The notes below the pieces were generated by a model, which searched no databases, was not told the DNA's origin, and saw only the letters and a program-made list of their open reading frames with translations. From NCBI GenBank assembly GCA_026989015.1, contig JALSKD010000148.1:1-53383 (forward strand): a stretch of DNA of 53,383 bases, given 5' to 3'. Every line of letters begins with the position of its first letter. Positions within the stretch are counted from its first letter, which is position 1. The position numbers were made by a program, and so were the translations under genes. Source of the stretch: Gammaproteobacteria bacterium. GTDB lineage: Bacteria > Pseudomonadota > Gammaproteobacteria > GCA-001735895. Shown here piece after piece: positions 1 through 53,383 of the stretch.

Positions 1-436
1 CGTTGCGGATCGACATCAACCGCATGTAGCCGGAATAGGGGGAGGCCAGCTTGGGATCGACGGCACGCTGCCAGGCATAGACGAAGTCATGAGCGGTGAC
101 CGGGTCGCCATTGGACCAGCGTGCGTTCTTGCGCAAATGGAAGGTATAGAGGTTCTTGGCGTCGTTGGCTTCCCAGCGCTCGGCCACGCCGGGAGCCAGC
201 GTGCCGTCGGCATTCTGGGTCAGCAGCCCTTCGAACAGGTCGCGGGCAATGGCCGAACCGGTCACATCCTCGACCAGTTGCGGGTCGATCGACGGCGGCT
301 CGGCGCCCATGTTGTAGGTGAACACCTGTTGCTCGGCCAGCGGTTCACCGGTGACCGGATGGGTCTTGGCCGCGAAGCCGGTGGATAACATCATCAGGCC
401 GGCCAGTACCAGCATCAGCTGCAGAAAGCGTTTCAT
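1..436 (-). CDS. oppA: OppA-like oligopeptide-binding protein (N-terminal part; runs off left edge)
   Basis: Periplasmic solute-binding protein (family 5) that would capture peptides for an inner-membrane ABC importer. Only the first 145 residues are in the window. The ATG at 436 has GAGG upstream and is followed by a signal peptide (MKRFLQLMLVLAGLMML, then an Ala-rich end near residue 22). The mature part carries OppA-type stretches: NMGAEPPSIDP, GSAIARDLFEGLL, APGVAERWE, RWSNGDPVTAHDF and YAWQRAVDP. No permease or ATPase lies beside it in the window, and the importer at 10446-16350 has its own binding protein. Peptide specificity is family knowledge; MppA is a possible alternative. Confidence 0.88.
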   Translation of the reverse strand, partial: MKRFLQLMLVLAGLMMLSTGFAAKTHPVTGEPLAEQQVFTYNMGAEPPSIDPQLVEDVTGSAIARDLFEGLLTQNADGTLAPGVAERWEANDAKNLYTFHLRKNARWSNGDPVTAHDFVYAWQRAVDPKLASPYSGYMRLMSIRN

Positions 437-849
437 AGGAATTCCTCGGTTTGCGAACGGCCCCACCGGAAGCCGGAGGGCGTGCATACAGTGATGCGCA
501 AAATGTCACAACAGCGCGGCAAATTCAATCAAAATCAGTTGTTTTTTGCAATTTACAACCAAGGGCATGAACCGGGGGTGAACCCAGCGCGGCTGTGGCC
601 AGGCGAGCCGTGAAAGGCGGGGTAAAGAAAGCCACGGGCAGGGCTGACTGCATCCGAGTGGGCCAGGACAGTTACGGCCTGTAAATTGGCTGGCACCGCC
701 CGGAACTTGCCCATGCCGTGGCTTTTCAGCAACCAGTCAGAGACTTCCTCTGCTTGCTCATTCCATATGGGGTGGGCGGGAGATTCACCAAGGCTCGACG
801 CCGTGTTGCGGGAGGGGGATCGTCACCTGGGTGACACTGAGTGAGGGTA
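437..849. other. Intergenic region upstream of oppA, no gene seen
   Basis: About 410 bases without a credible gene on either strand. An AT-rich patch at about 520-560 lies upstream of oppA and may hold its promoter; the best match on the minus strand is TTGTGA, a 17-base spacer and TATGCA, which is weak. A short dyad GTCACC-TG-GGTGAC sits at 822-835 just past the end of the methyltransferase gene, with no T tract behind it. Confidence 0.5.
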
Positions 850-1788
850 TCAGGGCTTGCGGCAGTGCAACTCCCAGGCCAGCAAGCGGCCTTGCTCGTC
901 GAGAATCGGAGCTGACCGAAATGCTTCCAGACCGGCTTTGATACTCAATTGCTCAAGCCGCCCCAGGCGATCGCCGTCCAGTGCGGCGTTCAGCTGGTCG
1001 GTGATGCGTTGCCGGGCCTGCTGGGTGTGTTGCCGCAGCCTCTTCAGATGACCGACCCGCTCCGTTACGGACAGGGAAATACCTTGCTGAAAGAGGTACT
1101 GGGCCTGTTTCAGTACTTCTGCGACGACGATCCCTTGTGGATGCCGGCCGGTGAGCCGGGCAATGCAGCGGTTCAGAGCCAGACGGGCCTGCTGCGCGCG
1201 CGGGTTGTGCTGCAGACGCTTGCGGTCGCCCGTGCTGCGGATTTCACCCATGACCAGGATCAGTTTCTCCATGCGTTCGAAGACCGGGAAGTCCTGCAGC
1301 AGGCTGCGGTACTGGGCCAGTTCCTCGCGGCTGTTGTGGCTGATCAGAGAGTCCACATGATGGGCGATCACTGCGATCCGGCCTTCGGGTTTCAATGCCG
1401 TGGCAAGCCTGGGAATGACGGGTTCCGGTCGAGCGTATTCGAGACCGAACTGGGAGGAAATCAGCTGATAACGCTCCGCTTGTGGCTGAAACTGCTCCAG
1501 GGGCGAAGGCGTCAGCAGCGTAACACCGTCGATGATCCGGGTGGGCACCCGGTCCACGGCTTCGATCTCCAACTGTTTGCCGGCGGATGAGGCGACTTTC
1601 AATGCCACCCGGGTCACCGCGCCGTTGCCGGTGGCAATGTCGAGTATTCGGCTTCCGTTCGGCACTGCCTCAAAAAGGGTTCTCCAACGCGGAAGGATGT
1701 GCGAACGGTACCAGCTGGGTTCTTCACTGCCGAAGGAGCCGGTGACCGAGTTGTTCCAGTAATTCTGCCAGTGATCGTGGTGGGCCAT
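850..1788 (-). CDS. Class I SAM-dependent methyltransferase, target unknown
   Basis: A 312-residue predicted cytosolic methyltransferase. The glycine-rich SAM-binding motif I is clear near residues 47-58 (ILDIATGNGAVT), followed by an acidic strand end (IEAVD) and a later strand after a conserved-looking PEGRIAVIAHH, as in Rossmann-fold methyltransferases. The C-terminal half is Arg/Gln-rich and helical, without a domain I recognise. There is no signal peptide. The start is the first ATG of the frame, without an obvious Shine-Dalgarno sequence. The gene sits alone, just behind the terminator of the TonB receptor gene and in the same direction. Substrate cannot be told from sequence or context. 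Confidence 0.85.
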   Translation of the reverse strand: MAHHDHWQNYWNNSVTGSFGSEEPSWYRSHILPRWRTLFEAVPNGSRILDIATGNGAVTRVALKVASSAGKQLEIEAVDRVPTRIIDGVTLLTPSPLEQFQPQAERYQLISSQFGLEYARPEPVIPRLATALKPEGRIAVIAHHVDSLISHNSREELAQYRSLLQDFPVFERMEKLILVMGEIRSTGDRKRLQHNPRAQQARLALNRCIARLTGRHPQGIVVAEVLKQAQYLFQQGISLSVTERVGHLKRLRQHTQQARQRITDQLNAALDGDRLGRLEQLSIKAGLEAFRSAPILDEQGRLLAWELHCRKP

Positions 1789-1826
1789 GAAGTCAAAGCG
1801 GTGGTTTGTTTACCCTACTGTACATG

Positions 1827-1851
1827 AAAAAGGGGGGCCGCAAGGCCCCCC
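1827..1851 (-). terminator. Rho-independent terminator of the TonB receptor gene
   Basis: A perfect 8-bp stem (1832-1839 with 1844-1851, GGGGGGCC/GGCCCCCC) closes a 4-base loop. On the minus strand it is followed by five T residues (1831-1827). It lies 30 bases past the receptor stop codon, in the right direction and position to end that transcript. Confidence 0.88.
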
Positions 1852-1880
1852 TCAAGTCGGGTACGATCGAATTCCGCGAA

Positions 1881-4562
1881 TTAGAACTCGATGGTGTACT
1901 CCGTGTAGATGACGCGACCGGTGTTGTCATAGAGGTCATAGGCATCCCTGGTGAACTTGCCTTCAGGATCCAGTACCGGGTCTTCGTCGGTCAGATTGGT
2001 GGCGCCGATCGTGATCTTGCCATACTCGTCGGCATCATAGGAGTAGGCGAGGTTGATCGTGGTCCAGGTATCCACCTTCTCATCCGAGGACACCAGTTCG
2101 GCTTTGCCGTTGACGATTTGAATGTAGTCGTCGGTAGCATAATCGCCGATGTACTGGATCAGCAGGTCGACCGAGTGCGGACCCATGCTCCATATGGCAC
2201 CAAGGTTCATGCGCAGTTCGGGCTGATAGCTGAAGCCGGCCGTATCCTGAACAGGTCCTTTGTAGTAGACCTGTTGTTCGTAGGTCAAGGACTTGGACAG
2301 CAGCAGGTAAGGCTCGAACAGGCCCTTGTCGGTATCGACTTCACCCTTGATCTCGATGTCGATACCGCTGGCGTTCAATTCACCTTCGTTGTCCGAGGTG
2401 GCATTGATACGCAAAACATTACCGGCATTCGAGCGCTCGATATAGTTGCCGGCATTCGGGTCGCTGAGGTCAATGCCCGCGGCCTCTGCATAAAGCAGGG
2501 ATTGCGCGGTGCGGGTGACGATCACGTCATCGATCTGGATGTTCCAGTAGGCGATGTCGGCGGTCCAGCCGTCGGTGAACTCCCAGTTGACACCCAGGCT
2601 GTAGTTGGTGGAGGTTTCCGCATCCAGATCCGGGTTGCTGGAGTAATAGGTGTCATACTGACGCTCCGGGCAGTCTTCCGGTGCGGTCCCGTTGTCCTGA
2701 CAGAGCTTGTAGTCGGTGGCGTCTTCGGCCGAGAAGCTTTCCGGGCCGTAGAGGTCGGACAGAGCCGGCGCCTTGAAGCCCTTGCTCCAGCGGGCACGCA
2801 GCTTGACATCCTCGCGGGCATCCCAGACCACGCCGATGGACGGTGAAACCTTGCTGCCGAAATCGCTGTAATCGTCCGAGCGCAGCGCCAGGTCGACTTC
2901 GACATCCTCGGTCACCGGCAGGATGGCTTCAACAAAAACGGCCGTCACATCCCGATCGCCCGATGAGGAGTTACCCGCGGAACCGCCAACGAGTCCGGCC
3001 TCGGAAGCCGCGTCGTAGAGGTTGGCGTAATCGACGGTGAAGGTTTCAGCACCGGCGACCATGGCGACATCCCCGGCTCCGAAGAGGTCACCCGCGGACC
3101 ACTGGATCTGGCCGTAGAGTTTGCTCATCTTGGTGAAGTTGTCCTGGCCTACAGTGGCGCGCAGGCTCGCGGCCGCATCCGGATCGGTGAAGGGGTTGGC
3201 GCCATCGGCCACGACCTTGTCGAGTCCGAGATAGGACAGGTAATACCGCCCCTGTTCCTTGGAATCGTAACGGTCGTACTGGGCATAGACCTCATAGCTG
3301 ACCTCATCGGTGATGTCGCCCTTGAAGCCGGCGGTCAGGTCGTACTGGGTATCGGTGACGAAGTTGTCGCGGTTGCCGATGGGTGTCCAGCGGTAGTAAC
3401 CGTACAGCTCATAGTTGGGTCCGATCTCACCATCCGCGATCATCTGGTCGATGTCATAGGGGTTGTCCGAGAAATCCTTCGGGTAGTCGGGCCATCCGGC
3501 GGCAGGCGGCGCGTAACGGCCGAAGGACTCCACGCGGGAGAACAGGGCCTGTGCGAAGAACTCGGTGTTGTCAGTCAATTCAAAATTGAAATCGATGTAG
3601 GTGTTGACCCGATCCAGTTCCGCCTTGTTGGCAGAGACATTGGCGTAGGCATAGGTACAGGCCGTGCTGTTGGGCAGACCGAAGGCGGCCAGGGACATGA
3701 CGCCCATGAATCCGCCGGTCGTCGGGCAGTTGTTCGCGGCGCGGATGTCGTAGAAGCCGGTATCCGGGTCATAGAGTTCGACGGTCTTGCCGTAGAAGGA
3801 AATGCCATCGGTATCGATGTAGACATCGAGGCCGTCACCGTCCTTGTCGAAGGCGCGGGCCTTGGTGTAATCACGGTCGGCGTCGAAAATCGCATCGCGG
3901 TGGTTGCGTTCGATGGCGAAGGTGACATTGGCGCGGTCGCTGGAGGCGCCACCGACGATGGAGAAGCTTTCTTCGCCGCCGTCGTCCTGGCTGCGCTCAC
4001 CGACACGGGCGTTGAACATCAGGCCGTCATAGCCCTTTTTCATGATGATGTTGACCACGCCGGCAATGGCGTCAGAGCCGTAAACGGCGGAAGCTGCGTC
4101 CGGCAGCATCTCGATGCGCTCGACTGCGGCCATCGGGATCATGTTGATGTTGACCGAGGCAGCGCCGAGGTTGGGAGAACCGGGGATGCGGTGGCCATTG
4201 ATCAGCACCAGTGTGCGGTCGGAGCCGAGTCCGCGCAGGTTGATGGTGGCATTGGACTGGGCCGAGCTGCCGGAACGCTCGCTGAAGGAACCGTAGGTGT
4301 TCAGCGGCGATGAGCGCAGTACATCGGCGATCATCAGGTTGCCTGTGGCATCGATGTCGGCACGGTCCATTGACACCAGGTTACCGGACTCCTCGATCGT
4401 GGTGCGCGTGATACGCGAACCGGTGGTGACCACCTCTTCGACCTCGTCGTCGTTCTGCTGGGCATGGGCTGCAGGGGCGACTGCAGCGGTGGCCAGGCTG
4501 GCATACAGGGCAAGACGGATGGCTTCTTTGAGCAACCCGTTCTTCTTATGCAGTGTTGACAT
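1881..4562 (-). CDS. TonB-dependent outer-membrane receptor
   Basis: An 893-residue outer-membrane beta-barrel transporter with N-terminal plug. It starts with a long signal peptide ending in APAAHAQ, then a TonB-box-like EEVVTTGSRI near residues 43-52. The plug follows with its usual stretches: ADVLRSSP, NLRGLGSDRTLVLINGHR, VERIEMLPDAASAVYGSDAI and AGVVNIIMKKG. Barrel strands fill the rest, including a WSKGFKAPALSDLYGP stretch, and the protein ends in Phe (YTEYTIEF), the usual outer-membrane sorting residue. The start has AGGAG upstream. The ligand is unknown; the type is common for peptides, sugars or siderophores. The TonB operon at 4855-9993 reads towards it and probably energises it. This is inference from position. 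Confidence 0.93.
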   Translation of the reverse strand: MSTLHKKNGLLKEAIRLALYASLATAAVAPAAHAQQNDDEVEEVVTTGSRITRTTIEESGNLVSMDRADIDATGNLMIADVLRSSPLNTYGSFSERSGSSAQSNATINLRGLGSDRTLVLINGHRIPGSPNLGAASVNINMIPMAAVERIEMLPDAASAVYGSDAIAGVVNIIMKKGYDGLMFNARVGERSQDDGGEESFSIVGGASSDRANVTFAIERNHRDAIFDADRDYTKARAFDKDGDGLDVYIDTDGISFYGKTVELYDPDTGFYDIRAANNCPTTGGFMGVMSLAAFGLPNSTACTYAYANVSANKAELDRVNTYIDFNFELTDNTEFFAQALFSRVESFGRYAPPAAGWPDYPKDFSDNPYDIDQMIADGEIGPNYELYGYYRWTPIGNRDNFVTDTQYDLTAGFKGDITDEVSYEVYAQYDRYDSKEQGRYYLSYLGLDKVVADGANPFTDPDAAASLRATVGQDNFTKMSKLYGQIQWSAGDLFGAGDVAMVAGAETFTVDYANLYDAASEAGLVGGSAGNSSSGDRDVTAVFVEAILPVTEDVEVDLALRSDDYSDFGSKVSPSIGVVWDAREDVKLRARWSKGFKAPALSDLYGPESFSAEDATDYKLCQDNGTAPEDCPERQYDTYYSSNPDLDAETSTNYSLGVNWEFTDGWTADIAYWNIQIDDVIVTRTAQSLLYAEAAGIDLSDPNAGNYIERSNAGNVLRINATSDNEGELNASGIDIEIKGEVDTDKGLFEPYLLLSKSLTYEQQVYYKGPVQDTAGFSYQPELRMNLGAIWSMGPHSVDLLIQYIGDYATDDYIQIVNGKAELVSSDEKVDTWTTINLAYSYDADEYGKITIGATNLTDEDPVLDPEGKFTRDAYDLYDNTGRVIYTEYTIEF

Positions 4563-4656
4563 GGGTAGTTCTCCTCTTATCTGTGGTGAAAAAACGACAC
4601 CACGCTGGTTGTGTAGAGTGAATCAGTTGTGAAAGTGAACTAATTCGCTGGCGCCA

Positions 4657-4686
4657 AGATTAGTCGTGTAGTAGAGGAGGGGTCAA
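4657..4686 (-). promoter_or_regulatory. Predicted sigma-70 promoter of the TonB receptor gene
   Basis: On the minus strand TTGACC (4686-4681) and TAATCT (4662-4657) are separated by 18 bases, leaving an untranslated leader of about 85 bases before the receptor ATG. The -10 box is overlapped by a dyad (ACTAAT at 4639-4644, ATTAGT at 4659-4664) around the self-complementary TGGCGCCA at 4649-4656, a possible operator. Confidence 0.55.
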
Positions 4687-4854
4687 GAACTTTTGAGGGG
4701 TTTTTGAGGTCGAATGAAGATTTTTTGACCGATGGCGGTTATCGGGTATTGTTGCTTTTCCGCACCACCCGGTTGTGTGGAGCGCAACAACCAAGATGGC
4801 CTGGAAAAAGCCGCGCGCGGAAGCGAGGGCTTTCCCGTGCCCACAGGTCCATCC
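4687..4854. other. Gap between TonB operon and receptor gene
   Basis: No gene is visible. On the minus strand a bulged hairpin is possible at about 4803-4835 (GGAAAAAGCC against GGGCTTTCC), leading into a short T run; it could weakly terminate the TonB operon just past the TPR gene. A near-duplicate TTTTGAGG occurs twice around 4692-4710. Confidence 0.3.
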
Positions 4855-6177
4855 TCAGGGTTGGGCGAGCGTCCGTTCCCTCTCGATTTCCGTATCCAGG
4901 TACTTGATCCACTGCCGCGCGGACTTGCGATTCTGTTTTGTGCTCCGGGGAGCGTCGATGGCACGGGCGAAGGCGCGTTTTGCCTGCTCGAGATTCTTGA
5001 GGTTGTAGTAGCCCATGCCAAGCAGGATCCAGGCCGATCCGGGGCGCTTGACGCCTTTCTTGCCGAGGCCGGCTTGCAGTGCTTCGATGGCCTTGTCCCA
5101 CTCATCCAGGTTGACATAGGCCTGCCCCAGGCGGATCCAGGCTTCACCCGTGTCCGAAAGCCGGGCGGCCTCGGTCAGCGGGCCGATGGCCTTGCGGTCC
5201 TCACGGGCCTGCACCCAGGCCTGGGCCAGCAGTTCGAGGTTCTTGCGGTTCTTCTCGAGTACACCCTCGGCGATGCCCTTGTCCAGCACCTTGGCGGCCT
5301 TGTAGGGCACCTCATGGATCAGGTACAGACTCGCCAGGTTGCGCAGTTGCGATGCTTTTTTCAGCAGGCCCTTCTCGTACATGACTTCCATCAGCGCCAG
5401 TTGCTTGCGGGTTTTGCCCATCTGGCTGTAGACGCTGGCGAGGTCTCGGAAGTACTGGGGTTTGGGGTAGAGGGTCAGCAGTTCCTTGATGACCTTGGCC
5501 ATGTTCCTGTAATCCTTGAGCTCGTAATAGCTGGCGCGCATCAGCAGATACCAGCTTTCCTTGACGGTACGGCCGCTCTGCTTGCGCAGAGTAATGGCTT
5601 TGCGCAGGGCCGGGACCGCGTCCTTGTAGCGCTTGAGCTTGTAATAGGCCTGGCCGAGCAGGGCGTAGGATTCGGGGGAAGGGGTTTCGGTCAGCGCCAT
5701 CCACTGCAGAATACGGTCGAGCGCGGTCTTGTAGTCTTCCTCCAGAAAATAGAGCTGGCTCAGGGTGTAGAGGGTGCCGGCTTTCATGCCGGGTTGCAGC
5801 TGGGGTTGTTTCAGCAGGGTCTCATAGGCCTGTATCGCCTTGCGGTATTGTTCGCGAGAGAAATAGATGTAGGCGTAGAAGTTCCACAACTGTGCCTTTT
5901 CGGTGCTGTTGAGGCGGCGGCGCTTCTTGATTTTCTCGAGCACCACCAGTGCCTGGTCGTATTTTTTCTGGTTGACCAGTTCCTGAGCCTCGGTCAACAG
6001 CTTGTAGACCTTTTGGCTGATCAGCGGCGCCTTGTTCTTTTTCTCTTCCTTTTTGGTCTTGTCGCTGGCGCTCCAGGCGGTTTCGCTGTGCAGCCCGCCA
6101 CCGAGGGCGATGCCCAGACCGAGGGTCAGTGCCAGCAGGGTACGGGCGGGAGCGGCGAATCGGGTGAGGTACATCAT
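4855..6177 (-). CDS. Secreted TPR-repeat protein of the TonB2-type operon
   Basis: A 440-residue protein with an N-terminal signal or anchor segment (residues about 8-28), a Lys-rich stretch, then TPR repeats to the C-terminus. Repeats are visible as LLTEAQELVNQKKYDQALVV, YFSREQYRKAIQAYETLL, LGQAYYKLKRYKDAVPALRK, LGQAYVNLDEWDKAIEALQA and LLGMGYYNLKNLEQAKRAF. It is the last gene of a six-gene leftward operon and starts 4 bases after the tonB stop. Comparable TPR proteins close TonB2-type operons in marine gammaproteobacteria and are thought to be periplasmic helpers of energy transfer. Two adjacent ATGs (6177 and 6174) are possible starts; AGG lies just upstream. Confidence 0.85.
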   Translation of the reverse strand: MMYLTRFAAPARTLLALTLGLGIALGGGLHSETAWSASDKTKKEEKKNKAPLISQKVYKLLTEAQELVNQKKYDQALVVLEKIKKRRRLNSTEKAQLWNFYAYIYFSREQYRKAIQAYETLLKQPQLQPGMKAGTLYTLSQLYFLEEDYKTALDRILQWMALTETPSPESYALLGQAYYKLKRYKDAVPALRKAITLRKQSGRTVKESWYLLMRASYYELKDYRNMAKVIKELLTLYPKPQYFRDLASVYSQMGKTRKQLALMEVMYEKGLLKKASQLRNLASLYLIHEVPYKAAKVLDKGIAEGVLEKNRKNLELLAQAWVQAREDRKAIGPLTEAARLSDTGEAWIRLGQAYVNLDEWDKAIEALQAGLGKKGVKRPGSAWILLGMGYYNLKNLEQAKRAFARAIDAPRSTKQNRKSARQWIKYLDTEIERERTLAQP

Positions 6178-6181
6178 GCGC

Positions 6182-6802
6182 CTAGTCGTCCAGTTTGAAT
6201 ACGATGCGGTTGCGCACGCCGGGCACCTCGACCGGTTTGCCGTCCTCGGTACGCGGTTTGTACTTGAATTTCGAAGCGGCCTTGATGGCGGCGCGATGGA
6301 AGATCTTCGATTTGGGTTCCGAGTCGATGACGCGGATGTCCTTGACGGTGCCCTGCCGGGTGACCGTGAACTCCAGCAGCACCCAGCCTTCGAGGGCGCG
6401 TTGCTGGGCGCGGCGCGGATACACTGCCTGAACCTTGACGATGGGCAGGTATTCGGCGTCGCCAGGTGTCAGGCTGATGCCGCCGGAGGTCATGTTGATA
6501 TCGGTGTCCACATCGATGGCGGCCACCGAGAGCTTTTCGGCCTCTGGGGTGGCGTCATCCATTTCCGGGGGCGGCGGCTCCGGGGGAGGGGTCTTGGGTT
6601 GGGGCGGCTTTTCCGGTTTGCGTTGCTTGCGTTTGACCTGTTCGTCCCGCTTGACGCGCACGAAATCGACGATGTGGCCGGCCGCATCCTCGTCGAGGCT
6701 GCGGTCGGCGGTGGCGATCAGGTACTGCATGGTGAAGATCAGGCCGAAAGTGACGGCGGCCGCGAGCGCGACGGACAGCAGAAGGCGCAGCATCGCAGCC
6801 AT
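6182..6802 (-). CDS. tonB: TonB energy-transducing protein (TonB2 type)
   Basis: A 206-residue inner-membrane-anchored protein that carries proton-motive force from ExbB/ExbD to outer-membrane receptors. It has one N-terminal membrane helix (residues about 4-28), a Lys/Pro-rich periplasmic spacer (KPPQPKTPPPEPPPPEMDD) and a C-terminal TonB domain with the YP motif (VYPRRAQQRALEGWVLLEF), a DIRVIDSEP strand and FKYKPRTEDGKPVE. It is short, like TonB2 rather than classical TonB. I chose the ATG at 6802 because GGAG sits about 9 bases upstream inside the end of exbD and spacing to the exbD stop is 4 bases; an upstream start at 6835 would lengthen the overlap without a ribosome site. Confidence 0.93.
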   Translation of the reverse strand: MAAMLRLLLSVALAAAVTFGLIFTMQYLIATADRSLDEDAAGHIVDFVRVKRDEQVKRKQRKPEKPPQPKTPPPEPPPPEMDDATPEAEKLSVAAIDVDTDINMTSGGISLTPGDAEYLPIVKVQAVYPRRAQQRALEGWVLLEFTVTRQGTVKDIRVIDSEPKSKIFHRAAIKAASKFKYKPRTEDGKPVEVPGVRNRIVFKLDD

Positions 6803-6806
6803 TGGC

Positions 6807-7217
6807 TTACTGCTCCTGCGCCGCGATGGAGACATTGTAGACGCCGGCCTGGCGCGAGGCGTCCATCACCTGAATCAGGGTGTCGGTCTTGGATTCCTTG
6901 TCGGCCTGGATGATGACCGATCCCTGAGGGTTCTCGGCGTGCAGGCGTTCGATGTTGGGGCGCACGGAGCGGATGTCCACCTGCCGTCGATCGATCCAGA
7001 TGTCGTTGTTGGCATCGATGGCGATGAGGATGTTGGCCTTGGCCTTTTTGACCGCGGTGGCGGCCTGCGGGCGGTTGACATCGATCCCGGTCTCCTTGAT
7101 GAAGGTGGCGGTGACAATGAAGAAGATCAGCATGATGAACACCACATCGAGCATCGGGGTGATGTCGATGCTGGCTTCCTCTTCCTGGTTGTGAATGTTG
7201 GAAAATATCTTTCTCAT
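6807..7217 (-). CDS. exbD: ExbD-type biopolymer transport protein
   Basis: A 136-residue stator component of the TonB proton channel. It has a short cytosolic N-terminus, one membrane helix (residues about 22-42) and a periplasmic domain. The essential membrane aspartate is present as D24 in ITPMLDVVFIMLIFF. The periplasmic domain ends with NPQGSVIIQADKESK and DASRQAGVYNVSIA, as usual for the family. It follows exbB by 16 bases and precedes tonB in the operon. TolR is excluded by the tonB-containing context. Confidence 0.94.
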   Translation of the reverse strand: MRKIFSNIHNQEEEASIDITPMLDVVFIMLIFFIVTATFIKETGIDVNRPQAATAVKKAKANILIAIDANNDIWIDRRQVDIRSVRPNIERLHAENPQGSVIIQADKESKTDTLIQVMDASRQAGVYNVSIAAQEQ

Positions 7218-7233
7218 CGGACGGACTCGGGGT

Positions 7234-7773
7234 TCATTTGCTGAAGGTCATGCGCTCGGCGATCTCCTCGCGCGCTATTTGTGCCTTGCGCTGCAGCCAG
7301 GTGTTGAGGAACAGACCGGACAGGGCGACCACCATGCCCGCCATGGTCGGTACCGTGGCCTTGGAGACACCGGCGGCCAGTGAACGCGGATTGCCGGAGC
7401 CGGAAATGGACATGACCTCGAACACCTCGATCATGCCGGTGACCGTGCCGAGCAGGCCCATCAACGGGCACAGCATGACCAGCGCCTTGATGATCGGCAG
7501 GTTTTTCTCCAGCCGGCTGGCGGTTTCGGAGATCAGCTTTTCCCGTATCTGGTGGGCGTACCAGCTCTTGCGGTCGTTGCGGGCATTCCAGGCGTCGATG
7601 GCCTGGCGCACGGCCTGCCGGTGGCTGAAACCGAGATAGAGCAGGCGCTCGAACAGGAAGGTCCACAACACCAGTGCCAGCAGGGCGATCCAGTACAACA
7701 CCGGGCCGCCGAGTTCCATGAAATCACGGACGGCTTCGACGAGGGTGTAGAAATCGGTGGTCAGGTTCGCCAT
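7234..7773 (-). CDS. exbB: ExbB-type proton-channel protein
   Basis: A 179-residue MotA/TolQ/ExbB-family inner-membrane protein. Three membrane segments are visible: near residues 22-42 (GGPVLYWIALLALVLWTFLF), 95-120 (ALVMLCPLMGLLGTVTGMIE) and 140-165 (VPTMAGMVVALSGLFLNTWL). The channel-lining threonine/glycine pattern LLGTVTGMIEVFEVM and the GVSKATVPTMAG stretch are typical. This is the short ExbB of TonB2-type systems. It follows the longer TtpC-like paralogue by 10 bases and together with ExbD should form the proton-conducting motor for TonB. Confidence 0.93.
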   Translation of the reverse strand: MANLTTDFYTLVEAVRDFMELGGPVLYWIALLALVLWTFLFERLLYLGFSHRQAVRQAIDAWNARNDRKSWYAHQIREKLISETASRLEKNLPIIKALVMLCPLMGLLGTVTGMIEVFEVMSISGSGNPRSLAAGVSKATVPTMAGMVVALSGLFLNTWLQRKAQIAREEIAERMTFSK

Positions 7774-7783
7774 GGTTCAGGCC

Positions 7784-9217
7784 TCAGGCGGGCTGTGGCT
7801 CCGCATTGGGCTGGGTGATGTCGTCATCGTCATCCTTGTCGCCGCAGATCGGACGGGCGTGCTGTTCGGCGTATTCCGCCACCATGCCGGCGGCCTGTTC
7901 TTCCAGCACCTGCTGGATGCTGCGCGCGCGGCTGGCGACCAGCGTGTGCAGCAGCACCGTGGGGATGGCTACGACCAGACCGAGCACGGTGGTCACCAGT
8001 GCCTGCGAGATGCCGCCGGCCATCAGCTTGGGATCGCCGGTGCCGAACAGGGTGATCGCCTGGAAGGTGATGATCATGCCGGTGACCGTACCCAGCAGAC
8101 CGAGCAACGGGGCCACTACATAGATGATCTTCAGCAGCATCACCCGCCGGTTGAGTTTCGGCGCTTCGTGCAGGATGGCCTCGCCCAGTTTCAGTTCCAG
8201 GGTTTCCAGATCCACATCCTGATTCTCGTGGTAGGCGCTCAGGATGCGGCCCAGCGGGTTGTTCTTCTTCGGCTGGTCCAGGTGCTTCATCTGACTGCGT
8301 ACCTTGAGTCCGGTGATGCCGAGAACCAGCAGGCGCTCCAGCACGATCAGCAGCGCAAGTGCACCAAGGGCGATGATGACATAGCCGACCACCCCGCCCT
8401 GGTCGATGCGCTCGCGCAACGAGGGTGATTCCACCAGCAGCGACAGGATCTGGCCACGCGAGGGGTCGATGCCCAGCGGGTGCACGCCGTCTTTCGCGGC
8501 CTCGAAGTTTTCGATGGCCTTGAGGTAGCGCCGTGGCGGCTGGCGATTCAGTTCGACCACCTTGCCGGTCTCGGGAATGTATTCGAGGTATTTGCCCTGG
8601 GAGACCAGGTTGAAGACACCGATGCGGGTGACCGGCCGGGTCACCTTGTCGCCGTTGGCGGCGATGATTTCGACCGGCAGGCGGACCACGCGGCCGCTTT
8701 CGGTCATTTCGCGCTGCAGTTCATACCATAGGCGTTCGATGTCGTCGATGGATGCCAGCTGGCTGCTGCTGCCCATCTTCTCCACCAGTTCGGAGAGGAA
8801 CTGGCCACGGTCCGGGTACTGGATCTGGGTGAGGGAGTTTTCGAACTGGCCGCGGGCATCGCCGGCAGCCTGTTGCAGGACGCCAAACAGCTCCTTCAGG
8901 GAACCGAGGCGGTTTTTCAGGGTTTCGGTGAGTTCGGCGATCTTCTTCTCGTTGGCGTCGAACTGCTTTTCCATTTTGGCGCTGCGTGCTTCCTCGGCCT
9001 TGCGTTTCGCCTTCATTTCGGCGAGCAGTTTTTTCTGGTTGGCACGGTCGGTTCGGAAGCGTTGTTCGCGCTGCTTGTTGATCCTGGCATCGGTGACTCG
9101 GCCCTGCTGAACCTGCTTGAGCAGTGCGTCCAGCGACAGGGTCTCGGCGGCCTGAGCCTGGCCCAGGATCAGTGCGCAGCCGAGGGTCGCTACAGAAATC
9201 AGGCTGCGAATACTCAT
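7784..9217 (-). CDS. ttpC: TtpC-like ExbB-family protein with periplasmic coiled-coil domain
   Basis: A 477-residue protein that joins a secreted N-terminal half to a C-terminal MotA/TolQ/ExbB domain. The signal peptide ends AQA near residue 21. Residues about 45-140 are Lys/Glu/Arg-rich coiled coil, followed by a periplasmic region, a membrane helix (VVGYVIIALGALALLIVLER) and the channel domain with APLLGLLGTVTGMIITF and GISQALVTTVLGLVVAIPTV. This architecture is that of Vibrio TtpC, which TonB2 needs for function in vivo. The ATG at 9217 overlaps the stop of the DUF3450 gene (ATGA), so the two are translationally coupled; longer upstream starts lack support. The C-terminus carries an acidic DDDDD patch. 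Confidence 0.9.
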   Translation of the reverse strand: MSIRSLISVATLGCALILGQAQAAETLSLDALLKQVQQGRVTDARINKQREQRFRTDRANQKKLLAEMKAKRKAEEARSAKMEKQFDANEKKIAELTETLKNRLGSLKELFGVLQQAAGDARGQFENSLTQIQYPDRGQFLSELVEKMGSSSQLASIDDIERLWYELQREMTESGRVVRLPVEIIAANGDKVTRPVTRIGVFNLVSQGKYLEYIPETGKVVELNRQPPRRYLKAIENFEAAKDGVHPLGIDPSRGQILSLLVESPSLRERIDQGGVVGYVIIALGALALLIVLERLLVLGITGLKVRSQMKHLDQPKKNNPLGRILSAYHENQDVDLETLELKLGEAILHEAPKLNRRVMLLKIIYVVAPLLGLLGTVTGMIITFQAITLFGTGDPKLMAGGISQALVTTVLGLVVAIPTVLLHTLVASRARSIQQVLEEQAAGMVAEYAEQHARPICGDKDDDDDITQPNAEPQPA

Positions 9218-9993
9218 TTCAATTCCTCCGCGGCCGGGATCGGCATCATCAGAAGCTCGGGAGCGACCTGCTTGCGGGCGATCTTCAGGCCCTTGGCCAC
9301 CTGGTTGCGGTACAGCTCGGCGGGAAGCGCTTCCCACTGGCGGGTCCGGGTATTCCACATGCCGGTGTGTTCTCGGCCAATGCTCTGGTACACCAGGGCA
9401 GTGCGGCCAACGCGCAGGAAGTCGACTTCGCGTTCCTTGCCGTCGATGACCACGCTGCCCTTGTAGGCCTCGATGGTGCGGCCGTACTCGTTTTCGATCT
9501 GGTAGGCCTCCATGACCCGACGGAACTTCTCGGCGGCGGTGACATCGGAGCGCTCCATCATCTTTTTCAGGCGCTCGATGCGCTTGGCGCGTTCCTCGGG
9601 CAGAAAGGGCACATCCAGCTTCACGAACTGTTCCAGCGAATCGATCATGCGCACCATCAGCGGCACGATCTGGCGTTCGATCAGTGAGACGTCCTGGATC
9701 GACTTCTCGAGGTTGGCGATCTCGGCGTTCTGGTTGTCAAGTTGCTTCTGCAGCAGTTTGTTGTATACGACCAGGCCGTCGACGATCTTGGCTACGCTCT
9801 TGTATTCGGCGAGCAGGTCGGCGGCCTGGTCGCTGAGCGTATTGATCTTTTTCTGTGATTTGGCGTTTTGCTGGATGCGGGCTTCTTCGCCGGCGATGAT
9901 CGTGTTCACCTTTTCCTGGCTGAAGGCGGCGGCCGAGGAAAGCAGCAGCGGCAGCGCCAGCAGCAGGAGGCGACCGGGGCGGGTGGTTTGCAT
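9214..9993 (-). CDS. DUF3450 periplasmic protein, first gene of the TonB2 operon
   Basis: A 259-residue secreted protein with signal peptide (cleavage near SSAAAFSQ) followed by a long coiled coil (residues about 30-110) and a compact C-terminal part with VDFLRVGRTALVYQS and GMWNTRTRQWEALP. This matches DUF3450, a family regularly found in front of TtpC/ExbB/ExbD/TonB2 genes. Its molecular role is not established; a periplasmic adaptor of the TonB2 complex is the usual suggestion. The ATG at 9993 has GGAGAG about 8 bases upstream and is followed directly by the signal peptide, so it is preferred over an upstream in-frame ATG at 10032. Confidence 0.9.
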   Translation of the reverse strand: MQTTRPGRLLLLALPLLLSSAAAFSQEKVNTIIAGEEARIQQNAKSQKKINTLSDQAADLLAEYKSVAKIVDGLVVYNKLLQKQLDNQNAEIANLEKSIQDVSLIERQIVPLMVRMIDSLEQFVKLDVPFLPEERAKRIERLKKMMERSDVTAAEKFRRVMEAYQIENEYGRTIEAYKGSVVIDGKEREVDFLRVGRTALVYQSIGREHTGMWNTRTRQWEALPAELYRNQVAKGLKIARKQVAPELLMMPIPAAEELK

Positions 9994-10055
9994 GTGATGA
10001 TCTCTCCGATGTCCCGCCAACGCGGCGGCCATTAGTTGCTTTTGAAAACTCGCGT

Positions 10056-10084
10056 AGCCTACGGGCTTGCCGGGGGTTTTTCAA
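10056..10084 (-). promoter_or_regulatory. Predicted sigma-70 promoter of the TonB2 operon
   Basis: On the minus strand TTGAAA (10084-10079) and TAGGCT (10061-10056) are 17 bases apart. Transcription would start near 10049, about 55 bases before the DUF3450 ATG. I see no convincing Fur box around it. Confidence 0.55.
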
Positions 10085-10445
10085 GCGGCTGCCAGTGGGG
10101 ATGTGCATCAAGTTCCACGAATTGTGCCGCCGTTCGTCGGCTCCTGGTGGCTGTACTCCGGCAGCCGAACAAATATATAAGGAAGGCTCCATTCGGCCAT
10201 CGGTCGGCTGAGGGCGGTTTGGAGGACGGCGGATAATAAGGCTTATAACAAAGAATACTATGCCGTGCGATTCGGTGGCTCACAAAAGTTTCAAATCAGG
10301 ATTTTTTCTTTCGGGACGGTTCATTTGACCCGGGGACTAGGGTAAAGTGTGCGCCCATCGAGCCGGCCCGGAGTGGCGGTTCACGCGCTGTTCAGTCACG
10401 GCCTGAGAGGCTGTGGCCGGCTGATTTCTGCAAACCGGACCGAGC
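10085..10445. other. Intergenic region between the TonB2 operon and the yej operon
   Basis: This divergent gap has no credible gene; the short open frames in it have no ribosome site and no family resemblance. An AT-rich part (about 10170-10310) should hold the control region of the rightward yejB operon, but I find no well-spaced promoter: TTGACC at 10325 and TAAAGT at 10343 are only 12 bases apart. A small dyad ATAAGGCTTAT lies near 10236-10246. Confidence 0.4.
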
Positions 10446-11471
10446 ATGACCTGGTATTTCCTGCGCCGACTGTTGCTGATCGTGCCGACCTTCATCGGCA
10501 TCACCATCCTGGTGTTCGTGATCACGCGCTTCGTGCCCGGCGGCCCCATCGAGCGCATGATCGCCGAAGCCCAGCAGGCGTCCCTGCAGTCCGGCGGCGG
10601 CCAGCAACTGGGAGAAGGGGGGCAGACGCTGGATGAAGACCAGCTGCGCCAACTCGAGGAGTATTACGGTTTCGACAAGCCGGTGCTGGTCAGCTACTGG
10701 GAGTGGCTGCTCAAGGTGCTGCGGCTGGATCTGGGTACTTCCACCCGCTACAGCGAGCCGGTATGGGACACCATCCTCGAGCGGCTGCCGGTGTCGGCCT
10801 TCTACGGCATCATGACGATGCTGATCACCTATTTCATCTCCATTCCTCTGGGTTACTGGAAGGCCATCAAGCACAATTCCCATTTCGACCATGCGTCTTC
10901 ATTCATCGTGTTTGTGGGCTATGCAGTGCCGTCCTATGTCATCGGCATCATCCTGCTGGTGGTGTTCGCAGCGAATCTGGAGTGGTTTCCCATGGGCGGT
11001 TTCTATTCCGAGGATTTCGAGGATCTGGACAGCTTCTGGCAACAGGCGGAAGACATCCTTTACCATGCGGTGCTGCCGCTGCTGGCCTATGTGGCCGGCA
11101 GCTTCGCGGTGATGACCTTCATGATGAAGAATGCCCTGATGGACAACCTGGCCGCCGACTATGTGCGTACCGCGATTGCCAAGGGCTTGCCGTTCCGCAA
11201 GGCGATCACCCGTCACGCACTGCGCAACAGCCTGATTCCGATCGCCACCCATTTCGGCAACAACATTTCGGTGATCATTGGCGGATCCTTTCTCATCGAA
11301 AAGATTTTCAATATCGACGGCCTGGGCCTGCTCGGCTATGAGTCGGTGGTGGAACGCGACTACCCGATCGTGCTCGGGGTGCTGGTGATCTCGGCCATCC
11401 TGCAACTGCTGGGCAATATCCTGTCGGACATCTGCGTGGCCATCGTTGACCCACGGGTCCAGTTCAAGTAG
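10446..11471 (+). CDS. yejB: Peptide ABC transporter permease, YejB-like
   Basis: A 341-residue inner-membrane permease of the DppB/OppB family. The start MTWYFLRRLLLIVPTFIGIT is the canonical N-terminal helix, the first periplasmic segment is long (residues about 30-100, with a Gly/Gln-rich insert typical of YejB), and further helices follow around 115-140, 150-175, 210-235, 275-300 and 310-330. The cytosolic EAA loop, which docks the ATPase, reads DYVRTAIAKGLPFRKAITRH. It is the first gene of a five-gene operon and is followed after 7 bases by yejE. In enteric bacteria YejABEF imports microcin C-like peptides; the natural substrate here is unknown. Confidence 0.9.
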   Translation: MTWYFLRRLLLIVPTFIGITILVFVITRFVPGGPIERMIAEAQQASLQSGGGQQLGEGGQTLDEDQLRQLEEYYGFDKPVLVSYWEWLLKVLRLDLGTSTRYSEPVWDTILERLPVSAFYGIMTMLITYFISIPLGYWKAIKHNSHFDHASSFIVFVGYAVPSYVIGIILLVVFAANLEWFPMGGFYSEDFEDLDSFWQQAEDILYHAVLPLLAYVAGSFAVMTFMMKNALMDNLAADYVRTAIAKGLPFRKAITRHALRNSLIPIATHFGNNISVIIGGSFLIEKIFNIDGLGLLGYESVVERDYPIVLGVLVISAILQLLGNILSDICVAIVDPRVQFK

Positions 11472-11478
11472 GCCGACG

Positions 11479-12528
11479 ATGCTGGGCTTTCGACTCGATC
11501 CGCTGACGCAAAAGAAGCTGCAACGCTTCAAATCGATCCGCCGAGGTTATTATTCCTTCATCCTGTTCGTGCTGCTGGTGCTGCTGTCGGTGTTCGCCGA
11601 ACTGCTGGTCAACAGCCGGGCGCTGGTGGTGCACTACAACGGGGAATGGTTCTTCCCGACCTATGGCGCGGTGATCCCGGGCAAAACCTTCGGTCTCGAC
11701 TATGACTACGAGACCAACTACCGAGACCTGAAAAAGCGCTGGGCCGATGACCCCGACAATTTCGTGATCCTGCCGCCGATTCCCTACAACCCCTACGAGA
11801 ACGACCTGCGCGATGGTGAATATCCGCCGTTTCCGCCGTCGATCGAGGACAGGCACTACCTCGGCACCGACACCACCGGCCGCGATGTGGCGGCGCGGCT
11901 GGTCTATGGTTTCCGCACGGCCATCTTCTTCTCCCTGATCCTGCTGTTTGCCAGCTATCTGATCGGGGTCAGCATCGGTGCGGCTATGGGGTATTTCGGG
12001 GGGCTGTTCGATCTGCTGTTCCAGCGCATCATCGAGATCTGGTCCAATATACCGTTCCTGTATGTGATCATGATCATATCGTCGATCATGATTCCGAACT
12101 TCGCGATGCTGATCCTGATCATACTGTTCTTCGGCTGGATCGGCATGACCTGGTACATGCGGACCGCCACCTACAAGGAGAAGGCGCGTGAATATGTGAT
12201 GGCGGCACGGGCGCTGGGCGCATCCAACAGCCGTATCATCTTTTTGCATATCCTGCCCAATACGGTGTCGATCATCGTCACCTTCATCCCCTTCTCGGTG
12301 GCCAATGGCATCATCGCGCTGACCTCGCTGGATTATCTGGGCTTCGGCCTGCCGCCGCCCACGCCCAGCTGGGGTGAGTTGCTGGCCCAGGGTTCGGCCA
12401 ATCTGGAATCCATCTGGATCGTCGCCTCGGTGGTGATCACCATGAGCGTGATCCTGGTGATGGTGACCTTCGTTGGCGAAGCGATCCGCGAGGCCTTCGA
12501 TCCGAAGAAATACACGACCTACGAATAA
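11479..12528 (+). CDS. yejE: Peptide ABC transporter permease, YejE-like
   Basis: A 349-residue second permease of the importer. An N-terminal helix (residues about 20-45) precedes a long periplasmic segment with HYNGEWFFPTYG, GKTFGLDYDYETNY and RHYLGTDTTGRDVAARLVYG, the last being the DppC/OppC hallmark. Four or five more helices follow. The EAA loop is REYVMAARALGASNSRIIF and the C-terminal LDYLGFGLPPPTPSWGELL is typical. The ATG at 11479 lies 8 bases after the yejB stop; an in-frame ATG at 11446 would overlap yejB and adds a non-homologous tail, so it was not chosen. Confidence 0.9.
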   Translation: MLGFRLDPLTQKKLQRFKSIRRGYYSFILFVLLVLLSVFAELLVNSRALVVHYNGEWFFPTYGAVIPGKTFGLDYDYETNYRDLKKRWADDPDNFVILPPIPYNPYENDLRDGEYPPFPPSIEDRHYLGTDTTGRDVAARLVYGFRTAIFFSLILLFASYLIGVSIGAAMGYFGGLFDLLFQRIIEIWSNIPFLYVIMIISSIMIPNFAMLILIILFFGWIGMTWYMRTATYKEKAREYVMAARALGASNSRIIFLHILPNTVSIIVTFIPFSVANGIIALTSLDYLGFGLPPPTPSWGELLAQGSANLESIWIVASVVITMSVILVMVTFVGEAIREAFDPKKYTTYE

Positions 12529-12546
12529 CCTACAGGAGCGACCGAC

Positions 12547-14370
12547 ATGGACACGATCATCCGCAAGCTGCCGCTGACCCTTGCACTTCTGCTGCTGACG
12601 CTTGTCGCGCACGCCGCGCCAAAACTGCCGGACAACCTGGAGTGGCTGACCAACGACGAGGATCCTGTGTTTGCCTCGCCCGATGCGAAAAAGGGCGGCA
12701 CGCTGTATATCTGGATTCAGAGCTTCCCGCTGACATTGCGCACGGTGGGACCGGATTCCAACGGCAGCTTCCGGCCGATGATCCTCGACAACCAGATGTC
12801 GCTGGTGACGCTGCATCCCAATACGCGCAAGCTGGTGCCGTCGCTGGCCACCCACTGGGCCTACAGCGACGACAACCGCACCATGTATTTCAAACTCAAC
12901 CCCAAGGCACGCTGGTCCGACGGCACTCCGGTCACCGCCGAGGATTTTGCCTTCACCCTGGAATTCATGCGTTCCAAGGACATCATCGCGCCCTGGTACA
13001 ACACCTATTACGGAAAGGAACTGGACAAGGTGACGGTCTATGACGATCACACACTGGCCGTCTCCAGCAGCAAGCCGCGCCCGCGCGATGAACTCTATTC
13101 CTTCGTGGCCATCAGCCCGACACCGAAGCATTTCTACAAGAGCGTGGACAACCTCAAGGGCTTCGTGCAGAAATACAACTGGACGATCGTGCCCAATACC
13201 GGGCCCTACCAGATCTCGAAGATCAAGAAGGGCAAGAGCATCACCTTCAAGCGCAAGAAGGACTGGTGGGCGAAGGATCTGAAATACTTCAGGAACCGCT
13301 ACAATGTGGACAAGGTCAAGGTCTCCGTCATCCGTGACATGAATCTGGCCTGGGAACATTTCAAGAAGGGCAAGATTGACGCCTTCGGCATTACCGCTCC
13401 CAGCTTCTGGCACGAAAAGGCCACCGGTACACTGTTCGACAAGGGCTACATTCACAAGCTGTGGTTCTACGAGGACACCCCACAGCCGAGCTATGGTCTG
13501 TGGCTGAATCAGGACAAGCCCTACCTGGACGACCGCAATGTCCGGCTGGGCATCGCCCACGCCTTCAACATTGAAAAGGTCAACCGGCAGGTATTGCGCG
13601 GCGACTATGTGCGCAAAAACACCATTTCCAGCGGTTTTGGCGATTACACCAACACCGAACTGCGCGCGCGGCCCTTCGATCTCGACAAGGCGGACGCCTA
13701 TTTCAGCAAGGCCGGTTTTGGCAAGCGCGGACCCGATGGCATCCGAGTCAACGACAAGGGCGACCGCCTGTCCTTCAGCGTGACCTATGGCAGCGATCTG
13801 CACACACCGCGGCTGGTCGTCATCAAGGAAGAGTTCAAGCGCGCAGGGCTGGAACTCAAGCTGCGCAAGCTCGACCCGGCGGCTTCCTTCAAGTCGGTGC
13901 TGGAGAAGAAGCACGACATCTGGTGGGGCGCATTGGTCGGCGGTCTGCGTCCCCAGTACTGGGGACAATTCCATTCGGCCAATGCCCACAAGCCGCAGAC
14001 CAACAATTTCACCAACACCGACGACCCCGAGATGGACCGGCTGATCGATGCCTACCGTTCGGCCATGACCCACGAAAACCGAACCTCCCTGGCCAAACGG
14101 ATCCAGGCGCTGATCCACGAGCAGAGCGCCTGGATACCGCGCCTCGATGTGCCCTTTGTGCGCATGGCCAGCTGGCGCTGGCTGAAGATGCCGGAGATTC
14201 CCGCCACCCGTCTCGGCGGTCTGGTCATCGAAGGACCGTTCGATGAATCCATGGGCGGGCTGTTCTGGATCGACAAGGACGAGAAAAAGGCCACGCTGAA
14301 AGCGAAGAAGCAGGGCAAGGCCTTCGCGCCGGTGACCCGTATCGACACCACCTACAAGCCGGTCGAATGA
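12547..14370 (+). CDS. yejA: Peptide ABC transporter substrate-binding protein, YejA-like
   Basis: A 607-residue periplasmic binding protein (family 5). It has a signal peptide ending AHA near residue 23 and AGGAG 9 bases before the ATG. YejA-type features are the early [20 protein letters not shown], the SBP signature [63 protein letters not shown] and [19 protein letters not shown]. It lies third in the operon, after both permeases, whereas in Escherichia coli yejA comes first. It would deliver peptides to YejB/YejE. Confidence 0.9.
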
Positions 14371-14374
14371 AGGC

Positions 14375-15357
<983 letters not shown>

Positions 15358-15361
<4 letters not shown>

Positions 15362-16350
15362 GCCTGCTCGAGGTGAAGGGGCTGAAGATGCACTTCCCGG
15401 TGCACGGGGGGCTGTTCTACCGCCGGATCGCCACCGTGCACGCGGTGGATGGCGTCGATTTCGAGATCGAAGCCGGGGAGACGCTGGGTTTGGTGGGTGA
15501 ATCCGGCTGCGGCAAGAGCACCGTTGGCCGCGCCCTGCTGAGGCTCTATGACCCGACCGCAGGCCGAGTGCGCTTCGACGGGCAGAATGTGGCAGATCTC
15601 GACGCCCATTCCCTGCGCAGCCTGCGCGCCGAGATGCAGATGATCTTCCAGGACCCGTATGAGTCACTGAACCCGCGACATACCGTGGGCACGATACTGG
15701 AGGAGCCCTATGTCATCCACGGCGAGAAGGACGCGGCCCGACGCCGCGACAAGGTGATGAAACTGCTGGATCGAGTCGGTCTGCCCGAGGATGCCTACCA
15801 CAAGTTCCCGCACGAGTTCTCCGGAGGCCAGCGCCAGCGCATCGGCATCGCCCGCGCCATCTCGCTGCGACCTCGGCTGATCATCTGTGACGAGCCGGTA
15901 TCGGCGCTGGATGTCTCCATCCAGTCGCAGATCCTCAACCTGCTGATCGAGTTGCAGCAGGAAATGGGTCTGGCCTATCTGTTCATCGCCCACGACCTGG
16001 CCGTGGTCAAGCACATCTCCGACCGTATCGCGGTGATGTACCTCGGCCGCATCGTCGAGATCGCCGACAGCCGGACCCTTTATGCAAACCCGTTGCATCC
16101 CTATACCCAGGCGCTGATCGCGTCGATCCCGGTACCGGACCCGCGGAGGCGCAAGGAATTCGAAGCCCTGCCCGGCGAGGTGCCGTCTCCGTTGAACCCG
16201 CCACCCCATTGCCATTTCGTCGACCGTTGCCCCTACGCGCAAGCCATCTGCAGCCAGCAGACGCCGGAACTCAAGCCCTTGGCCGAAGAAGGCGATACGC
16301 GGCACCGGGTTGCCTGCCATTTTGCCGGGAACCTGCCGCCGTCTGGCTGA
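15358..16350 (+). CDS. Peptide ABC transporter ATPase, DppF/OppF type (second half of YejF)
   Basis: A 330-residue partner ATPase. It starts at GTG 15358 with GGAGG 7 bases upstream and overlaps the previous stop (GTGA), a sign of coupled, balanced synthesis. Motifs: an OppF-type start [15 protein letters not shown], Walker [11 protein letters not shown]-loop [13 protein letters not shown], signature FSGGQRQRI, Walker [12 protein letters not shown] and H-loop IAHDLA. The C-terminal cysteine cluster ([14 protein letters not shown]) matches the family. It closes the yej-like operon. Confidence 0.92.
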
Positions 16351-16438
16351 GCAGCAAGCGGTTTCGTCGGTTGCAGGACGCAAGGAGGAGGTGAGGCGGA
16401 TACAATCACCGGTTGACTCCACACATAGGGGTTCTGTG

Positions 16439-17536
16439 ATGAAAACCGTAACGGCGCTTGTTCCTCTGGTCTTGCTGACCGCCTGTGCTGAGAGTGAGGA
16501 TTTGGCCGCTACTGGTTCTTCTGAATGTCGTGTAGCGTCTGTAGAAGCTATAGGCAGTACGCTATCTCAGCGTTACCCTTGTGATGAAGGCATGGCGGAG
16601 GATCCCGCAGTCCTGTTCTTCGACGATTTCGAGGCCGGCTGGGGCCGTTGGGACTGGCCCCGCAGGGATACCGACTATCTGACCCTGGAAAACGACGCGG
16701 CCCAGGCCCATGCCGGCAGCCGTTACCTGCGCTCCTCGGTGTCCGAGGCGGACCTTGCCGCAGACGACGATACCTACATCTCCTCCAGTACCGGCAAGAC
16801 ATTCGATGAACAGTCCGATGTCATGTATGTGCGCTTCTATGCGCGCCGGGTCGGCGTCTCGCCCAAGCCCGGGCACTGGGTGCGCTTTGCCGCCAAGTCC
16901 GACAGCTGGAACAGCAGCGGCCTGGCCAATACCGTGCCGCCCGGAGACGGTGGGTTCTGGTTCGACCTGGACATCACCCGCGATGACGCCGGCAACGAAG
17001 ACTTCATGTTCTATGCCTACTGGCACCAGATGCGCTCAGGGCGCTGCAACGACGGTTCGACAACCCCCGGTTGTGCCGGTGACCAGGGCACGAACTATTT
17101 TTACGGCAATGTGTTCCACCCCGCGGACCAGGCGCCCATCGAACGGGACCGCTGGGTCTGCATCGAAGTGATGGCCAAGGCCAACACGGTAGGGGATTCC
17201 GATGGTGAACTGGCGCTCTGGGTCGATGACGATCCGGTCGAGCACTACCGCAAGGGCAGCCCCATGGGCAGCTGGCTGCGCGCCAAATTCTATGCGCCGG
17301 GCACCTGCTCCTGGTCGTCCTGCCCGGACCCGAGTCCTTTCGAGGGCTTCAATTTCCGCAGCAGCGAACAGGTCCGCTTCGGCCAGTGCTTCCTCGATGC
17401 GTACAACGAACTGGCCTCGTTCCGCAGGGATCTGGAACGGCTCAGGAACCTGGGCATGAACCCTTCCACCACCCAGACCATCCTCTATGACGATGTGGTG
17501 GTGGCGAAAGAACGCATCGGCTGCCGGGTCGAATAA
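16439..17536 (+). CDS. Secreted lipoprotein, possibly a polysaccharide-lyase-like jelly-roll fold
   Basis: A 365-residue protein with a lipobox LLTAC; lipidation would be at C16. After a short low-complexity linker the mature part looks like a concanavalin/LamG-type beta protein: DFEAGWGRWDWP, AQAHAGSRYLRSSV, VMYVRFYARR, GGFWFDLDITRDDAGN, ERDRWVCIEVMAKAN, GELALWVDDDPVEHY and a C-terminal ILYDDVVVAKERIGC. That order resembles polysaccharide lyase or carbohydrate-binding proteins that start with FDDFE-like strands. Six or more Cys could form disulfides. The first 100 bases are visibly more AT-rich than the neighbours. I do not recognise the exact family, and the catalytic role is not shown. The ATG at 16439 has AGGGG 8 bases upstream. 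Confidence 0.75.
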   Translation: MKTVTALVPLVLLTACAESEDLAATGSSECRVASVEAIGSTLSQRYPCDEGMAEDPAVLFFDDFEAGWGRWDWPRRDTDYLTLENDAAQAHAGSRYLRSSVSEADLAADDDTYISSSTGKTFDEQSDVMYVRFYARRVGVSPKPGHWVRFAAKSDSWNSSGLANTVPPGDGGFWFDLDITRDDAGNEDFMFYAYWHQMRSGRCNDGSTTPGCAGDQGTNYFYGNVFHPADQAPIERDRWVCIEVMAKANTVGDSDGELALWVDDDPVEHYRKGSPMGSWLRAKFYAPGTCSWSSCPDPSPFEGFNFRSSEQVRFGQCFLDAYNELASFRRDLERLRNLGMNPSTTQTILYDDVVVAKERIGCRVE

Positions 17537-17602
17537 GCACGGCGGGTATCCGTAGGGTTTGTCCCGGTCGGCGTGCCGGGGCCATGACCGGATCGCGGCC
17601 CA

Positions 17603-17673
17603 TCAGGGAAAGGGTCCGTGGGGTCGCTTTGCTTCCCTGACCGGGTTAAGCTTGCGCTTTTTTACGGACCCTT
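17603..17673 (+). promoter_or_regulatory. Structured leader in front of avtA with overlapping inverted repeats
   Basis: Two perfect inverted repeats interlock. The first pairs TCAGGGAA (17603-17610) with TTCCCTGA (17633-17640). The second pairs AAGGGTCCGT (17610-17619), which lies in the loop of the first, with ACGGACCCTT (17664-17673), ending two bases before the avtA ATG. In RNA this could make an H-type pseudoknot or two exclusive hairpins, with the right arm covering the ribosome-binding region. No ordinary Shine-Dalgarno sequence is present there. Function is inferred only. Confidence 0.45.
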
Positions 17674-17675
17674 CC

Positions 17676-18917
17676 ATGGACTATTCGGATTTTGGCGAGC
17701 GTTTCCGGCGTCGCTCCGGCATCACCTTGCTGATGGAAGACCTGGCCGAAGGCCTCGCCCGCGACGATACGATCATGCTCGGCGGCGGCAATCCGGCGGC
17801 GATACCGGAAGCGCTGGAGGTCTTCCAGCGCAGCCTCGATCGCCTCAATGCCAGTGGCGAGTTGTTGCGCGCACTGTCCAACTATGACGGACCCCAGGGT
17901 CGGCAGGCCTTTCTCGAATCCCTGGCCGACTATTTCAATGCACGCTATGGCTGGGGGCTGAGCTGGCGCAATATTGCACTGACCCACGGCAGCCAGACCG
18001 CGTTTTTCGCCCTGTTCAACAGCTTTGCCGGGCGCCGCAACGGACGCATGCGGCATGTACTGTTGCCGATCACGCCGGAATACATCGGCTACAGTGATAT
18101 TGGCATCGAGGACGGAATGTTCGTCAGTCGCGAGCCGGAGATCAAGCGTCTCGAGGACGGTTTTTTCAAGTACCACATCGATTTCGACCGGGTGGAAATC
18201 ACGCCCGAGACCGGGCTGATCTGCGTGTCGCGTCCGACCAACCCCAGCGGCAATGTGCTGACCGACGATGAGTGCGCGCGGCTGGACTCCATGGCTCGCA
18301 AGGCGGGCGTTCCGTTGCTGATCGACAATGCCTATGGCACGCCGTTTCCGCACATCATATTCAACGAGGTAACGCCTTTCTGGAACGACAACAGCATCGT
18401 CTGCATGAGTCTGTCGAAACTGGGGCTGCCCGGTGTGCGTACCGGCATCGTGATCGCCAACGAAGAGGTGATTGCCCAGATGGCCAACATGACCGCAATC
18501 ACCAGCCTGTCACCCGGTGGGGTGGGACCGGTACTGGTGGAAGACCTGATGCGCAGCGGAGCACTGACGCGTCTGGCCGATGAAGTCATCCGTCCCTTTT
18601 ATCAGCAACGCTGCGCGCACACGGTCCGCTTGTTGCGCGAGGCCATCGACGATCCGCGGCTGCACATCCATCTGCCGGAGGGGGCGATCTTTCTTTGGCT
18701 CTGGTTCGAGGGACTGCCGATCGGCAGCCGTCAGCTCTACCGGGAGCTGAAAGAGGAGGGGTTGCTGGTCATTCCCGGCGCCTATTTCTTCCCCGGACAG
18801 GAAGTGCGGGAAGGCAGCCATGCAGACCAGTGCATCCGCATGAACTATGTGCAGGACGAAGCCGCACTTGCCCGCGGCGTGGAGATCCTGGCGCGGGTGT
18901 TGCGCCGCCATCGCTGA
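17676..18917 (+). CDS. avtA: Valine-pyruvate aminotransferase
   Basis: A 413-residue PLP enzyme (aminotransferase class I/II) that moves the amino group between valine, alanine and their keto acids in branched-chain amino-acid metabolism. The N-terminus GERFRRRSGITLLMEDL and IMLGGGNPAAIPEALE are characteristic of AvtA, followed by NYDGPQGR, PITPEYIGYSDIG, CVSRPTNPSGNVLTD, the DNAYGTPFP turn that contacts PLP, and the Schiff-base lysine K248 in CMSLSKLGLPGVRTG. Near-full agreement in length with the E. coli enzyme. The ATG at 17676 fits the family start; the preceding 140 bases are the structured leader. Confidence 0.95.
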   Translation: MDYSDFGERFRRRSGITLLMEDLAEGLARDDTIMLGGGNPAAIPEALEVFQRSLDRLNASGELLRALSNYDGPQGRQAFLESLADYFNARYGWGLSWRNIALTHGSQTAFFALFNSFAGRRNGRMRHVLLPITPEYIGYSDIGIEDGMFVSREPEIKRLEDGFFKYHIDFDRVEITPETGLICVSRPTNPSGNVLTDDECARLDSMARKAGVPLLIDNAYGTPFPHIIFNEVTPFWNDNSIVCMSLSKLGLPGVRTGIVIANEEVIAQMANMTAITSLSPGGVGPVLVEDLMRSGALTRLADEVIRPFYQQRCAHTVRLLREAIDDPRLHIHLPEGAIFLWLWFEGLPIGSRQLYRELKEEGLLVIPGAYFFPGQEVREGSHADQCIRMNYVQDEAALARGVEILARVLRRHR

Positions 18918-18939
18918 ACCGCGAAGACGGCGTTGACCG

Positions 18940-19068
18940 TCAGTCGCCGTGCTTCGCCTTGCCCACGAACATGATGACGAAAAACACCATCATGCCAAGT
19001 ATGAAGAGAATGGTGCCGAGCGAAAGCAGGCCGACCCAGTCGCTGAACAGGTTCTTGAAGACTTCCAT
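18940..19068 (-). CDS. DUF3149-type small membrane protein
   Basis: A 42-residue single-pass membrane peptide: MEVFKNLFSDWVGLLSLG, then a hydrophobic helix TILFILGMMVFFVIMFV and a charged tail GKAKHGD. The DxVGLLSL start plus one helix fits the DUF3149 family of short inner-membrane proteins of unknown role. The ATG at 19068 is preceded by GGGGGAA at a good distance; upstream in-frame starts add an unconserved tail. It lies last in the leftward run behind the cyclase gene, 128 bases away, and faces avtA tail to tail. Confidence 0.75.
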   Translation of the reverse strand: MEVFKNLFSDWVGLLSLGTILFILGMMVFFVIMFVGKAKHGD

Positions 19069-19196
19069 GGGTAGTTCCCCCGGTTGAGTGATCAATGCCG
19101 TCATTGTAGGGCGTTGTCCGGCAAGGGAATTGACCTTGGTCAAGAAGTTCCCTGACCGGTTGTATCAACCTATTCCTGCGGCTGTCGGCGGTCAAG

Positions 19197-21419
19197 TCAT
19201 TTGCTGCCGTGGGTGAATGTGCCGTCCCAGTCCTCGCCCGGGGGCGAGTGGCGGTAACGGGCGATGCGCTCCAGATAGAGGGCATAGAGCCGGCTGTGCG
19301 GATGTTCCCGTGACAGATTGTAGAAATCGACTTCTGCGCCGTCCCAGTCCTGGCGGCGGTAGGCACGCAGCGCCTGGCGATAGCGGTTCAGTTCGTCGCG
19401 GACAGCCGCATCGAGGTCGTTCTTGTGCCCCAGTGGTTCAAAGATGGCCACCGGTTCCTGCTTGCCCTTGACGCGCACCCGGTCCAGTTCGCGGAACACG
19501 AAGTCGGGCACCTGCTCCCGCGTGCTCTCGCTGACGATGATGTCGACACCATAGGCCTTGGTCAGTCCTTCCAGCCGGGAGCCCAGGTTCACCGCGTCAC
19601 CGAGTACCGTGTAGGCCACGCGGAACTCCGAGCCCATATTGCCCACATTCATGCTGCCGGTATTGATGCCGATGCCGATGCGGATCTCCGGCCAGCCGCG
19701 CTGACGGAATTCCCGCTGCAGGTCCTTCAGCGCGCGCATCATGTCGAAGGCGGCCTGCAGCGCATGACGGGCGTGGTTCTCGTCGGACAACGGGGCGCCC
19801 CAGAAGGCCATGATCGCATCGCCCATGTATTTGTCGATGGTGCCGCGGTGTTGATGGATGACGCGTGTCAGCGGAGTCAGCAGTGCGTTCATCAGCGCCG
19901 TCAGCTGTGTGGGCTCCAGGCCTTCGGAGATACTGGTGAAGCCGCGGACATCGGAGAACAATACGGTCAGTTCGCGGTTTTCTCCTTCCAGGGAAAACCG
20001 GTGGCCGCTCCGGTTCATCTCGTCCACCAGTTCCGGCGGGATGTAGTGACCGAACATCCGGGCCAGCCTGCGCTTGCCCCGGGATTCGGCGAAAAACCCC
20101 CAGGTCATGTGGAACACGAAGAGCAGGGCGATCAGTACCAGGGTTGATGCCAGCGGCAGGATCAGGTTGTACTGCCAGGCAATGACAGACAGAGCCAGTA
20201 CGCCCAGCGTGATGGCCACGGTTACCAGGGTGGCGGACAGGGGTGGCAGCCAGGTCAGGGCCGCGCCGAGGAGGATGGCGACCAGGATCAGCTGGAGGAA
20301 TTCGAAGCCGGTGACCCAGGCCGGATGATGACGGATGCGGCCGTCGAGTATGCCGGAGATGAGGTTGGCATGAACCTCGACCCCGGGGAAGACATTCTCC
20401 ACCGGTGTCGACCTCAGGTCGAGCAGCCCGGGTGCCGAGGTGCCGACCAGCACGATCTTGTCATGGAGCAGTTCGCGATCCGCACTGCCTTCGAGCACCT
20501 TCCAGGCAGAGACATAGGGAAAGCTGCCGCGCGGACCACGATAGGGCACGAAGACCGCGCCCTGTGGATCCACCGGAATGCGTGCATCGCCGAGGGCGAT
20601 GGTTTCCAGGGCGTAATAGCTCTGATCGTTTTCGCTGGCGATCAGCAGTTCGATGTCGGGTTGGCCCAGAACCAGGCGCGCGGTGGCGAGGGACAGGGCG
20701 TCGTACAGCCCGTCACCGTGGATCTGCACCAGCGGTACGCGGCGAAACACGCCGTCGTCATCGACGAAGGGGTTGTCAAAAAAGCCGCCGCTGGCCGCGG
20801 CCCGCTGCAATATCGGCAGATTGGCGCTGTAGCCGACGGCGCGGTTGATCGGCAGCCGCTCCTTCCACGGGCCGTCAACCCGGCTGATGGGTGGCGGCAG
20901 CAGGCCGGTGTCTCCGGAGCTGCCTTCCTCGATGCGCGACTTGAAGTAATACCCCAGTGTGACGGGCCGGCCTTCGAGGGCGCGGGCAAAACGCCGGTCG
21001 TAGTCGAGTTGGGGCAATAAGCGCTGCAGTTCGCTCAGGAACGCTTCGTCTCCGGCCAGCGGCCCGCGTGCAAGCCGACGGAGGGTATCGGCTCCGGAGC
21101 TCAGGTCCGGTTCACCAAACAGGATGTCGTAGCTGAGGCTGCGGATGCCGTAGTCGTCGAACAGACGCCGGGTAAGATCGGCCAAGCGGTAGCGGGGCCA
21201 GGGAAAGCGACCAATGCGGGCCAGGGATGCCTCGTCGATATCGACGATGACGATGCGCGTGTCGATGCCGCGTGGCAGCGTCAGGTTGAGACGGGTATCG
21301 TAGGTCCAGTTTTCCAGTTGCTGCAGGAAGGGATACCGGACCAGGCCGCTGAGCGGCGCCAGCAGGAACAGCAGGATGAGCAGGCTGACGGCGAGCCGGA
21401 CGATGCGCTGCAGCGGCAT
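19197..21419 (-). CDS. CHASE2-domain membrane adenylate cyclase (class III)
   Basis: A 740-residue sensor cyclase. One N-terminal helix (about 5-27) leads to a periplasmic CHASE2 domain (about 40-360, with RIVIVDIDEASLARIGRFPWPR, shortened here to the hallmark IDEASLARIGRFPWPR). Three membrane helices follow (about 370-440), then the cytosolic cyclase domain (about 480-650). Catalytic residues are complete: metal ligands D490 (LFSDVRGFTS) and D534, adenine-selecting K530 (TIDKYMGDAIMAFWG) and D608 (VLGDAVNLGSRLEGL), with N611 and R615. K plus D at the base-recognition sites indicates ATP, hence cAMP. A helical tail follows. It ends the kinase/phosphatase/FHA/cyclase gene group. Confidence 0.92.
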   Translation of the reverse strand: MPLQRIVRLAVSLLILLFLLAPLSGLVRYPFLQQLENWTYDTRLNLTLPRGIDTRIVIVDIDEASLARIGRFPWPRYRLADLTRRLFDDYGIRSLSYDILFGEPDLSSGADTLRRLARGPLAGDEAFLSELQRLLPQLDYDRRFARALEGRPVTLGYYFKSRIEEGSSGDTGLLPPPISRVDGPWKERLPINRAVGYSANLPILQRAAASGGFFDNPFVDDDGVFRRVPLVQIHGDGLYDALSLATARLVLGQPDIELLIASENDQSYYALETIALGDARIPVDPQGAVFVPYRGPRGSFPYVSAWKVLEGSADRELLHDKIVLVGTSAPGLLDLRSTPVENVFPGVEVHANLISGILDGRIRHHPAWVTGFEFLQLILVAILLGAALTWLPPLSATLVTVAITLGVLALSVIAWQYNLILPLASTLVLIALLFVFHMTWGFFAESRGKRRLARMFGHYIPPELVDEMNRSGHRFSLEGENRELTVLFSDVRGFTSISEGLEPTQLTALMNALLTPLTRVIHQHRGTIDKYMGDAIMAFWGAPLSDENHARHALQAAFDMMRALKDLQREFRQRGWPEIRIGIGINTGSMNVGNMGSEFRVAYTVLGDAVNLGSRLEGLTKAYGVDIIVSESTREQVPDFVFRELDRVRVKGKQEPVAIFEPLGHKNDLDAAVRDELNRYRQALRAYRRQDWDGAEVDFYNLSREHPHSRLYALYLERIARYRHSPPGEDWDGTFTHGSK

Positions 21420-21479
21420 GGAGCGTCTCCGGTGGGTGGTCGAAGCCGGTCCAGCGGACCGGCTGCGTTCCGGGGTGCC

Positions 21480-22199
21480 TCAGCGCGTATAGAACTCCAT
21501 CTTCACGCCGGCTACTTCAATGATGTCGTGGTCGTTGAGTCGGTGGGCATTGGAGCCGATCGGGCTGCCCGCGACCTTGGGCACGGTATTGTTGGGTCCG
21601 CCATCGACATGGATCAGGAAGAAGCCCTGAGGGCGGCGGGTGATGGCCGCCACCTGTACGCCGGGCTGGCCGATTGTGGTCAGGGCCTTCTTGAGTACCA
21701 GCTCCTTGCCGGCGTTGGCGCCGGAGAGCAGTTGCAGGCAGGCTTCCTTGCCTTCGGTACTGGAGGCCGATGCGGCGGCATTCTCCGATTGCAGCGCAGC
21801 GTTGATTTTCTGCACCGAGCGGTCGATCTCCTTGTCACCGGCCTGTTCCGGCATGCCGGCCTCGCCAGGCCGAATGATCATTGTCTGTTCGAAATCGCCT
21901 TCGGCCGCACCCTCGTTTTCGTACACCAGCTGAAACTTGCCCAGGGTGATGCGGTCGCCGTGCTCGAGTGCATGCTTCTTGATCAGCTTGCCGTTGACAT
22001 AGGTGCCGTTGGTGCTGCCCAGATCCTCGAGGAAGGAATCCTCCAGGATGGTGATTACCTGGGCGTGCTTGCCGCTCACCGACAGGTTGTCGATCTGGAT
22101 GTCGTTGCCGGGCTTGCGACCCAGGGTGGTGGTCTCCTTGGTCAGGGGATACTCCTGCCGCTCCCCGGCGCTCGATGTCATTACCAGTTTTGCAACCAT
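21480..22199 (-). CDS. FHA-domain phosphothreonine-reader protein
   Basis: A 239-residue cytosolic protein with an intact N-terminal FHA domain (about residues 18-92): LGRKPGNDIQI, LSVSGKHAQV and LGSTNGTYVNGKLI carry the expected phosphothreonine-binding residues. A linker follows with EGDFEQTMIIRPG, where T106 looks like a kinase target. A second, degenerate FHA-like domain fills residues about 155-239, ending DHDIIEVAGVKMEFYTR but lacking the usual SxNGT core. It lies between the PP2C gene and the CHASE2 cyclase gene, which suggests it reads phosphorylation by the neighbouring kinase. The ATG at 22199 fits the domain start; a longer frame upstream overlaps the PP2C gene. Confidence 0.88.
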   Translation of the reverse strand: MVAKLVMTSSAGERQEYPLTKETTTLGRKPGNDIQIDNLSVSGKHAQVITILEDSFLEDLGSTNGTYVNGKLIKKHALEHGDRITLGKFQLVYENEGAAEGDFEQTMIIRPGEAGMPEQAGDKEIDRSVQKINAALQSENAAASASSTEGKEACLQLLSGANAGKELVLKKALTTIGQPGVQVAAITRRPQGFFLIHVDGGPNNTVPKVAGSPIGSNAHRLNDHDIIEVAGVKMEFYTR

Positions 22200-22270
22200 C
22201 TTCTTTTCAGCCTCTTGTGTCGTTAGGGCAGGCCTTGCCTGCCCAGATGCAGTTGTCCCTGTTATCGGGC

Positions 22271-23092
22271 CTAGAACCATTCGATCAGTTTCTTGAACCA
22301 GCCTTTGGATTCCGAGAAATCCTCCTTCACCCGGCACAGGATGACCGAAATATTGTCCTTTCCGCCGTTTTGGTTTGCCTTTGTAATCAATTGCTTGGCG
22401 GCTTCTTCTAGATTATCACTAAATTCGGTGATAGTTAAGCTAATCTCGTCGTCCTCGATCAGATCGGTCAATCCATCGGAGCATAGCAGATAAATGTCCC
22501 CTTTCAGCACCAAGTCTTCCTGAAGATCGGCAGAAACCGTGGGATCGATGCCCAGTGCCTTGGTTACCAGGTTCTTGTTCAAGGACTTGCGCGCTTCTTC
22601 CGGAGTATAGAAGCCGCGGTCGATCAGTTCCTGCATCAGCGAGTGGTCCTTGGTCAACTGCTCCATCTGGCCTCCGCGCATGCGGTAGCAGCGGGAGTCG
22701 CCGATATGTGCCAGCGACAGCCGGTTGTCGTAGAACAGCAGGGTGACCACGGTCGTCCCCATGCCCCGCAATTCGGGGCCTTCGGCCGATTTGCGGTAGA
22801 CGCGGTCGTTGGCCAGTTCGATGGCGTCCTGGATACAGATCGATTCGAGGCTGAAGCCGGTGGCCGAATCCACCTGACCGCTACCGATGGCCGGCAGATG
22901 GGTCTGCACCTCTTCAATGATGGTATCCACGGTCATGCTGCTGGCGACTTCACCGCCGAGATGACCGCCCATGCCGTCGGCCAGCACCAGCAGGCCGAGC
23001 ACGCTGTCGTAGCCGATGCTGTCTTCGTTGCGGCGCCGCACCTTTCCGGTGTCGGTCAACCCGGCAATCTGGAGTTTGTCGCGGAGGTTCAT
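22271..23092 (-). CDS. PP2C-family Ser/Thr protein phosphatase
   Basis: A 273-residue metal-dependent phosphatase that should reverse the neighbouring kinase. All PP2C motifs are visible: RRRNEDSIGYD, LVLADGMGGHLGGE, MGTTVVTLLF, LAHIGDSRCYRMR, TKDHSLMQELIDRG, LLCSDGLTDLIEDDEI and GGKDNISVILCRV. The four metal-binding aspartates in these motifs are intact. Its ATG (23092) overlaps the kinase stop (ATGA), so kinase and phosphatase are translationally coupled. A stretch near 22380-22440 is more AT-rich than the rest of the gene. Confidence 0.94.
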   Translation of the reverse strand: MNLRDKLQIAGLTDTGKVRRRNEDSIGYDSVLGLLVLADGMGGHLGGEVASSMTVDTIIEEVQTHLPAIGSGQVDSATGFSLESICIQDAIELANDRVYRKSAEGPELRGMGTTVVTLLFYDNRLSLAHIGDSRCYRMRGGQMEQLTKDHSLMQELIDRGFYTPEEARKSLNKNLVTKALGIDPTVSADLQEDLVLKGDIYLLCSDGLTDLIEDDEISLTITEFSDNLEEAAKQLITKANQNGGKDNISVILCRVKEDFSESKGWFKKLIEWF

Positions 23093-25725
23093 GTGCGGAT
23101 CTTCAGGCGGCAGAGTTCGAGGTCATGGGCCAGATCTTCTCCCTTCTGGTAGCGTTCCGTCACCTGCTTGCTGAGCATGCGGTTGACGATGGCGGCCAGG
23201 CAGGAAGGGGCATCGGGGCGCAGATGGCGCAGATCCGGGGCGTCCTCGTTGGTGATCTTGAACATCAGGCTTGCCATGGATTCCGCCTTGAAGGGCAGGC
23301 TGCCGGTGATCAGCTGGTAGCCCATGACACCCAGGGAAAACAGGTCGGAACGCCCGTCCACCTTCTTGCCCGCCAGTTGTTCCGGTGACATGTAGGAGGG
23401 GGTGCCGAGTACCATGCCGGTCTTGGTCTTGCTCGAATCGGTGATGCGCGCGATGCCGAAGTCGGTCAGCTTCAGGGTGTCAGACTCGGGTTCGTACATC
23501 ACGTTGGCGGGCTTGATGTCGCGGTGGACGACATTCTGCCGGTGAGCGTAGTCGAGCGCCTGGGCGGCGCGAACCAGGATCGACACGACGCGGTCCAGCG
23601 GCAGCAGCCGGTCCGGTTTGGTGTATCGGCTCAGGTCATGGCCCTTGAGGAATTCCATGGCGATATAGGCGAGATCATGCTCCTCGCCGGCATCGTAGAT
23701 GGTGACGATATTCGGATGGCTGAGGCGGCCCGCGGTCTCGGCCTCGCGGAAGAAGCGCGACTTGACCTCGTCCAGTTCCTCGGGCTCGAACTCCTCGGCC
23801 AGCGCCAGGGTCTTGATCGCCACCACGCGACTGATCTTGGGGTCGCGGCCCAGATAAACCACGCCCATCGCACCCTTGCCGAGTTCCTTTTCGACCTGGT
23901 AGCGGCCAAGCATGGGTTTTTCCACGCTGCCGTCGTCGAGCAGCAGGGTGCCGCCCTTGTGACCGCCGCTGCCGAGCATGACGGTCTCGTCCATCTGGCG
24001 GGCCCGATCGGAGCGCTGGCGAATATCGCGGAAATCGGGGGCGTGTTTCGCCATGTACTGGTAGACACTGCCGGCCTTGTTGAACTGGCGTTTGCGCTCG
24101 AAATCCAGCGCCAGGCTGTAGAGGGCTTCCATGAGCTGATCGTCGAAGGCGCATTTGCGGAATTTCTCGAAGGCCATGTCCAGCTGGCCCTGCGACTGGA
24201 AGGCGATGCCCAGCATGCGGTTGGACTCGGAGGATTCCTCGTCGGAGCGTTGTTTGCCCCGCTCGGTCAGCAGGAAACGGCGGGTGGTGATCAGCAGATG
24301 GCCGGCCACCAGCAGAGCGGCCGGTGTCATCAGCTGGACCCACTGGGTCTGGGTCGTCATCAACAGGTAGTGGACGGTGACCAGGGCGAGCAGCAGTAAC
24401 AGAGTGACCGCGGCGGCGACGCCGGCCTTGAGCCGGGGCATCAGCAGCATCAGGTAGAGGGCCACCAGCAGAAAAGCGCCCAGCGTGGCCCAGATCCCCC
24501 ATTCGGGTTCGATGAAGAAATCCTCGTTGAGGATGCTCGACACCACATGGGCCAGCTCCAGCACTGGCGGCATGGCGGCGTCGACCGGTGTCACCTGAGC
24601 GGATCCGACGCCGGTGGCGGTGGCGCCGATCAGCACGATCTTGCCCGCGTACTTCTGCGGCGGGATCTTGCCGCTGTAAACATCGAAGAAGGAATCCATG
24701 GCAAAGGCCGGGCGCCCGTCCCTGCCGTTGGCGTAGTAGAAGGTCTTCATTAGCAGTTCGGGATCGGTCTTGATGCTCAGCGAACCCATTTCCACGCTCT
24801 CGCCTAGGTTCACCCGGATGTCCTCGACGCCGAGATTGAGGCTCTGTGCGGCCAGTTGCAGTGCGATCGACGGGTAGAAACGGTCATAGTGGCGCAGCAC
24901 CAGCGCCTCGGAACGGATCGCGCCGTCGATGTCAGGGATCAGATTGAGGTGGCCAATGGCCCGCGCCGGCTTGCCCACGGCAGGGATCGGGGGAATGGCG
25001 TCGAGGGTCGGCACCGGGAACAGGCCCTGGGCCTGGGCGTCGATGCGGTCGAAGATGTTGGGAATGGCATTGGCCAGCACATAGTCGGGCAGAGGCTGGT
25101 CGGGGCGCCCCCGCGGCTCACCGATGACGAAAGGCATGGCGAGCACCACATTGCCGGCATCGGCGATGGCGGCGGATAGCTTGCTGTCGGTGTCCAGCGC
25201 CTGCTCGGCCTCGATCAGCCGGGCCTTGAGGCCATCGATGTCGCGTGGCAGGCGGGTAGCAAGACTGGATTCGGCGAAGGTTTCCAGCAACGGCTTGATG
25301 CGGCGGTCGCCGCTGCGGGCCTGGAGCAGGGTGGTAAGGGTATCGATGTCGGCCGGAACCTCGCTGAAGCTGGCGTTGGAGACGAAATCGATCAGCTGCC
25401 GGATGTAGGCCATGCCCGGATCCTGCTGCGGTTCGAGGAAATAGACGGTCTCGCCGATCACCTTGGCGCCGCTCTCGGCCAGTCGTCGGATCATGTCGGC
25501 GTGGATGTCGCGCGGCCAGGGCCAGCGGCCGAGGTTGGCGATGCTGGCGTCGTCGATGGCGATCACGGCGACGCGATCCGAGGGTTGACGCTCGGTGGAA
25601 CGCACGCCCCAGTCGTAGGCGATGCGCTCCAGTCCCTGAAGAGCGGGAGTACCGGCTGCGAAAACGAAAACGGTGGTGATAGCGAGGCCGAGGAACCAGT
25701 CAGTGTTCCAGAATCGGGGTTTCAT
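23089..25725 (-). CDS. CHASE2-domain Ser/Thr protein kinase
   Basis: An 878-residue receptor kinase. Helix 1 (about 10-28) precedes a periplasmic CHASE2 domain (about 45-400; VAVIAIDDASIANLGRWPW). Three helices span about 410-480. A helical TPR-like linker (about 500-575) follows, then a Hanks-type kinase domain (about 608-870): P-loop LGKGAMGVVYLG, ATP-binding lysine K638 (VVAIKTL), catalytic HRDIKPANVM with D736, DFG D755 and the activation segment GTPSYMSPEQLAG. The arrangement differs from the PknB type, which is N-terminally kinase. The juxtamembrane MDETVML (T581) may be an autophosphorylation site. Its ATG has GGAGAG upstream. Confidence 0.94.
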   Translation of the reverse strand: MKPRFWNTDWFLGLAITTVFVFAAGTPALQGLERIAYDWGVRSTERQPSDRVAVIAIDDASIANLGRWPWPRDIHADMIRRLAESGAKVIGETVYFLEPQQDPGMAYIRQLIDFVSNASFSEVPADIDTLTTLLQARSGDRRIKPLLETFAESSLATRLPRDIDGLKARLIEAEQALDTDSKLSAAIADAGNVVLAMPFVIGEPRGRPDQPLPDYVLANAIPNIFDRIDAQAQGLFPVPTLDAIPPIPAVGKPARAIGHLNLIPDIDGAIRSEALVLRHYDRFYPSIALQLAAQSLNLGVEDIRVNLGESVEMGSLSIKTDPELLMKTFYYANGRDGRPAFAMDSFFDVYSGKIPPQKYAGKIVLIGATATGVGSAQVTPVDAAMPPVLELAHVVSSILNEDFFIEPEWGIWATLGAFLLVALYLMLLMPRLKAGVAAAVTLLLLLALVTVHYLLMTTQTQWVQLMTPAALLVAGHLLITTRRFLLTERGKQRSDEESSESNRMLGIAFQSQGQLDMAFEKFRKCAFDDQLMEALYSLALDFERKRQFNKAGSVYQYMAKHAPDFRDIRQRSDRARQMDETVMLGSGGHKGGTLLLDDGSVEKPMLGRYQVEKELGKGAMGVVYLGRDPKISRVVAIKTLALAEEFEPEELDEVKSRFFREAETAGRLSHPNIVTIYDAGEEHDLAYIAMEFLKGHDLSRYTKPDRLLPLDRVVSILVRAAQALDYAHRQNVVHRDIKPANVMYEPESDTLKLTDFGIARITDSSKTKTGMVLGTPSYMSPEQLAGKKVDGRSDLFSLGVMGYQLITGSLPFKAESMASLMFKITNEDAPDLRHLRPDAPSCLAAIVNRMLSKQVTERYQKGEDLAHDLELCRLKIRT

Positions 25726-25760
25726 GCGCTCTCCGGGCGAGGGCTTTTTTATTTCTTCTG

Positions 25761-25789
25761 ACTATATGTTTCAACGCGCCATTTTGCCA
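25761..25789 (-). promoter_or_regulatory. Possible promoter of the CHASE2 kinase operon
   Basis: On the minus strand a good -10 box TATAGT (25766-25761) has a poor -35 box TGGCAA (25789-25784) at 17 bases. It lies in the 230-base gap between the cyclic-nucleotide-binding rhodanese gene and the kinase gene, the only clear break in this leftward run. The gap holds no gene. Confidence 0.35.
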
Positions 25790-25955
25790 GCCGGAAACCG
25801 GAATAATGTGACGCTTATGGCGCTAATGGGCGCTGACGGCCTCGGATTCTGGTGTGTGGATGGTTTTTCGACCGTCTTACCGGTGCCTCTGGCTCCTGAT
25901 CGATGCGGGGGGAGCGCCCAGGATGACTGGGCAACGGCGGGCGGGCAGAGGGGAA

Positions 25956-27017
25956 TCAGCCTTCCTCGATGTCTGCGGCATCGGCGGCGTCAACGCCGCC
26001 CTTGAGTACGAAGGTTTCGATGTTTTTCTCGTTGAGCAGGAACGAGGCAGCGGAACTGCGGCGGCCGGTATCGCAATAGATGACATAGCGGCTATCCCTG
26101 TCCAGCGAGTTGGCCTTCATGCGCAGGAAGATCAGCGGTATGTTGATGCTGTTGCGGATGTGCTTGGTCTTGTGTTCGTCGGGCAGGCGTACATCCAGCC
26201 ACAGCCCCCCCTCATCGACGATGCGCCGCGCCTCGTCGTAATCGACCCAGTTGAGCAGCGGCTCGTTGAGCAGGGAGTTGAAGTCTTCCTTGTTCAGGCG
26301 CATCAGGCTGCCATTGGTGAGCATGGTCACGGTCGCGTTGCGCGCGGTGTCGGAGATCAGCGCTTCCTCGCCGAAGCTGTCGCCGACGCCCAGTGTGGCC
26401 AGCTTCACCCCCTTCGGGTTGGCGGGGGTGGAGCGGGTGACCAGGCAACGCCCTTCCTTGATGATGTAGAAGTAGTCGCCGGGTGCATCCTGCTCGATCA
26501 CCACATCACCGGCCTTGAAGTTGACCGGTTCCATGCGCATGAACAGGGCCTGGATGTTGGACGGCGGAATGCGGTGGAAGGCGCGGGTCTGCAGGATGCG
26601 GGTCATCCAGTCGGTGCCGTCGGTGTCGTCGCTTTCGTCCAGCGCCTCCACCTGGTAGCTTCCGGTCTGGTCCCAGGTGAGCATGATGTCCAGCATGTCG
26701 CTGTTGACATGGATCAGGGTCGCCGGTGAAGCGGCGCGCGCCGACACCGTGCGGGGAAAGGTATGTGCCAGCGGGTGACGGGCCTCTTCACTGCCGGCTT
26801 CGATGGTCTTGACCGTCTTGCCGTTGCTGATCAGTTCCACGCTGCCCTCGACGAGGTAGACATGGGCCTTGTCCATGTCGCCTTGCTTGAACAGGTATTT
26901 TCCCGGCTTGAGGTGGTGGGTCTTGACCTTGCCCAGCAGATCCTCGATGTTCTCGCTGTTCAGGGAGTTGATGGGGGTCAGCTGCTTGAGGAACGCGGCG
27001 TCAATCGGGTTGGGCAT
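25956..27017 (-). CDS. Cyclic-nucleotide-binding protein with C-terminal rhodanese domain
   Basis: A 353-residue cytosolic protein. Two cNMP-binding folds stand in tandem. The first (about 20-130) keeps LKPGKYLFKQGDMDKAHVYL but has no standard phosphate-binding cassette. The second (about 145-255) has VIEQDAPGDYFYIIKEG and the cassette SFGEEALISDTARNATV with the cNMP-contacting Glu and Arg. A rhodanese domain follows (about 260-350) with DVRLPDEHKTKHIRNSINI and the active-site loop YCDTGRRSS, where C315 is the sulfur-carrying cysteine. No DNA-binding helix-turn-helix is present. It lies directly upstream of the CHASE2 kinase operon that includes an adenylate cyclase, so cAMP control of sulfur transfer is a reasonable inference. 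Confidence 0.9.
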   Translation of the reverse strand: MPNPIDAAFLKQLTPINSLNSENIEDLLGKVKTHHLKPGKYLFKQGDMDKAHVYLVEGSVELISNGKTVKTIEAGSEEARHPLAHTFPRTVSARAASPATLIHVNSDMLDIMLTWDQTGSYQVEALDESDDTDGTDWMTRILQTRAFHRIPPSNIQALFMRMEPVNFKAGDVVIEQDAPGDYFYIIKEGRCLVTRSTPANPKGVKLATLGVGDSFGEEALISDTARNATVTMLTNGSLMRLNKEDFNSLLNEPLLNWVDYDEARRIVDEGGLWLDVRLPDEHKTKHIRNSINIPLIFLRMKANSLDRDSRYVIYCDTGRRSSAASFLLNEKNIETFVLKGGVDAADAADIEEG

Positions 27018-27110
27018 GAACTGCGGCTATCCTGGCTCGTGAGGGGGAGCGGGTATTCTGTCGATGACGACGGCAGAAATCAACCGACGCACTTTCCATC
27101 CGCCGTACGG

Positions 27111-28856
27111 TCAACCGGACTGACGGGTGATATCGACATAGAGCTTCAGCTTTTGCCCGGGTTGCAGGTACTTGCCCAGCCGGTTCCATTTGCGGATATC
27201 GGACACGCGGACATTGAACTTGCTGGCAATGCGTGACAGCGAGTCGCCCTTGCGCACGGTGTAGCGTAGCGCATGCAGTTTGCGGCTTGCCGGCGACCGC
27301 GGCAACAGCGAAACATGCCGTGCGCGGGCCTTGGTGTTCTTCCAGATCACCAGTTTCTGGCCAACCCTGAGGGTGTCGATGGGGGCCAGTCCGTTCCAGC
27401 GCGCCAGCGAGCGTGTGCTCACGCCATAGGTGCGCGATATGCTCCAGAAACTCTCGCCCTTGCGCACCCGGTGGGTGATCTTGCGCTTGCCGCGCGGGCT
27501 GTTCTGCAACCGGTTGAGGCGCGCGCTCTGGCTCAGGGTGTACTGCTTGAGCGAACGGGTTGCGGTCGGGATCATCAGGTATTTTCCGGCGCGGATGCGG
27601 TTGCCACGGATGCCGTTGACCTGGCGGATGAGGCGGGCGGTGGTGCTGTGCCGCCGGGCGATTTGGCTCAGGGTGTCGCCCTTGCGAATCCTGTAGCGCA
27701 CCCAGTGGATGCGCTTGCTCTTGGGCAGCTTGGCCAGCGCTTCGTTGAATCGATCCATCGATGCGCGGGGCAGCAGCAGCCGGTGCGGACCGTCCGGCGG
27801 GGTGGCCCAGCGGTTGAAGGCCGGGTTGAGCTGGTAGAGTTCCTCGGTGCTGATGCCGGCGAGATCGGCAGCCAGCGCCAGGTCGATCTGGCTGTCCAGC
27901 TCGACGAGCGCGTAGCTGCGTTCGTCCTCGATGTGCAGCAGGTCGATGCCGTAGCGGTCCGGGTTGCTGAAGATCTCCTTCAGCGCCAGTAGCTTGGGCA
28001 CATATTCACGGGTCTCCCGGCGCAGTTTTCTGCCCAGGGACCAGAAATCCTGCCCGCGGCCCTTCTTGCGGTTGTATCGCCGCACCGAGCGGATTTTTCC
28101 GGGGCCGGCGTTGTAGGCGGCCAGAGCCAGTTCCCAGTCGCCATCGAACTGTGCGGCCAGATCCTTGAGGTAGCGTGCCGCGGCACGGGTGGATTCGATG
28201 ATGTCGCGTCGACCGTCGTACCACCAGTTCTGCTTCAGCCCGAGATGGCGGCCGGTGGAGGGGATGATCTGCCACATGCCGGAGGCGCGGCCGTGGGAGT
28301 AGGCGAAGGCCTGGTAGGCGCTCTCGACGATGGGCAGCAGGGCCATTTCGCTCGGCAGGTCGTATTCCTCGAGCACATCGAGAATGAACGGCAGCACCGG
28401 CTTTGCACGGTGCATGACGCGGTTGAGGTATTCGGGGTGCTTGAGGTACCAGTCCAGCTGTTTCCTGACCTGGGCATTGAGGACCGGTTTCATGCGCATG
28501 CCGCGCTGCAGGCGGGTCCAGGCATTGTTTTCCTGTTGCAGTGCGGCATCGGCCTGCTGGCGGATGTCGTCAGCGGGTTCGATGGGGGCCGGTATGACGG
28601 CTGGAGGAGGTTCGCCATCGCCGGATCGGGGTTCACCATCGGCGCGGGCCGCAAGGGCCTCGAAATCACCGCCGGGCAGGATCCGCGGTTGGGGGGAAGC
28701 GGCGGTTTCGGGCGCTGTGACCGAAGCCGTGTCCACGACCTCAGCCAGTTCCGGCGCGGGCCGTGCCAGGCCTTGGCTGTCGGGACGCAGGGCTTGGCAG
28801 CCGGTGGTGGTCAGCAGGGCCAGCAGCAGGCTGCCGAGGGTTTGAATTTTTCTCAC
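27111..28856 (-). CDS. mltD: Membrane-bound lytic murein transglycosylase D with three LysM repeats
   Basis: A 581-residue lipoprotein that cleaves peptidoglycan glycan strands. Residues 1-20 form a lipoprotein signal (LLALLTTTGCQ, C20; the T at -3 is atypical). After a Pro/Ala-rich linker comes the SLT domain (about 150-290) with catalytic E178 in LLPIVESAYQAFAYSHGRAS, then GMWQIIPSTGRHLGL and the AAYNAGPGKIR motif. Three LysM repeats follow, beginning YRIRKGDTLSQIA, HRVRKGESFWSIS and YTVRKGDSLSRIA. I chose GTG 28856 because it starts exactly at the signal peptide, and the nearest upstream ATG (28913) lies in the predicted -10 box. It is divergent from yafS-rnhA-dnaQ, as in many gammaproteobacteria. 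Confidence 0.92.
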   Translation of the reverse strand: MRKIQTLGSLLLALLTTTGCQALRPDSQGLARPAPELAEVVDTASVTAPETAASPQPRILPGGDFEALAARADGEPRSGDGEPPPAVIPAPIEPADDIRQQADAALQQENNAWTRLQRGMRMKPVLNAQVRKQLDWYLKHPEYLNRVMHRAKPVLPFILDVLEEYDLPSEMALLPIVESAYQAFAYSHGRASGMWQIIPSTGRHLGLKQNWWYDGRRDIIESTRAAARYLKDLAAQFDGDWELALAAYNAGPGKIRSVRRYNRKKGRGQDFWSLGRKLRRETREYVPKLLALKEIFSNPDRYGIDLLHIEDERSYALVELDSQIDLALAADLAGISTEELYQLNPAFNRWATPPDGPHRLLLPRASMDRFNEALAKLPKSKRIHWVRYRIRKGDTLSQIARRHSTTARLIRQVNGIRGNRIRAGKYLMIPTATRSLKQYTLSQSARLNRLQNSPRGKRKITHRVRKGESFWSISRTYGVSTRSLARWNGLAPIDTLRVGQKLVIWKNTKARARHVSLLPRSPASRKLHALRYTVRKGDSLSRIASKFNVRVSDIRKWNRLGKYLQPGQKLKLYVDITRQSG

Positions 28857-28911
28857 TTGGCGTATGATTCTTGTGTGTGTACTGTCGATGATGGGTATCG
28901 AAGCTGCGGGC

Positions 28912-28940
28912 ATGCTACCCGCCGATGTGCGGACTTGCAA
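28912..28940 (-). promoter_or_regulatory. Predicted sigma-70 promoter of mltD
   Basis: On the minus strand TTGCAA (28940-28935) and TAGCAT (28917-28912) are 17 bases apart, 56 bases before the chosen GTG start. The last T of the -10 box begins an ATG that would otherwise be an alternative start. Confidence 0.6.
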
Positions 28941-28986
28941 CCGGCTTCACAGTTTGGCCCTTGACATCAACCCTAGTGGATGACCC

Positions 28987-29793
28987 GTGAAAATCAAGCC
29001 CGATCGCCAACGGCCGGAACCGATCCCGCCGCCCGATGCGCTCTCTCTGTCCGAGTGGTACCGCGGCGATCTCGGTCGTTACTTGTCCGGGCGTATCGCC
29101 GAGGTCATGGACGGTGTGCTGGCCACCTGTTTCGGCTATTACGCCCTCTATCTGGGGTGCGCCGAGCCGGCCGCGACGATCATGCGCGGCAACCGCGTCA
29201 AGCGTCTGTTCCTGCTGGGGCAGGAGCCGGTGGCGGGCGCAGACGGGGTTCCGGTAATGGATGCGCGCATCGATTTTGCCGCCTTGCCGATCGCCAGCGA
29301 CAGCAGCGATCTGGTGGTGCTCGCCCATGCTCTGTCGCAGACGCACCATCCCCACGCCTTGTTGCGCGAGGCGCATCGGGTGCTGATTCCCGACGGCAAG
29401 CTGGTGATCGTCGATTTCAATCCGGTGTCGCTGTGGGGATTGCGGCACCTGTTTCAGTCCTGGCTCGACGATGCGCCCTGGGCCGGTCATTACTACACCG
29501 CGCGTCGACTGAAGGACTGGGCCAGTCTGCTCGGTTTCGAACTGCTGCAGCATCGGCGCAGCGGGCATATCCTTCCTCTGGGGTTCTCCGCACTGATCCG
29601 CCGTTCGCGTCTGTTCAGCAAGTTTTCCGGCCGCTGGCTGGATTTTTCCGGCGCGGTCAATGTGCTGGTGTTCGAAAAGACGACGATACCGCTGACGCCG
29701 GTACGCAGCCGGCGCTGGGTCAGCCCGCGCCTGCTGGGGCCGCGCGTGGCCCGGCCCAGTGTCGGCCGTGACATGAAATACGACCGCAAATAA
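28987..29793 (+). CDS. yafS: YafS-like class I methyltransferase
   Basis: A 268-residue putative SAM-dependent methyltransferase. The N-terminal half has ALSLSEWYRGDLGRYLSGR and a divergent motif I; the core is recognisable at FAALPIASDSSDLVVLAHAL, LLREAHRVLIPDGKLVIVDFNP and the C-terminal YYTARRLKDWASLLGFELL, which is the Methyltransf_11 pattern. Length and position directly before rnhA and dnaQ match E. coli YafS, whose substrate is unknown. The start is GTG 28987; no strong ribosome site is present. The stop codon abuts the rnhA ATG (TAAATG). The glyoxalase II gene often found here is absent. Confidence 0.82.
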   Translation: MKIKPDRQRPEPIPPPDALSLSEWYRGDLGRYLSGRIAEVMDGVLATCFGYYALYLGCAEPAATIMRGNRVKRLFLLGQEPVAGADGVPVMDARIDFAALPIASDSSDLVVLAHALSQTHHPHALLREAHRVLIPDGKLVIVDFNPVSLWGLRHLFQSWLDDAPWAGHYYTARRLKDWASLLGFELLQHRRSGHILPLGFSALIRRSRLFSKFSGRWLDFSGAVNVLVFEKTTIPLTPVRSRRWVSPRLLGPRVARPSVGRDMKYDRK

Positions 29794-30261
29794 ATGGCAT
29801 TCAGGAACAAGGGCACGGTGACCCTCTACACCGATGGCGCCTGCCGTGGCAATCCCGGTCCCGGCGGCTGGGGCGTGTTGCTGCGCTACGGAGACACCGA
29901 GAAAACCCTCTACGGCTACGAACCGGAGACCACCAACAACCGCATGGAACTTCAGGCGGTGATCGAAGGCCTGCGCGCGTTGCGGAGGCCCTGTCGCGTG
30001 CAGCTCAATACCGATTCGAAGTATGTCATGCAGGGTCTCAACGACTGGCTGCCGGGGTGGAAGCGAAACGGCTGGAAGACAGCGGCGAAAAAGGCGGTCA
30101 AGAATCAGGATCTGTGGCAGGCGCTGGATGCCGAGGTACAGCGCCATGACATCGATTGGCGCTGGGTACGCGGCCATTCCGGCGTGCCCGGCAACGAGCG
30201 GGCGGATGCGCTGGCCAACCGCGCCATCGACGAACGCGTGAAACGGGCGGAGGGCGCATGA
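29794..30261 (+). CDS. rnhA: Ribonuclease HI
   Basis: A 155-residue endonuclease that degrades the RNA strand of RNA-DNA hybrids in replication and R-loop removal. The four acidic catalytic residues are present: D14 ([17 protein letters not shown]), E52 ([11 protein letters not shown]), D74 (NTDSKYV) and D138 ([11 protein letters not shown]), with H128 of VRGHSG. The basic [16 protein letters not shown] segment corresponds to the substrate-binding handle. The ATG directly follows the yafS stop, and its own TGA overlaps the dnaQ ATG. Confidence 0.97.
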
Positions 30262-30956
30262 ACCGTCAGATCGTACTGGATACCGAGACCACCGGGCTTG
30301 AGCCGACGCAAGGGCACCGCATCATCGAGATCGGCTGTGTCGAACTGGTCAATCGTCGGCTCACCGGCAATACCTGGCACCACTACTTCAATCCCGACCG
30401 GGAAATCGATGCCGGTGCCTTTGCGGTGCACGGGCTGTCCAACGAGTTTCTGTCCGACAAGCCCCGCTTTGCGGAGCTGGCTGATGAGTTTCTCGACTAC
30501 ATCCGCGGCGCCGAACTGATCATCCACAACGCGCCCTTCGATGTCGGGTTCCTGAACCACGAGCTGTCGCTGCTCGATGAGCCCCGGCCGCGTATCGAGG
30601 AGGTCGCGCAGGTGCTGGACACGCTGGTGCTGGCGCGGCAGAAGCATCCGGGGCAGAAGAATACGCTGGATGCCCTGTGCAAGCGCTACGATATCGACAA
30701 CAGTGCGCGCACCCTGCACGGCGCCTTGCTCGACTCCGAGATCCTCGCCGATGTCTATCTGATGATGACCGGCGGCCAGACCCGGCTGATGCTGGATGCC
30801 GAGGAGGATGCCGAGGTCGGTCATGGCGAAGCGGTCCACCGCGCCCGGGTCGATGCCAGCGGGCTGGCCGTGTGGGAGGTGGACGCGGAAGCGCGCGAGG
30901 CGCATCAGGCCTATCTGGAATTTCTCGCTGAACAGGCGGGGAAAGCCGCCTGGTGA
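30258..30956 (+). CDS. dnaQ: DNA polymerase III epsilon subunit, 3'-5' proofreading exonuclease
   Basis: A 232-residue DEDDh exonuclease that proofreads for the replicative polymerase. Catalytic residues: D8 and E10 ([10 protein letters not shown]), D95 ([14 protein letters not shown]), H154 and D159 ([17 protein letters not shown]). After the nuclease domain GGQTRLML matches the position of the beta-clamp-binding motif (QTSMAF in E. coli), and a C-terminal tail of about 50 residues would bind the alpha subunit. The start overlaps the rnhA stop (ATGA). Confidence 0.96.
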
Positions 30957-30994
30957 GCCGGTTTTGAACGCACCCCAATGAATAAATAGAATTT

Positions 30995-31022
30995 ATAAGG
31001 CTAGCAAGCTTATTATTTTTTT
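30995..31022 (+). terminator. Weak terminator candidate after dnaQ
   Basis: ATAAG (30995-30999) can pair with CTTAT (31009-31013) around a 9-base loop, followed closely by seven T residues. The stem is short and AT-rich, so termination here is uncertain. Confidence 0.35.
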
Positions 31023-31034
31023 CTATCTCTTTGG

Positions 31035-31054
31035 GGAGGGGCGTCCGCCCTTCC
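31035..31054 (+). terminator. GC-rich hairpin between dnaQ and soeA
   Basis: GGAGGGGC (31035-31042) pairs with GCCCTTCC (31047-31054) with one G-U pair and a 4-base loop, followed by GTTT. It may insulate soeA from dnaQ transcription together with the weaker hairpin before it. Confidence 0.4.
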
Positions 31055-31087
31055 GTTTACCCCTTCGTGAATCTATCTGATTGCATC

Positions 31088-31120
31088 AGTACTGACTAAT
31101 CTATTGAATTAGTCGTTACT
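31088..31120 (+). promoter_or_regulatory. Dyad-symmetric operator candidate upstream of soeABC
   Basis: AGTACTGACTAAT (31088-31100) and ATTAGTCGTTACT (31108-31120) form 13-base arms with two mismatches around a 7-base spacer; the inner seven bases GACTAAT/ATTAGTC are perfect. It ends 19 bases before the soeA ATG, next to a TAATAT that could be a -10 box (31120-31125). Size and placement suit a dimeric repressor or activator site; the protein is unknown. Confidence 0.5.
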
Positions 31121-31139
31121 AATATAGGTTCACTGCTTC

Positions 31140-34124
31140 ATGTCCGTGTTCAAGACCGATGTCACCTACAACTTCATGCGCGATCTGCCGGACGAGATCT
31201 ATCTCGACCATGCCGCCGAACGCCCCTGCGACGCCAATCCGCTGCCGCAGTTCGAACCGCATGACCGGCAGGAAATCAAGTACACCACCTGTTACATGTG
31301 CGCCTGCCGCTGTGGCATCAAGGTGACCGTCGAGGACAACCAGGTCCGTTACATACAGGGCAACCGCAATCATCCGATCAACCGCGGCGTGCTCTGCGCC
31401 AAGGGCAATGCCGGCATCATGAAGCAGATATCGCCCGCGCGACTGCGCGCACCGCTGCGGCGCAAGCCCGACTCCGAGCGAGGCAGCGGCGAGTTCGAGG
31501 AGATCTCCTGGGACGAGGCACTGGATATTCTCGAAAAGCGCCTGCGCCACATCCGCGAGACCGATCCGAAGAAGCTGGGCTTCTTCACCGGTCGCGACCA
31601 GATGCAGGCGCTGACCGGACTCTGGGCGCAGCAGTTCGGCACCATCAACTGGTCGGCCCATGGCGGCTTCTGTTCGGTCAACATGGCGGCCGCCGGTCTC
31701 TACACCATGGGCCATGCGTTCTGGGAGTTCGGCGATCCCGACTGGGAGCGCACCAAGTACTTCATGCTCTGGGGCGTGGCCGAGGACCATTCTTCCAACC
31801 CGTTCAAGATCGGGCTGGAGACACTCAAGCGCAACGGCGGCAAATTCATCACCATCAATCCGGTGCGCACCGGCTACCAGGCCATCGCCGATGAATGGGT
31901 GCCGATCCGCCCCGGTACCGACGGCCTGTTCGCGCTGTCGATGATCCATGTGCTGCTCAAGAAGGACCTCATCGATCACGCGTTCATCGTCCGCTACACC
32001 AACGGGCCGCAACTGGTCATCGATGCGCCGGGCACCGCGAAACACGGCCTGATCGCCCGCGACGACAACGGCCGGCCGCTGGCCTGGGATCAGAAATCGG
32101 AAGCCTTCGTCGATGCCCTGCTGCCGGACATCGAACCGGCCCTGTTTGGCGAATACACCCTCCCCGACGGCACCCGGGTGAAGACCAGTTTCACGCTGCT
32201 GGCGGAACGCTATCTGGACGACGCCTACGCACCGGAGAACGCGGAGAAGGTCTGCGGCATCGCCGCGCGCGACATCGAACGCATCGCGCTGGAGCTGGCC
32301 CATGTGGCCTTCAAGGAGGCCATCGAGATCGAAACCGAGTGGACCGACTGGGCCGGGCGCAAGCACGACCGATTCATCGGCCGCCCGGTATCGATGCACG
32401 GCATGCGCGGCATCGCCGCCCATTCCAACGGTTTCCAGACCGCGCGCGCCATCCACTTTCTGCAGATCCTGCTCGGATCGGTGGACTGCCCCGGCGGCCA
32501 TCGCTCCAAGGCACCCTATCCCAAGCATGTGCCGCCGCCGATCAAGCCGGCGAAGGAGGTGCGCCCGAACACGCCCCTGTCGTCACCGCCTCTGGGTTTC
32601 CCCAAGGCGCCGGAGGATCTGGTCATCGACGATGACGGCAACCCTCTGCGCATCGACAAGGCCTATTCCTGGGAAGCGCCGCTGGCCAACCACGGCCTGA
32701 TGCACATGGTCATCAACAATGCGGTCAAGGGCGATCCCTATCCTCTCGACACCCTGATCTTCTTCATGGCGAACATGGCCTGGAACTCCAGCATGAACAC
32801 CGCCAACACCCAGGAGTTGCTGAAGGAAAAGGACGATAAGGGCGAATACAAGATCCCGTTTTTGGTGGTGGTCGATTCCTTCCATTCGGAGACGGTCAAC
32901 TTCGCCGATCTGGTATTGCCCGACACCACCTACCTGGAACGGCATGACGCCATCTCGCTGCTCGACCGGCCGATCTCGGAGCCGGATGCCATTTGCGACT
33001 CGGTGCGCATCCCGGTGATCGAGCCGGACCGTGATGTGCGGCCCTGGCAGGAAGTGATGGTGGAGATGGCCGGCCGTCTCGGTTTTCCGGCCTTCGTCAA
33101 CGAGGACGGCACGCCGAGGTTCAGTTCCTATACCGATTTCATCGTCAACTACGAAAAATCGCCCGGCGTGGGGTTCCTCGCCGGCTGGCGCGGCAAGGAC
33201 GGCGAATCGCATCTGGTCGGCGAACCGAACCCCGACCAATGGAAACGCTACGAGGAGAATCAGGCCTTCTTCGAATACCACCTGCCGGACCACATGAAGT
33301 ACTACAAGTTCGCCAACAAGGATTACCTGGAACTGGCGCACAAGGCCGGTTTCAACCACTCGGCGGAGCCGATCATCATGGAGCTGTATTCGGAAACCAT
33401 GCAGAAGTTCAAGCTGGCGGGGCAGGGGCTGTATGACGGGCCGCAACCCTCCAGTGATGTCGACCGCGAACGGCTGGCCAGGTATTTCGACCCGCTGCCC
33501 TTCTTCCACAAGCCGCTCGAGCAGGAGCAGACCTGCGACGATGAATACCCGTTCTTCGCCTTCACCCAGCGCCCGATGATGATGTACCACAGCTGGGATT
33601 CGCAGAATGCCTGGCTGCGTCAGATCATCGCCCGCAATTTCCTGTACATGAACCGGCAGCAGGCCGAGTCCATGGGCATCGAGGACGAGTCCTGGATCTG
33701 GGTCGAGTCCCACAACGGCAAGATCCGCTGCCAGGTCAAGCTGATGGAGGGTGTGCAGTCCGATTCGGTGTGGACCTGGAACGCGATCGGCAAGCAGAAG
33801 GGCGCCTGGGGCCTGGACGAGAACGCCAACGAAAGCTCCGAAGGTTTTTTGATGAACCACCTGATCTCCGAGCTGCTGCCGCCGAAGGCAGGCCGTCGTG
33901 AACTGACCAATTCCGACCCGGTCACCGGGCAGGCAGCCTGGTACGACCTGAAGGTGAAGATCTACCCGGCGAAAAAGGGCGAGACCGGGGTCTGGCCGCA
34001 ATTCGATCCGGTGCGCAAGCTGCCCGGATATCAGGGCCTGCTCGACACCATTCGTTACCACACCCATGCACCGGTGCGGCTCACGCGCTCGCTGTGCGAC
34101 ATCCTGACCAGAGGACAGAAATAA
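31140..34124 (+). CDS. soeA: Sulfite dehydrogenase (quinone) molybdoprotein subunit, SoeA-like
   Basis: A 994-residue molybdopterin oxidoreductase of the DMSO-reductase family. It would oxidise sulfite to sulfate and pass electrons to SoeB. The N-terminal 4Fe-4S site is C51, C54, C58 and C86 (TTCYMCACRCGIKV, LCAKG). A probable molybdenum-ligating cysteine is C178 in AHGGFCSVN. Pterin-binding regions follow (LWGVAEDHSSNPFK, ITINPVRT, VLPDTTYLERHD) and a C-terminal dinucleotide-binding domain. There is no Tat signal, which fits the cytosolic SoeABC type and argues against periplasmic Dms or Psr enzymes. Polysulfide or thiosulfate reductase-like function remains possible. The stop overlaps the soeB start (TAATG). 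Confidence 0.8.
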   Translation: MSVFKTDVTYNFMRDLPDEIYLDHAAERPCDANPLPQFEPHDRQEIKYTTCYMCACRCGIKVTVEDNQVRYIQGNRNHPINRGVLCAKGNAGIMKQISPARLRAPLRRKPDSERGSGEFEEISWDEALDILEKRLRHIRETDPKKLGFFTGRDQMQALTGLWAQQFGTINWSAHGGFCSVNMAAAGLYTMGHAFWEFGDPDWERTKYFMLWGVAEDHSSNPFKIGLETLKRNGGKFITINPVRTGYQAIADEWVPIRPGTDGLFALSMIHVLLKKDLIDHAFIVRYTNGPQLVIDAPGTAKHGLIARDDNGRPLAWDQKSEAFVDALLPDIEPALFGEYTLPDGTRVKTSFTLLAERYLDDAYAPENAEKVCGIAARDIERIALELAHVAFKEAIEIETEWTDWAGRKHDRFIGRPVSMHGMRGIAAHSNGFQTARAIHFLQILLGSVDCPGGHRSKAPYPKHVPPPIKPAKEVRPNTPLSSPPLGFPKAPEDLVIDDDGNPLRIDKAYSWEAPLANHGLMHMVINNAVKGDPYPLDTLIFFMANMAWNSSMNTANTQELLKEKDDKGEYKIPFLVVVDSFHSETVNFADLVLPDTTYLERHDAISLLDRPISEPDAICDSVRIPVIEPDRDVRPWQEVMVEMAGRLGFPAFVNEDGTPRFSSYTDFIVNYEKSPGVGFLAGWRGKDGESHLVGEPNPDQWKRYEENQAFFEYHLPDHMKYYKFANKDYLELAHKAGFNHSAEPIIMELYSETMQKFKLAGQGLYDGPQPSSDVDRERLARYFDPLPFFHKPLEQEQTCDDEYPFFAFTQRPMMMYHSWDSQNAWLRQIIARNFLYMNRQQAESMGIEDESWIWVESHNGKIRCQVKLMEGVQSDSVWTWNAIGKQKGAWGLDENANESSEGFLMNHLISELLPPKAGRRELTNSDPVTGQAAWYDLKVKIYPAKKGETGVWPQFDPVRKLPGYQGLLDTIRYHTHAPVRLTRSLCDILTRGQK

Positions 34125-34813
34125 TGCGACTCGGCCTCGTCATCGATCTCGACGTCTGTGTCGGCTGCAATGCCTGCGCGGTGTCCTGCAAGCAGTGGAA
34201 CACCTCCGGCACCACCGGCCCGCTGACCGACTATGCCCCCTACAGCAAGGACCCGAGCGGGGTCTGGTTCAACCGCATCCGCAACTTCGAGATCGGGGAT
34301 TACCCGAACAACAAGACGGTGCATTTCCCGATGTCCTGCATGCACTGCGAGGACGCGGCCTGCGTTACCGTGTGTCCGACCGGCGCGTCCTACAAGCGCA
34401 AGGAGGACGGCATCGTGCTGGTGGATCAGGACAAGTGCATGGGGTGCAACTACTGTTCATGGGCCTGTCCCTACGGTGCCCGCGAACTGGACCGCGAGGA
34501 CGGCACGATGAAGAAATGTACCCTCTGCATCGACCGCATCTACGACAAGAACCTGGCCCCGGAAGACCGTCAGCCGACCTGCGTCATCACCTGTCCGGCC
34601 CATGCGCGGCATTTCGGGGATTTCGACGACCCCAACTCCAATGTCAACAAGCTGGTGCGCGAGCGCGGCGGCAACGCGCTGATGCCGGAGCTGGGCTACC
34701 GGCCCACCAACATGTACCTGCCTCCGCGCGCGGTGAAGCAGGAGCCCACGGTGCAGAAGGACAGCATCATCAGCAAGGTCAAGGACTGGGTCAATCGGTC
34801 CATCGCGCGCTGA
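34124..34813 (+). CDS. soeB: Iron-sulfur electron-transfer subunit, SoeB-like
   Basis: A 229-residue ferredoxin-like protein that should carry electrons from the molybdoprotein to the membrane subunit. Four 4Fe-4S cysteine clusters are visible: DVCVGCNACAVSCKQ, CMHCEDAACVTVCPTGA, DKCMGCNYCSWACPYGA and KKCTLCIDR with CVITCPAHA. The length fits DmsB/NrfC-type subunits. The ATG at 34124 overlaps the soeA stop and has GAGGACAG upstream; an earlier in-frame ATG lies inside soeA and was not used. Confidence 0.9.
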   Translation: MRLGLVIDLDVCVGCNACAVSCKQWNTSGTTGPLTDYAPYSKDPSGVWFNRIRNFEIGDYPNNKTVHFPMSCMHCEDAACVTVCPTGASYKRKEDGIVLVDQDKCMGCNYCSWACPYGARELDREDGTMKKCTLCIDRIYDKNLAPEDRQPTCVITCPAHARHFGDFDDPNSNVNKLVRERGGNALMPELGYRPTNMYLPPRAVKQEPTVQKDSIISKVKDWVNRSIAR

Positions 34814-34840
34814 GCCGCGCATTCAACATCGGAGACTTCC

Positions 34841-35770
34841 ATGCATCCCGCACTGTCCGTCATTTTCTTTACCGTCATGTCCGGCTCCGGCTATGGCCTG
34901 ATGACCCTGCTCATCATCAGCATCGTGTTCGATGTGGATGGCGGCATGAGCCATCAGCAGGTCATCGTCACCTCGCTGGTCGCTCTGGGGCTGATCACCG
35001 CCGGCCTGCTGTCGTCCAGCTTTCATCTGGCCAACCCGAAGAACGCCTGGCGTTCGATGAGCCGCTTTCGCACCTCCTGGCTGTCGCGCGAGGCGGTGCT
35101 GGCGATCACCTTCTACCCGTTCACCTTCCTTTGGCTGTTGCAGTGGTATCTGGGGCACGGGCTTGAAAACCGCTGGACCCTGCTGTTGACGGTACTGGTG
35201 TTCATGGGATCGGTGATGGTCAATTTCGCCACCGGCATGCTCTATGCCACGCTGAAAACCATTCCCCAGTGGAACACCTCGCTGACCCCGGCCAACTTCA
35301 TGATGCTGGGCATGATGCTGGGCAGCCTGCTGCTGACCACGCTGCGCTTCTACTTCGGGCTGCCGGTGGAACAGTTGCTGATCATTGATCTCGGTTTTCT
35401 GGCCACCGCCGGCACGCTGAAACTGATGTATTTCTTCTGGGTCGGCAAGCCCCATGGCCCGAGCATCAACACCGCCACCATGTTCACCCGTGCCACGGTG
35501 CGCCTGTTCGATGTCGGCCATACCTCCGGTACCTTCCTCACCGACGAGTTCGGCTACCAGGTGGCGCGCTTCCGCATCATGTTGTTGCGCTACGCCGTCT
35601 ACCTGTTCGCCTTCATCATCCCGGCGCTGTTCCTGCCGATGAGCATGAGCTTCGAAAGCGCGTTGACGCTGACCCTGACGGCCTTCCTCGGGGTGCTCAT
35701 CGAACGCTGGCTGTTCTTTGCCGAAGCGCGCCATGTCGTCACCCTGTACCACGGCAACCAGCGGGTCTGA
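34841..35770 (+). CDS. soeC: DmsC-like membrane anchor and quinone-binding subunit, SoeC-like
   Basis: A 309-residue integral membrane protein with about eight helices, starting MHPALSVIFFTVMSGSGYGL, as in SoeC/DmsC-type anchors. Helices lie near residues 7-30, 40-62, 85-108, 112-135, 145-168, 175-198, 240-262 and 265-285. The N-terminal SSSFHLANPKNAWRSMSRFRTSWLSRE stretch (residues about 59-85) corresponds to the conserved loop after helix 2. It anchors SoeAB to the cytosolic face and hands electrons to quinone. It follows soeB after 27 bases and ends the operon, tail to tail with soxR. Confidence 0.87.
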   Translation: MHPALSVIFFTVMSGSGYGLMTLLIISIVFDVDGGMSHQQVIVTSLVALGLITAGLLSSSFHLANPKNAWRSMSRFRTSWLSREAVLAITFYPFTFLWLLQWYLGHGLENRWTLLLTVLVFMGSVMVNFATGMLYATLKTIPQWNTSLTPANFMMLGMMLGSLLLTTLRFYFGLPVEQLLIIDLGFLATAGTLKLMYFFWVGKPHGPSINTATMFTRATVRLFDVGHTSGTFLTDEFGYQVARFRIMLLRYAVYLFAFIIPALFLPMSMSFESALTLTLTAFLGVLIERWLFFAEARHVVTLYHGNQRV

Positions 35771-35796
35771 GTCCCGCAGAGGCGGGCCAGCGGGGT

Positions 35797-36258
35797 TCAG
35801 CCGCGTTCGTCAGCGGCCTCGTTGATCAGAAACCGCGGCCCCGGGCCCTGCCGTGCCACCCGATCCTCCGGGTTGTACAGGGCGCAACGGTCCAGCGACA
35901 GGCAACCGCATCCGATGCAGCCGTCCAGACGGTCGCGCAGGCGGGTCATCAGCTCGATGCGCCGTTGCAGTTCCGCCCGGAACCCGCGGCTGAGCCGTTG
36001 CCAGTCCTTGCGGGTCGGAGTCCGGCCGTCGGGCAAGCCCTCGAGCCGTGCACGGATCTCCTGCAGCGGGAAGCCCAGTTGCTGGGCAATCATCACGAAC
36101 GACAAGCGGCGCAGGTCGGAACGCCGGTACCTGCGGTGGCCGCTGTGCGTTCGGGTCGGCTGTACCAGGCCCTGCGCCTCGTAGAAGCGTATTGCCGATA
36201 CCGACAGGCCGGTGCGTTCCGCGATCTGGCCGATGCTCAGTGCGCCGTTGCTGTCCAT
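35797..36258 (-). CDS. soxR: Redox-sensing transcriptional activator SoxR
   Basis: A 153-residue MerR-family regulator with a 2Fe-2S cluster that responds to redox-active compounds. The helix-turn-helix is SIGQIAERTGLSVSAIRFYE, followed by a wing (HRRYRRSDLRR), a dimer coiled coil and the cluster ligands C114, C117, C119 and C125 in CIGCGCLSLDRC, which is the exact SoxR spacing. The ATG at 36258 has GGAGG 7 bases upstream. It is divergent from a VOC-family gene, with its operator between them. No soxS is present, as in most bacteria outside the enterics, where SoxR controls a small set of genes directly. Confidence 0.96.
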   Translation of the reverse strand: MDSNGALSIGQIAERTGLSVSAIRFYEAQGLVQPTRTHSGHRRYRRSDLRRLSFVMIAQQLGFPLQEIRARLEGLPDGRTPTRKDWQRLSRGFRAELQRRIELMTRLRDRLDGCIGCGCLSLDRCALYNPEDRVARQGPGPRFLINEAADERG

Positions 36259-36280
36259 GACATTTCCTCCGTTTCGACTG

Positions 36281-36311
36281 TTGACCTCAACTAATGTTGA
36301 GGTATTAGCCT
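36281..36311 (+). promoter_or_regulatory. SoxR-controlled promoter of the VOC gene
   Basis: The 18-base palindrome CCTCAACTAATGTTGAGG (36285-36302) matches the SoxR box of E. coli soxS (CCTCAAGTTAACTTGAGG) in both arms. It lies between a -35 box TTGACC (36281-36286) and a -10 box TAGCCT (36306-36311), which are 19 bases apart. The overlong spacer is the hallmark of MerR-type activation and equals that of soxS. The target is the rightward VOC gene; autoregulation of soxR is likely. Confidence 0.85.
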
Positions 36312-36344
36312 TGGCAACGCAAACCCTCAACACAGGAGATGGCA

Positions 36345-36728
36345 ATGAACAGAAACTCGGTGGAACATGTGAACCTGACGGTGAGTGACCCGGACCGCAG
36401 CGCGGCGGTGCTGGAGCGGATCTTCGGCTGGAGCGTCCGCTGGCAGGGTACTTCCCCGATGGGCGGTCGGGTGGTCCATGTCGGCAATGACAGCAGTTAT
36501 ATCGCCTTCTACAGCCCGCCAGGCGAGCTGTCGGAAGCCCGCACAGGCGATTCCATGAGCCGGCCCGGTTTCAACCACCTGGGAGTGGTGGTCGATGACC
36601 TGGAGCGGGTCGAAAGCAAGGTGCGGGAGGAGGGGCTGCAACCCTACGGTCACGAAGATTATGACCCGGGGCGACGCTTCTATTTCTTCGACGGCAATGC
36701 CATCGAATTCGAAGTGGTACAGTACTGA
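36345..36728 (+). CDS. VOC-superfamily (glyoxalase/bleomycin-resistance-like) protein under SoxR control
   Basis: A 127-residue single-unit vicinal-oxygen-chelate protein made of two beta-alpha-beta-beta-beta modules: VEHVNLTVSDPDRSAAVLER, IFGWSVRWQ, RVVHVGNDSSYIAFYSP, then FNHLGVVVDDLERVESKV and YFFDGNAIEFEVVQY. Candidate metal ligands are the His of EHVNLTV, the His of FNHLGVV and the Glu of AIEFEVV. Substrate is unknown; SoxR control suggests detoxification or binding of a redox-active or electrophilic compound. I chose the second ATG (36345), six bases past AGGAG; the ATG at 36339 is too close to that site. Confidence 0.85.
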   Translation: MNRNSVEHVNLTVSDPDRSAAVLERIFGWSVRWQGTSPMGGRVVHVGNDSSYIAFYSPPGELSEARTGDSMSRPGFNHLGVVVDDLERVESKVREEGLQPYGHEDYDPGRRFYFFDGNAIEFEVVQY

Positions 36729-36741
36729 CGGGCGGTTCGCT

Positions 36742-37221
36742 TCAGCGGCCGTGTTTCATGATGCGCGCCTTGTCGCGTGACCAGTCACGCTCTTTCTGGA
36801 CGGCGCGCTTGTCGTGCAGCTTCTTGCCCTTGGCGACCCCGATGGTGAGCTTGGCCTTGCCCCGGCTCCAGTGGGCGTCGAGGGCGATCAATGTGTAGCC
36901 CTTGCGCTCGACCAGACCTTCCAGCCGGTCGATCTCATGGCGGTGTGCCAGCAGTTTGCGCACGCGGGTGGGCTCGGCGCGGACATGGGTCGAGGCCGAG
37001 GTCAGCGGGCTGATGTGCGCACCTGAGAGCCACAGTTCGCCGTTCTTGATGAACACATAGCTTTCCTGCAGTTGCAGTTTCTTTTCGCGCAGGCTCTTGA
37101 CCTCCCATCCCTGCAGTTCGATGCCGACCTCCAGGGTTTCCTCGATGAAGAACTCGAAGCGGGCCGCCTTGTTGACGGCGATGGTGTTGTCCGGTCCTTT
37201 CTGTTTCTTCTTCTTGCCCAT
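36742..37221 (-). CDS. smpB: SsrA-binding protein SmpB
   Basis: A 159-residue RNA-binding protein that brings tmRNA to stalled ribosomes in trans-translation. Family motifs are NKAARFEFFIEETLEVGIEL (residues about 17-36), GWEVKSLREKK, ESYVFIKNGELWLSGAHI, the KLLAHRHEIDRL helix and a Lys/Arg-rich C-terminal tail (KKLHDKRAVQKERDWSRDKA) that reads the empty mRNA channel. The ATG at 37221 starts the Lys-rich MGKKKKQKG; upstream in-frame extension lacks homology. The tmRNA gene is not in this window. Confidence 0.96.
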   Translation of the reverse strand: MGKKKKQKGPDNTIAVNKAARFEFFIEETLEVGIELQGWEVKSLREKKLQLQESYVFIKNGELWLSGAHISPLTSASTHVRAEPTRVRKLLAHRHEIDRLEGLVERKGYTLIALDAHWSRGKAKLTIGVAKGKKLHDKRAVQKERDWSRDKARIMKHGR

Positions 37222-37363
37222 GATGCGCGGCCTGGCTGGATGTGAAGCGCGTATTGTCCGGGCTGGCTGCGGGGAACACAAGCCTGCATCGCGGCTTTCA
37301 ATTTGCTGCCCCAGGCAGTAGTATTCCGTCCCTCGCGGAGCGCTGCGGCGATCCGCGGACCGT

Positions 37364-37475
<112 letters not shown>

Positions 37476-37618
37476 TCCCACTTCATCCTGTGCCGCCGGC
37501 AAGGCCCGGGTCCGGTTCCCGAGCGGCGCTGCGGCCGTACGACGCTGAACGAGGCCGTCTTGATCCATCGCCCGATCGACACCACTGCCCGGAACGCTGC
37601 GCTTGCGGAGCTGCGGCG

Positions 37619-38746
37619 ATGAGCTATCTTGCCCTCGCGCGCAAGTGGCGCCCGCGCCGTTTCGAGGAGATGGTCGGTCAGCAGCATGTGCTGCAGGCGC
37701 TGGTCAATGCGCTGGACTCCGAACGGCTGCACCATGCCTATCTGTTTACCGGCACCCGCGGAGTCGGCAAGACCACCATTGCCCGTATCTTTTCCAAATC
37801 GCTGAACTGCGAGCAGGGGGTATCCTCGAAGCCCTGCGGGGAATGCGCTTCCTGTGTCGAGATCGACGAAGGTCGCAGTGTCGATCTGATCGAGATCGAT
37901 GCCGCTTCGCGTACCGGCGTCGATGACATGCGCGAGCTGCTGGAGAATGTCCAGTACGCGCCGAGCCGCAGCCGCTACAAGGTCTATCTGATCGACGAGG
38001 TGCACATGCTCTCCAAGCACAGCTTCAACGCGCTGTTGAAGACGCTGGAAGAGCCACCGCCCCATGTCAAGTTCCTGCTCGCCACCACCGATCCGCAGAA
38101 ACTGCCGGTCACCGTGCTGTCGCGTTGTCTGCAGTTCAACCTCAAGCGCATGTCGCCGGCGCAGATCCGGCAACATCTCTCGGCCCTGCTGCAACAGGAG
38201 GGCATCGAGGCCGACGAGGCCGCACTGCGGCTGATCGCGCACGCGGCCGATGGCAGCATGCGCGACGCGCTGAGCCTGCTCGATCAGGCCATCGCCTTCG
38301 GTGGCGGCGAGGTGCGCGACGCTGCGGTGGAAAGCATGCTTGGCGTGATTGCGCGCGATTTCCTGATCCGCCTGCTGGATGCAGTCATCGATCAGGATGC
38401 CCGGGCCTTGCTCGATGAAACCCGCCAGCTGATCGAGCGCAACCCGGATTACCGCCGGGTAGCCGCCGATCTGCTCGATGTGTTGCACCAGATGGCGTTG
38501 TACCGCTCGCCGGCACGCATCGAGCCGGAAGACGGTCTGATGAAGGAAGCGATCATCGCCAGCGCACAACGGCTGTCGCCGGAAGAGATCCAGCTCTACT
38601 ACCAGATCCTGCTGCAGGGGCGCAAGGATCTGGAACTGAGTCCGGACGAGGCCAGCGGCTTCGAGATGCTGATGCTGCGGCTGCTGGCCTTCTCGCCGCA
38701 GCCGGATGCGGCATCAGCGCCGGCCGCGGAAAAAAAAAGCCCGTAA
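37619..38746 (+). CDS. dnaX: DNA polymerase III clamp-loader subunit, gamma form of dnaX (zero frame)
   Basis: AAA+ ATPase that loads the sliding clamp. Zero-frame reading gives 375 residues: MSYLALARKWRPRRFEEMVG, P-loop TGTRGVGKTT, zinc cysteines (CEQGVSSKPCGECASC), Walker B VYLIDEVHML, sensor 1 LLATTDPQKLP, SRC motif LSRCLQF and sensor 2 GSMRDALSLLDQ, followed by the oligomerisation domain III. Reading stops at TAA 38744, right after a run of nine A (38730-38738). Domains IV and V, which bind DnaB and the polymerase, lie in the -1 frame. So the normal product is gamma-like and tau needs a frameshift, the reverse of E. coli. GGAG lies 11 bases before the ATG. Confidence 0.9.
   Translation: MSYLALARKWRPRRFEEMVGQQHVLQALVNALDSERLHHAYLFTGTRGVGKTTIARIFSKSLNCEQGVSSKPCGECASCVEIDEGRSVDLIEIDAASRTGVDDMRELLENVQYAPSRSRYKVYLIDEVHMLSKHSFNALLKTLEEPPPHVKFLLATTDPQKLPVTVLSRCLQFNLKRMSPAQIRQHLSALLQQEGIEADEAALRLIAHAADGSMRDALSLLDQAIAFGGGEVRDAAVESMLGVIARDFLIRLLDAVIDQDARALLDETRQLIERNPDYRRVAADLLDVLHQMALYRSPARIEPEDGLMKEAIIASAQRLSPEEIQLYYQILLQGRKDLELSPDEASGFEMLMLRLLAFSPQPDAASAPAAEKKSP
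38730..38739 (+). promoter_or_regulatory. Slippery A9 tract for dnaX frameshifting
   Basis: Zero-frame codons read GCG GAA AAA AAA AGC CCG TAA. The heptamer A AAA AAA allows two lysyl-tRNAs to re-pair after a -1 slip, and nine A residues would also allow polymerase slippage. Slip by -1 continues as Lys-Lys-Pro into the tau C-terminus. A homopolymer sequencing error is the alternative. Confidence 0.7.
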
Positions 38747-39411
38747 TTCCCGCTCCAGCGAAGGCGGCAATTGCTCCGCGACCTGAACCGGCAAGTCCGC
38801 CACGACCTCCGGTTGCGGAGCCGCCACCCGTCTCCGAGCCACCGGCCATCGAAGAACCACCGCTGCCGGAGCCACCGCCGGAATACACCCCGACCGCCTC
38901 CCCCGAACCGGCGCCCGCTGCGCCTTTGGCGGATGGCCCGCACGCAACGCCTCAGAAAACACCGCCCGTGCCCGTGGCCGAAACTGCCGCGGAGTCTGGC
39001 CCGCCACCGGCGGAGGACGCGCTGGGCTGGAGTGATCTCGCGCCCCGTCTCAAGCTGGACAGCCTGGCGCGGCAGGTGGTGCTCAACAGTGTCGTCACCG
39101 AATACGCGGACGGCAAGCTCCAACTGGCGCTGCTGCCGGAGATGGAGTGGCTGGTCAAGCCCGAGATTCGTGACGCCATCTGCGCGGCCATCGAGGCCGA
39201 ACTTGGGGTATCATTGGACCTCGACATCCGCAGCCGTGACGCCCTGCCCTGGGAGACCCCCGAACAGGCGGGCCGCCGCCAGGCCGAACAACGCCGCCAG
39301 CGAGTCATCGAGGCCATCCGTCAGGATCCGGTGGTGAACGAATTGCAGCGGCGGTTCGATGCCGAGCTGGTCGAAACCAGCGTGCGCGAACTGACGGATG
39401 AAACACGCTGA
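38737..39411 (+). CDS. dnaX: C-terminal part of tau (dnaX, -1 frame, joined by frameshift)
   Basis: In the -1 frame the sequence is open from the A tract to TGA 39411. It encodes a Pro/Ala/Glu-rich linker ([19 protein letters not shown] and similar) and then tau domain [58 protein letters not shown] and [20 protein letters not shown], ending ELTDETR. That fold contacts the alpha polymerase subunit. Joined to the zero-frame part by a -1 shift near 38737, the full tau would be 597 residues, close to family size. No independent ribosome site or start is seen, so separate translation is unlikely. Confidence 0.82.
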
Positions 39412-39442
39412 ATTCCTTACTATCCGACAACGAGGTGTATCC

Positions 39443-39766
39443 ATGAAAGGTGGTCTGGGCGGCCTGATGAAACAGGCTCAGAAGATGCAGGAGCAGATGC
39501 AGAAGGCGCAGGCCGAGCTGGCCGAGCACGAAGTGACCGGCGAGTCCGGCGGCGGCATGGTCAAGGTGACCATGCGCGGCAGTCACGAGGTGACGCGTAT
39601 CGAAATCGACCCGGCGCTGATGGCCGACGACAAGGACATGCTCGAAGACCTGGTCGCCGCGGCCGTCAACGATGCGGTGCACAAGGTGGCCAAGCACAAC
39701 CAGGAAGCCATGGCCGACATGACCGCCGGCCTCAACCTGCCACCGGGCATCAAGCTTCCGTTCTGA
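39443..39766 (+). CDS. ybaB: YbaB/EbfC-family nucleoid-associated protein
   Basis: A 107-residue small DNA-binding protein that forms tweezer-like dimers. Features are the Gly/Met-rich start [20 protein letters not shown], a long helix with alternating Lys/Gln/Glu, [20 protein letters not shown] and the C-terminal [12 protein letters not shown]. It lies between dnaX and recR as in most proteobacteria. The ATG at 39443 has GAGGTG upstream; the upstream in-frame ATG overlaps the dnaX end and is not used. Confidence 0.95.
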
Positions 39767-39770
39767 ACCC

Positions 39771-40370
39771 GTGTCGTCCTCGCCGTCACTCGATGCACTG
39801 ATCGATGCGCTGACCTGCCTGCCGGGCGTTGGCCGGAAGTCGGCCCAGCGCATGGCACTCTACCTGATCGAGCGCAACCGCGAGGGCGCGCGGCGGATCT
39901 CCGAGTGCCTCGATACCGCACTGGAACGGGTCGGGCAGTGCGAGCGCTGCCGCAACTTTTCCGATCAGCCGCAATGCAGCATCTGCGCCAGCAGCAAGCG
40001 CAACCAGCGGCTGCTGTGCGTGGTCGAGACCCCGGCCGATGTGCTGGCCATAGAATCCGCCGGCAGCTTCGATGGGCGCTATTTCGTGCTCATGGGCCGG
40101 CTGTCGCCGCTGGACGGCATCGGCCCCGAACAGCTGGGGCTGGACCGTTTGAGCGAACAGCTGGAACAGGAGACGGTCGATGAGATCATTCTCGCCACCA
40201 ACCCGACCATGGAAGGCGAGATTACCGCACGCTACATCGCCGATCTGGCCGCCGCGCGGGGCATTGCCACCAGCCGCATCGCCCACGGCGTTCCACTGGG
40301 GGGCGAGCTGGAGTTTGTTGACAGCGGCACACTGAGCCAGGCCTTCAGCGGCCGCCAGACCTTCAAGTGA
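39771..40370 (+). CDS. recR: Recombination mediator RecR
   Basis: A 199-residue member of the RecFOR pathway that helps load RecA at gaps. It shows the N-terminal helix-hairpin-helix ([20 protein letters not shown]), a four-cysteine zinc finger (C57, C60, C69, C72), and a TOPRIM domain with [29 protein letters not shown] and [17 protein letters not shown]. The C-terminal [20 protein letters not shown] is the family signature. The start is GTG 39771, four bases after the ybaB stop. Confidence 0.96.
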
Positions 40371-40381
40371 GGAGACCTTCG

Positions 40382-40729
40382 ATGACCGATGACACCATCT
40401 TCGACAAGATCATTCGCCGCGAGATACCGTCCGACATCCTCTACGAGGACGACGATGTGCTGGCCTTCAGCGATGTCAATCCGCAGGCCCCGGTTCACTT
40501 TCTGGTGATTCCGAAACAGCGCATCGCCACCCTCAATGACCTGCAGCCGGAGCATGCGGAACTGGTGGGCAAACTGGTGCTGACCGCAAGGCAGCTCGCC
40601 GCCGACAAGGGCCTTGCCGAGGACGGCTATCGGCTGGTGATGAACTGCAACGACCATGGCGGGCAGACCGTGTTCCACATCCATCTGCATGTGTTGGGCG
40701 GTCGTCCCATGGGTTGGCCGCCCGGCTGA
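40382..40729 (+). CDS. hinT: HIT-family nucleotide hydrolase HinT
   Basis: A 115-residue purine nucleoside phosphoramidase. The HIT active site is HIHLHVLGG (H99, H101, H103), preceded by DGYRLVMNCNDHGGQTVF, and the N-terminal part has TIFDKIIRREIPSDILYEDD and HFLVIPKQRI as in HinT. The ATG at 40382 has GGAG 8 bases upstream. It is the last gene of the dnaX-ybaB-recR-hinT run and faces the SET-domain gene tail to tail after 20 bases. Confidence 0.95.
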   Translation: MTDDTIFDKIIRREIPSDILYEDDDVLAFSDVNPQAPVHFLVIPKQRIATLNDLQPEHAELVGKLVLTARQLAADKGLAEDGYRLVMNCNDHGGQTVFHIHLHVLGGRPMGWPPG

Positions 40730-40749
40730 CCCATTCCGCGCGCTTCGGT

Positions 40750-41049
40750 TTACCAATCCGCGTTGTAATCGTGGGTGATCTCTTCACCCGGAGCGATGTC
40801 GCGCAGGGCGACCACGCTGAGGTCGTCGTAGTAACAGGCATTGGGGCGGTCGGCATGGTTGATGTACCTGAGGTCGTTCTCCACGCGAAAGCCGGTGCGC
40901 TCGTCCAGCCACAGCACATGCATGCCGTCGGTATCCGTGTACTCGCCCTGCAGCGTACCGATGAGCTCTCCCTTGCGAATGCGCCTGACAGCAAAAAGCC
41001 CCATTCCGTGGATGGGGCTTTTTGCGATCCGGTAGGCCGGTTTCGCCAC
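40750..41049 (-). CDS. Small SET-domain protein (putative lysine methyltransferase)
   Basis: A 99-residue protein that is little more than a SET domain. The N-terminal part SPIHGMGLFAVRRIRKGELIG, the core RYINHADRPNACY (N64, H65) and the C-terminal IAPGEEITHDYNADW with catalytic Tyr95 match the SAM- and lysine-binding parts of SET enzymes. Pre- and post-SET cysteines are absent. Bacterial targets are unknown. It starts at GTG 41049, three bases after the stop of the GDSL lipoprotein gene, without a visible Shine-Dalgarno sequence, so translation probably depends on coupling. A strong hairpin lies inside codons 9-20. Confidence 0.82.
   Translation of the reverse strand: MAKPAYRIAKSPIHGMGLFAVRRIRKGELIGTLQGEYTDTDGMHVLWLDERTGFRVENDLRYINHADRPNACYYDDLSVVALRDIAPGEEITHDYNADW
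40991..41025. terminator. Perfect two-way terminator-like hairpin inside the SET gene
   Basis: GCAAAAAGCCCCAT (40991-41004) and ATGGGGCTTTTTGC (41012-41025) are perfect 14-base arms around a 7-base loop. Read in either direction, a GC-rich inner stem is followed by five T, the form of a bidirectional intrinsic terminator. It lies within the coding region of the SET-domain protein, 24 to 58 bases into the gene. It could end hinT transcripts from the left and attenuate fadL/GDSL transcripts from the right. Confidence 0.65.
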
Positions 41050-41051
41050 CG

Positions 41052-42563
41052 TCAGGACGGCCCGTTGGGATCGAGGAAGATGGTCGGGTACTCCATCGGT
41101 TCGACCCTGGGCAGGGTCGCGCCAAACTGGCTCTCGATGGCATCGATGACCGCATTGGTGATCAGCGCATAGCCGCGCTGGGTCGGGTGGATGCCGTCCA
41201 GCGAGAAGGCACCGCCGCTGCCGAATGTGGCAGTTACCTGTCCGGTGCCGAAGCTGTAGCCGTTGGCGCTGGCGACCTGGCTCATCAGTCCGTTGACATC
41301 CACCAGGGCCAGGTCATCGTCGGCGTCCGCCAGGTTCTTGATGGTGGCGTTGTAGGCGGCGGTGGCGTTGGCGATGGCATCACGCTCCGACTTGACCAGC
41401 ACATCGCCATCTTCCAAAGGCGTACCGACACCCCATGCCGAGTTGGGGTCGTCCTCGTCGGCCAGGGTGCCGATCCTGGAGCCGGCAGTCAGCACCAGCA
41501 GGTCATCGGCCGTGGTCTGGCGGATCGACGGCAGGTTCAATGCGCTGAGGTCGGTCAGGTCCTCGTCCTCGATCACCACCGGGTTCTGCCCGGGGGCAAA
41601 GGAGATGGTGCGGGCGGCCGCCTCGTCGGCATCGATCAGGTTGTTGGCCAGCGCCTGCTGGATGCCACCGTTGTAGGCGGCATAGGCGGCGTTGAGCGCG
41701 TCGGCATTGGCCTGATCCAGCGGCACCGGGTTCCAGGGCACGGTGGTGAAGTAGGGGATGTCGGTGACATCGGGGATCGTGAGCAGCACGCCCTTGCCGC
41801 CGGCGGACTTGAGCGCGGTCAGCAGTTGCTGGTAGGTGGCCGCGAAGACATTCGGATCGGTGATGTCATCGGGACCGTAGGAGGTTGGGTCGATGTTGCC
41901 GGTCTGGTCCTCGCCGTCACCGCCTGAGGTGGCGTAGAAGAGCACATCGTTGTTGCCGATCCACAGCGTGAAGAAACTGGGCTGCTGCGCGACGGCATCG
42001 CCGATCACCGTGGCGGTATCCGAGGACGCGAAGCGCACGAAGTAAGGGTTCGCGGTCCCCGCTTGCACGCCGGCCAGAGCGCCATAGCCGGGCGCGCCCA
42101 GATGGAAGGACTTGGCGCCGGGCACCCCCATGTTGTTGGGCATGTCGTCGACCGGGTTGGCGATGTCAGTGGTGGGGTCGGCGTCGAGGCGCTTCGGTGA
42201 TTGCTTGCCGTTGACCAGCCCCAGTACCAGCCGTGTCTCGGCGATCTTGTTGCCGCCGAGCAGCAGGCCGCCGTTGTTGTCGGCCACCAGCGGCTGACTG
42301 AAGGCGCCGCCGCCGGCCTTGGCCAGGCTGCCGGCCAGCAGAGCCGGGAAGGAGTGTTTTTGGCCGTCGAGATAGAGTGCGCCGTCGGCATAGCCTGCAG
42401 TCAGTGAGTCGCCGACGGCCACATAGGTGCTGAAGTCGGCACTGCCGGGTTTGAAGGTGATGTCCTTGACCGAATCGTCGAATTCGGGGGCACAGGCGGT
42501 CAGGGCCAGGCTGACGGAGCCGGCAATGGCCAGTTTCTTGAAAGGGATAGCTTTTCTGTTCAT
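41052..42563 (-). CDS. GDSL/SGNH-family esterase or lipase, lipoprotein
   Basis: A 503-residue lipoprotein (lipobox LALTAC, C24) with an SGNH hydrolase fold. Catalytic S53 lies in VAVGDSLTAGYADG, the block III Asn in FFTLWIGNNDVLF, and the Asp/His pair D456 and H459 in SLDGIHPTQRGYAL. The middle part has an acidic insertion (residues about 210-400) that is unusual in length for the family. It would hydrolyse esters of lipids at the outer membrane or cell surface. It follows fadL by 9 bases, so released fatty acids could be taken up by FadL. The ATG has GAGG upstream. Confidence 0.88.
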   Translation of the reverse strand: MNRKAIPFKKLAIAGSVSLALTACAPEFDDSVKDITFKPGSADFSTYVAVGDSLTAGYADGALYLDGQKHSFPALLAGSLAKAGGGAFSQPLVADNNGGLLLGGNKIAETRLVLGLVNGKQSPKRLDADPTTDIANPVDDMPNNMGVPGAKSFHLGAPGYGALAGVQAGTANPYFVRFASSDTATVIGDAVAQQPSFFTLWIGNNDVLFYATSGGDGEDQTGNIDPTSYGPDDITDPNVFAATYQQLLTALKSAGGKGVLLTIPDVTDIPYFTTVPWNPVPLDQANADALNAAYAAYNGGIQQALANNLIDADEAAARTISFAPGQNPVVIEDEDLTDLSALNLPSIRQTTADDLLVLTAGSRIGTLADEDDPNSAWGVGTPLEDGDVLVKSERDAIANATAAYNATIKNLADADDDLALVDVNGLMSQVASANGYSFGTGQVTATFGSGGAFSLDGIHPTQRGYALITNAVIDAIESQFGATLPRVEPMEYPTIFLDPNGPS

Positions 42564-42572
42564 GTCGATGCC

Positions 42573-43811
42573 TCAGAAACGGTAGTTGATGCCGAGGCCG
42601 ATGGAAGTGGCCGAGGTTTCGTAACGGCCGCCGAAGGGGCCGTCGTTGTGGTAGTCATAGGAGGCGTTGAATTCGTCGGAGGTGATGTAGAGGAAACTCA
42701 TGTCCACATCCATCTGCGGATTGACCCTGACGCTGGCGCCCAGGGTGTAGCCGGTGGCGTCGTTGCGAGGGGTCTCCGGTGCAAAGTACCCCTCCTGGAT
42801 CGGTGTCTTGTCCACATACACGCCGCCGCGCAGGGTCCAGTCGTCGTTGAGGCGGTGCTGTACGCCGATGCGGTAGATGTCGGAATCTTCCCAGTTGCGC
42901 GGATTGAGGGATTCGCCGGCGCCATTGTGGAACTGGATGTCCAGTGCCTTGTATTCGCCCCAGTAGGTGCGATTGAAGTCGATGGCCAGGGTGGTGTCCT
43001 CGTTGAAGGACCAGCTGATGCCGATGGCCAGTTCCGCCGGCAGGATCAGGTCCGCATCGAACGTGGTGTCGGGATAGACGGTACGCAGCAGGCTGGGGAT
43101 GTTCTCGAAATCGGCCTGCTCGCCGCGGGCCTCAAGGGTGATCTTGGAACGGTAGCCCAGGCCGATGGCGAAGCGGTCGCTGGCCTGAAACATGAGCCCA
43201 AGGTTGTAACCCCAGGCGTTCACATCGCTGGCCTCGACGGTGACATTCGCACGATCGCCGTTCTCATCGACCAGGGAGCTGTTCAGGTTGCGGTTGAAAT
43301 CGACCTTGCCGATGGCGTAGGTGGGGCCGAAGCCGATGCTGAACCGGTCATTGACCTGTACGGCAATCGTCGGCTGGATGTACACCGCCTTCAGTTCGAT
43401 GGTGTTGACCAGGTGCGATCCGGCCCAGTCGGTGGGCCATTCGACCACATTGCCGTAGGGCGTATAGACGCCCAGCCCGACCGCGATGTCGCTGTCCGCC
43501 GGTTTGCTGACATAGTAGAAATTGACCGGCGTGCCGATCGGGCTGTCGGTTTCGGCATAGTAGCTGGTATTGCTGTTCTGAAAGATGGTTTGGCTCTTGA
43601 GCAGCGTGAGACCGCCGGTGATGGTTTCTCCGTCGCCGATTCGGGTGATCGCGCCGGGGTTGAAGAACACCGTTTCCGCGCTGTCGCTCATGGCGGTGGC
43701 CGCGTGACCCATGCCCAGCGCCTGCTGGCCCTGGATGGAGACGCGGTAGCCCCCGGCAAGGGCGCTGGTGGCCATGCACAGGCCGGTCGTCATCAATAGG
43801 AATTTTTTCAT
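42573..43811 (-). CDS. fadL: FadL-family outer-membrane long-chain fatty acid transporter
   Basis: A 412-residue outer-membrane beta-barrel with N-terminal hatch. The signal peptide ends SALAG. FadL features are GYRVSIQGQQALGMGHA, AETVFFNPGAITRIGDGETI (the NPA-like hatch motif, here NPG) and a C-terminal SIGLGINYRF ending in Phe. Strands with VGLGVYTPYGNVVEWPTDW and SIGFGPTYAIGKVDFN match the family. It brings hydrophobic compounds, usually fatty acids, across the outer membrane. The ATG at 43811 starts the signal peptide; a longer frame upstream lacks support. Confidence 0.92.
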   Translation of the reverse strand: MKKFLLMTTGLCMATSALAGGYRVSIQGQQALGMGHAATAMSDSAETVFFNPGAITRIGDGETITGGLTLLKSQTIFQNSNTSYYAETDSPIGTPVNFYYVSKPADSDIAVGLGVYTPYGNVVEWPTDWAGSHLVNTIELKAVYIQPTIAVQVNDRFSIGFGPTYAIGKVDFNRNLNSSLVDENGDRANVTVEASDVNAWGYNLGLMFQASDRFAIGLGYRSKITLEARGEQADFENIPSLLRTVYPDTTFDADLILPAELAIGISWSFNEDTTLAIDFNRTYWGEYKALDIQFHNGAGESLNPRNWEDSDIYRIGVQHRLNDDWTLRGGVYVDKTPIQEGYFAPETPRNDATGYTLGASVRVNPQMDVDMSFLYITSDEFNASYDYHNDGPFGGRYETSATSIGLGINYRF

Positions 43812-43917
43812 GTCTCGACACTTTTTTATGGTTGTTTGATATGGCCAAGGCGGGGTCCGACGGATTCGGCCGGGGCCGCTGGTCACTCCTCACAGGCCGA
43901 GTATCCAACCATCGACC

Positions 43918-43951
43918 GGCAAAGTAAAGAAGCCCCGGATGATGCCGGGCT
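43918..43951 (-). terminator. Terminator after pdxB
   Basis: On the minus strand AGCCCGG (43951-43945) pairs with CCGGGGCT (43938-43931), with one bulged base, and is followed by the T-rich TCTTTACTTT. It lies just past the pdxB stop and separates it from fadL. The remaining 100 bases up to the fadL start contain no gene. Confidence 0.6.
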
Positions 43952-43958
43952 GCGAAGT

Positions 43959-45092
43959 TCAGGATTCGAGGCTGAACCCCAGTTGCTGAAGGGTCCGGCG
44001 CAGCGAGCTGTGAGGGTCCCCGCTGATGCGGAATTGTGGGTATTCATACCTGGGGGGGTACTGTTTGCGCAGGCGATCGAATCCGGCGGCCGCATGAGCC
44101 GGGTGCTCGGCCAGCGCGCGCAGTGCCCGGTCGTCCTGCTGGATCGGATAATGGCGTTCGAACACCCGGAACCAGAAGTCCGGTATACCGTCTTCCAGCG
44201 TCAGGGGCTGGGGGTCGGGCAGGTGGTCCTGCATGAACCAGTGGCTGTCGATGCCCAGTTCGCGGCAGCAGGCATCATGGATCATCTGCGTGCCACGCAG
44301 CCGGCCCTCGACACTGTAGCCGGCAATGTGGGGCGAAGCCAGATCGACCTGGCGCATCAGCTCGAGATCGATCGACGGCTCCCCTTCCCAGGTGTCGAGA
44401 AATACGGTCAGGTCCGGGCGCTCCCGGAGCAGGGCCGACAGGGCCGGGTTGTCGATGACCGCGCCACGGGCGGCATTGAACAGAATGCAACCCGGTCGCA
44501 GTTCAGCCAGCCGTGCCGCGTCCAGCAGGTGCCAGGTCGGGTGCTCACCGTCGTGGGTCAGCGGCACATGGCAGGTGATGAAGTCGCATTCGTCGATCAG
44601 GGTCTGCAACGAGACATAGTTGTGCTCGTCGATGCCGGCCTGCTGTTTTGGCGGGTCGTTGAGCAGCACCTCGATGCCCAGTGTCTCCAGCTTGCGGCGC
44701 ACGCGCGAACCCACATTGCCGTGACCGATGATGCCGGCGCGCAGCGAAAAAGGGTCGAAGCCGCGCCGTTCCGCCAGATGGAACAGTGCGCCGATGATGT
44801 ATTCCGAAGCCGATTCGGCATTGCAGCCCGGCGCGTTGGCAAAGCCAATGCCGCGCTGGCGCAGGTATTCGAGGTCGATGTGATCGGTGCCGATGGTGGC
44901 CGAGGCGACGAAGCGAATCGGCGCGTCGCCGATCAGCGCCGCGTCCACCCGCGTTACCGAGCGCACCAGCAGGATATTGCAACTGCGCAGATCTCCGGCG
45001 GTCATGTTGCGCCCGGGCAGGGTGGAGACGGTTCCGATGCGGCCAAAGGCTTCCCGGACGAAGGGGATGTTCTCGTCGGCGATGATGTTCAT
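43959..45092 (-). CDS. pdxB: Erythronate-4-phosphate dehydrogenase
   Basis: A 377-residue D-2-hydroxyacid dehydrogenase of pyridoxal phosphate synthesis that oxidises 4-phosphoerythronate. The start MNIIADENIPFVREAFG is diagnostic of PdxB. The NAD site is AGIIGHGNVGSRVRRKL, catalytic Arg lies in NAARGAVIDN, Glu near DTWEGEPSID and His in ASPHIAGYSVEG. The C-terminal dimerisation part (about residues 285-377) typical of PdxB is complete. Its ATG overlaps the argE stop (ATGA). PLP need of AvtA and other enzymes gives no specific regulatory link. Confidence 0.96.
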   Translation of the reverse strand: MNIIADENIPFVREAFGRIGTVSTLPGRNMTAGDLRSCNILLVRSVTRVDAALIGDAPIRFVASATIGTDHIDLEYLRQRGIGFANAPGCNAESASEYIIGALFHLAERRGFDPFSLRAGIIGHGNVGSRVRRKLETLGIEVLLNDPPKQQAGIDEHNYVSLQTLIDECDFITCHVPLTHDGEHPTWHLLDAARLAELRPGCILFNAARGAVIDNPALSALLRERPDLTVFLDTWEGEPSIDLELMRQVDLASPHIAGYSVEGRLRGTQMIHDACCRELGIDSHWFMQDHLPDPQPLTLEDGIPDFWFRVFERHYPIQQDDRALRALAEHPAHAAAGFDRLRKQYPPRYEYPQFRISGDPHSSLRRTLQQLGFSLES

Positions 45093-46246
45093 GAAACGGG
45101 TTGAATGCAGTAGCGGTGGATCAGGCCGCGCAGCAGCCCGAGGGTGGGTTCGATCTGGTCGATGGGCAGGTATTCGTCGGGCTGATGGGCCTGGTCGATG
45201 GAACCGGGGCCGATGACAATGGTTTCGCAGCCCAGCGCATTGAAAAAGGGCGCCTCGGTGCCGAAGGCGACGGCGCGGCTGCGCCGCTCGGTGGCCTCCT
45301 GGAGATAGAGGTTGAGGTCACTGTCGGCCGCGGTGTGCATCGCCGGCACGCCTTCGAACAGGGTTTCGGTTTCCAGTTCCAGTCCCCGTTCCCGGGCCAC
45401 CGCGGCAGCCCGCTGATGGATCATCTGGCGCAGTTCGGCGATCTCCATCCCCGGCAGAAAGCGCAGGTCGATGTGCAACTCGCACTGGCCGCAAATGCGG
45501 TTGGGGTTGTCTCCGCCGTGGATGTGTCCGAGGTTGAGGGTCGGCACGGCGACCGCGAAGGCTTCATTGCGGTGACGCTGCTGCAGCTCTCGGCGCAGTT
45601 CGAGCAACCGGCCGATCAATTCGTGCATGCCTTCGAGGGCGCTGTTGCCGAGGTCCGGGTCGCTAGAGTGGCCGGATTTCCCGGTCAGGCGCAGGGCTTC
45701 CATCAGTATGCCCTTGTGCTCGCGCACCGGGGTCAGCCCCGTCGGCTCCCCGATCACGCAATAGCGGCCCAGCGGCTGGCCGTTTTCGGCCAAAAGACGG
45801 GCACCGGCCATGCTGGTTTCTTCGTCGGCGGTGGCCACCAGGGTCAGTGGTCGCCGGTACTGTTCGGGCGCGAAGGCCTGGCTGGCGGCCAGCGCCATCG
45901 CAATGAAGCTTTTCATGTCGCAGCTGCCCAGCCCGTAGAGCCGGCCGTCCCGCTCGCTGAGACGGAAAGGATCGCTGCGCCACAGGGATTCGTCGCAGGG
46001 AACGGTGTCGGTATGGCCCGACAGCACCAGCCCATGGTCGCCGTGGCCAAGGGTCGCCACCAGGTTGTATTTTCCGGGGGCGACCGGTTGTCGCTGGCAA
46101 TGGAAGCCGGCATCGGCGCACCAGTTGGCGAACAGATCGATGACCGGGGCGTTGCTCATGTCGAGATCGGGACGCGAGCAGCTGATCGATGGCGTGGCGA
46201 TCAGCCGGGACATCATTTCACGCAGGGTTGGGGTATTCGCAGGCAT
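45089..46246 (-). CDS. argE: Acetylornithine deacetylase
   Basis: A 385-residue M20-family zinc hydrolase of arginine synthesis that removes the acetyl group from N-acetylornithine. Metal and active-site residues are visible in LVLSGHTDTVPCDE, YGLGSCDMKSFIAM, TADEETSMAGAR and VIGEPTGLTPVREHKG, and in the C-terminal GPGSIDQAHQPDEYL. TPSISCSRPDLDMSN near the N-terminus is typical of ArgE. It is coupled to pdxB by a 4-base overlap. No other arg genes are in the window. Confidence 0.95.
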   Translation of the reverse strand: MPANTPTLREMMSRLIATPSISCSRPDLDMSNAPVIDLFANWCADAGFHCQRQPVAPGKYNLVATLGHGDHGLVLSGHTDTVPCDESLWRSDPFRLSERDGRLYGLGSCDMKSFIAMALAASQAFAPEQYRRPLTLVATADEETSMAGARLLAENGQPLGRYCVIGEPTGLTPVREHKGILMEALRLTGKSGHSSDPDLGNSALEGMHELIGRLLELRRELQQRHRNEAFAVAVPTLNLGHIHGGDNPNRICGQCELHIDLRFLPGMEIAELRQMIHQRAAAVARERGLELETETLFEGVPAMHTAADSDLNLYLQEATERRSRAVAFGTEAPFFNALGCETIVIGPGSIDQAHQPDEYLPIDQIEPTLGLLRGLIHRYCIQPVS

Positions 46247-46298
46247 CGGGTGCAGGCCGGGGATGATCGGCGAAGCCTATGCAATGCCCGGGACGGTA

Positions 46299-46790
46299 TC
46301 AATCTTTATTTTGCGTGCCGTCGGTCTGCCGCCGCCGACGGCGTGATCTCGGCGGACGCGGAGGGTGGTGCACGATGCCGGGCATCAGTCGCTCGTAGGG
46401 AAAGGCTTCGAGGTCGCCGCCGCATTCGGCCGCGGCGGCTTCGATCAGTGCGCGGATGTTATCGATCGGGGTGTCGGGGAGGTTGGGTAGTTCCGGTCTG
46501 AGCGCCAGCAAGGCGCCTTTCTGGACCTGGATTTCCTTGTTGTGGGGCAGCAGGTTGCCAACGATGTCGGTGAGCCGCAGCGCAAAACGCGCGCGGGCAC
46601 GGGCATTGTCGAGAAAGGTCTTGCATTGCGCCTGGGCATCGGCATCGCCGCAGCGTATGCCCTCGCGTTCGGCGAGGTTGAAGCGCTGGTGCAGGCGGCA
46701 ACCGCAGTTCTGGGTGAGGATGGATTTCTCGAACACGCAACGCAGGCCATTGAGGCTGTGGTAGGTGCTGCGGTATTCGTTTTCGTCCAC
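46299..46790 (-). CDS. Cysteine-rich conserved protein of unknown function
   Basis: A 163-residue predicted cytosolic protein that I cannot assign. The N-terminal third carries a striking cysteine set: LRCVFEKSILTQNCGCRLHQ and REGIRCGDADAQAQCKTFL, five or six Cys with His, suggesting a metal or Fe-S site. The middle is helical (ARARARFALRLTDIVGNLLP) and the C-terminus is basic and Pro/Arg-rich (HHPPRPPRSRRRRRQ). It starts at GTG, probably 46790, just after the stop of the 80-residue gene, with AGG 6 bases upstream; GTG 46808 is the alternative. The two genes seem coupled. Confidence 0.7.
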   Translation of the reverse strand: MDENEYRSTYHSLNGLRCVFEKSILTQNCGCRLHQRFNLAEREGIRCGDADAQAQCKTFLDNARARARFALRLTDIVGNLLPHNKEIQVQKGALLALRPELPNLPDTPIDNIRALIEAAAAECGGDLEAFPYERLMPGIVHHPPRPPRSRRRRRQTDGTQNKD

Positions 46791-46795
46791 TGCGC

Positions 46796-47038
46796 CTACT
46801 TCTCCCACTCCTGCACGATTGGCGCCTCACGCTTCTCCTGCAGCTGCTCCTCGGCCTGCAGTTCATTTTCGGCGAAGATGATGCGGTAGATCACGCCGTT
46901 GCCGGGCGGATTGTCGTTGCGCAGTTGCTTGACTTGCTGCTTGGCTTCGCGGTAGCTGCCGAAGCGGTCGATCTTCTCCAGCTGCTTGACCAGATCGCTG
47001 CCGGTATCGGTGATCTTGAAGATGAAGTAATAGGCCAT
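46796..47038 (-). CDS. Small conserved protein of unknown function (80 residues)
   Basis: An 80-residue soluble protein: MAYYFIFKITDTGSDLVKQL, then FGSYREAKQQVKQLRND and a Glu-rich end FAENELQAEEQLQEKREAP. I recall similar short proteins in sulfur-oxidising gammaproteobacteria but know no function. It is the first gene of the leftward run, with its own predicted promoter and a palindrome over the -10 box. AGGT lies 9 bases before the ATG. The next gene begins within a few bases of its stop. Confidence 0.75.
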   Translation of the reverse strand: MAYYFIFKITDTGSDLVKQLEKIDRFGSYREAKQQVKQLRNDNPPGNGVIYRIIFAENELQAEEQLQEKREAPIVQEWEK

Positions 47039-47042
47039 GGGT

Positions 47043-47069
47043 AATACCTGATTAAAATACTCAGGTATT
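47043..47069 (-). promoter_or_regulatory. Palindromic operator candidate over the promoter of the 80-residue gene
   Basis: AATACCTGA (47043-47051) and TCAGGTATT (47061-47069) are perfect 9-base inverted arms with a 9-base spacer. One arm overlaps the predicted -10 box and the other the ribosome-binding region. Since transcription should begin near 47060, a DNA operator is more likely than an RNA hairpin. Confidence 0.5.
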
Positions 47070-47095
47070 GTAGGGGTTGGCGGGGAAAAGATCAA
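47067..47095 (-). promoter_or_regulatory. Predicted sigma-70 promoter of the 80-residue gene
   Basis: On the minus strand TTGATC (47095-47090) and TACAAT (47072-47067) are separated by exactly 17 bases. This is one of the clearest promoters in the window. It faces away from aapJ. Confidence 0.65.
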
Positions 47096-47201
47096 TCGCC
47101 ACCGAAACCGCTGAAAATGGCGGGATTCCACCCATTCGAGGTCATTTTGGTGCGTAACCCGGCCGCTTTCATGCCGCTCCTCGGCCCGCCGAGGATTGGC
47201 C

Positions 47202-47229
47202 TTGCATTCAAGGCGCAGAGTGATACATT
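47202..47229 (+). promoter_or_regulatory. Predicted promoter of the aap operon
   Basis: TTGCAT (47202-47207) and TACATT (47224-47229) are 16 bases apart, about 80 bases before the aapJ ATG. A small dyad CCTCGG-CCCG-CCGAGG (47179-47194) lies directly upstream of the -35 box and could bind a regulator. Confidence 0.5.
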
Positions 47230-47307
47230 TGCCGCAGTCCGTGGTTCAGAGCAACTGTTCCAGGCATTCAATCAATAACTCGAAACCAATATCTGAGGGG
47301 ATATTTC

Positions 47308-48315
47308 ATGTCAAAAATCACTTCCACCCTGTTGCTGTCATCCGCCCTGGCGCTGGCCGCCAACACGGTTTCAGCCGATACGCTCGATTCCGTCAAGAGC
47401 AAGGGCTTTGTCCAGTGCGGCGTCAGCACTGGTCTGCCCGGCTTCTCCAATGCCGACAAGTCCGGCAACTGGAAAGGCCTCGATGTCGATGTCTGCCGCG
47501 CAGTGGCTGCCGCCACCCTCGGAGACGCCAGCAAGGTCAAGTTCACCCCGCTGACCGCCAAGGAGCGTTTCACCGCGCTGCAATCCGGCGAGATCGACAT
47601 GCTGTCGCGCAACACCACCTGGACCCTGACCCGTGACGCGTCACTTGGTCTGAACTTCGCCGGCGTCAACTACTACGACGGCCAGGGCTTCATGGTCAAG
47701 AAGAACCTTGGCGTCAAGAGCGCGCTGGAACTGGACGGCGCGGCCGTCTGCATCCAGTCCGGCACCACCACCGAGCTGAACCTCGCCGACTACTTCCGCG
47801 AGAACGGCATGAAGTACAAGGCCATCACCTATGACACTTCCGACGCTACCGTCAAGGGCTTCGAGGCCGGCCGTTGCGACGTGCTGACTTCCGACCAGTC
47901 CCAGCTGTATGCCCTGCGCATCAAGCTGAAGGATCCGAAGTCCGCCATCGTTCTTCCCGAGGTCATCTCCAAGGAGCCGCTGGGTCCCGTGGTACGCCAG
48001 GGCGACGACAAGTGGTTCAACATCGTCAAGTGGTCCCTGTTCGCGATGGTCAACGCCGAGGAAATGGGCGTCACTTCCAAGAACGTCGACAGCATGAAGA
48101 ACAGCAAGAACCCCGCGATCGCCCGTCTGATGGGTGGCCAGGGCGAGAAGCTGGGTCTGTCCGACGACTGGTCCTACAACATCATCAAGCAGGTAGGCAA
48201 CTACGGCGAATCCTTCGAACGCAATGTCGGCATGGGTTCTCCGCTGAAGATCTCCCGCGGCCTCAACGCGCTGTGGAAGAAAGGCGGCCTGCAATACGCT
48301 CCGCCGATCCGCTGA
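47308..48315 (+). CDS. aapJ: General L-amino acid ABC transporter binding protein, AapJ-like
   Basis: A 335-residue periplasmic binding protein (family 3). The signal peptide ends VSA near residue 23. Typical AapJ stretches are LDSVKSKGFVQCGVSTGLPG, WKGLDVDVCRAVAAATLGD, FTALQSGEIDMLSRNTTWTL, DGAAVCIQSGTTTELNLADY, GRCDVLTSDQSQLYALR and PEVISKEPLGPVVRQGDDKW. It binds polar amino acids for AapQMP. GAGGGG precedes the ATG at 47308. A strong hairpin with T-rich tail follows the gene, which should raise its dose over the membrane subunits. Confidence 0.94.
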   Translation: MSKITSTLLLSSALALAANTVSADTLDSVKSKGFVQCGVSTGLPGFSNADKSGNWKGLDVDVCRAVAAATLGDASKVKFTPLTAKERFTALQSGEIDMLSRNTTWTLTRDASLGLNFAGVNYYDGQGFMVKKNLGVKSALELDGAAVCIQSGTTTELNLADYFRENGMKYKAITYDTSDATVKGFEAGRCDVLTSDQSQLYALRIKLKDPKSAIVLPEVISKEPLGPVVRQGDDKWFNIVKWSLFAMVNAEEMGVTSKNVDSMKNSKNPAIARLMGGQGEKLGLSDDWSYNIIKQVGNYGESFERNVGMGSPLKISRGLNALWKKGGLQYAPPIR

Positions 48316-48330
48316 TCGGAGTCTGATCCC

Positions 48331-48367
48331 GAAGGGCATGCCTCGGCATGCCCTTCGGCTTTTCTTT
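48331..48367 (+). terminator. Terminator or attenuator between aapJ and aapQ
   Basis: GAAGGGCATG (48331-48340) pairs perfectly with CATGCCCTTC (48347-48356) around CCTCGG, followed by GGCTTTTCTTT. It should end most transcripts after aapJ and leave limited read-through into the permease genes. Confidence 0.75.
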
Positions 48368-48417
48368 CCATGCAGCATCGAGATCGTCCCGTGACGGGGC
48401 TGTTCGATGCTGCATGG
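48368..48417 (+). repeat. Second long inverted repeat in the aapJ-aapQ gap
   Basis: CCATGCAGCATCGA (48368-48381) and TCGATGCTGCATGG (48404-48417) are perfect 14-base arms. The 22-base centre holds a smaller hairpin (CCCGT-G-ACGGG). It follows directly on the terminator hairpin. It may protect mRNA ends from 3' exonucleases or be a protein site. Confidence 0.7.
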
Positions 48418-48465
48418 GTGGAGAATGCCCGAACCGCCTGAGCCGTAACCGCATCGGAGCCAACC

Positions 48466-49653
48466 ATGTCTGAGCCTGATTCCGGACTGAAACCTTCCAA
48501 ACCGGCCTTCTGGAACGACCCCAAGGTCCGCGCACTGTTCTTCCAGGTGTTGCTGATCGTCGCGCTGGGTTATTTCCTGATGACCATCGTCGACAATACC
48601 CTCGAAAACATGCGTTCGCGGGGAATCACCACCGGTTTTGCCTTTCTCGACGAGCCGGCCGGTTTCGGCATACTGCAATCGCTGATCCCCTATACCGAGG
48701 CCAACACCTACGGCCGTACCTTTGTCGTCGGGCTGCTCAATACGCTGCTGGTATCGGGACTGGGCATCGTGCTGGCCACCATCGTCGGTTTCATCATGGG
48801 CGTGGCGCGTCTGTCCCACAACTGGCTGATCGCCAAGCTGGCCGCGCTGTACATCGAGACCTTCCGCAATGTGCCGCTGCTGCTGCAGATCTTCTTTTGG
48901 TACTTCGCGGTGCTCGGTGCCCTGCCCAGTGTGCGTCAGAGCCTCGATCTGGGCCTGGGCATACGCTTCAACAACCGGGGACTCTATCTGCCCGAACCGA
49001 TTCCCGAAAACGGTTTCTCCATCGTGCTGTGGATGGTGCTGATCGGATTTGTTGTCTCCCGTTTCGTCAAGCGCTGGGCGCGCAAGCGCCAGGACGCCAC
49101 CGGTCAGCCGTTCCCGGTGTTCCTGACCACGCTGGGGCTGACCTTCGGTCTGCCGCTGATCGCGTTCCTGATCCTGGGCTCGCCGCTGCACTGGGAGTTC
49201 CCGGAGCTCAAGGGTTTCAACTTCAAGGGCGGGATGACCATCATCCCCGAGCTGCTGGCGCTGCTGCTGGCACTGACCATCTATACCGGCACCTTCATCG
49301 CGGAAACGGTGCGTGCCGGGATCAATTCGGTCAGCCACGGCCAGACCGAGGCGGCGCTGGCGCTGGGCCTGACCCGGGTGCAGACCCTGCGCCTGGTCAT
49401 CATCCCCCAGGCGATGCGGGTGATCATTCCGCCTCTGACCTCCCAGTACCTGAACCTGACCAAGAACTCGTCGCTGGCCACGGCGGTGGGTTATCCCGAT
49501 CTGGTGGCGGTGTTCATGGGCACCACGCTGAACCAGACCGGTCAGGCGGTGGAGATCACGGCGATGACGATGGCGGTGTACCTCACCATCAGCCTGACCA
49601 TCTCGTTCTTCATGAACTGGTACAACAAGCATGTCGCGCTGATCGAGCGATAG
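48466..49653 (+). CDS. aapQ: General L-amino acid ABC transporter permease, AapQ-like
   Basis: A 395-residue inner-membrane permease of the HisMQ family. It is longer than Gln/His permeases because of an N-terminal extension and an insertion between helices 3 and 4, as in AapQ. The HisMQ core starts at TFVVGLLNTLLVSGLGIVLA and YIETFRNVPLLLQIFFWYF, and the EAA loop is GQTEAALALGLTRVQTLRLV. The ending TISFFMNWYNKHVALIER is typical. It lies 150 bases after aapJ behind two hairpins. Confidence 0.93.
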   Translation: MSEPDSGLKPSKPAFWNDPKVRALFFQVLLIVALGYFLMTIVDNTLENMRSRGITTGFAFLDEPAGFGILQSLIPYTEANTYGRTFVVGLLNTLLVSGLGIVLATIVGFIMGVARLSHNWLIAKLAALYIETFRNVPLLLQIFFWYFAVLGALPSVRQSLDLGLGIRFNNRGLYLPEPIPENGFSIVLWMVLIGFVVSRFVKRWARKRQDATGQPFPVFLTTLGLTFGLPLIAFLILGSPLHWEFPELKGFNFKGGMTIIPELLALLLALTIYTGTFIAETVRAGINSVSHGQTEAALALGLTRVQTLRLVIIPQAMRVIIPPLTSQYLNLTKNSSLATAVGYPDLVAVFMGTTLNQTGQAVEITAMTMAVYLTISLTISFFMNWYNKHVALIER

Positions 49654-49663
49654 GAGCATGAGC

Positions 49664-50779
49664 ATGTCCAAAACATCCTATGCCGTGGGCGAACATCCGG
49701 ATCTCGAGCCGCCGGCATCGACCATCGGCGTCATCGGCTGGCTGCGCGAGAACCTGTTTTCCAACTGGTGGAACAGCCTGTTGACGCTGTTCGGTTTCTA
49801 CCTGATCTACCTCTATCTGCCTCCGCTGGTGGAATGGATGTTCGTCAAGGCGGTGTGGTCGAGCCCCGACCGGGTGCCCTGTGACGCGGAAGGCGCCGGC
49901 GCCTGCTGGGCCTTCATCGATAACCGCTTCACCCAGTTCATGTACGGTTTCTATCCGAAGGAGCTGTACTGGCGGCCCAATACGGCGGGCCTGCTGTTGA
50001 TCGCGCTGATGATCCCGCTGTTCATCAAGTCCTTCCGCTGGAAATGGCAGCTGGGCGCGTTCATTCTGCTGGTCTATCCGTTCATTGCCTTCGTGCTGAT
50101 TCATGGCGGCTACCTCGGCTTCGAGCTGGTGGAGACCAACAAGTGGGGCGGGTTGATGCTGACCCTGATCCTGTCGGCCGTGGGCATCGTCGCCTCGCTG
50201 CCGATCGGCATCGTACTGGCCCTGGGACGGCGCTCGACCATGCCCATCGTCAAGTCGGTGTGCGTGGTGTACATCGAGTTCTGGCGCGGCGTGCCGCTGA
50301 TCACCGTGCTGTTCATGTCGTCGGTGATGCTGCCGCTGTTCTTCCCCGAAGGCACCGATTTCGACAAGCTGGCGCGGGCGATGATCGGCATCATCATGTT
50401 CCAGTCCGCCTACATGGCGGAGGTGGTGCGCGGCGGTCTGCAGGCGATACCCAAGGGACAGTACGAGGCCGCGGCCTCACTGGGCCTGACCTACTGGAAA
50501 AGCATGGGGCTGATCATCCTGCCGCAGGCGCTGAAGCTGGTCATCCCCGGCATCGTCAATACCTTCATCGCCCTGTTCAAGGACACCACGCTGGTCTTGA
50601 TCATCGGCCTGTTCGATCTGCTGGCGATCATCCAGCAGGCCAACTCCGATCCGGAATGGCTGGGCTTCGATACCGAAGGCTATGTGTTCGCCGGTCTCAT
50701 CTTCTGGATCTTCTGCTTCAGCATGTCGCGCTACAGCATCGCGCTCGAGCAAAAACTTCACACCGGTCATAAAAGGTAA
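49664..50779 (+). CDS. aapM: General L-amino acid ABC transporter permease, AapM-like
   Basis: A 371-residue partner permease. An N-terminal extension ([19 protein letters not shown]) and several helices precede the HisMQ core with [39 protein letters not shown] and the EAA loop [21 protein letters not shown] start it at ATG 49664, seven bases past AGGAG; the ATG at 49658 is too close to that site. It follows aapQ by 10 bases. Confidence 0.93.
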
Positions 50780-50784
50780 GTGCA

Positions 50785-51531
50785 ATGAGTGATAACGATT
50801 ACATCATCGAGATGATCGATGTCCACAAGTGGTATGGCAGCTTCCATGTCCTCAAGGACATCAATCTGAAGGTGAAGAAGGGCGAGCGCATCGTCATCTG
50901 CGGCCCCTCCGGTTCCGGAAAATCGACGATGATCCGCTGCATCAACCACCTTGAGGAACACCAGCGCGGCAAGATCGTCGTCGATGGCATCGAGCTGACG
51001 GAAGACATCAAGCAGATCGAGGCGATTCGCCGCGAAGTGGGCATGGTGTTCCAGCACTTCAACCTGTTTCCGCACCTGACCATCCTCGAAAACCTCACCC
51101 TGGCGCCGATCTGGGTCAAGAAGATGCCGCGCGCCGAGGCCGAGGAGATCGCAATGAAATACCTCGAGCGGGTGAAGATCCCGGAGCAGCGCGACAAGTA
51201 CCCGGGTCAACTCTCCGGCGGTCAGCAACAGCGTGTGGCCATCGCCCGCAGCCTGTGCATGATGCCCAAGGTCATGCTGTTCGACGAGCCGACCTCGGCG
51301 CTGGATCCGGAAATGATCTCCGAGGTGCTGGATGTCATGGTCGAACTGGCCGAGGAAGGCATGACCATGCTCTGCGTGACCCACGAGATGGGTTTCGCCA
51401 AGAAGGTGGCGGATCGGGTCATCTTCATGGACGCGGGTCAGATCATCGAGGAGAACGAGCCCGAGGAATTCTTCAGCAATCCGCAGAACGAACGCACCCA
51501 GCTGTTCCTCAGCCAGATCATCAACGACTGA
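50785..51531 (+). CDS. aapP: General L-amino acid ABC transporter ATPase, AapP-like
   Basis: A 248-residue ATPase of the polar amino acid uptake type that drives AapQM. Motifs: [18 protein letters not shown], Walker [11 protein letters not shown]-loop [15 protein letters not shown], signature [13 protein letters not shown], Walker [16 protein letters not shown] and H-loop VTHEMGFA. It ends the operon, 5 bases after aapM, and is followed by a strong terminator. Confidence 0.96.
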
Positions 51532-51552
51532 TTCCCGCTTGACGGTCTCCTG

Positions 51553-51586
51553 CGCCGCGCCGCTCTTCGAGTGGCGCGGCGTTTTT
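51553..51586 (+). terminator. Rho-independent terminator of the aap operon
   Basis: CGCCGCGCC (51553-51561) pairs perfectly with GGCGCGGCG (51573-51581). The inner CTC-TTC-GAG extends the stem, and TTTTT follows directly. It lies 21 bases past the aapP stop and separates it from mutL. Confidence 0.92.
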
Positions 51587-51628
51587 CGTTTCCGGTAGAA
51601 TGACATACTGCCCGACACCGGTTTCGCC

Positions 51629-53383
51629 ATGCCCCGCATCCAGCTACTGCCTTCCCACCTGATCAACCAGATTGCCGCCGGCGAGGTGGTGGAACGCCCG
51701 GCTTCGGTGGTCAAGGAATTGATGGAAAACAGCCTCGATGCCGGAGCCAGTGAGATCAGCGTGGAGCTGGAGCAGGGGGGCATGAAACGGATTCGTGTCC
51801 GCGACAACGGCAGCGGCATGAACCAACAAGAACTGCCGCTGGCGCTGTCGCGTCACGCCACCAGCAAGATCCACAGCCTGGGTGATCTGGAAGCAATCGC
51901 CAGCCTGGGGTTTCGAGGCGAGGCCCTGCCCAGCATCGCATCGGTGTCGCGGCTGTCGATCACTTCGAAGACTGCCGATGCGGACCATGCCTGGCGCATC
52001 GAAGGGCGTGGCGAAGCGCCACCCGTGCCCGCTGCCGCCGACAGTGCGGGCACTACCATCGAGGTGCGCGACCTGTTCTACAATGTGCCGGCACGCAAGA
52101 AGTTTCTGCGCACCGAACGCACCGAATTCAACCACATCGAATCCGTGTTCAAGAACCTGGCGCTGGGCAATCCGGCGGTGGGCATGGGGCTGATCCACAA
52201 CCGCAAGACGATCTACCGCTTGCCGCCGGCCCAGTCCGGAGAAGCCGTGCAGCAACGGCTGGCGCGCATCTGCGGCCGTGAATTCGCCGACAGCCTGGTG
52301 CCCATCGATGCCGAGGCCGGCGGCGAACTCGTGCTGCGCGGCTGGGTGGCCCTGCCCAGCTTCTCCCGTTCCCAGGCCGACATGCAGTATTTTTTCGTCA
52401 ATGGTCGCGCGGTCCGCGACCGCGTCATCAGCCATGCAGTACGGCAGGCCTATCAGGATGTGCTGTTTCACGGCCGTCATCCGGCCTTTGTCCTGTATCT
52501 GGAACTGGATCCCCGGCAGGTGGATGTCAATGTGCATCCCCAGAAGCACGAATTGCGTTTCCGTAATGCCCGCGCGGTGCATGATTTTCTCTACCGCAGC
52601 CTGCACCAGGCACTGGCGGAGGTGTCACCGGACGACCAGCAGACCGCGCCGGCCTTTGCGCTGCCGCTGGATCGGGCAACCACTACGCCAGCGGCGCATC
52701 AGGGCGACCTGCCGCTGCGTCAGAGCCCTTCCGTCATGACCACGACGAATACGGGCTGGCAGGCCCCGCCTGCCGGCCGCTCCACGGGTGAGGTACGCGA
52801 GCGCATCGATGCCTATGGCAGTCTGTTGGCAGATGCACCCGCGTCGGGCGAGGCAGAGGCGGAGCGCGCGCCGCCCCTCGGCTACGCGCTGGCACAGCTC
52901 AAGGGGGTGTATATCCTGGCCGAGAACGAGGCCGGGCTGATCCTGGTCGACATGCACGCCGCCCATGAACGCATCGTCTACGAGCGGCTCAAGCAGGCCC
53001 ATGACGAACAGGGCATCGTCTCCCAGCCGTTGCTGGTGCCGCTGACCCTGCATGTCAGCCCGGCCGAGGCGGAGCAGGTGGAGTCGAGTCAGGATGAGAT
53101 GGCCGCGCTGGGCCTGCACTGGGAACGCCTGGGCCATGAACAGATCCGCGTGCGCGAGGTGCCGGCGCTGTTGCGCGATGGCAATATCGAGCAGTTGACG
53201 CGTGATCTGCTCAGCGATCTGATGGAGCACGGCAGCAGCCAGCGCCTGCAACAGGAGAGCAACGCCATCCTCTCGACCATGGCCTGTCATGGCTCGGTAC
53301 GCGCCAATCGCCCGCTGACCCTGCCGGAAATGAACGCGCTGCTGCGCGACATCGAGCAGACCGAGCGCAGCGGGCAATGCAAC
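51629..53383 (+). CDS. mutL: DNA mismatch repair protein MutL (3' end beyond the window)
   Basis: GHKL-type ATPase that links MutS mismatch recognition to strand removal. The first 585 residues are present; the end lies past the right edge. ATPase motifs are LINQIAAGEVVERPASVVKE, ENSLDAGA, RDNGSGM, SRHATSKI and SLGFRGEALPSIASV. The linker (residues about 335-410) is Pro/Ala/Thr-rich. The C-terminal domain shows VDMHAAHERIVYER, matching the endonuclease motif DQHA-x2-E-x4-E except Met for Gln, and ACHGSVRANRPL. Together they suggest a nicking MutL, unlike E. coli MutL. The ATG at 51629 gives the canonical MPRIQLLP start. Confidence 0.95.
   Translation, partial: MPRIQLLPSHLINQIAAGEVVERPASVVKELMENSLDAGASEISVELEQGGMKRIRVRDNGSGMNQQELPLALSRHATSKIHSLGDLEAIASLGFRGEALPSIASVSRLSITSKTADADHAWRIEGRGEAPPVPAAADSAGTTIEVRDLFYNVPARKKFLRTERTEFNHIESVFKNLALGNPAVGMGLIHNRKTIYRLPPAQSGEAVQQRLARICGREFADSLVPIDAEAGGELVLRGWVALPSFSRSQADMQYFFVNGRAVRDRVISHAVRQAYQDVLFHGRHPAFVLYLELDPRQVDVNVHPQKHELRFRNARAVHDFLYRSLHQALAEVSPDDQQTAPAFALPLDRATTTPAAHQGDLPLRQSPSVMTTTNTGWQAPPAGRSTGEVRERIDAYGSLLADAPASGEAEAERAPPLGYALAQLKGVYILAENEAGLILVDMHAAHERIVYERLKQAHDEQGIVSQPLLVPLTLHVSPAEAEQVESSQDEMAALGLHWERLGHEQIRVREVPALLRDGNIEQLTRDLLSDLMEHGSSQRLQQESNAILSTMACHGSVRANRPLTLPEMNALLRDIEQTERSGQCN

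Follow-up and report, generated by a model that had tools for sequence, protein, structure and literature searches.

The locus and its genes

The window (the whole stretch of 53,383 nucleotides analysed here) carries on its minus strand a gene for P0001, a protein of 353 residues in which two cyclic-nucleotide-binding (CNB) domains, referred to below as CNB-A and CNB-B, precede a rhodanese domain. The first-pass annotation had placed this gene at 25956-27017, which is exact for the open reading frame, and had left the strand unstated. It had also located a CHASE2-containing cyclase four genes away in the same direction, and this holds: the genes for a kinase, a PP2C phosphatase and an FHA-domain protein come first downstream on that strand, and the cyclase gene is the fourth. 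The features are listed by position in the window, with their basis in parentheses.

25956..27017, minus strand: CNB-CNB-rhodanese protein P0001, 353 aa (open reading frame, Pfam, predicted structure)
26664..26975, minus strand: first CNB domain (CNB-A, residues about 15-118), degenerate, with R80 at the Glu position and R89 kept (gapless overlay on the second CNB domain)
26256..26609, minus strand: second CNB domain (CNB-B, residues about 137-254), with the intact cassette FGEEALISDTARNAT (Pfam, alignment, fold match to 3pna)
26340..26369, minus strand: phosphate-binding cassette E217...R226 of the second CNB domain (sequence and 141-member alignment)
25983..26246, minus strand: rhodanese domain (residues about 258-345), with the six-residue loop CDTGRR (Pfam and fold match to 3ict)
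26073..26075, minus strand: putative active-site cysteine C315 of the rhodanese domain (sequence and alignment)
23089..25725, minus strand: CHASE2-Ser/Thr protein kinase (Pfam)
22271..23092, minus strand: PP2C phosphatase of the Stp1/IreP type (Pfam; NCBIfam NF033484, 251.1 bits, cut-off 230)
21480..22337, minus strand: FHA-domain protein, start codon uncertain (Pfam)
19197..21419, minus strand: CHASE2-class III nucleotide cyclase (Pfam; motifs at residues 488, 529 and 605)
27111..28940, minus strand: MltD-like lytic transglycosylase, a conserved upstream neighbour (Pfam SLT and LysM)
25726..25955, no strand: gap where relatives have a GAF-HD-GYP gene (flank alignment to genome G001)

The cyclase residues 488, 529 and 605 are taken to be the metal-binding and transition-state motifs. 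Elsewhere in the window, positions 31140-35770 of the plus strand hold a set comprising a molybdopterin oxidoreductase, a ferredoxin-type Fe-S protein and a DmsC/NrfD-like membrane subunit; no NCBIfam model scored above its cut-off for this set, the layout of which presumably resembles that of the SoeABC sulfite oxidase.

Domain anatomy and predicted structure

Against Pfam, P0001 scored above the curated cut-offs for cNMP_binding (99.3 bits for the whole protein, in two stretches) and for Rhodanese (51.2 bits). The earlier statement that the protein has no DNA-binding domain agrees with the same scan, which detected no DNA-binding family; the score against the CRP model NF008732 was 24.2 bits (cut-off 266), and the C-terminal helix-turn-helix of CRP/FNR proteins was not found. 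Likewise, the description of one intact and one degenerate cyclic-nucleotide-binding domain proved accurate: CNB-B retains E217 and R226, presumably the ribose and phosphate contacts, respectively, and CNB-A, which can be laid over CNB-B without gaps across the cassette, carries R80 where the Glu would be and retains the cassette Arg as R89. Active rhodaneses follow a six-residue-loop rule for their catalytic cysteine, and in P0001 C315 lies in a six-residue loop accompanied by R320, D275 and R277; both C315 and the second-cassette Arg lie where the first-pass annotation had put them. The combination that defines the family here, two CNB domains plus a rhodanese, occurs in P0001 in one full-length frame, together with the second defining trait, an intact CNB-B Glu/Arg cassette plus a Cys in the rhodanese loop; P0001 matched the 343-position model of alignment A1, of which it is itself row 1, with an E value of 3.6e-164.

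An AlphaFold2 model of P0001, built on 112 rows (alignment A2), reached a mean pLDDT of 87.6 and a pTM of 0.66, at which the predicted arrangement of the domains is uncertain; residues 120-135, between the two CNB domains, fell below a pLDDT of 50. In the model, helix 243-254 is the last of CNB-B and the rhodanese domain starts directly after it, at about residue 258; the lid helix that usually follows the CNB domain in PKA and CRP is therefore predicted to be missing. Structural comparison with VIA-align matched CNB-B to cAMP-bound PKA RIalpha (3pna; Z 18.6, rmsd 2.4 Å over 121 residues, 32% identity) and the rhodanese domain to CoADR-RHD (3ict; Z 17.5, rmsd 1.5 Å over 101 residues, 34% identity) and to a persulfide reductase (3ntd; Z 16.1), while the top Foldseek ranks were taken by tandem CNB proteins of PKG and PKA. 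The ligand of the CNB domains cannot be read from the predicted fold.

Distribution and residue conservation

Searches with profile A1 (a 25-row alignment; match threshold E <= 1e-30) recovered full-length members in 170 of the 369 sampled genomes of the class, representing 124 of 272 genera, a recurrence that excludes chance as the source of the three-domain architecture; paralog counts from this class search, which scored at most five candidates per genome, are lower bounds. In a sample of the phylum, members were present in 17 of 299 genomes, 5 of these from other classes. Within the GTDB family of the window (f1), 31 of 36 genomes hold a full-length ortholog, two give partial matches (G018 and G029) and three give none (G009, G023 and G028); the genome of the window itself has one full-length copy. 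Among the named relatives with a member are the Olavius algarvensis Gamma 3 endosymbiont and numerous gammaproteobacterial MAGs. Two genomes of GTDB family f160, which also includes genomes with members, yielded no more than partial matches, none above 48 bits (G447 and G451); CbpA (PA4704) of Pseudomonas aeruginosa as a close homolog was set aside with these matches in view. A mobile origin was considered and set aside after two queries: tblastn found no plasmid matches for P0001, and for one divergent member the matches listed held only CNB stretches of rhizobial plasmid proteins. The gene in the window is a typical, ordinary member of a common family.

For closer comparison, 194 fetched loci were reduced to 141 distinct full-length members, of which 116 entered the family tree; the partial rows L112 and L114 were dropped from the alignment. 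Since 80 regions were picked by hand from the class and phylum matches, the shares of fused and standalone forms among the loci are no estimates of frequency. Conservation, expressed as the mean share of the top residue, was lowest in CNB-A (0.49) and amounted to 0.65 in CNB-B and 0.60 in the rhodanese domain. Among the 141 distinct members, the residues of the CNB-B cassette and of the rhodanese site are nearly invariant: E217 is Glu in 135, R226 is Arg in 139, C315 is Cys in 136, D275 is Asp in all 141, R277 is Arg in 139, G318 is Gly in 139 and R320 is Arg in 135. At the corresponding cassette of CNB-A, R89 is Arg in 120/141 and position 80 is mostly R, L or K.

The two sites are also kept together. 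E217, R226 and C315 are all present in 131 of 141 members; five keep the Cys without both ligand residues, two keep both ligand residues without the Cys, and three have lost the Cys and a ligand residue alike. A ligand residue is thus missing in 3 of the 5 members without C315 versus 5 of the 136 with it (Fisher p 0.001), a figure that rests on two lineages, as L076 and L077 are sisters in the tree. These two members (L076:5616-6671, minus strand; L077:9136-10197, plus strand) have Asp for the rhodanese Cys and Gln for the CNB-B Glu, and both adjoin genes of a branched-chain-amino-acid-type ABC transporter (assigned by eye).

A proposed cyclic-nucleotide-gated rhodanese

Computation thus establishes the domains of P0001, its conserved residues, its fold and their family-wide co-conservation. 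The best single explanation, to which a probability of about one half is assigned, is that P0001 is a cytoplasmic, persulfide-carrying rhodanese gated by a cyclic nucleotide, with cAMP as the most likely ligand; the identity of this ligand, the sulfurtransferase activity, the allosteric coupling and a sulfur acceptor are the parts that we infer. A cyclic nucleotide, most likely cAMP from a class III cyclase, would bind CNB-B through E217 and R226; binding would then shift the rhodanese domain through helix 243-254, because almost nothing lies between this helix and the rhodanese and a separate lid helix is lacking; and the shifted rhodanese would change the uptake of persulfide sulfur by C315 or its hand-on. 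CNB-A probably has a structural role or binds another anion. The tendency of members without C315 to miss a ligand residue supports such gating, and the persistence of five members without C315 speaks against it. The first-pass annotation had argued that cAMP acts directly on sulfur transfer; the anatomy and the plausibility of a direct effect on the rhodanese stand, given the 131 members that keep all three residues and the helix link; a shared operon with the cyclase is not supported.

The cyclase, CRP and sulfur metabolism of the host

The operon is not borne out by comparison with relatives. In 18 of 20 f1 relatives, the side of the CNB-rhodanese gene that faces the kinase-cyclase genes is adjoined by an opposite-strand GAF-HD-GYP gene, the two running tail to tail; one of the 18 is a remnant (109 aa, L047:9408-9737), the gene is absent in L049 and L050, and the kinase, where it is on the same piece, lies beyond the HD-GYP gene. 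Both sides of the gap in the window align at 92-93% to the HD-GYP flanks in G001, a genome of the same genus (locus L038), and neither a remnant in the gap (25726-25955) nor an ortholog elsewhere in the genome of the window was found, the best match there being 37% over 126 residues. Because the opposite-strand gene has been lost in this genome, the CNB-rhodanese gene came to adjoin the kinase-cyclase genes on the same strand only recently, and the view that an operon shared with the cyclase is ancestral is rejected. Between the CNB-rhodanese gene and the kinase-cyclase genes of the window, no terminator was found on the minus strand, and the scanned region held a single weak promoter-like site on that strand, immediately ahead of the kinase gene, versus 0.4 expected; judging from the sequence, these genes could now be co-transcribed. 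Fragments of the CHASE2-kinase gene occur in L050 and L054, and the HD-GYP and kinase genes of the locus decay repeatedly.

The host also has other candidate receptors and sources of cAMP. Its genome encodes a CRP ortholog (349.5 bits, cut-off 266), as do 46 of the 55 genomes searched at that cut-off, and two class III cyclases; P0001 is therefore not the only candidate receptor, nor is the cyclase of the window the only source. The notion of P0001 as the sole cAMP effector, by virtue of an absent CRP, is refuted by this ortholog, and the earlier wording that cAMP acts here rather than on transcription is likewise not implied. A realistic alternative, put somewhat below even odds, is that the cyclase serves only CRP and other targets and that the CNB-rhodanese gene lies near it by inherited order without being its effector. 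The CRP orthologs, the second cyclase and the opposite-strand gene that separates the two genes in relatives all favour this account, against which stands the persistence of the cyclase at the locus: it is in place in 14 of 21 f1 loci, the remaining 7 pieces ending before its position. Outside f1, a cyclase lies near a member in only 3 of 105 loci (L062, L143 and L154), which counts against the gated rhodanese as well as against a cyclase operon. Two of these loci, L062 and L143, are placed away from f1 in the tree and have a CHASE2 cyclase directly next to the member in convergent orientation, versus 0.14-0.35 such loci expected (P 0.009-0.049 under a rough Poisson model); this recurrence supports the gated rhodanese and weighs against a cyclase devoted to CRP and other targets.

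A direct action of cAMP on sulfur transfer had further been said to suit a sulfur-oxidising host. The host does carry dsrA (636.5 bits, cut-off 392.85), in line with sulfur metabolism, but G041, G042 and G043, three genomes without a dsrA match, have full-length members as well; the family is thus not confined to sulfur oxidisers, and specificity for such organisms is rejected. Arguments from an operon or from a sulfur-oxidising host should both be dropped.

Neighbours and fusions across the family

The neighbourhood of the gene follows its lineage. MltD is present in 20 of 21 f1 loci and in 8 of 105 others. Elsewhere, other subfamilies adjoin amtB (19 units), glnK (17) and aroE (19), and further ones a fadJ-like gene with holB/tmk, or nadK (all names assigned by eye). 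Members cluster in the tree by context: f1, the nadK group and the C-extended group each need a single change, and six context groups together need 7 changes versus 51.3 in shuffles. Six loci of the nadK group have a gene from one and the same cluster directly upstream; the one such gene examined (from L171) had its best match in the D-cysteine desulfhydrase family, below the cut-off.

Fusions add a second layer. C-terminal extensions were seen in 24 of 130 member rows in the context loci, which were chosen by hand and give no estimate of frequency. Four of the loci (L061, L175, L181 and L189) have the CNB-CNB-rhodanese module at the head of frames of 1469-2033 aa that end in an FGE-sulfatase-like domain; at L185:3704-8629 (minus strand), the module is fused to PP2C (residues 419-625) and a long further C-terminal part in a frame of 1642 aa. 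In L073 the module is fused after a SulP permease, and in L114 a part resembling CoA-disulfide reductase (476.6 bits, below the model cut-off of 578.8) is joined to CNB and rhodanese domains; the partners in these last two are sulfur-related and support a gated rhodanese.

Such contexts also bear on the possibility, considered unlikely at perhaps one chance in four, that the rhodanese is an input, with C315 sensing persulfide or an oxidant, a cyclic nucleotide as second input, and the protein serving as a hub for the kinase, PP2C, FHA and HD-GYP proteins. These partners recur in the 105 non-f1 loci (FHA in 8; PP2C in 8, one a fusion; a convergent HD-GYP gene within 1 kb in 7; the kinase in 4), and the direct PP2C fusion of L185 and the long proteins with a C-terminal FGE-sulfatase-like domain point the same way. 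However, MltD, rnhA and dnaQ (the latter two in 10/105 non-f1 loci each) are housekeeping neighbours that travel along with the locus, so the gene order may be inherited rather than functional, and most members outside the subfamily of the window have the other neighbours named above, such as amtB-glnK and aroE. Taken together, fusions and neighbours provide sulfur links and signalling links alike and decide for neither.

The ligand of the second CNB domain

A different doubt attaches to the ligand. The position next to the cassette Arg, N227 in P0001, holds Asn in 132 of 141 distinct members; of the 30 consensus motifs that a published survey gives for the cassette (PMC2246266, Table 1), not one shows Asn there, so the ligand may differ. 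That the CNB domains bind neither cAMP nor cGMP in the cell, and instead have a different ligand or serve a structural role, as several Crp/Fnr relatives do, is nonetheless thought improbable, at about one chance in five. This family-specific Arg-Asn cassette, the cAMP-independent trypanosomatid PKA regulatory subunits among the fold matches and the loss of the CNB-B Glu in L065 and L068, both of the window's own subfamily, are in its favour; the Glu and Arg kept at E217 and R226 in 135 and 139 of 141 members, respectively, argue against it.

Least probable, and quite unlikely, is that the family forms a general gammaproteobacterial hub in which cAMP would gate the rhodanese and persulfide would be passed or reported to PP2C, the CHASE2 kinase and FHA proteins, a reading that the L185 fusion and the repeated PP2C/FHA/HD-GYP neighbourhood leave open and that, if true, would amount to a CRP-independent cAMP output by protein persulfidation.

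Relation to known proteins

Returning to the proposed gated rhodanese, each half of P0001 has counterparts among characterised proteins. The regulatory tandems of PKA and PKG share its tandem CNB fold; P0001 differs from them in having a rhodanese output instead of a kinase and a first CNB domain without the ribose Glu. CoADR-RHD (3ict) and the NADH-dependent persulfide reductase (3ntd) share the rhodanese fold of P0001, which has the active-site Cys; to our knowledge, neither contains a CNB domain. CbpA (PA4704) of Pseudomonas aeruginosa, which is not a transcription factor, combines a degenerate N-terminal with an intact C-terminal CNB domain, a layout like that of P0001 by description rather than by sequence; we know of no rhodanese domain in CbpA. 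According to a review, cAMP acts globally only via CRP in most bacteria, and CbpA is a further cAMP effector in P. aeruginosa (PMC11139211).

The CNB-rhodanese architecture itself is already known and common, and P0001 is no isolated oddity. A 2007 survey lists bacterial CNB domains joined to a Rhodanese homology domain, with no function given there; its 'Other_bacterial' family 23 has the same domain pair and the same canonical Glu/Arg cassette as P0001, and the text consulted neither describes a tandem layout for the rhodanese proteins nor gives their residues or context (Kannan et al., 2007, PMC2246266). No functional test of any CNB-rhodanese protein was found in the literature searched, which included few subscription papers. 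With members in 170 of 369 sampled genomes of the class and nearly invariant ligand and catalytic residues, the family is a clear candidate for a CRP-independent, enzyme-directed cAMP output, and it could show whether cAMP acts beyond gene switching in these bacteria.

The 'Bact_Pyrredox' family 13 of the same survey places tandem CNB domains on a pyridine nucleotide-disulphide oxidoreductase (PMC2246266); the likeness lies in the redox/sulfur enzyme, as in L114, and P0001, unlike that family, has no oxidoreductase part. A CNB-CNB paralog of the present family that lacks the rhodanese domain was seen at G036:C27:23971-24693, in a frame of 257 aa.

Follow-up and report, generated by a model that had tools for sequence, protein, structure and literature searches.

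Genes at the locus

A small gene for a SET-domain protein lies on the minus strand (40750..41049) of the window, by which is meant the whole 53,383-nucleotide stretch of gammaproteobacterial DNA that was analysed. The gene begins with GTG and encodes 99 amino acids, of which residues 15-96 are spanned by the Pfam SET match (E 1e-14), and the translation carries the GxG, NH..N and EEITxDY motifs of the domain as GMG, INHADRPNA and GEEITHDY. Judged by its sequence, the product is methyltransferase-like, and its gene is conserved. Comparison with the gene of a congener (genome G001) gives dN 0.19 and dS 1.29 (dN/dS about 0.15), and the gene is under purifying selection. A spurious open reading frame was rejected on the basis of the Pfam match, this ratio and the family-wide occurrence of homologues.

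Upstream on the same strand is a gene for a GDSL lipase/acylhydrolase (41052..42563; identified by Pfam), preceded by a gene for a fadL-type outer-membrane protein (42573..43811; Pfam Toluene_X, 2.4e-64) that would be the upstream member of a fadL-GDSL transcription unit. The GDSL stop codon occupies 41054-41052 and the SET GTG starts at 41049, leaving a gap of 2 nt (41050..41051, minus strand). No Shine-Dalgarno motif was found before the GTG, and a promoter scan of 36-46 kb, confined to sigma-70 sites and with a chance expectation of fewer than two, found none. Converging on this unit from the other side is hinT (HIT domain by Pfam; 40367..40729, plus strand). The neighbors are thus those named in the preliminary description, which had hinT arriving from the left and fadL/GDSL from the right; the hinT stop, however, is 261 nt from the hairpin described below, because most of the SET gene intervenes.

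The hairpin in the SET codons

At 40991-41025 the DNA forms a perfect 14-bp stem with a 7-nt loop, GCAAAAAGCCCCAT-TCCGTGG-ATGGGGCTTTTTGC, having five A on one side and five T on the other (AAAAAGCCCC...GGGGCTTTTT), with both runs in the lower stem. Folding and the Pfam assignment bear out the preliminary description exactly as to the position of this hairpin and its coincidence with codons 9-20 of the SET reading frame (AKSPIHGMGLFA), which on the minus strand read GCA AAA AGC CCC ATC CAC GGA ATG GGG CTT TTT GC(T). Since the SET gene is conserved, the stem bases are truly coding. Folding energies are -32.3 kcal/mol (plus strand) and -29.1 kcal/mol (minus strand), with z-scores of -5.8 and -4.7, respectively, and none of the shuffled sequences folded as well. 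The hairpin resembles an intrinsic terminator in its G+C-rich stem, short loop, core of six consecutive G-C pairs and, on each strand, a run of five T (then GC) immediately following the stem core. It resembles a bidirectional terminator, on either strand, in the symmetry of the stem, with an A-tract before it and a U-tract after. Its placement is also that of a terminator for GDSL: it begins 26-32 nt after the stop codon, depending on the base counted first (26 nt to the stem, 29 nt to AAAAGCCC), and the stem starts 24 nt past the first base of the SET GTG. Because the stem is a palindrome, the antisense frame at 40841-41035 (plus strand) reads AKSPIPWMGLFAIR, nearly identical to AKSPIHGMGLFAVR in the sense frame, which is a coding curiosity only.

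A generic terminator scan did not list the hairpin, presumably because the T-run is absorbed into the stem, and a repeat search likewise missed it. Rfam gave no match above threshold; the sub-threshold hit was to rli61 (19.6 bits against a gathering score of 50). It is nevertheless the longest perfect hairpin stem in the window, and the stems in order-1 Markov sequences of the window's length reached no more than 11 bp in 20 trials. The only other stem in the window of at least 10 bp, at 48329-48358, lies outside putative genes; there a perfect stem of 13-14 bp is followed by CTTTTCTTTC, a good candidate for an ordinary terminator. Random synonymous encodings of the SET protein under the codon usage of the genome contain a stem of at least 13 bp in about 1 in 1000 draws, so that the SET motif does favor palindromes, yet too little to make a stem expected. 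Five stem codons are among the less common (CTT 6%, GCA 11%, GGG 13%, TTT 18%, AAA 25%) in a codon table drawn from putative window genes chosen by length and GC3.

The core of the hairpin recurs elsewhere in the genome. Pattern searches for AAAAGCCC(N3-24)GGGCTTTT found 9 places, the SET hairpin included, 0 in a reversed control, and 8 in the congener. Elsewhere in this set the distance from the stop codon of the left-hand gene to the start of the hairpin is mostly 22-37 nt, and at four places the far side is bounded, 16-29 nt further on, by the end of a converging gene; the flanking genes are supported by Pfam. Tail scores of the SET hairpin (3.42 and 3.18) fall within the range of this stock of terminators (3.10-4.50), and its core energies (-13.0 and -15.5 kcal/mol) are at the weak end of theirs (-12.8 to -29.9). 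From the shared form, the tail scores and the spacing, the SET hairpin would therefore be the ordinary bidirectional terminator of this genome in an unusual place. One match to the core pattern (contig G000:C120, locus L073) lies within a long open reading frame, has an imperfect stem and is probably due to chance. A repeat element or uptake-type signal was rejected, as the genome has a single copy of the exact hairpin, and the places where the shorter core recurs, mostly intergenic, suit terminators.

The same locus in related genomes

To the extent that the relatives' contigs cover it, the arrangement of fadL-GDSL-SET facing a convergent hinT-recR-ybaB is found, whole or partial, in G001 and in four genomes of another genus of the same family (G037, G035, G039 and G033). 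In three of these four sister-genus genomes (G037, G035 and G039) the GDSL-SET gap is 50-73 nt long, against 2 nt in the window species and 8 nt in G001, and it contains a canonical terminator stem with 6-7 T. Not every sister-genus genome has such an intergenic terminator, since the gap of about 61 nt in G033 has a hairpin without a T-tail. At two sister-genus loci (L003, 2415-2471, and L005, 1060-1111) only 0-3 nt separate the end of the terminator's T-run from the SET ATG, and no Shine-Dalgarno motif was found at the SET start; on these grounds SET seems to be in the shadow of a terminator there too.

The stem in G001, AAGAGCCCCATTC-ACG-GAATGGGGCTCTT, is 13 bp long and again falls within SET codons. 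Between Lys and Phe the two species share six degenerate stem codons, all identical except Lys (AAA>AAG) and Leu (CTT>CTC), whose changed bases pair with each other in the stem; across the gene, 31 of the 70 comparable codons have changed synonymously. In a simple simulation, at least 11 pairs survive a change in at least one stem codon with P about 0.03. The compensation is suggestive and not decisive, because only one pair varies in a comparison of two genomes. The preliminary description had proposed a comparison of synonymous sites in relatives to see whether compensatory change keeps the stem, and to this extent it does so in the congener. Beyond G001 the stem is absent: the hairpin occurs in the SET codons of none of the other relatives examined, and the codon-level stem pattern is missing from the remaining 39 genomes sampled in the order and from 368 others sampled in the class. 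Several family relatives that lack the hairpin nevertheless share SPIHG.GLFA, and a family-wide conserved RNA element was rejected on account of its absence.

The stem core in G001 is at least as stable (-18.9 kcal/mol against -13.0 to -15.5 in the window species), and its U-tract is short, UUU in the GDSL direction and UU in the hinT direction (tail scores 2.53 and 1.73). With so weak a U-tract the G001 hairpin may terminate poorly, and two-way termination by it is not supported by its sequence. The proposal that the same bases serve as protein code and as a two-way terminator accordingly stands in part: SET is a conserved gene and the hairpin of the window species matches the stock terminators in stem type and tail scores, but the U-tracts are not kept in the congener.

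Origin and role of the hairpin

These observations are, we think, probably best explained by relocation of the fadL-GDSL terminator into the SET coding sequence, where its bases would be used twice. The ancestor may have had its terminator in a short GDSL-SET gap, as the sister genus has today. When that gap was nearly lost in the genus of the window species, the SET codons for A-K-S-P-I...M-G-L-F-A would have become stem and U-tract, synonymous choice (GCA AAA AGC CCC ... GGG CTT TTT) building a stem that this amino acid sequence permits, with Lys and Met at variable positions contributing. An RNA polymerase that has transcribed GDSL would meet the hairpin about 30 nt past the stop, the usual spacing, and would mostly stop there. 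In the tested terminators of PMC4824070, termination was maximal at hairpin distances above 27 nt from the stop codon. Translation reduced the efficiency of a terminator placed 30 bp into an ORF by only about 10%, as a ribosome that has just initiated has little chance of reaching the polymerase within the first 100 bp. As the hairpin's geometry is close to this, most fadL-GDSL transcripts should stop at it. SET mRNA would then come, at a low level, from polymerases that read through or from an unrecognised start or promoter. Counted against relocation is that transcripts ending at the hairpin would leave a ribosome started on SET without a stop codon.

The preliminary description held that full SET expression needs anti-termination or ribosome-coupled read-through, which overstates the case: ordinary leakiness is enough, and regulation of SET by anti-termination is not needed. 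More tentatively, motif and terminator may have co-evolved, with SET amino acids (Lys before SPIHG, Met in GMG) as well as codons selected after gap loss, and SET thereby held low and dependent on read-through; we consider this possible, with the balance somewhat against it. On the plus strand the same hairpin could end hinT transcripts. On that strand the stretch from the hinT stop to this hairpin yielded no second hairpin with a T-tail, so that these transcripts could cross most of SET in antisense and end at the SET hairpin. Such a role is plausible from the sequence, and Rho or other routes could also end them.

An unlikely alternative is that the hairpin is a regulatory attenuator, with SET translationally coupled to GDSL and its level set by GDSL translation: a ribosome restarting promptly at the GTG would cover the 5' arm and let the polymerase enter SET, and without such a restart transcription would stop. 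The 2-nt spacing of stop and start, the failure to find a Shine-Dalgarno motif and the start of the stem 24 nt after the first GTG base all suit such a device, and in G037 and G035 as well the SET start lies directly behind the terminator. The loss of only about 10% noted above argues against it, as a new ribosome would rarely catch the polymerase, and no sensing element was seen; neither inspection by eye nor Rfam (none above threshold) revealed a leader peptide, pause site or alternative antiterminator hairpin near SET. Slightly less likely is a chance by-product of coding, a hairpin with no part in termination that arises because SPIHGxGLF can be encoded as a palindrome. The motif does permit AGCCCC/GGGGCT pairing, about 1 in 1000 random synonymous encodings yields a stem of at least 13 bp, and G001 has kept the stem and not a good U-tract; but chance would have had to supply the exact stock terminator form at the right distance past the GDSL stop, from five less common codons, in a genus with no room for an intergenic terminator, together with the paired change in G001, and other family relatives lack the hairpin though several share the motif. 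Least likely, by a small margin, is that the hairpin is kept mainly as RNA structure (for example to protect the 3' end of GDSL mRNA or to limit SET translation) and terminates well only in the window species, which would suit the stable core and poor U-tract of G001 and leaves the A5/T5 runs and stock form in the window species unexplained.

Terminators in coding sequence are mostly predictions and are readily dismissed as false positives. Relocation of the GDSL terminator into SET would produce a hairpin of a known kind, to which the contrast between genera and the paired synonymous change add a useful variant. Bidirectional terminators between convergent genes, with an A-tract and a U-tract (PMC7566282, PMC12207403, PMC1852404), are similar in stem, A5/U5 flanks, use in both orientations and distance from the upstream stop; the SET hairpin, which has the same form as this genome's other terminators, differs in lying inside conserved codons of a third gene and not in a gap, with the second stop codon (that of hinT) 261 nt away. 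Intrinsic terminators in coding regions include tR2 in the ORF of plasmid W48 (PMC4824070) and cases in Zymomonas mobilis (PMC7566282), which it resembles in lying about 30 bp past the start of a downstream ORF and being expected to function despite translation. It differs in being a naturally occurring hairpin with its stem written by a conserved protein motif, matched by a terminator in the gap of the sister genus and by two pairing synonymous changes in a congener. With ribosome-controlled attenuators (pyrBI, PMC4824070; Bacillus bmrC/bmrD, PMC4191407) it shares a translation start closely preceding the hairpin; it lies within the structural gene itself, and a leader peptide, pause site and sensing codons like theirs were not seen.

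The comparison of genera suggests where the terminator formerly stood, and the locus is a compact case in which synonymous changes could pit the coding role of the bases against their terminator role. The case is relevant to the way in which dense genomes maintain the ends of transcripts once gaps vanish, and it is a warning that programs predicting terminators or operons will overlook such ends if they mask coding sequence. In another genus (L008-L010, L012, L015, L016, L018-L021, L023-L028) SET mostly adjoins a divergent fadL-type gene, and a box like TTGCAAAATAATACTCTTAA, perhaps a promoter or operator, is common shortly before the SET start; a search allowing up to 3 mismatches found no such box in the window. 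In two sister-genus genomes the SET-hinT gap (L007, after 1557, and L005, after 1422) is filled by long imperfect inverted repeats, of the CCACGAAGGACACGAAG type and CACAGAAA...TTTCTGTG, which perhaps act as borders between the convergent genes.
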